Positions 1-41,346 are shown, numbered from the stretch's first letter. The stretch: DNA of 41,346 bases from Sphingobacteriales bacterium (GCA_947460245.1 CANHGL010000016.1:1-41346); one strand, 5' to 3'. Numbers and translations: made by a program. Notes: generated by a model not told the origin, from the letters alone.

Positions 1-300
1 AATATTCAGAACCAAAAAATTAGTGGTGGGGTTTGGATACACAGAATAAATTAACTGGATATTATTTTGATTTAAACCGGAAATAATAGAGATAATATAT
101 GGTTGCTGCACCCCCTGCGCAACAGAACCATCAACATCTGTATTGGTAGTATACACCACTTGACCAACAGAAAAGGCTACAGATCCATCTGCGCTTACGG
201 CATCGCCTCCAGCCGCAGGAACTGCCTGCTGAGCATAGGTTTTAGACAGGCTTAAGAAGCAAACAAAATATACACTAAGTATTAATTTAGTTGAACTCAT
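1..300 (-). CDS. T9SS type A sorting-domain protein, N-terminal part (cut by window edge)
   Basis: The reading frame starts at an ATG at 300 and stays open to the window edge (100 codons seen). Residues 1-23 form a signal peptide ending in a likely cleavage site after TYA. The middle (about residues 31-68) has the repetitive GGDA...GSVAFSVGQ...GSVAQGVQQPY pattern often seen in short Bacteroidota surface proteins. At residues 88-100 the sequence YPNPTTNFLVLNI starts a type A C-terminal sorting domain, which sends proteins through the type IX secretion system to the cell surface. The protein is probably small, with only the rest of the sorting domain missing. Its function beyond secretion cannot be told. 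The 78 bases between it and ung (301-378) are very AT-rich and hold no other gene; a weak AT hairpin there is not convincing as a terminator. Confidence 0.85.
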   Translation of the reverse strand, partial: MSSTKLILSVYFVCFLSLSKTYAQQAVPAAGGDAVSADGSVAFSVGQVVYTTNTDVDGSVAQGVQQPYIISIISGLNQNNIQLIYSVYPNPTTNFLVLNI

Positions 301-378
301 AAATAGTTAATTGAAAATGATTACAACTAATATAAAAAACATTTTTACTTAAAAAGTATTTTTTGTGTTTAGTTTTTT

Positions 379-1059
379 TTAAATCTGCCAATTAACAGGG
401 GTTTCGCCTGATTCTATCAGTATTTCGTTGGTTTTGGAGAAATGCTTACATCCAAAGAAGCCATTATACGCAGAAAAGGGGGATGGGTGTGCTGCTTTTA
501 GAACAATATGTTTAGTATCGTCTATCAGCACTGATTTTTGCTGCGCATAGGCACCCCAAAGTAGAAAAATAAGTCCACTGCGCTCCTTGGATAATTTTTG
601 AATGACGGCATTAGTGAATACTTCCCAGCCTTTTTTCTGATGAGAGGCAGGCTGATTGGCCTCAACAGTCAATATCGCATTTAAAAGAAATACACCTTGT
701 ATAGTCCAGCTTTGAAGGCATCCGTGAGGTGGGATTACAAAAGGAACATCGTTTTTCAGTTCTTTGAAAATGTTTACCAGACTAGGTGGAGGTTTGATGC
801 CATGTTGTACAGAAAAGCATAAGCCATGAGCTTGTCCGGTGCCGTGATAGGGGTCTTGCCCAAGAATAACTACACGCACTTTATGGAATGGTGTAGAATT
901 AAAGGCATTGAAGATGTTGGATCCTAATGGGTAAATTATTTTACCCGCTACCTTTTCTTTTTGAAGAAAGCTGCGCAATTCTTTGAAATAAGGCTTTTCA
1001 AATTCTTCCGATAAGACATTCTTCCAGCTCTCCTCTAGCATTACATTTGGCTCCGACAT
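379..1059 (-). CDS. ung: Uracil-DNA glycosylase (family 1)
   Basis: This 226-residue protein is a standard-length family 1 uracil-DNA glycosylase, which removes uracil from DNA as the first step of base excision repair in the cytoplasm. The water-activating loop GQDPYH lies at residues 67-72, the uracil-binding Asn is in LLNAILTVE (N127), and the DNA-intercalating loop with the second catalytic residue is HPSPFSAYNGFFGCKHFS starting at H191. All expected motifs are intact. The ATG at 1059 is a natural start. It is transcribed away from the neighbouring tRNA-Arg; the 91 bases between the two contain the tRNA promoter. No operon partner is obvious, since the downstream gene has its own AT-rich upstream region. 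Confidence 0.97.
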   Translation of the reverse strand: MSEPNVMLEESWKNVLSEEFEKPYFKELRSFLQKEKVAGKIIYPLGSNIFNAFNSTPFHKVRVVILGQDPYHGTGQAHGLCFSVQHGIKPPPSLVNIFKELKNDVPFVIPPHGCLQSWTIQGVFLLNAILTVEANQPASHQKKGWEVFTNAVIQKLSKERSGLIFLLWGAYAQQKSVLIDDTKHIVLKAAHPSPFSAYNGFFGCKHFSKTNEILIESGETPVNWQI

Positions 1060-1076
1060 GATTTTTAAAGTAATTT

Positions 1077-1109
1077 TTTGGGAAATTAGTCAATTTAGGA
1101 ATATCTTTG
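1077..1109 (+). promoter_or_regulatory. Bacteroidota-type promoter of tRNA-Arg
   Basis: TTTG at 1077-1080 and TATCTTTG at 1102-1109 are separated by 21 bases, matching the -33 (TTTG) and -7 (TAnnTTTG) elements of the main Bacteroidota sigma factor. Transcription would start near 1115, about 35 bases before the mature tRNA. This is the best two-box promoter match found in the window. Confidence 0.7.
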
Positions 1110-1150
1110 CACGCCTGTTAAGGAAAAGTTCTTATTTGTGTTAAAATTTT

Positions 1151-1223
1151 GGCCGCGTAGCTCAGGGGATAGAGCAACTGCCTTCTAAGCAGTCGGTCGC
1201 ACGTTCGATTCGTGCCGCGGTCA
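1151..1223 (+). tRNA. tRNA-Arg (anticodon UCU)
   Basis: The 73 bases fold as a complete cloverleaf. The acceptor stem GGCCGCG pairs with CGCGGTC (one G-U pair); the D stem is GCTC/GAGC, the anticodon stem ACTGC/GCAGT with loop CTTCTAA, and the T stem GCACG/CGTGC with loop TTCGATT. The variable loop has five bases and the discriminator is A. Anticodon TCT reads AGA/AGG arginine codons. No CCA is encoded. It has its own promoter upstream and a strong terminator directly downstream, so it is a single-gene unit. Confidence 0.97.
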
Positions 1224-1227
1224 CTTG

Positions 1228-1254
1228 AGGCTCACAGTAATGTGGGCCTTTTTT
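1228..1254 (+). terminator. Rho-independent terminator of tRNA-Arg
   Basis: A nine-base-pair stem (AGGCTCACA/TGTGGGCCT, one G-T pair) with a GTAA loop is followed by a run of six T. It starts four bases after the tRNA discriminator base and its T tract runs into the stop codon of the convergent downstream gene. Confidence 0.9.
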
Positions 1255-1747
1255 ATTTTTTACTCCTCGCCTTTATACTCCATTCAAAATCAAATGCTAC
1301 TAAAAGATTCTGATCTTTGTCAAATCCTTCCACGTGGCTCTTGATGGTTTGTGCAGTTTTGGTATCGATAGAATTTTGGATAGTAGAAGCAATTAGTAAA
1401 CCGTCCTGACAAATAAAGGTAGTAAGGCCAACTGCTCGTTTAATAAATTTTCCGGAGCATGCGGTAACAAACATCGAAACTGATGGGTCCGACTTATGGC
1501 TGTACATTTGAACTAAGGCTCCGCTCGCCATTTCTGCCGCCATACCTAGTACAGCCCAGTAAGTAGTGTTAAACGGATTTTTATTCAGGAATTTATAGGG
1601 TACAGTTACTTTGCACTGTTCGTCGTCTAATGCTGTGATGCGTAAACCTGCGATGCCTGCTAAAGGTAATTGGGTATACATACCTGCTTTAAAAGTAAAA
1701 TAGTTGAGTGCAAGTTTTCTATAGTTTTCTTTATATTCAGTATTCAT
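1253..1747 (-). CDS. DUF4442 / hotdog-fold thioesterase-like protein
   Basis: This 164-residue protein resembles the DUF4442 group of hotdog-fold proteins, relatives of PaaI-type acyl-CoA thioesterases. The segment NKNPFNTTYWAVLGMAAEMASG (about residues 55-76) matches the conserved hotdog helix region, where an N/HxxxxxxG-like pattern lines the acyl-CoA site in the family. No signal peptide or membrane segment is seen, so it is probably cytoplasmic. The substrate cannot be inferred. Its stop codon overlaps the tail of the tRNA-Arg terminator on the other strand. It shares a 130-base upstream region with the divergent TMTC-like gene. A specific catalytic activity has not been shown for most DUF4442 members, so the functional call is by family only. 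Confidence 0.75.
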   Translation of the reverse strand: MNTEYKENYRKLALNYFTFKAGMYTQLPLAGIAGLRITALDDEQCKVTVPYKFLNKNPFNTTYWAVLGMAAEMASGALVQMYSHKSDPSVSMFVTACSGKFIKRAVGLTTFICQDGLLIASTIQNSIDTKTAQTIKSHVEGFDKDQNLLVAFDFEWSIKARSKK

Positions 1748-1851
1748 GCCAGATGTTTATTTGTATTATGCAAGATAAGCAATTCATAATTTTCAGATTG
1801 TATAAATTCGAAGGTAGCTTGTCCTTATAATCACGAAATAAGTAATTAGTG

Positions 1852-1859
1852 TATATTTG
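1852..1859 (+). promoter_or_regulatory. Candidate -7 promoter element
   Basis: TATATTTG fits TAnnTTTG perfectly and lies 19 bases before the ATG at 1878. No clear TTTG is found 19-21 bases upstream, so only one of the two boxes is present. It overlaps an in-frame TTG at 1857, which argues that translation starts at 1878 and not at the TTG. Confidence 0.35.
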
Positions 1860-1877
1860 TTTATTAAACCATTTTTT

Positions 1878-3803
1878 ATGTTTCAAGCAGCTACGGATAT
1901 ACCCAAAAAATGGATTTATGGCTTGCTATTTATATTGTCCCTTGTATTATATGGTAATAGCATTCCCAATAATTATGGTTTGGATGATGAAATAGTAGTT
2001 ACAGGAAATGCTGCTGTACAAAAAGGGGTTTCAGGAATAAAAGAGATTTTAAATCAGCCTTATTATAAAAAGGGTGGTTTGTCCTTTGACTACAGGCCGG
2101 TCGTAATGATATCTTTTGCAATAGAATATCAGCTATTTGGAGCTAATCCTCATGTAAGTCATTTCATAAATATTTTACTGTATGCTTTGTGCCTGGTATT
2201 GCTTTATAATTTATTGACCTATGTTTTTGAAGCAGATAGGATACATAAATTATTACCAATAGGTATGATAATAATTTATGCAGTGCACCCCATACATACG
2301 GAGGTTGTAGACTCTTTAAAGAACAGGGATGAAATACTAAGTATGATATTTGGTTTGCTGTTTTTGATTTTTGGAAAAAAGTTTAATGAAGATGATAGTT
2401 ACTTAAAATGGCGATACCTTATTCTTTCGCTCATATGTCTGACTTTATCCTTATTGTCTAAGTTTATAGGTGTTGTTTTTATTGCTTACTTTATATTAAT
2501 GGCAGTATTTTATGGTTATTTCAAGCGAAATAAGCTTAATTATTTATTTTTATTTACTTGCTTTATAATAACTATAATGGTTATTACTAAAATATTTAGC
2601 GGATTTAAGAGAGCAACAAATATTCTTGAAAATCCTCTTGTGGATGTAAAGAGCTTTTGGGTTATTTTAGGCACCTCTTTTAAAGTATTGATGTATCATT
2701 TCAAGATGTTAGTTTTTCCTTCCATCTTTCGTTTTTATTATGGATATAATACCTTTCCGCTCACTGGCATTGCTGATATTTACGTAGTTTTTTCTATCGT
2801 TCTACATCTTAGTTTGCTTGTCTATGGTGTAATCTTATTCTTCAAAAAGGATATTTTAGGGTTATTTATTCTTTCTTATTTTGCTGCTATATTTTTGTAC
2901 TCGAATCTCTTCATTCCATACACAGGTATTTTTTCTGAAAGAGCTCTTTTTGTAAGTAGTTTTTGGTTTATTACTATGGTTTTAATTGTGTTTTTCAGGA
3001 AGGTATTAAGTAGTACAGCTTTTTCTGGCAGACCCGGGTTTAAACAGCTTATTTCCATTTTGTTCTTTATGCTATGTACGGCTTATTCATTTAAGACTAT
3101 TGGTAGAAATTTTTATTGGAAAGATACGCTTACCTTGTTGGGGCACGATATTAAATATCTTGATCAATCTGTTCTGGCAAATTATATTTACGCCAATAAT
3201 TTGAAAGAGGCGGATAGTTTAAATGTTCAGGATGCGAATCATAATTTGGCAGAGCTCGCTACTGTTTATTATAAAAACACTATCGAATTGATGCCATCTT
3301 ATCCTGAGTTTTATTTAAAACTAGCTTCTACATACAGGTATAATCTAGGGAAATCGGATAGCGCAGCCTTATATTACAAGAAGGCAATTGAAGCAGATTC
3401 TTTATATGCTATAGCATATCTGGAGCTTGGTAAATTGTACTTAGAAAAAAATGATTTCAGAAATAGTACATTGTATCTCAGCAATGCTTATTTAATTAAT
3501 CCTACAGATTCAGTAACGATGTATTACTATGCTCAGAGTGCCGCTTCTTATGGAGATCTTCAGACTTCGTACATAGTTAATAAGCGTTTTGTAGAGCGTT
3601 ACCCAGATCTTCCTGTTGCCTATGTGAACCTAGGTGTGTGTTATTCTAAGATGCTAAAAGACGATAGTGCTGTTATTAACTTTGAAAAGGCAATTCAATT
3701 GGGATATCGTGAGCCGCAGTTACTGCAACAATTGGATATCTATTTTAATAAAAAAGGTTTGGAGCAAAAGTCAAGCTATTACAGGACTTTGTATAAACGG
3801 TAA
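1878..3803 (+). CDS. TMTC-like GT-C glycosyltransferase with C-terminal TPR repeats
   Basis: This 641-residue membrane protein (counted from the ATG at 1878) has about 9-11 hydrophobic segments in its first 410 residues and tetratricopeptide-like repeats from about residue 445 to the end. The first outside loop carries an acidic GLDDE motif (residues 35-39), followed by FDYRP (70-74), HPIHTE (137-142) and NRDE (149-152). These match the pattern of TMTC/DUF1736 GT-C proteins, whose eukaryotic members transfer mannose from a dolichol-phosphate donor to protein Ser/Thr. By inference it transfers a sugar from a polyprenyl-phosphate donor to an acceptor outside the inner membrane. It is the first gene of the glycan locus and ends six bases from the convergent GT-C paralogue at 3810. 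An in-frame TTG at 1857 would add seven residues but overlaps a candidate promoter box. Acceptor unknown. Confidence 0.82.
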   Translation: MFQAATDIPKKWIYGLLFILSLVLYGNSIPNNYGLDDEIVVTGNAAVQKGVSGIKEILNQPYYKKGGLSFDYRPVVMISFAIEYQLFGANPHVSHFINILLYALCLVLLYNLLTYVFEADRIHKLLPIGMIIIYAVHPIHTEVVDSLKNRDEILSMIFGLLFLIFGKKFNEDDSYLKWRYLILSLICLTLSLLSKFIGVVFIAYFILMAVFYGYFKRNKLNYLFLFTCFIITIMVITKIFSGFKRATNILENPLVDVKSFWVILGTSFKVLMYHFKMLVFPSIFRFYYGYNTFPLTGIADIYVVFSIVLHLSLLVYGVILFFKKDILGLFILSYFAAIFLYSNLFIPYTGIFSERALFVSSFWFITMVLIVFFRKVLSSTAFSGRPGFKQLISILFFMLCTAYSFKTIGRNFYWKDTLTLLGHDIKYLDQSVLANYIYANNLKEADSLNVQDANHNLAELATVYYKNTIELMPSYPEFYLKLASTYRYNLGKSDSAALYYKKAIEADSLYAIAYLELGKLYLEKNDFRNSTLYLSNAYLINPTDSVTMYYYAQSAASYGDLQTSYIVNKRFVERYPDLPVAYVNLGVCYSKMLKDDSAVINFEKAIQLGYREPQLLQQLDIYFNKKGLEQKSSYYRTLYKR

Positions 3804-3809
3804 GTCTTT

Positions 3810-5321
3810 TTACCTGCGGTAAGCGTATAACATAAAATTATCGATTCTTTTTTCAAGCACATACCTTGGGTAGTATTTGTGAAGTAGATATTTGTTTTCT
3901 TTATTACTTAGCACAAGGATATATTTTACGCTTCCATTTTCAAAAAAGATATCATAATTTTTACTCGAGTTTAACAGCAGGTTTGATTTACTGGTTAAGC
4001 CGAGGTAAGCATAAATAGATCTGTCTAAATGATATTCATGACCATAGATAATATTCTTATCAGGAAAAAAAATACAGGCCTTTAGATCTGTTGAGTATAA
4101 GCGTTCATTGTTTTGTAATAATGGCAACATTTTCTTTCGAAGTAGTAGGTAATCCTTGTATTCCGTGTGGTATTTGCCTTTAATGGTGTACTCAAGGCTT
4201 TTTATTTTTATGATAAAATCAGTTGCAAACACTAACATTAAATAGATGATAAGGTAATTTATGAGTTGTCTGGGAATTATTTTTTGGCTCACTAGAATGC
4301 TTATCAAAAAAATGCTGATGATGATAAATTCATAACTGTAATTAAGATAGCTACCTGGTCTTAGCATAGACAAGGTAGATAGTAGGAATGCTATTATGCC
4401 TGAAATACAAAGGACTTTAAGGTGTTGTTTTTGGAAGTTAAATAGGGCGGCATATACTAATAAAATGCAAAGGGGAAGTAGCCTATAGGTGTTATATGCA
4501 ATTACATAGAGGTTGTAAGAATTACTGTAATTGGAAATGATTTGTAAGTTGAAGTGGAATAAGCTTGTAATACAATATTTTCCATAAATCAGGAACAATA
4601 AAAAAAACAATAATGCAAAGCTTGTGGCAGATATTAGAAATATTAATATTGTCTTTACTTTCTTAAAGATTAGAATAGTACATAATTGTATGAGTAGGAT
4701 ATAGATTATAACATCTTGTTTTGCTAAAATAGCCAATAGTGCAAATAATAATGAAAGTAGAAATGAAGATCTCTTTTGAGAATAGTATACATGATCAAAA
4801 TGATAGAATATGAACATTGTAAAAAAGCAAATTTTCATACTATCTGGTCTTACAGCATATGCATGACCTGTAATGAGTATCAGAAATAGTGCTGCAATTG
4901 AAATTCTTATATTTTTGTCAGTGGTGTTGAGCCTTATAAATTTATCGAGATATATCAGATTTATAAAAATAAAAGTTAAGCTGATGACCCTTCCAATAAC
5001 ATATATGAAGTGAATATCTTGTACGTAATTCAGGGAAAATAGTTTGCAAATTCCATAAACAAGATATAAGTATAATGGGGTGTATATGACTGCTGAAAAT
5101 GGATACTGTTCCGGATTTAGGTAAAGCGGACATCCGGACATTAACTGTTGTATATAATGGATAAATGAAAATTCAGTGCCATCGAGATCGAGATTGTAGG
5201 AAAAAATGTAGAATATCCGAATAGCAATTGTAAATAGAACTATTACAGCACCCAGAAAAAAAAGGTGGTTTTTCTTTGCAAATCCGGTTATTGATTGATT
5301 AGCTATTTTGATTTTAAACAA
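3810..5321 (-). CDS. GT-C-like polytopic membrane protein, paralogue A of three
   Basis: The 503-residue protein has about 11 hydrophobic segments and a soluble C-terminal part of about 100 residues. It is a clear paralogue of the proteins at 8773-10287 and 10321-11850. Shared signatures are FSYNLDLDGTE (residues 40-50), LYLNP (66-70), IYTPLY (79-84), RPDSMK (158-163), KQD (201-203), an LRPGS...NYSYE motif, and a C-terminal YGHEYHLDR motif. An acidic first loop and this topology are typical of GT-C glycosyltransferases that use polyprenyl-phosphate sugars; the exact family is not recognised. The start codon is TTG: an in-frame stop lies six bases upstream and the first internal Met is past the acidic motif, while the N-terminus aligns without gaps to paralogue B. 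It is tail-to-tail with the TMTC-like gene and divergent from the GT2 gene at 5406 (84 bases between). Confidence 0.8.
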   Translation of the reverse strand: MFKIKIANQSITGFAKKNHLFFLGAVIVLFTIAIRIFYIFSYNLDLDGTEFSFIHYIQQLMSGCPLYLNPEQYPFSAVIYTPLYLYLVYGICKLFSLNYVQDIHFIYVIGRVISLTFIFINLIYLDKFIRLNTTDKNIRISIAALFLILITGHAYAVRPDSMKICFFTMFIFYHFDHVYYSQKRSSFLLSLLFALLAILAKQDVIIYILLIQLCTILIFKKVKTILIFLISATSFALLFFLLFLIYGKYCITSLFHFNLQIISNYSNSYNLYVIAYNTYRLLPLCILLVYAALFNFQKQHLKVLCISGIIAFLLSTLSMLRPGSYLNYSYEFIIISIFLISILVSQKIIPRQLINYLIIYLMLVFATDFIIKIKSLEYTIKGKYHTEYKDYLLLRKKMLPLLQNNERLYSTDLKACIFFPDKNIIYGHEYHLDRSIYAYLGLTSKSNLLLNSSKNYDIFFENGSVKYILVLSNKENKYLLHKYYPRYVLEKRIDNFMLYAYRR

Positions 5322-5405
5322 GTTTTATGCTGTTTTATAAAATTAATATTTTTATTTTATCTATTACAGAAATGTGAGTACTTTTAGTCCTAAACACTGG
5401 GTCAA

Positions 5406-6119
5406 ATGTATTCTAATTCAGAAGTTGAATTATCTGTTGTTGTGTTGTGCTATCGCTCAGAAAGTATTATCGAGCAATTTGTATTGCAGCTTATTAATGA
5501 GATTAAAGAGTTGGATATAACTTTCGAATTGGTGCTCGTTGCAAATTATGATAATGACCCAGCAGATAATACTCTTTTCCTTCTTCGTGAAATTGCAAGC
5601 AGATTTAAGGAGATTGTGGTATTAGCCAGCGAAAAAAAAGGAGGAATGGGTTGGGATATGCGCTCCGGATTATCTGCTGCAAGTGGAAGATATATAGCAG
5701 TTATAGATGGTGATGCGCAGATGCCAGCAAGTGACATACCTGTGGTGTATAGGCTTATTAAAATGGGTGGTTATGATTTAGTGAAGACATATCGTTCAAA
5801 GAGATATGATGGCCTGTTTAGGATTGTATTGTCTTCGGTGTATAATTTCATGTTTCGTTTGTTTTTTCAACCTGATTTTCCTGTTAGAGATGTTAATTCC
5901 AAACCAAAAATATTTACCAAAGAAGCTTATAGTAGATTGAATCTTAAGTCGAATGATTGGTTTACAGACGCTGAGATTATGATTCAGGCATTAAAGCATA
6001 ATTTGAAGATCATTGAAGTCTCTACTGTGTTCTATAAAAATGAGCGCAGAGGCAGTTTTGTCGGTATAAAAACAATATTAGAATTTGTTTTTAATCTTTT
6101 TAAGTATCGTTTTAAATAA
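5406..6119 (+). CDS. GT2 glycosyltransferase, polyprenyl-phosphate sugar synthase-like
   Basis: This 237-residue protein has the GT-A fold pattern of family GT2, close to dolichyl-phosphate mannose synthase-like (DPM1-type) enzymes. The N-terminal strand ELSVVVLCYRSE and the metal/nucleotide-binding DGD at residues 101-103 (followed by AQMP) are present, as is an acceptor-side DVNSKPK...W...DAEI region near residues 162-190 that is typical of DPM-type enzymes. No membrane anchor is evident, so it is likely peripheral on the cytoplasmic face. By inference it loads a sugar from a nucleotide donor onto a polyprenyl phosphate, giving donors for the neighbouring GT-C proteins. Its last eight bases overlap the end of the convergent GT2 gene. 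The sugar cannot be told. Confidence 0.85.
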   Translation: MYSNSEVELSVVVLCYRSESIIEQFVLQLINEIKELDITFELVLVANYDNDPADNTLFLLREIASRFKEIVVLASEKKGGMGWDMRSGLSAASGRYIAVIDGDAQMPASDIPVVYRLIKMGGYDLVKTYRSKRYDGLFRIVLSSVYNFMFRLFFQPDFPVRDVNSKPKIFTKEAYSRLNLKSNDWFTDAEIMIQALKHNLKIIEVSTVFYKNERRGSFVGIKTILEFVFNLFKYRFK

Positions 6120-6963
6120 GCTGAGGTTGTAATGCCTTAATTATTTTATCAATGGTTTTATTGGTAAATTTCAACGATAGGAATAATAAAATTTGCAGAA
6201 TGATGTTGCTTATAATGTATGCTATAAGCGTTGTGGCAATTTTTTTACTGGCTAATAAAACGAATAAAGCGGGTATCAATGCAAGAATAAAATTCATCAG
6301 AATGATATTTTGACCATAGAATGTTTCAAGTGCCAGGCGGATTAATTTAAGATAGTTATACCCAGATTCATCGTCTTTTACGTCATTTAGCGTGAACTGC
6401 ATACCACTAACCTTTTTAGTGTTGTTAAAGATGATAATGTCCGTGTTCCAGAAGATATATTTTTTATTTAGAATCTTATCTCTGAAGGATTTTGGTATAA
6501 TTCGGAAGGTAGAATTTCTGTGAAAACTGTAGAGACGGTGAAGCAGCAGTTTAAATAAGTTGCTGAATATTTTACGGGTACCGGAGGTATACATTTCGTC
6601 TTTGTCATAAAACCAATAGTAGACATCAAACGAACGGTACTCTGAATTTGAGCAAATCAATGGTATGTATTTAACCATATCTTCATCAATACTTAAGATA
6701 TAATCTCCTTTTGCGAGATGGTAGCCGCAAAGAGTGGCAAAACTCTGACCATAATTTTTATCTAATCGATGAATTCTTATCTCTTTATACTGCCGTTGTA
6801 ATTTATTTAACTCGTCTATTTCTTCTATATGCTCATCATTATCTATGATTAATAAAATTTCGAAAGAATTATATTTTGCGTACAGGGTGTCAATTATTGC
6901 ATTGGCATGCAATAAAATATGCTTTGTTGAGCGATATATAGGGATAACAATGGATAATTCCAT
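6112..6963 (-). CDS. GT2 glycosyltransferase with C-terminal membrane segments
   Basis: This 283-residue GT2-family protein starts with MELSIVIPIYRST and carries DED at residues 93-95 as the metal-binding motif (DxD class). A TSGTRKIFSN segment follows near residue 128. The C-terminal part, from about residue 215, holds two hydrophobic segments, as in ArnC/GtrB-type polyprenyl-phosphate glycosyltransferases that are anchored in the inner membrane. The likely reaction is transfer of a sugar to polyprenyl phosphate, though direct transfer to a glycan is possible. It overlaps the GT2 gene at 5406 by eight bases at the 3' end. It is divergent from the GNAT gene, with 150 bases between their starts. 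It is a different subtype from the neighbouring GT2, so the two probably handle different sugars or acceptors. Confidence 0.83.
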   Translation of the reverse strand: MELSIVIPIYRSTKHILLHANAIIDTLYAKYNSFEILLIIDNDEHIEEIDELNKLQRQYKEIRIHRLDKNYGQSFATLCGYHLAKGDYILSIDEDMVKYIPLICSNSEYRSFDVYYWFYDKDEMYTSGTRKIFSNLFKLLLHRLYSFHRNSTFRIIPKSFRDKILNKKYIFWNTDIIIFNNTKKVSGMQFTLNDVKDDESGYNYLKLIRLALETFYGQNIILMNFILALIPALFVLLASKKIATTLIAYIISNIILQILLFLSLKFTNKTIDKIIKALQPQLI

Positions 6964-7053
6964 AAAGGCAATAACCTGAAAGTGTAAAGTAATAAAAAAT
7001 AGAGATTATTTTATCAGTTTTAGTTGAAACTATCTGTTATTCTCCAATTAGAC

Positions 7054-7061
7054 TATATTTG
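7054..7061 (+). promoter_or_regulatory. Candidate -7 promoter element of the GNAT gene
   Basis: TATATTTG fits TAnnTTTG and lies 52 bases before the ATG at 7114. The -33 box is weak (TCTG at 7033-7036, only 17 bases away). A start here would make the in-frame TTG at 7024 untranscribed and supports the ATG at 7114. Confidence 0.35.
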
Positions 7062-7113
7062 TAAACGGTATTTGACTTTGGAGTTGCAGACAAATTTATA
7101 CCTTGTATTATTT

Positions 7114-7863
7114 ATGATAATTTTTTCAAAAGGAGAGAGTGATATTTTAGGTGCTAAATTCGGAAGAATTGCTTTAGATAGTTCGTTTAATGATTTCCAT
7201 TTATTAAAAAATGAAATTATCTCTTTGGATTATGACTTCTTGCGAGTAAGGATTGATAACCCCGGTAGTTTTATTCAAGAGGGTTTGAACACAGTGGGAA
7301 CGTCAGTGCATCTTCTGGAGATACTGAGAGCTTATACCACAAAGTCTTTACAGAGTTATGATTTAAAAGTAATTTATGGGGATTATAATTATCAAAAAGT
7401 AAGCCATGACACATTGGGTTTATTTTTAGAGCTTGTAGAAGAAACCTATGAAGATATTCCGTTTGGAACTTATACTCCAAAAGTTGTATTGGATAGATTT
7501 AGTAAAAGTAATCAGTTGCAAAGTTTAGTTGATTATTTCAGGCAGAATTATGATGGAAGCAACTCTGTTAGTGAGGCTTTTTTAATTTATAATAAAGAGA
7601 ATGAGGTGGTAGGTTGTCTGACCATAGATTCTTCTGCAGATGAAACGTATACCTATTATGTAGGAGTAAGAAAAGCCTATAGAAATAATGATATACTTTT
7701 TAAGACCATTAACTTTATTCACCATTATGCTCAACTAAGTGGAAAGTTGTACGCTAAGGGCGCAGCAAGACTACATAATATTTTTAGTCAGAGAGCATTT
7801 GAGAAAAGTGGGATGAATTGCTCAGGATATACCTGGGTTTATCTGATAGGAGCTAAGGCTTAG
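7114..7863 (+). CDS. GNAT-family acyltransferase, WecD-like layout
   Basis: Counted from the ATG at 7114 this is a 249-residue protein. Its N-terminal half (ESDILGAKFGRI... then DFLRVRID) resembles the N-terminal half of WecD-like amino-sugar acetyltransferases, in which a DS-x-FG-x-K motif opens the protein. The C-terminal half shows a GNAT-like pattern: a strand (YTYYVGV), a helix (FKTINFIHHYAQ), and AARLHNIFSQRAFEKSGM, the usual end of the acetyl-CoA-binding domain. By inference it acylates an amino sugar, perhaps a nucleotide-activated precursor of the glycan made by this locus. The open frame extends to a TTG at 7024, but a candidate promoter lies inside that stretch and the extension has no family-like sequence. 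The stop overlaps the end of the convergent PhyH gene by four bases. Confidence 0.72.
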   Translation: MIIFSKGESDILGAKFGRIALDSSFNDFHLLKNEIISLDYDFLRVRIDNPGSFIQEGLNTVGTSVHLLEILRAYTTKSLQSYDLKVIYGDYNYQKVSHDTLGLFLELVEETYEDIPFGTYTPKVVLDRFSKSNQLQSLVDYFRQNYDGSNSVSEAFLIYNKENEVVGCLTIDSSADETYTYYVGVRKAYRNNDILFKTINFIHHYAQLSGKLYAKGAARLHNIFSQRAFEKSGMNCSGYTWVYLIGAKA

Positions 7864-8663
7864 ACAAAGGGTTGTGTATAGGTTCTATCCTTGTCGCCAC
7901 CATAAAACTCTGAAAAATCAGAAGGTGTTTGCGCTCTAAAGCCCAGAAGTTGCTTTGTTTCCTCAGGTATATTTTCCTTGTTAATGTGCTCCATGAATCT
8001 TGGTATATCTACACGCTGCTTTACCCAGGGTTTGCAATATGCAAGGATGAGACAGTTGCGCCATTCACTAGAATTATTCGTTCCGGCTGCATGCCAGATT
8101 CTTGGATTGAAATACAGTATACTTCCTTTAGGGGCAGTAAAGCGAACTGCATTTTTATAGAAATATTCTTCTGTTGGGGGTGTTTCCTGATTATGAGATG
8201 CAGGTAGTACCCATGTGGCTCCATTCTCTTCTGTAAAGTCGTCAAGTAAAATTATTGAAGCGAGAATGTAATCATATTCTGGAATAATTCTCGGCGTATC
8301 TACATGTATTCTTACCGCTTTAGTTACGCCATTATTTGGGGGAATACAGTTATTGCTATATAGGTAAATAGTAAACCATTTCTCCAATATAGATTCTACC
8401 AAGGAGAGCATTTCCTTATTTTTTAGAATTTCTAAAATCTCAGGGTACTTATCTGCATAGTAAGGAGCACAAAGCAGAAATCCATAATCCTTATAATCTG
8501 GATTTTTTACCAGATTTTTCTCTTCTTCAATAAGCTCCAACATGATTTTACGCATCAATTCCAGATACTCAACAGGCAATGTGCTTTTTAAGGCTACAAA
8601 TCCATTTTTTTTGTAAAATTCAAGAGACTTTTCGCTTTCTGTATGTGAGAATAGAGGAAACAT
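7860..8663 (-). CDS. Phytanoyl-CoA dioxygenase (PhyH) family, Fe(II)/2-oxoglutarate oxygenase
   Basis: The 267-residue protein has the full facial triad of a non-haem Fe(II)/2-oxoglutarate oxygenase: HVD (H120, D122) and the distal His in IWHAAG (H191), followed by R202 in WRNCLIL for binding 2-oxoglutarate. The segment ENGATWVLPASHNQ between them is typical of the PhyH family. Members hydroxylate lipids, amino acids or small metabolites. It is probably cytoplasmic. It lies 109 bases downstream of the GT-C paralogue B on the same strand and may be the last gene of a C-B-PhyH unit, which suggests hydroxylation of a glycan precursor or lipid, although the substrate is unknown. Its 3' end overlaps the GNAT gene by four bases. 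No terminator lies between the two. Confidence 0.85.
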   Translation of the reverse strand: MFPLFSHTESEKSLEFYKKNGFVALKSTLPVEYLELMRKIMLELIEEEKNLVKNPDYKDYGFLLCAPYYADKYPEILEILKNKEMLSLVESILEKWFTIYLYSNNCIPPNNGVTKAVRIHVDTPRIIPEYDYILASIILLDDFTEENGATWVLPASHNQETPPTEEYFYKNAVRFTAPKGSILYFNPRIWHAAGTNNSSEWRNCLILAYCKPWVKQRVDIPRFMEHINKENIPEETKQLLGFRAQTPSDFSEFYGGDKDRTYTQPFV

Positions 8664-8772
8664 GAAAACAGCGTAATTATTTAAGTCTTAAAAGTACTTA
8701 TTTTTCTTAAAAGTTTTGCCTTTAAAGAATTCTTTAGATAGCAAATGGATTTTGTTTGGAGTAAAGTATATA

Positions 8773-10287
8773 CTAAATAGGCGTATTGGTAGTGTTAAAC
8801 TTATAAAGTAATAGATTTTCGGTCTTTTTAAAAAAAGTATAATCTGTATAGAATTTTCCAATTTGTTTTTTTGCGATACTGTCATCTTCAATAACGATAT
8901 ACTTTACCCTTCCTGCCTTAAAATAATTATCGTATGCTTTAATGGAGTTATTATTATAAGTCTTTAGATCTACAGGTATTTGAAGGTATAGTTCTGCATA
9001 CCTGTCAAAATGCAGATCATAACCATAGACTTTATTTAGCTGATTATTAAAGATAATATATTTCGGATTGCTGAAAAATACCGTATCCTGTTTGATAATA
9101 GCACTCAACACCTTACTTGTTTTTATATTTTTTTGATAATCTATTTTTTCTGATTTAATAATACTCTTATTGAATACCGTTGGGTTTTGAAAGTGAAAAC
9201 AGAAGATCGGTAGGTAGAACACGAGAATCAATCGATAATACCTTGATTTAATACTTTTTCTGTCTTTTAAAAAGATACCTGTGTTTATGAGCATTAGAAT
9301 AATAGATTCATAGGTGTAATTTAGGTTGGATCCCGCTCGCAAGAGTGTTAATTCACTGACTATAAAAAATATAAATCCAATGATGGAAAGTAGTTTAGTT
9401 GCTTTATCAGAGGAGCGGATATTGTAATAGCAGATAATTAAAAAGGGTAGCATTTTTAAACTGTTGATACCTATAAAAAACAGAGAAAAGCCAGGAGATG
9501 ATGAGTATTGAAGGTTGTATAAAAAAATATTATTGAGTATCAGTCCATTGGTAGAGTAGTATCCTGCGAGAAATATAATTACTAATACAAGTATAAATAG
9601 CATAAGTGCAATCAGATAGCTTCTTTGTCTTAGTATCAGGTAAGATATTAAGTAATATATAATTATGTAGATAGCTAAGTCGTGTTTAAAGAATACTCCG
9701 ATACTTGAACAAACCGTTCCAATAATAAGATGCTTGTACTTCTTTGACTTAAACTCATAGGATATAGTGAAGTATAAGAATAATATAAAGAAGCTTACCT
9801 TAAAACTATCGGGTCTGAAGGTGAAAAAATGTTGTGGTAGCAACAAAATTCCAATCAAAAGCAGCAGTATCTTATTTTTATTTTCACTTATAAGCAGTTT
9901 TATTATTCTTATAAGAATGTATCCATTTATTATACCAAGGATAAAAGAAATTAATCTGCCTACTATTAATGCCTCATGTATGTTTTCCTGAGGGTTTATT
10001 TGCAGAATAGATAATAGGTATTTTAGGGTATAGGAGTGTAAGGGTGGGTATATAATATCAAAAAAAGGATAGGCGTCAGGATTTAAGTATAAGTGACCGT
10101 TTTTATCCAGTAGCTGGATGTAATTCAAGAAAGCAAATTCAATCCCGCCAATATCTATAGAGTAAGAAAAAATATTCAATACTACGATACTTAAAAAATA
10201 CAGGAATAATAAAATGAATATCCATTCGCTAAAATGCATGTTTCGGACAGGAGATAAATAGCGTTTTATACTATTGTTCATGTTCAT
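8773..10287 (-). CDS. GT-C-like polytopic membrane protein, paralogue B of three
   Basis: This 504-residue protein has about 11 hydrophobic segments followed by a soluble C-terminal portion. It aligns with paralogue A (3810-5321) without gaps over at least the first 203 residues: FSYSIDIGGIE (40-50), LYLNP (66-70), IIYPPLH (78-84), RPDSFK (158-163) and KHD (201-203) sit at the same positions. It also carries LRAGSNLNYTYE and the C-terminal YGYDLHFDR motif. In this copy the second acidic residue of the first-loop motif is Gly (DIGGIE instead of DLDGTE), so D45 and E50 are the constant acidic positions. A GT-C glycosyltransferase role is inferred from topology and neighbours. It starts 33 bases after the stop of paralogue C on the same strand and precedes the PhyH gene by 109 bases, so C, B and PhyH may be one transcript. 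Confidence 0.8.
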   Translation of the reverse strand: MNMNNSIKRYLSPVRNMHFSEWIFILLFLYFLSIVVLNIFSYSIDIGGIEFAFLNYIQLLDKNGHLYLNPDAYPFFDIIYPPLHSYTLKYLLSILQINPQENIHEALIVGRLISFILGIINGYILIRIIKLLISENKNKILLLLIGILLLPQHFFTFRPDSFKVSFFILFLYFTISYEFKSKKYKHLIIGTVCSSIGVFFKHDLAIYIIIYYLISYLILRQRSYLIALMLFILVLVIIFLAGYYSTNGLILNNIFLYNLQYSSSPGFSLFFIGINSLKMLPFLIICYYNIRSSDKATKLLSIIGFIFFIVSELTLLRAGSNLNYTYESIILMLINTGIFLKDRKSIKSRYYRLILVFYLPIFCFHFQNPTVFNKSIIKSEKIDYQKNIKTSKVLSAIIKQDTVFFSNPKYIIFNNQLNKVYGYDLHFDRYAELYLQIPVDLKTYNNNSIKAYDNYFKAGRVKYIVIEDDSIAKKQIGKFYTDYTFFKKTENLLLYKFNTTNTPI

Positions 10288-10320
10288 TTTTTAATACTGA
10301 TAAATTTTGCATTATGTGCT

Positions 10321-11850
10321 TTAGGGTTGGTATTGGTAAACAAGGAAATTATTCAATACTGCTGATGCTTTATAGTTTGGGTAGAATTTACTCATTTGAT
10401 TTAATGAATTAGGGTCTTTATTTATTACAATGAACTTTACAATACCATTCTTAAAGCACTGGTCGTAATTTTGTGTCATATCATTTACAATAAATTTACT
10501 TTCCATTGTTGGATGATAATTTATTTTACTCATCTTCAATTTTATCTCCATATTTAAATAGATAGAGATAAATCGTTCATAATGCCAGTCGTAACCATAA
10601 ATGAGATGTCCATCAGGATAGAATATAGTATACTTCATATTTGGCAAGAATACTACGTTGTTTTTTATAATTCTTTTTATTGCTTTGAACGAAGCAATGT
10701 TTTCATAGTATTCTCTTTTTTGTGTAACCTCATTATTTCTATCGAAGCTATATGCATATAGGTGAAGTTTTCCTAAAAAGAGGATTAGGAAAAGGGTGTA
10801 AACAGCTAGTTTCTTGTCCAGTCTCACATTTATATGTTCTTTTTGATACAAAAAGATATTTATTAATAATAGTATGCAAGATTCGTATGCATAGTTAATA
10901 TTAGATCCTACTCTTAGCATGCTTAGGTTGCTAAGTATAAAATACACTGTACTTATTATGGCAATAGTATAAGTTATTCTTTCTTTAGATTTTAAATTAA
11001 TATAGGTGAAGTAGACTAAGGGTATGAGTCTGATGATATTAATGACAATAACAATAAAACTAAGGTGTACCCCTGTGTTGTACTGCAAGTTAAAGACTAA
11101 TAAATTTTGGAGAATATTAATGTCACTGAATAAGTATGTCAGCCAGACTCCTAGTCCCAGTAAGATGATTAATAAAATTGGCGCCAAAAGATACTTGTAT
11201 CTTTTGGTTAGAAGAAGTTGTATTCCATAGTAAGCAAATCCATATATAATTAAATCTTGCTTAAATAGGATGCCTAATAATAAAAAAATAAACCCCCACG
11301 CGAAGTGTTTATTAGAATGGGTCAGGGTATATTTTATGTTGAATAGTAAAAATAAGAGGTAGCAGGTTACTTTAAAGCTGTCTGGTCTGCAGGTAAAAAA
11401 ATGCTTAGGCAGTAGTAATAGAAATAATAGAAAAAATAAAAAACTTGGTTTAAAATCAGGAACAAGTAGTTCTAAAATTTTAACTAAAATATAGAAGTCT
11501 AGAAAAATCAATAGGAATGATACTGTTCTGGTAAGTATGTAGAGTTGATGTGTGTCATTTAAAACATCTATAGATAGTAATGTGGAACATCCCGCCATTA
11601 TATAATGGTATAGTGGAGTGTATACAGATAATAAAAATGGAAACTCAGAAGGGTTGCTATAAAGTGGGTGGCTGGTTTTAAGAAGTTGTATAAAATGGAT
11701 AGATACATACTCTAGTCCCTCGAGGTCAGTGCTGTAAGAGAAAATAAGTAATACTCTGATGATTAACAGGTAGGCTATTACTATCAGAAATCCTATTTCT
11801 ACAATGGAGAAAGGTATAAAACGCTTGAATTTTTCACTTAGCTTGAGCAT
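10321..11850 (-). CDS. GT-C-like polytopic membrane protein, paralogue C of three
   Basis: The 509-residue protein has the same arrangement as paralogues A and B, shifted by three or four residues: FSYSTDLEGLE (37-47), LYSNP (63-67), VYTPLYH (76-82), RPDSFK (155-160), KQD (197-199), LRVGSNINYAYE and a C-terminal YGYDWHYER motif. About 11 hydrophobic segments are followed by a soluble tail of about 110 residues ending in a VKFIVI strand that matches VKYIVI in B and VKYILV in A. The protein is probably an inner-membrane glycosyltransferase of GT-C type acting outside the membrane, by topology and context only. It starts at an ATG at 11850 and is divergent from the holin-family gene. Position and spacing suggest it is the first gene of the leftward C-B-PhyH unit. 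Confidence 0.8.
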   Translation of the reverse strand: MLKLSEKFKRFIPFSIVEIGFLIVIAYLLIIRVLLIFSYSTDLEGLEYVSIHFIQLLKTSHPLYSNPSEFPFLLSVYTPLYHYIMAGCSTLLSIDVLNDTHQLYILTRTVSFLLIFLDFYILVKILELLVPDFKPSFLFFLLFLLLLPKHFFTCRPDSFKVTCYLLFLLFNIKYTLTHSNKHFAWGFIFLLLGILFKQDLIIYGFAYYGIQLLLTKRYKYLLAPILLIILLGLGVWLTYLFSDINILQNLLVFNLQYNTGVHLSFIVIVINIIRLIPLVYFTYINLKSKERITYTIAIISTVYFILSNLSMLRVGSNINYAYESCILLLINIFLYQKEHINVRLDKKLAVYTLFLILFLGKLHLYAYSFDRNNEVTQKREYYENIASFKAIKRIIKNNVVFLPNMKYTIFYPDGHLIYGYDWHYERFISIYLNMEIKLKMSKINYHPTMESKFIVNDMTQNYDQCFKNGIVKFIVINKDPNSLNQMSKFYPNYKASAVLNNFLVYQYQP

Positions 11851-11986
11851 GTATTTCGATTGCCTGAATTCTGATGCGTAAAGTACTGAAATTTAGAAAG
11901 AATTTATTTGATTATTAGTTTTGTCTCGTCAATTATTGCTTTTGAATATTCGGAATAAATTATACATTAGCATCAAATTCATCAGA

Positions 11987-12349
11987 ATGCAGTTTATAAT
12001 CAGATTTTTAATTAAAGTAGCAACCGTTATCACTTTGTCCTATCTGTTACCCAAGTTTGGATTGATAGTTAGGGTAGATGGTCCATTAGATGCTGTAAAG
12101 GTAGCTTTAGTACTGTCTTTGTTGAATTCTTTTGTTAGGCCTTTGCTAGAATTTTTTGCTTTCCCAATCACTTGTCTAACGTTGGGTTTGTTTTCTTTAG
12201 TCATAAGTGCTGCTATGGTAGTGTCAGCGGATCAGTTGCTGAGTGGATTTTCAGTAGGCGGATGGCTGGATGCTGCTATTTTTAGCATTACCTTTTCTTT
12301 GATTAGTTCTTTAGTGGAGCGATTCATCGTGGAAGATGCTGTTAACTGA
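11987..12349 (+). CDS. Phage holin family 4 superfamily IV (YvlD-like) small membrane protein
   Basis: Counted from the ATG at 11987 this protein has 120 residues and four hydrophobic segments. The pattern NSFVRPLLEFFAFPITCLTLGLFSLVIS is characteristic of the YvlD/'phage holin family 4' proteins found on many bacterial chromosomes. Despite the name there is no phage context here. These proteins are small inner-membrane proteins of unknown function, in some Firmicutes linked to envelope stress. The frame extends upstream to a TTG at 11921, but the added residues have no family character. It stands alone between the glycan locus and clpB. The 111 bases to clpB (12350-12460) hold no hairpin that could be called a terminator. 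Confidence 0.85.
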   Translation: MQFIIRFLIKVATVITLSYLLPKFGLIVRVDGPLDAVKVALVLSLLNSFVRPLLEFFAFPITCLTLGLFSLVISAAMVVSADQLLSGFSVGGWLDAAIFSITFSLISSLVERFIVEDAVN

Positions 12350-12460
12350 CAATTCGCCATATTTTTCACAGAAACTTCAGACATTCTTTCCACCTTCTTT
12401 ATCATTTTACTGCTTTTTTGACAAGGGTACATTTTTTGCCATAGTCTTCAAAACATTAAA

Positions 12461-15061
12461 ATGAATCCTAATAATTATACCATCAAATCACAAGAGGCTA
12501 TTGCTCATGCGCAGCAGTTAGCATTCGATTATAAGCATGCTTCCTTAGATACGTTTCACCTGCTAAAGGGGATATTAGATACAGACCAGGACGTAACTCC
12601 ATTTGTATTTAAGAAACTTCAAGCGGATACTTTTAAAATTGAAACTGCATTAGCTGCACTCTTAAAAAATCAGCCAACAGTTTCCGGTGATAGTATGAAA
12701 TATCCTTCACCAGCTTTATCTCAGGTGCTGTTAAAAACGAATTCTTATTTAAAAGAATTTGGAGATGATTATGTCTCGATAGAGCATTTTTTATTGGCCT
12801 TGCTCAGTGTCAACGATGATACCTCAAAATTATTGAAGCAAAATAATATTTCAGAGGATAAATTAAAACAAGCGATTAAAGAACTTAGAAAAGGACAAAC
12901 CGTGAATAATCCAAGCGCAGATACAACATATAATTCATTAGATAAGTATGCTAAAAATCTTAATCAGTTAGCAGCGTCTAATAAACTCGATCCAGTTATA
13001 GGTAGAGACGAAGAAATCAGAAGAGTACTACATATACTTTCGAGAAGAACAAAGAATAACCCTATTCTCGTTGGTGAACCTGGAGTTGGTAAAACAGCTA
13101 TCGCGGAGGGTATAGCCCATCGGATTATTTCAGGAGATATACCTGAAAATCTGAAATCTAAGGTTATCTATTCTCTGGATATGGGCGCATTGATTGCAGG
13201 TGCTAAATATAAAGGCGAGTTCGAAGAACGATTGAAGGCTGTTATTAAAGAAGTTACCTCTAGTGAAGGTCAGATAATTTTATTCATAGATGAGATACAC
13301 ACCTTGGTGGGTGCAGGTGGCGGTGGTGATGGCGCCATGGATGCAGCTAATATTCTAAAACCGGCACTGGCACGCGGTGAGTTGCGTTCTATAGGAGCAA
13401 CTACTTTGGCAGAGTATCAGAAATACTTTGAAAAAGACAAGGCGCTGGAAAGAAGATTCCAAAAGGTAATGGTGAATGAGCCAAGTCCTGAAGATGCCGT
13501 ATCTATTTTACGCGGACTGAAAGAACGCTATGAAACCCATCATAAAGTTATTATCAAAGATGAGGCTATACTTGCCGCAGTAGAGTTGTCAGGCAGATAT
13601 ATTACAAATCGCTTCTTGCCGGATAAGGCAATAGATTTAATAGATGAAGCAGCAGCAAAGCTTAGACTGGAGATGGACTCTGTTCCAGAAGAAGTGGATG
13701 AGTTAGATAGAAGAATTAGAAAATTTGAAATTGAGCGTGAGGCACTTAAAAGAGAGAATGACACTACGAAAGTAGATGAACTTTCCAAAACTATTGCGGA
13801 TTTGAACGATAAAAGAATGGAGTTGCGCGCGAAATGGGAAGGAGAAAAAACTATACTGGATAAAGTTCAGTCTTCAAAACTGAATATAGAAAGTTTTAAG
13901 CTTGAAGCGGAGCAGGCGGAACGAAATGGTGATTATGGAAAAGTAGCAGAGTTACGTTATGGAAAGATAAAAGCAGAAGAAGAAAATTTAGCAAAGCTGG
14001 AAAATGAGCTTAAGGCGATGAAAGAAGGCAGCCGTTTGATGAAAGAAGAGGTTGCGGCTGAAGATATTGCAGAAGTAGTAGCTAAATGGACAGGTATTCC
14101 TGTTAATAAGATGCTGGAAAAGGAAAGAGAAAAACTACTTCAGTTAGAAGCGCACCTTCATCAGCGTGTAATTGGTCAGGATGAAGCAATTATAGCTGTG
14201 TCGGATGCTATCAGAAGAAGCAGGGCCGGTTTGCAGGATCCTAAAAAGCCCTTGGGTTCTTTTCTGTTTATCGGTACTACCGGCGTCGGAAAAACAGAGT
14301 TGGCTAAAGCATTGGCAGAATTATTATTTGATGACGAAAAGGCAATGGTTCGTATAGATATGAGTGAGTATATGGAGAAACACAGTGTTTCCCGTTTGAT
14401 AGGTTCTCCTCCGGGTTATGTAGGATATGAAGAGGGGGGGCAGCTCACAGAGGCAATCCGTAATCATCCTTATTCCGTAGTTTTATTGGATGAGATAGAG
14501 AAAGCGCATCCGGATGTATTTAATATTTTGTTACAAGTTTTAGAAGATGGCAGACTAACAGATAATAAAGGGAGAGTAGTGGATTTTAGAAATACCATTA
14601 TTATAATGACTTCAAATATTGGCTCTCATTTGATACAGCAAAATTTTGAAAATGTAAAAACAGAAAGCGAGATTTTTTCTGCAACTGAAACTTCTAAAAT
14701 TCAAATTTTTGATGCACTCAAAAGGGTATTAAAGCCTGAGTTTTTCAATCGAATTGACGAAGTAATTATGTTTAAACCTTTATTGAGGGATGATATCACT
14801 GCTATTGTGAGAATTCAACTGGTTAATCTACAGCAACAATTAGAAGTTATGGATATACAGCTGGAATATACAGAAGAGTTAGTGGCTTATTTTGCAAGAG
14901 AAGGTTATGATCCACAGTATGGCGCCAGACCCCTAAAAAGACTGATTAATAAGTTGCTGATTAATGAATTATCCAAAATGATATTAGCAGATAAAATTGA
15001 TAAACATAAGAAAGTTGTTGCGGATAGCTTTAATGATGTGATAGTCTTTAGGAATGAATAA
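12461..15061 (+). CDS. clpB: ATP-dependent chaperone ClpB (disaggregase)
   Basis: The 866-residue protein is a full-length ClpB, the hexameric AAA+ unfoldase that rescues aggregated proteins together with DnaK in the cytoplasm. It contains the Clp N-domain (about residues 1-145), the first ATPase domain with Walker A GEPGVGKT (205-212) and a DEIHTL Walker B, the coiled-coil middle domain (about 400-540) that separates ClpB from ClpA/ClpC, and the second ATPase domain with GTTGVGKT (605-612) and an [11 protein letters not shown] Walker B. The end carries the usual ARPLKRLI sensor-2 region. No ClpP-docking IGF/IGL loop is evident, as expected. It is not closely coupled to other genes; pyrR starts 102 bases downstream. 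No CIRCE inverted repeat is seen upstream, so heat regulation cannot be read from the sequence. Confidence 0.98.
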
Positions 15062-15163
15062 TACCAAATCAGAAGTCCCTAATAATTAATAGATGAAGCG
15101 GATTTACTACCTGAAAACGAAAAAAAATCTAAGGTTTGCTAAAAAATTCATAGATTTGTATAG

Positions 15164-15703
15164 ATGTCGGATTCCATACTTTTAAACGGTAAACAAATCC
15201 AGCTAACCATAGAGCGGCTGAGCAGGGAAGTCATCGAATCTATTAACTTTCAGAATACTGTAATCATTGGTGTTCAGCCAAGAGGAGTCTTATTGGCTGA
15301 AAAGATACATGCCAAGATTCTGGAATTAACTCAAAAAGAAATACCTTTTGGGAGGTTGGATACCACCTTTCATCGCGATGACTTTCGTCGCGGTAAGTCA
15401 CTGAACGCTAAGCAGACAGAAATAGATTTTCAGATGGAGGGTAAAAATGTATTATTGATTGATGATGTTTTGTATACCGGTAGAACCATTCGTGCTGCTT
15501 TAGATGCTTTATTATCTTTTGGTCGTCCACAAAAAATAGAACTTCTGGTGTTGATAGACAGACGCTTTAATAGAGAACTTCCTATACAACCCGATTTTGT
15601 TGGTCGCGTTGTAGATACTATTGAGGCAGTAGATGTTGAAGTGCAATGGGCTGCAGAAGTATCAGAAAATAAGGTGTTGTTTGTTAAACAGAATAAAATT
15701 TAA
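15164..15703 (+). CDS. pyrR: PyrR: pyrimidine operon regulator / uracil phosphoribosyltransferase
   Basis: This 179-residue protein is a type I phosphoribosyltransferase of the PyrR family. The PRPP-binding loop VLLIDDVLYTGRT is at residues 96-108 and the RLDTTFHRDDF segment (64-74) is typical of PyrR. Members make UMP from uracil and PRPP and, in many bacteria, bind pyr mRNA to cause attenuation. It stands directly upstream of pyrB (52 bases), so a role in pyrimidine control is likely. However, neither the 102 bases upstream nor the pyrR-pyrB gap shows an antiterminator/terminator pair, so the classical mechanism is not visible here. A TAGATTTG motif at 15151-15158 fits the -7 consensus but lies so close to the ATG that it would give a leaderless message. 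Confidence 0.95.
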   Translation: MSDSILLNGKQIQLTIERLSREVIESINFQNTVIIGVQPRGVLLAEKIHAKILELTQKEIPFGRLDTTFHRDDFRRGKSLNAKQTEIDFQMEGKNVLLIDDVLYTGRTIRAALDALLSFGRPQKIELLVLIDRRFNRELPIQPDFVGRVVDTIEAVDVEVQWAAEVSENKVLFVKQNKI

Positions 15704-15755
15704 GGAATAATCTTTTATGATCATTAAGTCTATTAATAATTTATACCACTAAAAA

Positions 15756-16682
15756 ATGAGTCAGTTAAGTTCAAAACATGTCATCGGAATTGAGCATTTA
15801 ACGTTAGATGATATTCAATTGATCTTAAACACTGCCACCCAATTTAAGGAGATTATTAACCGCCCGATAAAAAAGGTACCAACCTTGAGGGATATTACGA
15901 TTGCCAATCTTTTTTTTGAAAACTCTACCCGAACGCGTATCTCTTTTGAGCTGGCTCAGAAAAGATTATCTGCTGATGTAATTAACTTTTCCTCTTCCTC
16001 CTCCTCTGTTAAAAAAGGAGAAACCTTGTTGGATACTGTAAATAATATACTTTCCATGAAAGTAGATATGATAGTGATGCGTCATCCCAGCCCAGGCGCT
16101 GCACATTATCTATCGGATAGAATAGATGCCCATATTGTAAATGCAGGAGATGGTACGCACGAACATCCTACTCAGGCTTTATTGGATGCTTATTCCATGC
16201 AAGAAAAGCTCGGTTCGCTAAAAGGTAAAAAAATTGCTATCATCGGTGATATTATGCATTCAAGAGTAGCATTGTCCAATATATTCTGTCTAAAGAAATT
16301 AGGGGCAGAAGTTACACTCTGTGGCCCTCCTACATTAATACCTAAACATATTCAATCTCTCGGGGTAAATATCTCACATCATGTAGAGGAAACCTTACAA
16401 TGGTGCGATGTGGCTAATATCTTAAGAATACAGTTAGAACGCCAGAATACCAAATATTTTCCTTCTCTCAGGGAGTATGCTTTGTATTATGGTGTAAACA
16501 GGCAGCGCCTCGATAAGCTTTCTAAAGAAATTGTAATTATGCATCCCGGACCAATTAATAGAGGTGTGGAAATTACGAGTGATGTTGCTGATAGTGAACA
16601 TTCTATTATTCTTGATCAGGTAGAAAATGGCGTTGCCATTAGGATGGCAGTTATGTATCTGTTAGTCAACAAAACGGATTAG
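15756..16682 (+). CDS. pyrB: Aspartate carbamoyltransferase catalytic subunit
   Basis: The 308-residue protein catalyses carbamoyl phosphate plus aspartate to carbamoyl aspartate, the first committed step of pyrimidine synthesis. The carbamoyl-phosphate loop STRTR is at residues 57-61, HEHPTQALLD at 135-144 and the HPGPINRG segment near 266-273; the length is usual for the catalytic chain. It is cytoplasmic and forms trimers. No pyrI regulatory subunit gene is next to it. It follows pyrR by 52 bases and is probably co-transcribed with it. Its stop codon overlaps the stop of the convergent transposase-like gene by four bases, so no transcription terminator fits between the two. Confidence 0.98.
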   Translation: MSQLSSKHVIGIEHLTLDDIQLILNTATQFKEIINRPIKKVPTLRDITIANLFFENSTRTRISFELAQKRLSADVINFSSSSSSVKKGETLLDTVNNILSMKVDMIVMRHPSPGAAHYLSDRIDAHIVNAGDGTHEHPTQALLDAYSMQEKLGSLKGKKIAIIGDIMHSRVALSNIFCLKKLGAEVTLCGPPTLIPKHIQSLGVNISHHVEETLQWCDVANILRIQLERQNTKYFPSLREYALYYGVNRQRLDKLSKEIVIMHPGPINRGVEITSDVADSEHSIILDQVENGVAIRMAVMYLLVNKTD

Positions 16683-17263
16683 GCCGCTTTAAAAAATCTA
16701 TTTTTTTGTACATCATGTGCTGCCTTAAAAGCCTCACTTCCTCCAAACCATTGCAGTGTTTCCTCTTTTTGCAATAAAGTTTTCTTTGTGTTCAGATAGG
16801 TGTGGTAAGACGACCAGTACCATTCGTTCAAGTTTTGACAGTATTGATGGTGTATCGGATTTTGATGAATGTAATGAACTGTACTCGCAAGTTCGTGCCT
16901 GTCTGCTATGGCTTTAACTTTGATAGTAGGATGAAATAAGGAACCCTTTCTCTGGTAATGCCTATTATACGCTCGTGTATATTGGTTAAAGAGCATAGAA
17001 AATAACTGTGAGGCTTGTATAATGTATTCAGCTTTGTCTGTGGCCACTATTCTTCTCTGTAGTTCTGCTTCCTGCCTTATTTTAATTAATAGATGAAAAT
17101 GATTAGGCATCAGACAGTAGGCATAGGTCTTTACAACTGGATTTAAATAGGTTGCATATTTATTTAGGAAGAACATATACTGACTGTCTTCGATGAATAG
17201 ATTTTCATCCTCTATAGCATAGTTGTAAATGTGGTAGATAGTATCCGGAAGTAAAACACGCAT
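16679..17263 (-). CDS. REP-associated tyrosine transposase (RAYT-type, Y1_Tnp)
   Basis: This 194-residue protein belongs to the Y1/IS200-like HUH transposase superfamily. The metal-binding HUH motif is HFH in LMPNHFHLLI (H55, H57), the RKGSLFHPTIK segment near 105-115 and YIHQNP near 131-136 are typical of RAYTs, the chromosomal transposases thought to spread REP palindromes as single-stranded DNA. The open frame is intact and a usual length. It is a lone gene with no IS ends recognised around it, which fits a domesticated RAYT more than a mobile IS200. It is convergent with pyrB (four-base overlap) and lies 74 bases downstream of hemH on the same strand. The two related hairpins near 18.4 and 19.9 kb are possible, unproven REP-like partners. 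Confidence 0.88.
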   Translation of the reverse strand: MRVLLPDTIYHIYNYAIEDENLFIEDSQYMFFLNKYATYLNPVVKTYAYCLMPNHFHLLIKIRQEAELQRRIVATDKAEYIIQASQLFSMLFNQYTRAYNRHYQRKGSLFHPTIKVKAIADRHELASTVHYIHQNPIHHQYCQNLNEWYWSSYHTYLNTKKTLLQKEETLQWFGGSEAFKAAHDVQKNRFFKAA

Positions 17264-17316
17264 AGTCTGGTTTTACTATTGAGATACAGAAATACTCAAG
17301 ATTCCATAAAAACGCA

Positions 17317-17330
17317 GGATATTTTTATCC
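17317..17330 (-). terminator. Weak candidate terminator after hemH
   Basis: A five-base-pair hairpin (GGATA/TATCC, loop of four) lies eight bases after the hemH stop. On the minus strand it is followed by TGCGTTTTTA, a short T-rich tract. The stem is short, so this is only a candidate. Confidence 0.3.
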
Positions 17331-17337
17331 GACTGGA

Positions 17338-18354
17338 TTATTTTACCAGGTCACATACAGCATCTACCCATAAATCGCTGCTGTTAAGGCTTTCCACCAG
17401 TTGTATACTTTCTCCGCCATGCTCTTCAAACAATTCCAGGTACTCTGTCTGAATTTCAAAGAGTGTTTCTAGGCAATCTGCTACGAAGGCTGGAGAAAAT
17501 ACCAATAGCTTCTTCTTTCCTTGTTTGGCAAGGTCTGGGATTACATTAACGGTATACGGTTCGAGCCATACTTCTTTACCGAGACGCGACTGAAATGTAA
17601 CAGTAAATTTATCTTTGGGTAAGTTCAGTTTTTCTGCAATAAGCCTTGTTGTTTCAAAACATTGTGCCCGGTAGCAATGCTGGTTGATGGTTTCTATTTT
17701 AGCACAACAATCTGCTTTCTTTAGACAGTGGCATTTGCTAAGATCTCCGTTTTTCAAATGTCTTGCCGGCAATCCATGGTAGCTGAATAAAATATGGTCG
17801 TAGGCATCGAAATCATATTGCTTCCCTCTGGCTACAAATGCATCAATGAATTTGGGATGGTCATAGAAGTAGTGGATAAGCTTAAGATCCGGAATAGTTA
17901 GCCACTTGGAAGTAATGTGTTGTACTTTCTCTATTACAGAGCCATTGCAGGCAGAAGAATATTGTGGAAACAAAGGGAGTACAACGATTCTGTGTACCTG
18001 CTCTTGTTTAAATTTTTCTAAGGCGTTTTCAATCGATGGTTGCTGATAGCGCATTGCCATTTCTACGATATAGTCTTCTCCAAGTTTGGTTTGAACTTTT
18101 GCAGTTAAATCTTCTGTATGAAATTTTAATGGGGAGCCACGTTCTGCATCCCAGATTTCTCTGTAGGTTTTAGCGGAGTTTCTGTAGCGTAAAGGTACAA
18201 TAATACCTCTAACCAGGAGTTGTCTTGCCAGCCATGGAAAATCAATCACCCTGCCATCCGTAAGGAATTCATTCAGATATTTAAAAACGTCACTATTACT
18301 CGGACTGTCGGGAGTGCCGAGGTTGACTAACAAAATTCCTGTTTTCTTGATCAT
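17338..18354 (-). CDS. hemH: Ferrochelatase with an internal cysteine cluster
   Basis: The 338-residue protein inserts iron into protoporphyrin IX (or coproporphyrin III) as a late step of haem synthesis. It opens with KTGILLVNLGTPDSP, carries the catalytic His in SYHGLPARH (H193) and the conserved Glu in FVADCLETLFE (E296). Between residues 208 and 232 are six cysteines (C208, C210, C216, C217, C227, C232) in an insertion just after the YHG motif. Some bacterial ferrochelatases bind a [2Fe-2S] cluster through cysteines in this internal region, so a cluster is plausible here but not shown. A TACTTTTG -7-like box lies at 18388-18395 upstream. It and hemL point the same way and are separated only by the merR/SDR cassette. 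Confidence 0.96.
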   Translation of the reverse strand: MIKKTGILLVNLGTPDSPSNSDVFKYLNEFLTDGRVIDFPWLARQLLVRGIIVPLRYRNSAKTYREIWDAERGSPLKFHTEDLTAKVQTKLGEDYIVEMAMRYQQPSIENALEKFKQEQVHRIVVLPLFPQYSSACNGSVIEKVQHITSKWLTIPDLKLIHYFYDHPKFIDAFVARGKQYDFDAYDHILFSYHGLPARHLKNGDLSKCHCLKKADCCAKIETINQHCYRAQCFETTRLIAEKLNLPKDKFTVTFQSRLGKEVWLEPYTVNVIPDLAKQGKKKLLVFSPAFVADCLETLFEIQTEYLELFEEHGGESIQLVESLNSSDLWVDAVCDLVK

Positions 18355-18387
18355 ACCGTAATAATTATCCTTCCTTGAAAAGGTTCA

Positions 18388-18395
18388 CAAAAGTA
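18388..18395 (-). promoter_or_regulatory. Candidate -7 promoter element of hemH
   Basis: On the minus strand TACTTTTG fits TAnnTTTG and lies about 33 bases before the hemH ATG. No TTTG is found at the right distance upstream, so only one of two boxes is present. Confidence 0.3.
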
Positions 18396-18430
18396 CGAGA
18401 AAAAAGCTTAATGCTTATCGGTAATGTCGA

Positions 18431-18477
18431 TTTAAAAGCTATTCTGCTAAGATTATCGTGGAATGATAGCTTTTAAA
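18431..18477 (-). terminator. Long inverted repeat between merR and hemH (possible merR terminator)
   Basis: Two perfect 12-base arms (18431-18442 and 18466-18477, TTTAAAAGCTAT and its complement) are separated by 23 bases. It lies 36 bases after the merR stop and 76 bases before the hemH start. It could end merR transcription, although the T tract is only that inside the arm. Its left half is nearly identical to the hemL terminator region at 19859-19887. Confidence 0.4.
18433..18461. repeat. 29-bp imperfect direct repeat, copy 1
   Basis: It matches 19859-19887 at 27 of 29 positions in the same orientation. The two copies flank the merR/SDR gene pair (about 1.4 kb between them). The mismatches are T/C at base 16 and A/T at base 23 of the repeat. 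Confidence 0.85.
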
Positions 18478-18513
18478 ACTTAGTTTTCTATTCCCTAGAG
18501 TTCTTTCAGATAA

Positions 18514-18876
18514 CTAGCACCGGTCATTTAAAACATCTTCCTTAAATTGGAGGATCTTTTTTCTCATTTCTCTAATCTCCTTCATCTTTTGTTCTAACGA
18601 AATCAACTTGTCATTTAATAGTTCAAGTTTTTGTTTCTTGGTATATTTTTTATTGTACCAGGCGTCAATAATTTGACCTATTTCCTTAATAGTAAACCCA
18701 ACAGATTTGGCATCTGTTATAAATTCAAGTTTTTCAATCGTGTCTTCATGGTAATGAAAGTAATTATTCGATTTGACGGATTCATCACGCTTTCCTTCAA
18801 TTAATCCACACTTTTCATAAAAGCGAATGGTGTGGGTTGATAGCCCTGTTCTTTTAGCAATTTCATTTATCAACAT
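18514..18876 (-). CDS. MerR-family transcriptional regulator
   Basis: This 120-residue protein has the MerR layout: an N-terminal winged helix (INEIAKRTGLSTHTIRFYEK, residues 3-22), then a wing region with FHYHEDTIEKLEFI, a second helix pair (SVGFTIKEIGQIIDAW) and a C-terminal dimerisation coiled coil (about 80-115). The effector tail is very short and holds one terminal Cys (C120), so no clear metal site of the MerR/CueR/ZntR kind is present. MerR proteins bind a dyad in the promoter and untwist it. It is divergent from the SDR gene with 101 bases between the starts; a 15-base palindrome sits there. It therefore most likely controls the SDR gene and itself. Confidence 0.93.
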   Translation of the reverse strand: MLINEIAKRTGLSTHTIRFYEKCGLIEGKRDESVKSNNYFHYHEDTIEKLEFITDAKSVGFTIKEIGQIIDAWYNKKYTKKQKLELLNDKLISLEQKMKEIREMRKKILQFKEDVLNDRC

Positions 18877-18910
18877 AATGCAAATATACTGTGTTGAAAA
18901 ATAAGTATCA

Positions 18911-18925
18911 AGTATAGACTATACT
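18911..18925. promoter_or_regulatory. Palindromic operator candidate for the MerR protein
   Basis: AGTATAG-A-CTATACT is a perfect 7+1+7 dyad, in the 101-base gap between the divergent merR and SDR starts. The right half TATACT at 18920-18925 could serve as a -10-like box, with TTGAAA at 18894-18899 upstream (20-base spacing, long as in MerR-controlled promoters). The dyad overlaps the box and does not sit centrally in the spacer, so the exact promoter is uncertain. Confidence 0.6.
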
Positions 18926-18977
18926 CTAATGTTGCATGTTTTTATTGTGTCTGTTATGTTTGCAATCAAAAAAATCA

Positions 18978-19793
18978 ATGAGAAAGACAATTTTAATTAC
19001 AGGCGCAAGCAGCGGAATAGGAAAGGAGACTGCTAAATTTTTTCAAGCAAAAGGATGGAATGTAATAGCTACAATGAGAAGTCCCGAAAAGGAGATGGAG
19101 TTGAATCAGTTAAGTAATGTATTAGTTACTCGATTGGATGTATTGGATTTAGACTCAATTGGAAATGCTATACAAAGTGGTATTCAAAGTTTTGGAAGTA
19201 TCGATATATTGCTTAATAATGCTGGTTATGGAGCTTATGGACCATTAGAGTCATTTCCGAGAGAGAAGATATTACGTCAATTCAATACGAATGTTATTGG
19301 ATTGTTAGATGTAACAAGGGCAATACTTCCTCATTTTCGTAAAAACAGAGATGGAATAGTAATTAATGTTTCATCTATGGGAGGAAAAATGACTTTCCCT
19401 TTAGGATCATTATACCACGGAACTAAATTTGCTGTTGAAGGTATTTCAGAGTCTCTTAGATATGAAGTTGAACAATTCGGTGGAAAGGTTAAAATAGTAG
19501 AGCCCGGAGCAATTGCCACAGACTTTGCAGGTCGCTCATTTGATTTTAATAATAATGAAAATTTAACGGAGTATCAAAATATTGTAAATAAGATCATTTC
19601 TGTTTTTCCAAAAATGGTAGAAAACGCATCTCCAGCAAGTGTTGTTACAAAGGTGATTTATGAAGCAGCAACAGATGGTAAAAATAAATTGAGATATATG
19701 GCAGGTAAGGATGCTAAACTCTATGATTTCTTGAACAAATGGCTTGGGTACAATTTTATCGTAAGCATGAATAAAAAGTTTTTTAAGTTATAG
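18978..19793 (+). CDS. Short-chain dehydrogenase/reductase (SDR), classical type
   Basis: Counted from the ATG at 18978 the protein has 271 residues and is a classical NAD(P)-dependent SDR. The cofactor motif TGASSGIG lies at residues 8-15, NNAG at 80-83, the catalytic Ser in NVSSMGG (132/133) and YHGTK with Y146 and K150. An Arg at position 34 (ATMRS) suggests a preference for NADP. The substrate is unknown. An upstream in-frame ATG at 18936 would add 14 residues of non-family sequence; SDRs normally begin right before the first strand, so 18978 is preferred. It is divergent from merR, a common pairing in which the regulator senses the compound that the enzyme modifies. The pair stands between hemH and hemL and is flanked by a 29-bp repeat. 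Confidence 0.93.
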   Translation: MRKTILITGASSGIGKETAKFFQAKGWNVIATMRSPEKEMELNQLSNVLVTRLDVLDLDSIGNAIQSGIQSFGSIDILLNNAGYGAYGPLESFPREKILRQFNTNVIGLLDVTRAILPHFRKNRDGIVINVSSMGGKMTFPLGSLYHGTKFAVEGISESLRYEVEQFGGKVKIVEPGAIATDFAGRSFDFNNNENLTEYQNIVNKIISVFPKMVENASPASVVTKVIYEAATDGKNKLRYMAGKDAKLYDFLNKWLGYNFIVSMNKKFFKL

Positions 19794-19852
19794 TTTATTC
19801 ACGGGGCTGATAATATTTCTAAATACTCACAGTGCTTATTGCAGAATCTGCT

Positions 19853-19893
19853 TGAAAATAAAAGCTATTCTGCCAAGATTTTCGTGGCAGAAT
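19853..19893 (-). terminator. Rho-independent terminator of hemL
   Basis: Three bases after the hemL stop a perfect nine-base-pair stem (ATTCTGCCA/TGGCAGAAT, 19867-19875 and 19885-19893) with a nine-base loop is followed on the minus strand by AGCTTTTATTTTC, a T-rich tract. It could also slow transcription arriving from the SDR gene, but the T tract on that side is poor. Confidence 0.75.
19859..19887. repeat. 29-bp imperfect direct repeat, copy 2
   Basis: It matches 18433-18461 at 27 of 29 positions and includes the T tract, left arm and loop of the hemL terminator plus the first bases of its right arm. In copy 1 the right arm of the hairpin is no longer complementary. Confidence 0.85.
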
Positions 19894-19896
19894 TTG

Positions 19897-21189
19897 TTAT
19901 CCCATCACTGCATCAAATGCGGCGTTCATTACCTGGATCGTCTTGTCAATATCCTTTTCCGTATGAGCCTTGGAAACAAAGCCGACTTCGTAGCCTGAAG
20001 GTCCGAAGTAAATGCCATTGTCCAGTAAGTGATGGTAAATCTTAGAGAATAACGTCATTTTACCGGAATCAATCTGATCAGCTCTGGTAAGGTGGGTCAT
20101 ATCAGAGAAAGCGAACCAGAATATCGATCCGATATTATAAATAGTGATATCATATCCTTTCTCTTTAATATGTTTCCGGATTCCATTCACTAGCCTGTCG
20201 GTCATTTGCTGTAGTTCCTGGTAGAAGTGTGGTTTAAGACATTCGCTGAGTTGCGCCACTCCGGCAGCCATAGCTACAGGGTTTCCGCTTAAGGTGCCTG
20301 CCTGATACACCGGACCTTCCGGAGAGATGTGCGACATAATGTCTGCGTTCGCACCATAAGCACCTACAGGCATACCACCGCCAATAATTTTACCAAAAGT
20401 GATAATGTCCGGTTTAATCTTGTATAGTCCTGCAGCTCCCTCAAATCCCACTCTGAATCCGGATATAACTTCATCAAAGATTAAAAGCACATTATATTGT
20501 GTGCATAGTGCTCTGAGGTGTGCCAGAAATTTATGGGATTGCAGCAGTAAACCATTATTAGCCGGTATAGGCTCTATTATAATTGCAGCAATTTCATGAT
20601 GCAGTTTTTCCAGTGTTTCCTTAACCAATTCTACATTGTTTAAGGGGAGTACAATGGTTTCATTTGCATAGGCAGCAGGTACGCCGGCCGAAGAGGATTC
20701 ACCAAAGGTTACTAATCCGGATCCTGCTTTTACCAGTAAGGCATCTACATGTCCATGGTAACATCCTTCAAATTTTATAATCTTAGATTTACCCGTTACG
20801 CCGCGTGCTAGTCGTAATGCACTCATCACTGCTTCAGTTCCACTGCTTACAAAGCGTATTTTTTCAATATAGGAATGGTTGTCTATAATTAATGCAGCGA
20901 GTTTGTTTTCTAAGGCTGTAGGCGCACCAAAAGAAGTACCGTGTTTTACAGTTTCAATAATAGCATTCTCTATAGCTGCATGGGTATGTCCGAGAATTAA
21001 TGGCCCCCAGGAACAGCAGAAGTCTATGTATTCATTATTGTCTTCGTCGGTAATCCTAGATCCTTTTCCGGATTTCATAAAAACTGGATTACCACCAACT
21101 GAACGAAAGGCGCGGACAGGTGAGTTAACACCGCCGGGCATTAGTGTTTTTGCTTTTTCAAATAGTTTAAAGGATTGCTCTTGTTTCAT
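19897..21189 (-). CDS. hemL: Glutamate-1-semialdehyde 2,1-aminomutase
   Basis: The 430-residue protein turns glutamate-1-semialdehyde into 5-aminolevulinate in the C5 pathway of tetrapyrrole synthesis. The PLP-binding Lys is K267 in ITFGKIIGGGMPVG, D239 in FDEVISGFRVG pairs with the PLP ring, and SSGTEAVMSALRLAR (115-129) binds the phosphate. Length is normal. The start ATG overlaps the stop of the upstream sensor kinase (ATGA, four bases), so translation of the two is probably coupled. It has a clear terminator three bases after its stop. The other haem gene, hemH, lies 1.5 kb further on the same strand behind the merR/SDR cassette. Confidence 0.97.
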   Translation of the reverse strand: MKQEQSFKLFEKAKTLMPGGVNSPVRAFRSVGGNPVFMKSGKGSRITDEDNNEYIDFCCSWGPLILGHTHAAIENAIIETVKHGTSFGAPTALENKLAALIIDNHSYIEKIRFVSSGTEAVMSALRLARGVTGKSKIIKFEGCYHGHVDALLVKAGSGLVTFGESSSAGVPAAYANETIVLPLNNVELVKETLEKLHHEIAAIIIEPIPANNGLLLQSHKFLAHLRALCTQYNVLLIFDEVISGFRVGFEGAAGLYKIKPDIITFGKIIGGGMPVGAYGANADIMSHISPEGPVYQAGTLSGNPVAMAAGVAQLSECLKPHFYQELQQMTDRLVNGIRKHIKEKGYDITIYNIGSIFWFAFSDMTHLTRADQIDSGKMTLFSKIYHHLLDNGIYFGPSGYEVGFVSKAHTEKDIDKTIQVMNAAFDAVMG

Positions 21190-24100
21190 GATTCCTGTTT
21201 TGGCAGCTGAATGTAAAAGATGGTGTATTTATTCTCTTCGGTATCAAACCATATCTTCCCATTCATTCGTTCTATAATGTTTTTACTAATGGCAAGGCCT
21301 AAACCTGTGCCGGATGTTTTGGTGGTAAAATTAGGCTCAAAAATATGAGTTCTTTTTTCGTTTGCAATACCCACACCATTATCTTTTATTGAAATAATAA
21401 AGGAGTTGTCTTTTTCTTCTATAGAAATATCTACCCGGCCTTGTGTATATTCAGGAATAGCCTGAATTGCATTTTTTATTAGGTTAATAAATACCCGCAT
21501 GAGCTGCTCTTTATCTCCAAAGACATAACTAGTTTCTTCAGGATAAATTACATAAACACGAGTATCCTCTATTTCCCTGAATAAATCTACGGCGGATTCA
21601 AGAATGGGTGCTATAGCAATTTTTTCAAAGTTACCCTGTGGCATTTTAGCAAAATCAGAAAATGCAGAGGCAATATTGGAAAGGTTATCAATTTGTTCAA
21701 TTAAGCGGTGCGTTATCTTCTCAGTGAGTTCCAGTGCATCTGGTGATTTGTCATTTAAAGCTCTCTGTAAGTGTTGTATGCTTAATTTCATCGGTGTAAG
21801 CGGGTTCTTAATTTCATGCGCCACTTGCTTAGCCATCTCTCTCCAGGCTCCTTCGCGTTCAGATTTGGCTAATAGGTCGGCACTCTTTTCTAACTCGGCT
21901 AACATTAAGTTGTATTGCTTTACGAGCAGTCCGATTTCATCGTCATTTTTCCAGCTTATGAAAGAATTAGATTTCCCAAGTTGTACGCCTCGAATATTAT
22001 CTGAAATAATTTTTAATGAGTTTGTAATAGAGCGTGATAAGATTACAGCCAGAATGGCTGCTGCGATAAGAAAAACAACATAGACATTTACTAGCGCCAC
22101 TAAGAAGTAGGAAATATCTTCTTGAAAACTTTTTTGCTTACCGTAATAAGGGAAATTGAAGTACCCCAATATTTTTCCATTACTTCTAAAAGGCTGGTAG
22201 GCGCTTAAATAGGTTAGTTTTCCTATATGCTCATCATGAATGTATTTAGATTTTTCTCTGATGATAAGGTTTAGGTAGGCGTCAGGATCTATTTTGTTAG
22301 AAATAAGATTACGTTTGAAAATTTCAGGTTGAGAGGTTTGAACCAATTCACCTCTTGTGTTGTAAATATTAATATCCAAAGCATGTATGCTAGATAGAAT
22401 TTTCACTTTTTTTTGAACCACCTTTTCAAAGGTAGCTGAACCATAAGTGGGGTATTCTTCAATGTAATATTGGCTAAAATCCTTCATAACCGAATTTACT
22501 TTCTTAAGGAGTCGGCTGTTTTGGTAGATATTATACTGGTATTGAAAATATACCATGGTTACTATTCCAATGATGGCAAGTGAAAATAGTACGAGGGCAA
22601 TCATAGAATTCTGTATCTGTTTCTGCAGTGTATTTCCTTGAATTAAATTCCGAATAGAATTCTCTCCCCAAAATCTATCTGAGAATCCGAGGATATCCAT
22701 TAAAATAAAAAACAATAAAAAGAACACTACCATATAGGAGAATACAGAAAGTGTATTTAAGGCAGGTTGATTTTTTTCAGATAATACAACCTGTTTCTCC
22801 TGGTTGGAGTAAATAATATGATTGTATCCGTTGCTTTTTAAATAACTAAATTCTGAGTTTTTCTTATAGGGGAAATTGAAGCTTACCTGATATTCATAAT
22901 CTCCTCTTTGTTTCACTAAATATCTCTTATTATATATAGCGTAAGAAAAATTATCAAATTCTTCATCATAGTAGTTTTTTTGCTTTAACAGTAATTCCGG
23001 ATAGGCGCTGTAAGAGCTGAAAATCTTAGGCACAAACTCTATGCATAAGTAGCCCAGTAAATTAGAGTTTTCATATAAAGGGAAGAATCCAAGATATTTT
23101 TCTCCATTCTCTTTTAGCGACAAGTAGTAATAATTTTTAGAAATCTTTTTTGCTTTGCTGTAAAATCGGATATTATTTAGTTTGTAGAATTCCTTCTGAG
23201 AGGAGCCCATAAGTGGTTTCCCCTCTTTATTAAAACAATAATAGATGATACTGTATCGTTTTAAAAGTGTTTTGAAATATTTGGCACTAAGTCGATTTTC
23301 AACATTTACACTAGATAGGTATGGGTTCTTAAAATAAGATATAATAAAATTATCTGTATTGATTTGTTTTTCACTGCCTGTTATATTGTATTCTTCTCCG
23401 GCATCACGTTCGGATACTAATTCCTCCATCCTGTATTTTCGTTTCTCTAAATCTTTTTGTGTGGTATTGTATATAATTACCACGGATGAGATAAAAGAAA
23501 TTAAAGAGAGCAATATCAGATTAGATAGGAATCGGTATTTTTTATTTTCTTTGAATAAGGTTTTCTCATAGTGAAAGTATAAAAAGAAGGTGCTTATCCA
23601 TAGCGTTAGGAAGAGGGTGTAAATTGCTCCATTGAAAATACCTGAGAAGTATCCTATACCTCCTCCAAGAATTATAAATAGTAAAACATAAAAAAAGTAA
23701 TTATCATCAAGGGTTTCTTCAAATATCCATTTAGTTATAAATATCAGAGATGAAAAGCATAAACCGAAAATAATTAGACTGACAATAGTATACTTATCGA
23801 GTGTGTTAATCAGGTAGAAATTGAAGCTGATTACAGAGTTTTGTATAACACTCTGGTAGGTATAAATTAATAGAAAGAAAACAAAAACCGGAAGTGCAAA
23901 TAGCCAGTTTCTGTGTTTGATAGGAATAGCCTTGATAGGCAGGTATCTTATCAGCGAAAATATCCACGTTAGCAAAAATGTTCTGATTAATAAGGCACCA
24001 AGTGTCGCACCAAGTGATGTAGAGGCATAGAGATTGGAAGAGAAGAGTAGGGATGCTTTGGTTATAGAGAAGAGTTGTTGGCCGTTAAATAAGATGTCAG

Positions 24101-24854
24101 TAGCTGCAGCAATAAAAATGATTAACGTAAGTGCATGATAATACTTTCTTTGAATCAGAAGATTACGGCTAATCTGGTAGAATGACCAAAATAGAAGTAT
24201 TAGTCCGGCTATTTCAACAAATAAAAGATAGGGGTTGTATACAGATGAAATTTGGTCAGATGGTCGAATGGAGAACAGGTAGTCTCCTTCTTTATTTTGA
24301 ATGGCTATCGTTTTTTTTGCTTCTTTATTGGATATGATGAACCGCTTTAAAAAAGGATGATTCCAGGCAAATCCATTATTTAGAAACTTATTGGTGGTGC
24401 TATACTGAAAGTAAACGGGAATTATTGCATAGATATTTGTTCTCTTATCTTGAGATTCTTTATGAAGAACTTCAAAGAAGCCATTGCCTTCTTTTATAAA
24501 ATGCAGATTACTTTCGGAAATCTTTCTAATGTTGTCAGGGATGTATGCATTTGTTGACCAATATTTGAGTATGTTATCCTTGTAAATAAATATCTCAAAA
24601 TTGTTTGTTATATCATGTTGCTCAAGAATAGATTTTATTTTTATATAGTTGTCTGACGCTCCAAGCAGCTCTTTGGATTGTATGAGTTTGACTACATTTG
24701 TCTCTGTGTTTTGTAAGTTGTATTCAATAATAGATTTGGCTCTGTATATATTTGGTGATAAACTTTGCAGGCTGTCTAACAAAATACTCACACCAAGTAA
24801 ACAGATACCTAAAATGGCTGTAAGGAGTGTTCTATGTTTTTTTAGATAGGTCAA
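21186..24854 (-). CDS. Giant orphan sensor histidine kinase (NtrY-like C-terminus)
   Basis: This 1222-residue protein starts with a membrane segment and an outside loop (to about residue 195), then a block of about nine membrane segments (205-455), a second large outside region (about 475-700), another membrane pair enclosing a third sensor region (about 755-930), a HAMP-like linker (about 950-1005), and the kinase core. The phosphorylated His is H1013 in VAHEIKNPLTP, followed by NLIKNAIQAIP, DNGVGI and GTGLGLAISK. The HEIKNPLTP type of H-box is usual for NtrY-like kinases. It starts with TTG, two bases after the last base of the mazG stop triplet begins; no in-frame ATG occurs near the N-terminus. 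Its stop overlaps the hemL start (ATGA). No response regulator is adjacent, so its partner lies elsewhere. Confidence 0.88.
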   Translation of the reverse strand: MTYLKKHRTLLTAILGICLLGVSILLDSLQSLSPNIYRAKSIIEYNLQNTETNVVKLIQSKELLGASDNYIKIKSILEQHDITNNFEIFIYKDNILKYWSTNAYIPDNIRKISESNLHFIKEGNGFFEVLHKESQDKRTNIYAIIPVYFQYSTTNKFLNNGFAWNHPFLKRFIISNKEAKKTIAIQNKEGDYLFSIRPSDQISSVYNPYLLFVEIAGLILLFWSFYQISRNLLIQRKYYHALTLIIFIAAATDILFNGQQLFSITKASLLFSSNLYASTSLGATLGALLIRTFLLTWIFSLIRYLPIKAIPIKHRNWLFALPVFVFFLLIYTYQSVIQNSVISFNFYLINTLDKYTIVSLIIFGLCFSSLIFITKWIFEETLDDNYFFYVLLFIILGGGIGYFSGIFNGAIYTLFLTLWISTFFLYFHYEKTLFKENKKYRFLSNLILLSLISFISSVVIIYNTTQKDLEKRKYRMEELVSERDAGEEYNITGSEKQINTDNFIISYFKNPYLSSVNVENRLSAKYFKTLLKRYSIIYYCFNKEGKPLMGSSQKEFYKLNNIRFYSKAKKISKNYYYLSLKENGEKYLGFFPLYENSNLLGYLCIEFVPKIFSSYSAYPELLLKQKNYYDEEFDNFSYAIYNKRYLVKQRGDYEYQVSFNFPYKKNSEFSYLKSNGYNHIIYSNQEKQVVLSEKNQPALNTLSVFSYMVVFFLLFFILMDILGFSDRFWGENSIRNLIQGNTLQKQIQNSMIALVLFSLAIIGIVTMVYFQYQYNIYQNSRLLKKVNSVMKDFSQYYIEEYPTYGSATFEKVVQKKVKILSSIHALDINIYNTRGELVQTSQPEIFKRNLISNKIDPDAYLNLIIREKSKYIHDEHIGKLTYLSAYQPFRSNGKILGYFNFPYYGKQKSFQEDISYFLVALVNVYVVFLIAAAILAVILSRSITNSLKIISDNIRGVQLGKSNSFISWKNDDEIGLLVKQYNLMLAELEKSADLLAKSEREGAWREMAKQVAHEIKNPLTPMKLSIQHLQRALNDKSPDALELTEKITHRLIEQIDNLSNIASAFSDFAKMPQGNFEKIAIAPILESAVDLFREIEDTRVYVIYPEETSYVFGDKEQLMRVFINLIKNAIQAIPEYTQGRVDISIEEKDNSFIISIKDNGVGIANEKRTHIFEPNFTTKTSGTGLGLAISKNIIERMNGKIWFDTEENKYTIFYIQLPKQES

Positions 24855-24855
24855 T

Positions 24856-25683
24856 TTATAGATTTTCTGCTTTCAGGGATTCCTTTGCCATATTCCATAG
24901 TTCATCCAATTGGGTTAAATTCATCTCTTGCATATTTAATTCCTTTTCAGTAGCATATTTTTCCATCCATTGAAATCGTTTAATAAACTTTTGATTGGTC
25001 TTTTCTAATGCACGCTCTGCATCCACATCTATAAATCTAGAGTAATTAATGAGGGCAAATAATACATCTCCAAATTCTAATTCAATTTCTTCCTGATTAT
25101 TTGATACGACAGCTTCGTCTAACTCTTTCAATTCTTCCATTACCTTGTCTAAGACTTGCTCCTTATTATCCCAGTCAAAGCCAACATTTTTAACTTTATC
25201 TTGTATGCGATGTGATTTGGTAATAGGAGGCAGAGATTTGGGTACACCTTCGAGGATGGATTTTTTACCTTCTTTTAGTTTTAGTTTTTCCCAATTCTTC
25301 AATACTTCTTCTTCACTGCTTACTTTTATCGTTTCTCCTGTAGTTGGGTCTGCGTATATATGTGGATGACGGAATATCAGCTTGTCTGCAATTCCGTTCA
25401 ATACATCTGTCACATCAAATTGTCCTTTTTCTTTTCCAATCTTCGAATAGAAAACAAGATGTAAGAATAAATCTCCAAGCTCTTCTTTGATTGACTTCCA
25501 GTCTTCTGTAATAATAGCATCAGAGAGTTCATAGGTTTCCTCTATAGTTAATTTACGCAGGGTTTGTTCAGTTTGCTTTTTATCCCATGGGCATTGCTCC
25601 CTAAGCTCGTCCATAATATCTAAAAGACGCCGAAAGGCCTCTAATCTTGGGTCTGTGTTTGATTCAGTATACTTTGTGCTCAT
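24856..25683 (-). CDS. mazG: Nucleoside triphosphate pyrophosphohydrolase
   Basis: Counted from the ATG at 25683 this is a 275-residue protein with two MazG domains, which hydrolyses nucleoside triphosphates to monophosphates and pyrophosphate and helps clear non-canonical or excess nucleotides. The first domain has CPWDKKQT, EETYEL and EELGDLFLHL (acidic magnesium sites), the second has EELKELDEA and EFGDVLFALINY; the LTIEETYEL and IFRHPHIY motifs are diagnostic. The open frame extends to a TTG at 25704, but the ATG fits family length. The stop of mazG and the TTG start of the sensor kinase are one base apart, so mazG, kinase and hemL form one unit. Confidence 0.96.
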   Translation of the reverse strand: MSTKYTESNTDPRLEAFRRLLDIMDELREQCPWDKKQTEQTLRKLTIEETYELSDAIITEDWKSIKEELGDLFLHLVFYSKIGKEKGQFDVTDVLNGIADKLIFRHPHIYADPTTGETIKVSSEEEVLKNWEKLKLKEGKKSILEGVPKSLPPITKSHRIQDKVKNVGFDWDNKEQVLDKVMEELKELDEAVVSNNQEEIELEFGDVLFALINYSRFIDVDAERALEKTNQKFIKRFQWMEKYATEKELNMQEMNLTQLDELWNMAKESLKAENL

Positions 25684-25806
25684 CACAGCTATAAAATTAC
25701 ACAAACAAAATAGAAAAATCGGGTAATTCAGCGCTCTAATTTGCTTTTCATCCTTGTGTTATTGTCGAGATTAAACATTTTATATATTTTTTATGTTTCT
25801 TAATAG

Positions 25807-26223
25807 ATGAACTCTGGCAACAGTACATATTTTGACATACGATCGATAAATCCTTTGTATCAGGGTTTTTTTACGGTATTACTTGTTTCTTGTTGCGCGT
25901 TATATTGTTTTCTTTTCAACCATAGGTCCATGCAGGCATGGAATATGGTTTTATCTCCCATTTTTCTTTTTTGTTCCTACAATCCGATTTTAGGTGTTTT
26001 TCATAAAAATTGGTGGAAGTATACATCTTTTTCATTTCTTGTTCTGGTCGGTATTGCTTTTTATATTTACATATCCGGGAATTTTATTTCTGAGTTTTCT
26101 TATGGCGATACCGAAGAACTTCAGCGTTTGACAGCTTTAGTATTTATTTTTTATTTTTTACTCAATCTGCTTTGTGTTGTTTTTAAAGCAATACTGTATC
26201 TGTTAAAGCATATCGACGATTAA
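25807..26223 (+). CDS. Small four-helix membrane protein of unknown function
   Basis: I do not recognise this 138-residue protein. It has about four hydrophobic segments (roughly residues 20-37, 46-62, 73-92 and 107-130), short loops and an acidic patch GDTEELQR before the last helix. It ends in KHIDD. There is no signal peptide in the cleavable sense and no known catalytic motif. It starts 123 bases from the divergent mazG start and ends 66 bases before the histidine kinase gene on the same strand, so it might be co-transcribed with the kinase/regulator pair, but the gap leaves room for a separate promoter. The codon pattern looks like that of the neighbours, so it is probably a real gene. 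Confidence 0.7.
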   Translation: MNSGNSTYFDIRSINPLYQGFFTVLLVSCCALYCFLFNHRSMQAWNMVLSPIFLFCSYNPILGVFHKNWWKYTSFSFLVLVGIAFYIYISGNFISEFSYGDTEELQRLTALVFIFYFLLNLLCVVFKAILYLLKHIDD

Positions 26224-26289
26224 TCCTTTTTTTTCATAAATTATTGTTAATACAAGGGGTATATTAGCCAATAGCCTTATATTTAAGTT

Positions 26290-27564
26290 ATGGCTCGTGC
26301 AGCAATTAGAAATATTATATTATTAGCATTCATCTCCTTGGCGGGAATTATAGCTACACAGGTTTTCTGGATAAAAAAAGCAATAGACCTCAAGGAGCAG
26401 CAGTTTAACCATAGGGCGTATGTAGCTTTGAAAAGTGTAGCAGACCGTCTGATACAGGATTCAAAATACAAAGTTCAGTTGGATGGTATAAACAGGAAGT
26501 CTTCCAATTATTACACCATAGATTTTAGTTCTCCCGTTAATGTATCTATGCTGGAGAATTATCTGGTGATTGAATCCAGAAATCAGAATTTAAATGCAGA
26601 TTTTGAATATGGAATTTTTGAATGCACAACAGATTCGTTCTACTACGGTAGATATGTTGATCTCGATAAGATAGGTAAGATTAAGCGATTACGCGTGAAA
26701 GCTAAGCCATCTGAAAATTATTATATCGGTGTTTTATTTCCTAAGCAAAGAACTTATCTGCATGAAGATTTGGAGCTATTAATATTTTTCTCCGTGGTTT
26801 TATTGGTTGTTATTGGGTTTTTTACATATACTATCTTGGTGATTCTTCGTCAAAAAAAATTGAGTGAGATTAAGAATGATTTTGTAAATAATATGACCCA
26901 TGAATTTAAGACTCCAATATCTACTATTGCACTATCCAGTGATGTGCTTATGCGGGATGATATCATTAATAATCCAGAGCGACTAAAGCATTACGCAACG
27001 ATAATCAGTGAAGAGAATAAACGACTTAAGAGTCAGGTGGAGTCTGTTTTGCAGGTATCGCAAATTGAGTCTAACAAGTTGCAGCTGAATCTTACAGATG
27101 TTGATGTGCACGATCTTATTAATAGGGTAATTAAGAATTTCGAACCTCGTATTTCTGAACTCAATGGAACGTTGCAAATTTCTTTAAATGCAAAGAATAC
27201 GGTTATATCTGCAGATGAAGTTCATCTAACAAATATATTATACAATTTACTTGATAATGCAATTAAGTATTGCGATAAAGTTCCTCTTATTCAGCTAAGT
27301 ACACAAAATAAACACAAGGGAATTGAAATAGCAGTGAAGGATAACGGTAAGGGGATAGACAGAGATTCGCATAATATGATTTTCCAAAAGTTTTTCAGAG
27401 TACCAAGTGGAAATCTGCACGATGTGAAGGGTTTTGGTTTGGGGTTGTTTTATGTGAAGAATATGGTTAAATTACACAAAGGGAGGATTGCGTTGCATAG
27501 TATTCCTAAAGTGGGTACTACCTTTTTGATATGGTTTCATAATGTTACAACAGCAGATAAATAA
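26290..27564 (+). CDS. Membrane sensor histidine kinase (RprX-like)
   Basis: The 424-residue protein has a membrane segment at about residues 8-25, an outside sensor region (about 30-155), a second membrane segment (about 160-185) and then directly the HisKA domain. The phosphorylated His is H204 in NNMTHEFKTPIST. The ATPase domain has LYNLLDNAIKYCD (N box), DNGKGID (G1) and GFGLGLFYVKNMV (G2). No HAMP domain is evident, as in many Bacteroidota kinases of the RprX kind. It autophosphorylates and passes the phosphate to the response regulator encoded 27 bases downstream, so the two are a classical two-component pair. The signal is unknown; the sensor region shows no named domain. Confidence 0.92.
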   Translation: MARAAIRNIILLAFISLAGIIATQVFWIKKAIDLKEQQFNHRAYVALKSVADRLIQDSKYKVQLDGINRKSSNYYTIDFSSPVNVSMLENYLVIESRNQNLNADFEYGIFECTTDSFYYGRYVDLDKIGKIKRLRVKAKPSENYYIGVLFPKQRTYLHEDLELLIFFSVVLLVVIGFFTYTILVILRQKKLSEIKNDFVNNMTHEFKTPISTIALSSDVLMRDDIINNPERLKHYATIISEENKRLKSQVESVLQVSQIESNKLQLNLTDVDVHDLINRVIKNFEPRISELNGTLQISLNAKNTVISADEVHLTNILYNLLDNAIKYCDKVPLIQLSTQNKHKGIEIAVKDNGKGIDRDSHNMIFQKFFRVPSGNLHDVKGFGLGLFYVKNMVKLHKGRIALHSIPKVGTTFLIWFHNVTTADK

Positions 27565-27591
27565 AGTATTCATTTTTTAAATTTTACTTCA

Positions 27592-28281
27592 ATGAGCAAA
27601 GTGAAAATTTTATTAGCAGAAGATGATCCGAATCTTGGATTTGTTATCAAAGATAATCTTATAGATAAAGGGTATGATGTTATTCATTGTGTTAATGGCT
27701 TAGATGCAGAGCGTGCTATATTTAAAGATAAATTTGATATTTATTTATTGGATGTGATGATGCCTAAAAAAGATGGATTCACGCTTGCTAAAGAGATTAG
27801 AGACAAGAAAGATGATACTCCCATCATTTTTATCACTGCCAGGGAGATGCAAGAAGATAAGTTGAAAGGTTTTACCGTGGGGGGGGATGATTATATCACC
27901 AAGCCTTTTAATTTTGATGAATTGATTATGCGTATGGAGGCCATCCTTAAGAGGAGTAAGCCATTAGCGCCAGAAATCAAGGAGTTTAATATGGGTGCAT
28001 TCACTTTAAAAGTAGATGAACTGAAATTACTTCATGGAGATAAGATTACCGCTATCACGAAGAAAGAAGCTGCCTTGCTAGAATATCTCGCAAAACATAT
28101 CAATCAACCGGTAAGGAGAGAAGATATGCTGGTGAAAATCTGGAAAGATGATAGTTACTTTGCAGGAAGAAGTATGGATGTGTATATCACCAAGTTGCGC
28201 AAGTATCTCAAAGATGACCCAAATATTGAAATTCAGAATGTTCATGGCGTTGGCTTTAAATTGGCTGTTAAAGAGGCTTAA
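27592..28281 (+). CDS. OmpR-family response regulator (RprY-like)
   Basis: This 229-residue protein has a receiver domain (residues 1-120) with acidic pocket EDD near residues 10-12, phosphoacceptor D54 in YLLDVMMPKKDG, and a conserved Lys in ITKPFNFDEL. A C-terminal winged-helix DNA-binding domain follows (about 130-226), ending with SMDVYITKLRKYLKDD...NVHGVGFKL, the standard OmpR/PhoB pattern. It is 27 bases downstream of the histidine kinase and surely its partner. Target genes are not visible. A 123-base gap, without a convincing terminator, separates it from mqnE. Confidence 0.94.
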   Translation: MSKVKILLAEDDPNLGFVIKDNLIDKGYDVIHCVNGLDAERAIFKDKFDIYLLDVMMPKKDGFTLAKEIRDKKDDTPIIFITAREMQEDKLKGFTVGGDDYITKPFNFDELIMRMEAILKRSKPLAPEIKEFNMGAFTLKVDELKLLHGDKITAITKKEAALLEYLAKHINQPVRREDMLVKIWKDDSYFAGRSMDVYITKLRKYLKDDPNIEIQNVHGVGFKLAVKEA

Positions 28282-28404
28282 TAGATATGCATAGGCTACT
28301 TGTAGCTTCTCCACGCCCTTCAACTGCCCGAGATTTAATTCATTATTAATAGTGGAATGTTTACTTTTGAACTCAACTTTTTGTTGTAATTCAAAGTATT
28401 GTAA

Positions 28405-29592
28405 ATGAACGCCATCCAGAATTCTATAGAATCGTTGTTAAACGATTTAGGTCTCGATAATAAATTGAAAGATATAGCTCAGAAAGTGTTCAGTAATGAG
28501 CGTGTTTCATTTGATGAGGGAGTTTATCTGTATCAATATGGCAGCCTTGGGTATCTGGGTACTCTAGCCAATTATATTCGTAATAAAAAACACGGAGACA
28601 ATACCTACTTTAATCGTAATTTTCATGTTGAGCCTACTAATATTTGTGTTTATACCTGTAAATTTTGTTCCTATTCTAAACTCATTAAACACCGTGAGCA
28701 GGGTTGGGAATATAGTATCGAGGATATCCTGAATACTATAAAAAAATATGATGGACAACCGGTCACGGAGGTGCATATTACTGGTGGTGTAATTCCTAAA
28801 CAAGATTTTAATTTTTATAAGGATTTATTCAAAGCTATAAAGGCACACAGACCTGAATTGCATATTAAGGCATTAACTCCTGTAGAGATTCATTACATTC
28901 TAAAAAAAGCTAAACTTACTTATTCGGAAGGACTGAAGGAGCTTAAGCTGGCAGGATTAGATTCTATGCCTGGAGGAGGTGCTGAGATTTTTCATAGCGA
29001 TATACGAGAGGAGATAGCAGGAGGTAAATGCAGTGCAGAAGAATGGCTAGAAGTCCACAGGTCTGCACATGCATTGAGACTTCCTACCAATGCCACTATG
29101 CTTTATGGACATATAGAAAAGTATGAGCACAGGGTAGATCATATGGAACGCTTACGCCAACTCCAAGATGAAACCAGCGGTTTTAATGCTTTTATTCCGC
29201 TTAAATTCAGAAACCAGCATAATGAAATGCAGCATCTTCCGGAGGCATCAGTGATAGAAGATCTGCGCAATTATGCCATAGCAAGAATATACCTCGATAA
29301 TTTTGAGCATATTAAATCCTATTGGGCAATGATAGGCAGAAATACCTCTCAGTTAAGTTTAAACTTTGGGGTAGATGATGTAGATGGCACAATTGATGAT
29401 AGTACACGTATTTATTCTATGGCAGGCAGTGAAGAGCAGCACCCATCCATGAGTATTCGCGAGTTGGTACAGTTGATAAAGAGTGTAGGGCGAAAGCCTT
29501 TAGAGCGCGATACCATATATAACGTAGTTCAGGATTACTCATCTGTAATCTTCGAAGAAGATGAAAAAGAAAAAGCGAGATTATACAATTAG
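28405..29592 (+). CDS. mqnE: Aminofutalosine synthase (radical SAM)
   Basis: The 395-residue radical SAM enzyme joins 3-(1-carboxyvinyloxy)benzoate and S-adenosylmethionine to give 6-amino-6-deoxyfutalosine in the futalosine route to menaquinone. The cluster-binding Cys motif is CVYTCKFC (C81, C85, C88), preceded by HVEPTN. The TNATMLYGHIE and GFNAFIPLKF segments and the length favour MqnE over the related cyclase MqnC. Downstream come a histidine phosphatase after five bases and mqnA, whose product supplies the MqnE substrate, so the three genes form an operon. mqnB, mqnC and mqnD are not in this window. A TACTTTTG box at 28362-28369 may be a -7 element, without a matching -33 box. Confidence 0.95.
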   Translation: MNAIQNSIESLLNDLGLDNKLKDIAQKVFSNERVSFDEGVYLYQYGSLGYLGTLANYIRNKKHGDNTYFNRNFHVEPTNICVYTCKFCSYSKLIKHREQGWEYSIEDILNTIKKYDGQPVTEVHITGGVIPKQDFNFYKDLFKAIKAHRPELHIKALTPVEIHYILKKAKLTYSEGLKELKLAGLDSMPGGGAEIFHSDIREEIAGGKCSAEEWLEVHRSAHALRLPTNATMLYGHIEKYEHRVDHMERLRQLQDETSGFNAFIPLKFRNQHNEMQHLPEASVIEDLRNYAIARIYLDNFEHIKSYWAMIGRNTSQLSLNFGVDDVDGTIDDSTRIYSMAGSEEQHPSMSIRELVQLIKSVGRKPLERDTIYNVVQDYSSVIFEEDEKEKARLYN

Positions 29593-29597
29593 CTATT

Positions 29598-30227
29598 ATG
29601 AAAAGTATTTATGTTGTCCGACATGGACAAACAGATTTTAATATCCGGCAGGTAGTGCAAGGTAGAGGTGTAAATTCAGATCTTAATGCAACCGGCTATC
29701 AGCAGGCAAAATATCTATTTGAGCATTACGGACATATTTTATTTGATGTTGTTTATACTTCCAAGCTAACAAGGACGCATCAAACGATGGCTGATTTTTT
29801 ACAGAAGCCTATTCCTCATGAAGTGCGTGATAATTTAGATGAAATTGATTGGGGGATTTTTGAAGGTGTAGAGCATCATCCGGCCTTGCAGGAACGTTAT
29901 TATGATATCATCACCAGCTGGAAACACGGAGATTTAACTAATAAAATTGAAGGTGGAGAAAGTGCTCAGGATCTTAAAGATAGATTACTACCCGTTGTAG
30001 AGGAGTTGAAACAGTCTTCGTATAAGAATATTTTATTGTGTACACATGGAAGAACCCTGCGTGTTTTAGTCTGTTTGTTATTGGGAAAGCCAATTGAAGA
30101 GATGGATAGTTTTTCGCATGATAATACGGGTCTCTATAAATTTTATTATGATGGCAATCAGTTTCATCTTGAATTAGAAAATGATTTATCACACCTGGAT
30201 AGTAAGGAATTCAACTTAAGTAAGTAG
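29598..30227 (+). CDS. Histidine phosphatase family protein (phosphoglycerate mutase-like)
   Basis: This 209-residue protein belongs to the histidine phosphatase superfamily, branch 1. The phospho-accepting His is H9 in VRHGQTDFN, with partners R58 (SKLTRTHQT), E82 in LDEIDWGIFEG and H150 in LLCTHGRTLR. The family includes phosphoglycerate mutases, CobC alpha-ribazole phosphatases and general phosphatases; the sequence does not decide among them, and the DEIDWGIFEG motif fits phosphatases more than mutases. It lies five bases after mqnE and two bases before mqnA, so it is made with menaquinone enzymes, yet no futalosine pathway step is known to need it. Confidence 0.92.
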   Translation: MKSIYVVRHGQTDFNIRQVVQGRGVNSDLNATGYQQAKYLFEHYGHILFDVVYTSKLTRTHQTMADFLQKPIPHEVRDNLDEIDWGIFEGVEHHPALQERYYDIITSWKHGDLTNKIEGGESAQDLKDRLLPVVEELKQSSYKNILLCTHGRTLRVLVCLLLGKPIEEMDSFSHDNTGLYKFYYDGNQFHLELENDLSHLDSKEFNLSK

Positions 30228-30229
30228 AG

Positions 30230-31000
30230 ATGTCTTCGGTTTTAAAAATTTCTGCAGTTTCTTATCTAAATACAAAACCATTTTTATTTGGTCTTGAACA
30301 CTCCTCAATCCTAGAGAATATAGAATTGTCATTGGATACCCCTGCTTTAGTTGCACAGAAGTTATTGAATAATGAAGCGGATATAGGTCTTGTTCCTGTT
30401 GCAGTAATTCCAAAATTGAATCATCCATCAATTATTTCTTCTTTCTGCATTGGTGCGAATGGTACCGTAAAAACAGTTTGTTTGTTTTCTAACGTTCCCA
30501 TACATGAAATTAAAACAGTTTATCTGGATAATCAGTCCAGAACTTCTGTTTTGCTAGTTCAGCTTTTGTTTAAAGAGTATTGGAAAAAAGAGGTGTCTTT
30601 TTTGCCTGCATTTGATGGGTATGAAAAGGCAATCAGAGGGGATACAGCAGCTGTGATTATTGGCGACAGGGCAATTGTAGCCTTAGGTATGCATGTCTAT
30701 GAATATGATCTTGCAGAGGCCTGGAAGCAGTATACAGGATTGCCATTTGTATTTGCAGCATGGGTATCTAATAAACCGGTTCATGAAGATTTTATAATTG
30801 AATTTGATGCTGCATTACGTCTTGGATTATATGCCAGGGAAGAATTGGCAAATGAGTACAATCAATATAATACCCCATCTTTCTCAGTAAAAGAATATTG
30901 GAATACTAACATTCAATACCATTTAGATGACGATAAGAAAAAGGCTTTGTCTGTTTTTCTACAGAAATTAAACTATGGTTTAAACTATACCTATCATTAG
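30230..31000 (+). CDS. mqnA: Chorismate dehydratase (menaquinone biosynthesis)
   Basis: The 256-residue protein has the periplasmic-binding-like fold of MqnA and converts chorismate to 3-(1-carboxyvinyloxy)benzoate, the first step of the futalosine menaquinone route. The N-terminal KISAVSYLNTKPF, the ADIGLVPVAVI segment near residues 54-64 and the DxAAVIIGDRA region (about 138-148) are characteristic. No signal peptide is present, in line with a cytoplasmic role. It follows the histidine phosphatase by two bases. The 39 bases to the convergent nucleoside phosphorylase contain only an imperfect AT hairpin (about 31016-31046). Confidence 0.95.
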   Translation: MSSVLKISAVSYLNTKPFLFGLEHSSILENIELSLDTPALVAQKLLNNEADIGLVPVAVIPKLNHPSIISSFCIGANGTVKTVCLFSNVPIHEIKTVYLDNQSRTSVLLVQLLFKEYWKKEVSFLPAFDGYEKAIRGDTAAVIIGDRAIVALGMHVYEYDLAEAWKQYTGLPFVFAAWVSNKPVHEDFIIEFDAALRLGLYAREELANEYNQYNTPSFSVKEYWNTNIQYHLDDDKKKALSVFLQKLNYGLNYTYH

Positions 31001-31039
31001 GTTAAGATAACTAAGAGTAGTTAGTGTAAATTAGTTTTA

Positions 31040-31903
31040 CTAAACTCTTTCCAGAATGTATTTTATCAGTTTGTCTGTAGCCTGATGCGGGTCTTTACTG
31101 AAAGTTCCAGTTACTCTATTCGCTAGAATAGCATTACAGGAAAGGGCTTGATGTCCTAATAGTTTACTCATTCCATAGATTCCGGATGTTTCCATTTCCA
31201 TATTCGTGAATTTCCTCCCCCCGGGTAATTCTATAGCAGATAATTCATCAATATAGTTTTTATCTTTTGGAGAAATTCTTACGGATCTTCCCTGTGGGCC
31301 ATAGAATCCACAGTTGGTAAGCGTTACTCCTTTTCTAAGATCTTTAGCAATTCCATTTAATAAGATATCAGACCCTTTCGCTATTACTGGATGAATACCT
31401 AGATTTTTTACAATAGGAATAATGGGTTCCAGAAATTTTTCATCTTCCGGTGATGTTTCAAAGTTATAGAAACCTAGAAGTCCGTCAAGTCCGATTCCGT
31501 ATTCACTAACGAGCAGACTGTCAACTTCTATATCTTTCTGTAGTGATCCACAAGTTCCTATACGGATAATATTCAGTGAGGTAAGTTGTGATTTAATATT
31601 TCTGCTGCTTAGGTCAATATTTACCAATGCATCCAGTTCTGTTAAAACAATATCAATATTATCTGTACCAATGCCCGTAGAAATACACGTTAATCTTTTG
31701 TTGCCAATAAAACCTGTGTGGGTGATAAATTCTCTTTTCTGCTTTCTGCTTTCAATTTTATCAAAATATCGACTTACCTCTTCCACGCGATCTGGATCGC
31801 CAACGAGCAAGATTGTGTCAGCAATATCATCCGGTAATAGATTGAGGTGATAGATGCTGCCATCACTATTTAAAATCAGTTCACTTTCTACTAAATTTAT
31901 CAT
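31040..31903 (-). CDS. Nucleoside phosphorylase (uridine phosphorylase-like)
   Basis: This 287-residue protein is a nucleoside phosphorylase of the NP-I family. GDPDRV (residues 35-40) and RIGTCGSL (114-121) form the phosphate site and NMEMETSGIYG (about 235-245) the ribose site, as in uridine phosphorylase and its relatives. It would split a ribonucleoside with phosphate into base and ribose 1-phosphate in the cytoplasm. The exact nucleoside is not decided by eye. It is longer than typical MqnB futalosine hydrolases, so despite its position opposite mqnA it is called a salvage phosphorylase and not MqnB. It shares a 97-base upstream region with the divergent recQ gene. Confidence 0.88.
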   Translation of the reverse strand: MINLVESELILNSDGSIYHLNLLPDDIADTILLVGDPDRVEEVSRYFDKIESRKQKREFITHTGFIGNKRLTCISTGIGTDNIDIVLTELDALVNIDLSSRNIKSQLTSLNIIRIGTCGSLQKDIEVDSLLVSEYGIGLDGLLGFYNFETSPEDEKFLEPIIPIVKNLGIHPVIAKGSDILLNGIAKDLRKGVTLTNCGFYGPQGRSVRISPKDKNYIDELSAIELPGGRKFTNMEMETSGIYGMSKLLGHQALSCNAILANRVTGTFSKDPHQATDKLIKYILERV

Positions 31904-32000
31904 GGTTTGGGTGTGTGCAGATTTGTAATGTTAATATGGAGTTTGTTATTTAAAACTTACGATTCATCCTTTGGAAATAAAAGTACTATTTTTGGATTAA

Positions 32001-33917
32001 ATGATCACGGCAAATTCTGTTTTAAAAGAATATTTTAGGTATGATGTATTCAGGCCTTTACAGGAAGATATTATCAATTCAGTATTAGAGGGTAGGGATA
32101 CATTGGCGCTGATGCCAACAGGTGGGGGTAAATCCGTTTGTTTTCAGGTGCCTGCTCTGATGCGCGATGGAATATGTCTTGTAGTATCTCCGCTCGTTGC
32201 CTTGATGAAGGATCAGGTAACTCAGCTAAAAAAACACAATATAAAAGCTGCTGCCCTGTTTTCCGGTATGTCTTATCATGAAATGGATATTGCATTGGAT
32301 AATTGTGTCTACGGATACTATAAGTTTTTATATGTGTCGCCAGAGCGTCTAAAGACAGAGATTTTCATTGAGCGATTCAAAAAAATGAAGGTAAATCTTA
32401 TTGCAGTTGATGAGGCGCACTGTATCTCTCAGTGGGGATATGATTTTCGTCCATCTTACAGGGAGATTGTTGAGGTAAGAAAATGGCATCCAGAAGTTCC
32501 TGTTTTGGCACTAACTGCATCTGCAAATAATCTAGTACAAAAAGATATAATAGAACAGCTTAAATTTAAAAAAAGTAAGACTTTTAAAAAGTCTTTCATT
32601 CGGGATAATTTAAGTTTTATTGTTAGACGAGAAGATGCAAAATACCCTAAGCTACTTGAAATTACTCAAAAGCTGAAGGGGAGTGGAATCGTTTATGTTA
32701 GGAATAGAAATAAAACAAAAGAAGTAGCAGCTTATCTCATTAAAAATGGAATTAGTGCAGATTTCTACCATGCAGGACTGAAGTTGGCAGACAGGAATCG
32801 CAAGCAGGAAGATTGGATGAAGAATACTATAAAAGTGATGGTGTGTACAAATGCTTTTGGAATGGGTATTGATAAATCAGACGTACGTTTTGTAGTACAC
32901 TTGGATGTGCCGGAGAGTATAGAGGCATATTATCAGGAGGCTGGAAGAGCTGGTCGTGATGGTAAATTGTCCTATGCTGCCCTTTTATATGTGCAGAGTG
33001 ATCTGGATAATCTTAGGGTGCAGGCAGAGCAGAAATTCCCTGCCATTCCTATGGTTAAAAAAGTCTATAACGCACTGTGTAATCATCTTGGTGTGGCGCT
33101 GGAAAGCGGCAAGATGATGACTTATGAGTTTGATATAGTTTATTTTTGTAATCAATTTGGATTAGAGGCGTTGGAAGTACTTAATAGCTTAAAAATATTA
33201 GAGCAACACGGTTATCTACAACTTAGTGATGGATTTCTCATTTCTTCCAGGGCGGTATTCAGCATGAATAAGTCAGATTTATACAGGTACGAAGTTGCGC
33301 ATTCAGATCTTGTTCCAATCCTAAAAATGTTATTACGTTCCTATGGTGGAATCATGGAGCATTACACAAAAATCAGTGAGTCATTATTGGCTAGTCGTCT
33401 GAATATAACTGAGGCGGCTGTGAAGAAGCAGCTTCAATTTCTGCAGCGCCATAAGGTGCTGACTTACGTACCTGCCAGTGATAAACCTTCTATTACTTTT
33501 CTCATGGAACGCATGCACGAAAACAATCTGTATATAGATGTTAAATTTATGAATCTCAGAAAAAAGACAACTAAAGAACAGGTTGCATCTATGATTCATT
33601 TTGTTGAGCAGGATAAAGAGTGTCGCCAAAAGGTTATCTGCAATTACTTCGGAGAAGAAGACGCTGAAGATTGCGGCAAGTGTGATATGTGTTTGGAGAA
33701 GAAGAGAAAATTGCAGCAACAGGCTGATTTTAAAGAGGCTAAAATGTATATTGCAGAGAGGACCAAAGATAACTGGGTGCATGCGGATGATCTTTTGCCA
33801 AAAAATGCGCATTTTGCCAGGCAGCTCTACAAGGATGTGATTCGATTTATGTTGGATGAGAAAATATTAATCTCGAACGAAAAGAACGAGCTTAAATGCA
33901 GTAAGACTAATAAATAG
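32001..33917 (+). CDS. recQ: RecQ-type ATP-dependent DNA helicase
   Basis: The 638-residue protein is a superfamily 2 3'-5' helicase of the RecQ group, used in recombination and fork repair. Helicase motif I is MPTGGGKS (residues 38-45), motif II VDEAHCISQWGYDFRP, and motif VI YYQEAGRAGRDG. The zinc-binding region has CRQKVICNYF...DCGKCDMC near residues 547-570. The usual C-terminal HRDC domain is not evident; the last 60 residues look like a short helical or winged-helix tail. Two glycosyltransferase genes follow after four bases and one base, so recQ seems to head their transcript. A TATTTTTG box at 31987-31994 is too near the ATG to be trusted as a promoter. Confidence 0.95.
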   Translation: MITANSVLKEYFRYDVFRPLQEDIINSVLEGRDTLALMPTGGGKSVCFQVPALMRDGICLVVSPLVALMKDQVTQLKKHNIKAAALFSGMSYHEMDIALDNCVYGYYKFLYVSPERLKTEIFIERFKKMKVNLIAVDEAHCISQWGYDFRPSYREIVEVRKWHPEVPVLALTASANNLVQKDIIEQLKFKKSKTFKKSFIRDNLSFIVRREDAKYPKLLEITQKLKGSGIVYVRNRNKTKEVAAYLIKNGISADFYHAGLKLADRNRKQEDWMKNTIKVMVCTNAFGMGIDKSDVRFVVHLDVPESIEAYYQEAGRAGRDGKLSYAALLYVQSDLDNLRVQAEQKFPAIPMVKKVYNALCNHLGVALESGKMMTYEFDIVYFCNQFGLEALEVLNSLKILEQHGYLQLSDGFLISSRAVFSMNKSDLYRYEVAHSDLVPILKMLLRSYGGIMEHYTKISESLLASRLNITEAAVKKQLQFLQRHKVLTYVPASDKPSITFLMERMHENNLYIDVKFMNLRKKTTKEQVASMIHFVEQDKECRQKVICNYFGEEDAEDCGKCDMCLEKKRKLQQQADFKEAKMYIAERTKDNWVHADDLLPKNAHFARQLYKDVIRFMLDEKILISNEKNELKCSKTNK

Positions 33918-33921
33918 TAAG

Positions 33922-35016
33922 ATGGCAAAAAGGATAATTTTAACGGTAACCAATGATTTAGTGTACGATCAACGTATGCAAAGAATTTGCTCTTCCTTAA
34001 AGAAGAATGGTTTTTTTGTAGAATTAGTAGGTCGTATTATGGTTGATTCTAAGCCGGTTAATCATGAACCTTATCTGCAAACCCGATTAAAATGCTTCTT
34101 CACTAAAGGGTTTTTGTTTTATGCAGAATTTAATATTCGGCTTTTTCTCTATCTCTTATTGAATGGGTTTGATGTGGTATGCGGTTGTGATCTCGACACT
34201 TTGCCTGCTGCATTACTTGCAGCAAAATTGAAAGGCAGGAAAGTAGTTTATGATGCTCATGAATATTTTACGCAGAGCCCTGAGCTCATCGGCAGGCCGG
34301 TTAAACAATCTATTTGGTTATTTTTAGAGAATATACTGCTTCCTGGTGTTGATGATTTATATACCGTTACTCATTCCATTGCACGGCTGTTTAATGATAA
34401 GTACCATAAGTCTTGTAAAGTGGTACATAATTATCCAAATAAACAGGAAGACTTACTGCCCTCTTCAGATGGTCGCTATCTGTTATACCAGGGTGCTGTA
34501 AATATAGGCCGTGGATTAAATGAATTATTATTAGCTATGTTATCAGTAGAGGAGATGTCTCTTTATATTGCTGGAGATGGCGATGATATGCAACGTATCC
34601 AAAAATCAGTTATAGATTTAAAATTAGAAGATAAAGTGAAATTGCTTGGAAGGCAAACGCCTAATCAACTCAAGCAAATTACTAAGGATGCTTTAATCGG
34701 TATAAACTTATTAGAGAACAGGGGCTTGAGCTATTATTACTCTTTGGGTAATAAAACGTTTGATTATATTCAGGCAGGCGTACCACAGATTTTAATTGGT
34801 TTTCCTGAGTATATAGCCCTTAATGAAAAATATAACATAGGCGTTATTGTAGATAGTTTAAGTGTAGATAAAATCGAACAAGCTATTCATCTTCTTTTAA
34901 ATGATAAGACGCTATATAATCAACTCCGTCAAAACTGTCTTGATGCAAGAGCACAGCTATGTTGGGAGTCTGAAGAAAAACAGTTAATTCAAATCTATAA
35001 TAATTTAGTCAACTAA
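33922..35016 (+). CDS. Glycosyltransferase, GT-B fold (GT4-like)
   Basis: This 364-residue protein has a GT-B fold with two Rossmann-like halves. The N-terminal half begins RIILTVTNDLVYDQRMQRIC, with VYDAHEYF near residue 112; the C-terminal half has YQGAVNIGRGLNELL, LYIAGDGDD and a donor-site region NKTFDYIQAGVPQI near 275-288 in place of the usual E-x7-E motif of GT4. No membrane segment of note is seen, so it works at the cytoplasmic face, probably on a cell-surface polysaccharide. It follows recQ by four bases and precedes the next glycosyltransferase by one base. Donor and acceptor are not known. Confidence 0.86.
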   Translation: MAKRIILTVTNDLVYDQRMQRICSSLKKNGFFVELVGRIMVDSKPVNHEPYLQTRLKCFFTKGFLFYAEFNIRLFLYLLLNGFDVVCGCDLDTLPAALLAAKLKGRKVVYDAHEYFTQSPELIGRPVKQSIWLFLENILLPGVDDLYTVTHSIARLFNDKYHKSCKVVHNYPNKQEDLLPSSDGRYLLYQGAVNIGRGLNELLLAMLSVEEMSLYIAGDGDDMQRIQKSVIDLKLEDKVKLLGRQTPNQLKQITKDALIGINLLENRGLSYYYSLGNKTFDYIQAGVPQILIGFPEYIALNEKYNIGVIVDSLSVDKIEQAIHLLLNDKTLYNQLRQNCLDARAQLCWESEEKQLIQIYNNLVN

Positions 35017-35017
35017 T

Positions 35018-36172
35018 ATGTCTGAAACCTTTCCTGTTGATTCTATGAAATTGAATATCATTTGTTTTGATGTTCCATTTCCAGCAGATTATGGCGGCGC
35101 CATGGAGGAATTTTATAAGCTTAAAGCATTGCATGCATTAGGGGTTAAGATTTATCTGCATTGTTTTATCTATGGCGATAGGTCCCCTCAACTAGAATTA
35201 GAAAAATATTGTGAAGAGGTATATTATTATACAAGAAAGCGTCGCCTTAAGGATTTATTTTCAAACTTACCTTTCATTGTTCAGTCAAGAAAACAGACAG
35301 CATTACTAAATAATTTATGTGATAATGATTATCCGATTTTATTTGATGCTACGCATACTGCAGGCTTTTTGGATCATCCGGATTTGAAGCATAGAAAAAA
35401 GATAGTTCGTCTGCATAATATAGAATGGATATATTATAATACCTTATTGAGCTCATCCTATACTTTAAGAGATAAGTTTTTTTATTTCTTCGAGTATAAA
35501 AAGCTTAAGAAGTTTGATAACTGTCTTCAGCACGCAGATATATTGTTGTGCCTTTCTCAATATGATTTTGAGTATTATAAGGAGAAGTTTCCTGATAAGA
35601 TAGTGGAGCTTATTTATGTATTTCATGAAAATACAGAGCTTAAGGTGCAGCCTGGAAAGGGTGATTATATCTTGTATCATGGTAATCTGTCTGTCTTGGA
35701 TAATTATACAGCAGTTATAGATTTGCTGAGTAATCATTTGAAGGGCTATCAAAAGCGTATCGTTTTGGCAGGAAAAAATCCAGGCAGTTTACTTGTAGAT
35801 TTTATAAAAGATAAACCTAATATTGAGCTTATAGCTAATCCTACTCAGCAGGCTTTAACGGAATTGATACGTAATGCGCAGATCTGTTTTGCAATAGCTG
35901 CTAATCCATCGGGTATAAAATTAAAGCTAATTAATTCTCTTTATTCGGGTCGATTCATATTTGGTAATAATAGCGCTATTTCCGGAAGTGGATTAGAAGA
36001 GGCTGTCATAAATATAGATCAGCAACCTGAAGTAATTACAGATATAGTGAATGAATATATGCTTAAGGAATTTACGGATGCAGATCTTCAGGGAAGAAAA
36101 GAATTGCTCGCTGAGAAATACAACAATACAAAAAATGCGGAAAGTTTGACTCGCTTAATTTTTAGTCACTGA
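35018..36172 (+). CDS. Glycosyltransferase, GT-B fold
   Basis: The 384-residue protein resembles GT4-like enzymes: an N-terminal IICFDVPFPADYGGAMEEFY (residues 14-33) with the glycine-rich acceptor loop, HNIEWIYYN near 132-140, and a C-terminal half with LYHGNLSVLDNY, VLAGKNPG and SGIKLKLINSLYSGR, the donor-site region. The ATG at 35018 lies one base after the preceding stop; a second in-frame ATG at 35045 begins right before the first strand and could be the true start. It is co-transcribed with the preceding glycosyltransferase and recQ. Its stop codon lies inside the terminator hairpin and its end overlaps the convergent epimerase gene by 11 bases. Confidence 0.83.
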   Translation: MSETFPVDSMKLNIICFDVPFPADYGGAMEEFYKLKALHALGVKIYLHCFIYGDRSPQLELEKYCEEVYYYTRKRRLKDLFSNLPFIVQSRKQTALLNNLCDNDYPILFDATHTAGFLDHPDLKHRKKIVRLHNIEWIYYNTLLSSSYTLRDKFFYFFEYKKLKKFDNCLQHADILLCLSQYDFEYYKEKFPDKIVELIYVFHENTELKVQPGKGDYILYHGNLSVLDNYTAVIDLLSNHLKGYQKRIVLAGKNPGSLLVDFIKDKPNIELIANPTQQALTELIRNAQICFAIAANPSGIKLKLINSLYSGRFIFGNNSAISGSGLEEAVINIDQQPEVITDIVNEYMLKEFTDADLQGRKELLAEKYNNTKNAESLTRLIFSH

Positions 36173-36183
36173 GCGAGTTTTTT
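36149..36183 (+). terminator. Rho-independent terminator overlapping two stop codons
   Basis: A seven-base-pair stem (ACTCGCT/AGCGAGT, 36149-36155 and 36172-36178) with a 16-base loop is followed by a run of six T (36178-36183). The hairpin includes the stop codons of the rightward glycosyltransferase and of the leftward epimerase gene. Confidence 0.65.
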
Positions 36184-37139
36184 ATATTTTGCATGGAGGC
36201 CTGATAGCTTATTTTAGAACTCCATCCTAACTCTTTGCGCGCCTTTTCGGCGGATACAGTTCTGTTAGTGCCTGTTGCCTTAACGGATTTTTTAGCTAAT
36301 GGTGGATTTTTTCCAAAGATTGGAAAAATGATTTCAGCGGCTGTCGCTAATAAATATGCAATATTGAATGAGAGTGATGTTGTAACCTTTCTGCCTTTTA
36401 TATTGGCCAGATCATTAAAGTATTGTTTCCAGGAAACTTCCCAATCATCCATAAAAAAATATGTTTGATTTTTTGCTGCTACAGTAGTGATGCATAAAAA
36501 TATCCCATGAGCTAAATTTTCTGCATCTATCAGGCAGGCAGGATGACGACCATTGTCAATGAGCTTTAACCCCACGGCAGTATCTAATCTCTTGAGTGGT
36601 TCACTCACCCAAACGCTTCCCTTTCCAATTACTGCAGAAGGGCGAATAATGGTGTATGTAATTGTATTCCGTTGGCAGAAATCTTTTACTAATTCTTCAG
36701 TATCGATTTTTACATCATCATAGTGGATGCCTGTCTTTACTAATGCAGTAGCCTCATCCGGAATTAATTTATTTCGGTCAATTCCGGAGGCAACTCCAAT
36801 GGAGCTTATATAAATGAAATGTTGAACATTATTCTTTAGACTATCTTCTAAAAGATATAATGTAGCATTATAATGGGCATCATTGAATTCTTTTTTACTG
36901 CCAAAGTCAATTACTTTTGCAGCGCTATGAACTACAACGGTGCACTCTTTAGTAATATCATGTAGACTCGCTTTATTGCATATGTCGGCCTGAATCATTT
37001 CAATACCTTTTTCGCTATATGCTGAAAGATCCCTCTTGCTAAAAAACTGTCCACGGATATTCTGTTGTCCGTTTTCCAGAAGTGTTTCCATCAGATGATG
37101 TCCTATTAATCCTGTAATTCCTGTTATTAGAATCTTCAT
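36162..37139 (-). CDS. NAD-dependent epimerase/dehydratase (extended SDR)
   Basis: This 325-residue protein is an extended short-chain dehydrogenase. It begins MKILITGITGLIGHHL with the NAD(P) motif TGITGLIG (residues 6-13), has VVHSAAKV (about 69-76), ISSIGVASG (111-119) and the catalytic pair Y140/K144 in YDDVK. Members act on nucleotide sugars, hydroxysteroids or aldehydes; this one could be a nucleotide-sugar epimerase serving the adjacent glycosyltransferases, but the substrate cannot be read. It starts 12 bases after the stop of the DUF255 gene on the same strand, so these two are probably one transcript. Confidence 0.9.
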   Translation of the reverse strand: MKILITGITGLIGHHLMETLLENGQQNIRGQFFSKRDLSAYSEKGIEMIQADICNKASLHDITKECTVVVHSAAKVIDFGSKKEFNDAHYNATLYLLEDSLKNNVQHFIYISSIGVASGIDRNKLIPDEATALVKTGIHYDDVKIDTEELVKDFCQRNTITYTIIRPSAVIGKGSVWVSEPLKRLDTAVGLKLIDNGRHPACLIDAENLAHGIFLCITTVAAKNQTYFFMDDWEVSWKQYFNDLANIKGRKVTTSLSFNIAYLLATAAEIIFPIFGKNPPLAKKSVKATGTNRTVSAEKARKELGWSSKISYQASMQNIKNSLSD

Positions 37140-37151
37140 TGTTGAATTGGG

Positions 37152-39209
37152 TTAGGAGAATAAATCTTTTTTTAGGATACTGAAATCTTCTACCGGTAGT
37201 TGGCAGCTTTTATTCAAGCAAAGATACAGCTGGGTTTTATCGGGAGTAAATCGATTTTTCAATAGGGGTAGTTCACTTTCTTCATGACTTCCTGCAATCA
37301 GTACATTGGGAAGGTAATTAGATTGAATTTCTTTTAGTCGTTGGGTAGCCTCTCTGCCGGAGATGATGAGCTCCTTATTTAAATGTAAATGTATATCCAA
37401 CACAATCGCCCAGTTCGAAAAAAAACAGGGGTTGTTAAGGAGGTCATCCATTACATTATTCAACATGGTTAAGCTCATTTGCTCATAATCCGATTTATTG
37501 AAATATTTACTCAGCAGTAGTAGGTTCTTTGCCATTGTAGAGTTGCCTGCCGGAATAACATTATCACTGCTATCCATGCTTCTAGTAATTAACTTTGGGT
37601 CTAGGTCTGATGTGATATAAAACATTCCATTACTTCTGTTGTAGAAGTGTTCGAGTGTATATTCTGTAAAAGCTAATGCTTCTCTTAGGTATTTCTCTTC
37701 AAAGCTTACTTGGTATAATGCTATCAGTCCTTCAATAAGGAAGGCATAATCCTGAAGAAATCCATTGATGGTAGATTTTCCATTTTTGTAATTTCTATCT
37801 AGTCGATAATCTTCTTTTTTACATTCTATCAGAATAAAAGAGGTAATATTTTTTGCCTTATCCAGATATCGTTCCTCGCCAAATGCCTTATAAGCATCTG
37901 TAAGGCCTTTAATCATTAATGCATTCCACTCTGTTAAAATTTTATCATCAGTCTGAGGTCTTACTTTGCTCTCCCTGGCTTTAAATAATGCGTTGTTGAT
38001 TTCAGTAACTATGCTTTGAAATACTTCATTGTTAATTTTATATTTTTCCATGAAGTATTCATGATCTTGAGTTCTGAACAAAACATTCATTCCATGTTCA
38101 AAATTGCCTTCATTTGTAATATTATAAAGCTCTCTGCTGAATAATAATGTGCTTTCTATATCTGTTAATGATGCATTTAAAATGTCAGATGTTTGATAGC
38201 ATTGACTTATAACTACATCATATTCTTGTCCTGTCCAGCAGTAGAATTTACCTTCCACGCCCTCGCTGTCCGCATCCAAAGAGGAATAGAGTCCACCGCA
38301 TTCATCAGTCATTTCGCATTCAATCCAATCTGCAGTTTTTGCTACTATAGATTTATACATTGGGCGCTGGGATACCTGATAAGCTTCTGCATAAACACTT
38401 ATAAGCTGAGCATTATCGTATAACATTTTTTCAAAATGAGGAACCTTCCACTGCGTATCAACACTATATCTTGAAAATCCTCCGCCTACTACATCAAATA
38501 AACCACCAAAGGCCCATTTTTTCAATGTGGTTTTTAGCGTGTCTGCAATTGTTACATCTTTAGTTTGATGTAAATGCCGCAATAAAAAGCTGTAGTTATT
38601 GGGCATCATAAATTTTGGTGCACCTTTTCTGCCGCCCCATTCCCAATCGATTTTAGTTTTCCATTTGTCCCATATAATATCTGTTAATCTATTATCTAGC
38701 AATCTGCCTTCTGCTTTTAGAGGTAAGTATTCTATTTGATGTAATCCCTCTGTTATTTGCTCTGCCTGTTCTATTAATTTATCGGGTGCTATTTTATATT
38801 GATCATTAAAATAGGTTAGGACTTTCAACCAGTTCTCTTTTGGGAAATAAGTGCCCGCAAATAGTGGTTTTCCATCAGGCAAAGCAATAATATTTAATGG
38901 CCATCCGCCTTGTCCGGAGGTAATCATAGCGACATTCATATATATCTGATCAATATCTGGTCGTTCTTCCCGATCAACCTTTACAGAAATAAAATTTGTA
39001 TTCATTACCTGAGCTACATCTATGTTTTCAAAGCTTTCCTTCTCCATAACATGACACCAATGGCAGGCAGCATATCCTATCGATATAATGACTAGTTTCT
39101 GTTCAAGTACTGCTTTCTGGAATGCAAATTCCTTCCAAGGCAACCAGTCCACAGGGTTATTTTGGTGTTGTAGCAGATATGGAGAGCTTTCCTGAGCTAA
39201 TTGATTCAT
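37152..39209 (-). CDS. Thioredoxin-domain protein of the DUF255/YyaL (SPATA20-like) family
   Basis: The 685-residue protein has an N-terminal thioredoxin-like domain with the active-site pair C49-H-W-C52 in [14 protein letters not shown], followed by [14 protein letters not shown], both diagnostic of the DUF255 family. The rest (about residue 200 onward) is an alpha/alpha-barrel like that of N-acylglucosamine epimerases and six-hairpin glycosidases, with [14 protein letters not shown] and WNALMIKGL. No signal peptide is present, so it is likely cytoplasmic. The biochemical function of the family is not established. It is upstream of the epimerase gene by 12 bases. The 131-base gap to the divergent protease (39210-39340) is AT-rich and holds the protease promoter candidate. 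Confidence 0.94.
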
Positions 39210-39313
39210 AGGTAGATATGGTCTAAAGATGCTGATTTATCACATAAAATATTAAGATTTAACTTAATGGTGAAGAGTTTTTCAGTTTTCTTTTTTTTTA
39301 TTCATCTAAAAGG

Positions 39314-39321
39314 TATATTTG
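39314..39321 (+). promoter_or_regulatory. Candidate -7 promoter element of the M43 protease gene
   Basis: TATATTTG fits TAnnTTTG and lies 19 bases before the ATG at 39341. The region 20 bases upstream is a T-rich run without an exact TTTG, so the -33 box is weak. Confidence 0.4.
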
Positions 39322-39340
39322 TTATGTAAACAACACTATT

Positions 39341-41346
39341 ATGAGATTAAAATTACTATCATTATTTGCACTTTTGCTCGTTTTGACGAATGTAAAAGTT
39401 TTTTCTGTTGAAAAAAATAAGAACAATGGTTGGTGCGGATCTTCGATTCCAAGTATGGCATGGGAAGACCAGTTGCAAAGAATCATGGCAAACCAAAGGG
39501 CAAATGCCAATGGAAGACAGCAACAAATTAATTATACCATTCCAGTAGTAGTACACGTAGTGTATTATACTAACAACGCTACACAAAATATTTCTGCGGC
39601 AAGACTGCAGTCTCAGATCAATACCTTGAATGCAGACTATGCTGGAACAGGATTAAACAGTAATACATTACCTTCGGCATTTTCAGCATTGAAGGCCAAT
39701 ACCGGTATCACTTTCTGTTTGGCTAAGCTTACTCCTAACAATGTGGTTATGAATATACCAGGTAAAGACTCTGTAGATGCCAGAGCTAAAGGATGGTCTA
39801 ATCCGGGAACAACTGGTTGGGATAGAACTTTTATCGATGGTACCATCAAGCCAGCTACAATTTGGGATCCGAATTATTACTTAAACGTATGGGTTGTTCC
39901 GGGTATCGCTTCTACAGGCGGTGGAACAATTTTAGGTTATGCAACTTTTCCAGGTTTAACTGGATTGGGGGGTATGCCTACGGATGCCGGAAATCCTTTA
40001 AACGATGGTTTTGTTTGCCGTTCTACCTATTTTGGAACGAATGGTACGACCAGCTTAGGCAGAACTGCAACACATGAGATTGGGCACTGGCTTGGATTAA
40101 GACATATCTGGGGTGATGCAACATGTGCAACGGATTATGTAGATGATACGCCTACAGCAGAAACATCAAACTATACTTGCTATGGAACTGCCCATGTAAC
40201 TTGTGGAAATGGTCCAAATGGAGATATGTATCAGAATTTTATGGACTATACAGGGGATAACTGTATGGCTTTATTCACAGTTGGTCAATCTGCACGTATG
40301 CAGACTACGATGTTGAATGGAGATTTTAGAAAGAACATAAAGAACTCTCCGGTTTGCGATACCGTAAAACAAAAGCCTGCAGCTAAGTTTACAGCTCTAA
40401 TGCAAAATGCAGCTTTATGTGCTACCTCCAAAACTTTTGATTTTACAGATAAATCTTTATTTGCTCCTACATCATGGAGCTGGACATTTCAGGGAGGTAC
40501 ACCTTCATCATCTACAATAAAAAATCCTACGGGTATTGTGTTTAATACCTCAGGATTACATGATGTTACTTTAACGGCTACCAATGCCAGAGGTTCCAAT
40601 TCAATCACTATACAGGTAAATGTGCCAATTGTAGGTACAGGTACACTTCCTTTAGCTGAAGGATTTGAAGGAACTGCATTTCCTCCGCTGGGATGGGATG
40701 TGGTAAACAGAAATGGTAATCCTGCTGTCAATTGGGATGTCATCACTGGTTACAGTGCCTATGGTACGGGTAATAAGTGTATGCGATTTGATAATACATC
40801 ATTAGATGGTAAATTTCAGAAAGATGATATCATGACGCCTAAAATCAATTTTACAGGAGTTACCCAAGCGACATTGAAGTTTGATGTGTCTCATGCTCCT
40901 TATTTCGGTCCAGTTACAGGAACTATAGATGAGCACTTATGGGATACTTTAGAAGTTTTAATTACAGACAACTGCCAAACTACAACACAAAGATTATACA
41001 GAAAAGGAGATAGTGTACTTGCTACTGTAATGCCAGGTCAGGGCGATGAATTTTATCCTGCAGCTAATCAGTGGAGGACAGATTCTGTGGCTATCCCTGT
41101 TGCTTATTTAAACAAGCCTAATGTTCAGATTATTTTCAGAAATTATGGAGATTATGGACATACTATCTATATTGATAACGTAAATATCTCTGCACCAAAC
41201 CTTACTCCATCGGCTACGGCTAATTTCACGTCGAGTGACAGTACGGTATGTGTAGGAGGCAGTTTAACGTATACGAATACATCTACTGCCACTGCAGGCT
41301 CACCGGATTCAGTACGCTGGACGATAGGTGGTGGAACGCCATCTAC
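39341..41346 (+). CDS. Secreted M43 zinc metalloprotease with PKD domains, 5' part (cut by window edge)
   Basis: The frame opens at an ATG at 39341 and runs without a stop to the window edge (668 codons). Residues 1-22 form a signal peptide. The protease domain carries HEIGHWLGLRH (245-255), the HExxHxxGxxH zinc motif of M43 (pappalysin/cytophagalysin) proteases, and a Met-turn in NFMDYTGD (M301). A PKD domain follows (about 348-430, with SWTFQGGTPSSS), then a jelly-roll-like region (about 440-620, with EGFEGTAFPPLGWDV, usual of MAM/cleaved-adhesin modules), and the beginning of a second PKD domain at about 625. This arrangement is typical of Bacteroidota extracellular proteases, most of which end in a T9SS sorting domain, not visible here. 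It probably degrades proteins outside the cell. Confidence 0.93.
   Translation, partial: MRLKLLSLFALLLVLTNVKVFSVEKNKNNGWCGSSIPSMAWEDQLQRIMANQRANANGRQQQINYTIPVVVHVVYYTNNATQNISAARLQSQINTLNADYAGTGLNSNTLPSAFSALKANTGITFCLAKLTPNNVVMNIPGKDSVDARAKGWSNPGTTGWDRTFIDGTIKPATIWDPNYYLNVWVVPGIASTGGGTILGYATFPGLTGLGGMPTDAGNPLNDGFVCRSTYFGTNGTTSLGRTATHEIGHWLGLRHIWGDATCATDYVDDTPTAETSNYTCYGTAHVTCGNGPNGDMYQNFMDYTGDNCMALFTVGQSARMQTTMLNGDFRKNIKNSPVCDTVKQKPAAKFTALMQNAALCATSKTFDFTDKSLFAPTSWSWTFQGGTPSSSTIKNPTGIVFNTSGLHDVTLTATNARGSNSITIQVNVPIVGTGTLPLAEGFEGTAFPPLGWDVVNRNGNPAVNWDVITGYSAYGTGNKCMRFDNTSLDGKFQKDDIMTPKINFTGVTQATLKFDVSHAPYFGPVTGTIDEHLWDTLEVLITDNCQTTTQRLYRKGDSVLATVMPGQGDEFYPAANQWRTDSVAIPVAYLNKPNVQIIFRNYGDYGHTIYIDNVNISAPNLTPSATANFTSSDSTVCVGGSLTYTNTSTATAGSPDSVRWTIGGGTPS

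Follow-up and report, generated by a model that had tools for sequence, protein, structure and literature searches.

Three paralogous GT-C proteins of the bacterial PMT_2-like class in a Chitinophagales locus

The window analysed here, a stretch of 41,346 nucleotides from an uncultured Chitinophagales bacterium, carries three full-length paralogues of about 30-36% identity that we call A, B and C. They are an uncurated, genus-level and diverged offshoot of the bacterial PMT_2-like GT-C proteins, and the class of enzymes to which their branch belongs is a widespread one, so that no novel kind is involved. We consider it highly probable that all three are inner-membrane GT-C glycosyltransferases of this PMT_2-like branch, using a flipped polyprenyl-phosphate sugar made by a GT2 enzyme and acting on periplasmic acceptors. 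No description of the branch was found in the literature that we searched.

The paralogues and their locus

A, B and C are read on the minus strand, and on translation the plus strand of the same coordinates is full of stops. The initial annotation had their positions and lengths right. BLASTP gives 30% identity for A with B (E 2e-47), 30% for A with C (E 4e-57) and 36% for B with C (E 9e-85). The similarity of the pairs stands at Z 29-37 against shuffles that preserve local composition, and hydrophobic composition is thus no explanation for it. A gap-free stretch of at least 203 residues had been reported for A and B, and in a MAFFT alignment the longest such stretch is 236 columns. The three are all the copies found in the genome concerned (2.21 Mb in 85 contigs).

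Table 1. Genes of the GT-C locus, with positions in the window
Feature	Position	Strand	Length	Remarks
TMTC-like protein	1857..3803	+	648 aa	PMT_2-like membrane part and C-terminal TPRs (Pfam)
GT-C paralogue A	3810..5321	-	503 aa	TTG start; clade A; found in 6/6 genus genomes with the family
GT2 glycosyltransferase (GT2-5406)	5406..6119	+	237 aa	DGD motif; Pfam Glycos_transf_2 1.5e-16
Second GT2	6112..6963	-	283 aa	DED motif; hydrophobic C-terminal part; Pfam 4.7e-9
GNAT-like acetyltransferase	7024..7863	+	279 aa	Pfam 0.00098, just under cut-off
PhyH-type 2-oxoglutarate/Fe(II) dioxygenase	7860..8663	-	267 aa	HxD and distal H; Pfam 2.4e-19
GT-C paralogue B	8773..10287	-	504 aa	clade B
GT-C paralogue C	10321..11850	-	509 aa	clade C
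Small membrane protein PF04020	11921..12349	+		Pfam 2.9e-24; conserved flank
ClpB	12461-15061			beyond the PF04020 gene

The GT-C set is bounded by the genes for the TMTC-like protein and the PF04020 protein, with ClpB next, and by Pfam two GT2 genes lie inside it. Gene order is mostly retained in the congeners, where the TMTC-like gene adjoins A and where additional GT-C copies and other membrane proteins are inserted. Unrecognised membrane proteins of the congener loci (alignment A3) were considered as close relatives and rejected, profile comparison giving a probability of 5.9. Most congeners have the GNAT-like gene in this locus, and the second GT2 gene was not found in that of G006.

The GC content of the A-C set, about 0.30-0.34, is below that of most of the window. 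However it is equally low in the neighbouring segments 1501-3000 and 22501-24000, and for this reason we make no claim of transfer for the set. A search for a plasmid origin gave no near match.

Relation to PMT_2 and other database families

A, B and C have no match in Pfam, PMT_2 (PF13231) included, for which the cut-off was not reached, and none in NCBIfam; in a comparison with PHROGs, Pfam and NCBIfam models there was nothing or only chance matches. Profiles of the family found nothing meaningful among PDB sequences, and no ArnT chain, even with distant relatives added. As some characterised GT-C members are without any Pfam domain (PMC8035078), it is not unusual to find A, B and C without one.

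The family does nevertheless touch PMT_2, with matches in 5 of 20 members at an E of 0.01 or below, the best of them at 1.1e-4, and the relatives L056, L066, L077 and L080 exceed its cut-off. L056 is a bridge: it scores 33.8 against the PMT_2 cut-off of 26.1 bits, and it has the core motifs of the branch in the form DLRGVE, RPDV, KQT and GSAINYFNE. The motifs of L065 and L077 read EVEW(N/M)E, R(M/N)DA, KQQ and GGY-x-N, and the two proteins show a gradation of the branch motifs into those of general bacterial PMT_2-like proteins. With hhalign, the family profile aligned to a set of PMT_2-like proteins over 295 columns with a probability of 99.4; a membrane family of no relation, taken as control, gave 0.2.

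With regard to the earlier view of the family as unrecognised, it is correct that there is no curated Pfam or NCBIfam model, but the family grades via intermediates into the bacterial PMT_2-like proteins. Overall, the functional guess made in the initial annotation has held up, whereas the unknown family of that annotation has become an uncurated PMT_2-like offshoot.

Motifs and invariant residues

An ordered set of seven motifs had been noted in A, B and C, and a pattern search found all seven in each, in the order given. The motifs are single-copy except for one additional KQD in the tail of B, and the pattern for the third motif requires [IV]Y, C having VYTPLY. Over 20 members the invariant residues (C numbering) are E47, R155, D157, K197, D199, N254, Q256, R313, N319, Y320, E323, H423 and R426. 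D42 is kept in 19 of the 20, with N in one, and in LYxNP the N or P is lost in several members of the wider family. As a minor correction, the conservation first described does not extend to every letter of the motifs.

Most of the motifs are also present in PMT_2-like relatives, with D/E-x2-G-x-E, RPD, KQ and GS-x2-NY-x2-E common to the branch and the intermediate relatives. Only the H-x2-R motif of the tail is specific to the A/B/C branch, being found in 20 of 20 proteins inside it and 0 of 12 outside. This private motif and the lack of a PMT_2 match in A, B and C are what distinguish them from the PMT_2-like proteins, with which L056 and the profile-profile comparison connect them.

Predicted fold

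AlphaFold2 models were built for A and C with 20 sequences, and have pLDDT 87.6 and pTM 0.89 for A, and pLDDT 84.9 and pTM 0.87 for C. Both are predicted to carry the GT-C fold. In VIA-align the closest structure to A is ArnT (5f15, Z 23.6), and C matches Pmt4 (Z 22.9) and ArnT (Z 21.8); over ArnT, Pmt4, AglB and PglB the Z values of the two models are 18-24. The alignment with ArnT spans 428-435 residues including the tail, at Z 21.6-23.6. The best 50 VIA-align matches for each model are GT-C enzymes, or the related PIGU (the GPI transamidase subunit) and complexes containing OST, and the best Foldseek matches are of the GT-C class too, the proteins returned by the two programs being Pmt4, ArnT, AglB, STT3, PglB, ALG12 and arabinosyltransferases. 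A library of viral structures gave one nameless match at E 9e-6 and otherwise weak ones. B is assigned the same fold from its 36% identity to C, which extends along the length of the protein. A GT-C topology had been guessed at the outset, and the confident models agree with it, neither A nor C giving a fold of another kind.

PIGU also fits the models, at Z 14-15.5, and has retained the GT-C fold with a different role (PMC12041525). A, B and C might then be non-catalytic proteins of this kind, which bind acceptors or regulate the transferases of the locus, a part for which the locus also offers the TMTC-like protein and further membrane proteins. However in a non-catalytic protein one would expect some loss among the first-loop E, R-x-D, K and N-Y-x2-E, all of which are invariant in the 20 members, and we regard such a role as very unlikely.

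Slightly less probable still is that A, B and C are Wzy/WaaL-type enzymes that polymerise or ligate a lipid-linked polysaccharide and not single-sugar transferases. It would suit the several glycosyltransferase genes in the locus and the polysaccharide-type loci in which relatives of GT2-5406 are found. However the closest structures are of the ArnT/PMT/OST class and inspection by eye of the window genes around the set found no obvious Wzx, Wzz or Wza; the Wzy/WaaL identity was set aside on grounds of fold.

Distribution, clades and copy number

Relatives were sought first with a profile of the three sequences A, B and C and later with a 20-row alignment. With the three-row profile the family was found in 5 of 7 congeners plus the genome of the window, with 3 to 5 copies in each, and in none of the genomes outside the genus (61 genomes searched); copy counts in draft genomes may be distorted by contig breaks. 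In a scan of named genomes the three-row alignment gave no relatives, and the 20 rows recovered the congeners, the named records with matches being MAGs labelled Chitinophagales or Bacteroidota. The 20-row search also reached more distant relatives, at E 1e-27 to 1e-39 in families of the order other than that of the genus, and with weaker matches beyond the order but within the phylum.

The tree, for which eight distant relatives served as outgroup, has four clades, each with bootstrap 99-100: A is represented in 6 genomes, B and C in 5 each, and D in 4. One long-branched copy from G001 falls outside all four. Since the clades are resolved in this way, the duplications that gave rise to them are most likely older than the divergence of the sampled species. 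The copies had been described as kept and diverged, and the tree bears this out, as they are old and separately retained. The old split suggests that the clades differ in acceptor position or donor.

In place of three defined linkages, the three GT-C transferases could overlap in specificity and have been retained because they provide variation or dosage, as in changing surface structures. The congeners differ in having between 3 and 5 copies, clade D is absent from the genome of the window, some of the copies in G003 have stop codons, and divergence within clades is fast, with A orthologues only 38-48% identical to each other. However the presence of clades A, B and C each in 5-6 of the 6 genomes, with the bootstrap values given, fits lasting separate roles better than recent amplification, and we see overlapping specificity as possible but rather unlikely. 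It is a rival to specialisation of the paralogues and leaves the enzyme class untouched.

Co-occurrence with GT2-5406 and PhyH

Six genomes of the genus have the GT-C set together with GT2-5406 and the PhyH gene, and 2 have none of these, which thus behave as one unit in the genus; the count is small, being of 8 genomes from one genus, and is uncorrected for kinship. One of the two that lack them, G005, has the same flanks and retains the TMTC-like, second GT2 and GNAT genes, but is without A, B, C, GT2-5406 and PhyH. The other, G007, also lacks A-C, GT2-5406 and PhyH, but its genome is 85% complete.

GT2-5406 has weak matches to the PgfS, ArnC and AglJ models of NCBIfam, and by sequence looks like a polyprenyl-phosphate-sugar synthase, an activity that we infer for it. 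A GT2 that is 53% identical to GT2-5406 directly adjoins a GT-C relative in G072, which belongs to a different family of the same order. GT2 genes are also near the GT-C relatives L098, L101-L104 and L106, but this is usual for GT-C enzymes and only supportive. In further families of the order GT2-5406 has membrane proteins of quite another sort as neighbours, and is therefore not tied to this GT-C branch. Outside the family of the genus, its orthologues are accompanied by rfbF/rfbG. A CDP-6-deoxysugar donor, which this context brought up, was rejected, as a search of the genome of the window (G000) for such a cytidylyltransferase gave no match above 45 bits where the cut-off is 300.

Proposed mechanism

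In the mechanism that we propose, GT2-5406, and perhaps also the second GT2, would load a sugar onto polyprenyl phosphate in the cytoplasm, a flippase would turn the polyprenyl-phosphate sugar outward, and A, B and C would each pass the lipid-carried sugar to a periplasmic acceptor, presumably a glycan or glycoprotein. The donor is suggested by the GT2 neighbours and by the adjacency of GT2 and GT-C genes in G072, and the polyprenyl-phosphate-sugar context first proposed for the locus is supported by the two GT2 genes within it and those beside GT-C relatives elsewhere. Pfam recognised no flippase of GtrA, Wzx or MATE type in the locus; two candidates of GtrA type are elsewhere in the genome.

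With regard to catalysis, the catalytic aspartate of PimE, ArnT, ALG6 and PglB is found at the tip of juxtamembrane helix 1, and in GT-C structures basic residues hold the donor phosphate (PMC12041525). In DPY19 it is a glutamate that has the catalytic role, and the site lies beneath a luminal dome that has equivalents among other GT-C enzymes (PMC10154233). The first external loop of the A/B/C family holds the conserved acidic residues E47 and D42, and in the models E47 of C begins a helix (47-58), as does E50 of A (50-61). As they are invariant and open the first-loop helix, E47/E50 are the best candidates for the base that would activate the acceptor hydroxyl, with the near-invariant D42/D45 as alternative or partner, and the conserved basic residues would hold the donor phosphate. 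An acidic first-loop residue had been proposed as a functional site, and E47/E50 is a plausible catalytic base in keeping with this.

Comparison with known systems

ArnT, the undecaprenyl-phosphate aminoarabinose transferase of GT83, is the closest full-length fold to A and C, tail domain included. However identity is only 8-10%, and there is no sign of an Ara4N donor or a lipid A acceptor. The flanking TMTC-like protein has the PMT_2-like plus TPR architecture known from the TMTC/PMT clan (PMC7801869), whereas A, B and C are without TPRs.

As in the multi-component transmembrane glycosylation systems, which combine a GT-A enzyme, a flippase and a GT-C enzyme (PMC8035078), GT2 genes lie beside GT-C genes here. 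The locus differs in having 3 to 5 GT-C paralogues, PhyH and GNAT genes and no recognised flippase alongside. The three-component logic is also that of the GT136 system of Citrobacter, whose GT-C enzyme founded a new CAZy family (PMC11127046), but neither a MATE flippase nor a polyprenyl phosphoribose synthase was recognised beside A, B and C.

A bolder proposal is that the branch is itself a new GT-C family at the CAZy level, with the private tail motif Y-G-x-D/E-x-H-x-D/E-R in acceptor recognition, four paralogues of ancient origin jointly making a single multi-branched glycan or glycoprotein, and PhyH modifying the lipid-linked sugar or the acceptor. Taken together we think this unlikely.

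Significance

The A/B/C set leaves the understanding of GT-C fold and mechanism as it was. However, among bacterial GT-C enzymes there are many that lack characterisation and are overlooked by family models, and here there is a small, syntenic and variable Chitinophagales locus in which four GT-C clades, one GT2 and one PhyH are present or absent jointly. Such a locus could serve for the study of acceptor specificity within one GT-C branch.

Membrane proteins in and around the loci

The loci of congeners that correspond to that of A, B and C, the GT-C-fold paralogues of the window, include a further membrane protein of 528-535 aa, which the window lacks. The three copies have 40-49% pairwise identity, with NDEWEHQSxAVNYAKG close to the N-terminus; a Pfam scan of the L023 copy gave no match, and profile comparison of the group with A, B and C found no close match.

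GT-C family copies in the congener G003 are interrupted by stops, with a single TAA in one reading frame and two or three stops in one fragment, and this may be decay or an assembly error.

In other Chitinophagales families several membrane proteins of 560-630 aa adjoin orthologues of the glycosyltransferase GT2-5406, some having DEG close to the N-terminus, and none of the three scanned from L130 had a Pfam match. Glucose-1-phosphate cytidylyltransferase and CDP-glucose 4,6-dehydratase-like genes are also nearby.

Other neighbouring genes

In three genomes an A/B/C-type locus or ClpB has as its neighbour a very large protein of 1559-1959 aa that is predicted to be secreted. These proteins have a common start like YNDGxIRLRVWxxKVWxxANC; the window has none.

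Features of related genomes
Feature	Location	Remarks
528-535 aa membrane protein	L023:11359-12966, L029:10145-11731, L032:8495-10090
Interrupted GT-C copies	L026:8-1968	G003:C129, contig end
GT2-5406 orthologue neighbourhood	L130:1979-7386	alike in L131, L132, L136, L137
1559-1959 aa secreted proteins	L023:474-6008, L032:1-4677, L120:11756-17635
Second PhyH neighbourhood	L108:8818-14509, L109:1-2516	G001, G002

Two congeners have a second protein of the PhyH dioxygenase type (about 38% identical) near a GNAT-like gene, and in G001 two TMTC-like proteins are also beside it, which suggests that PhyH, GNAT and TMTC form a recurring association.
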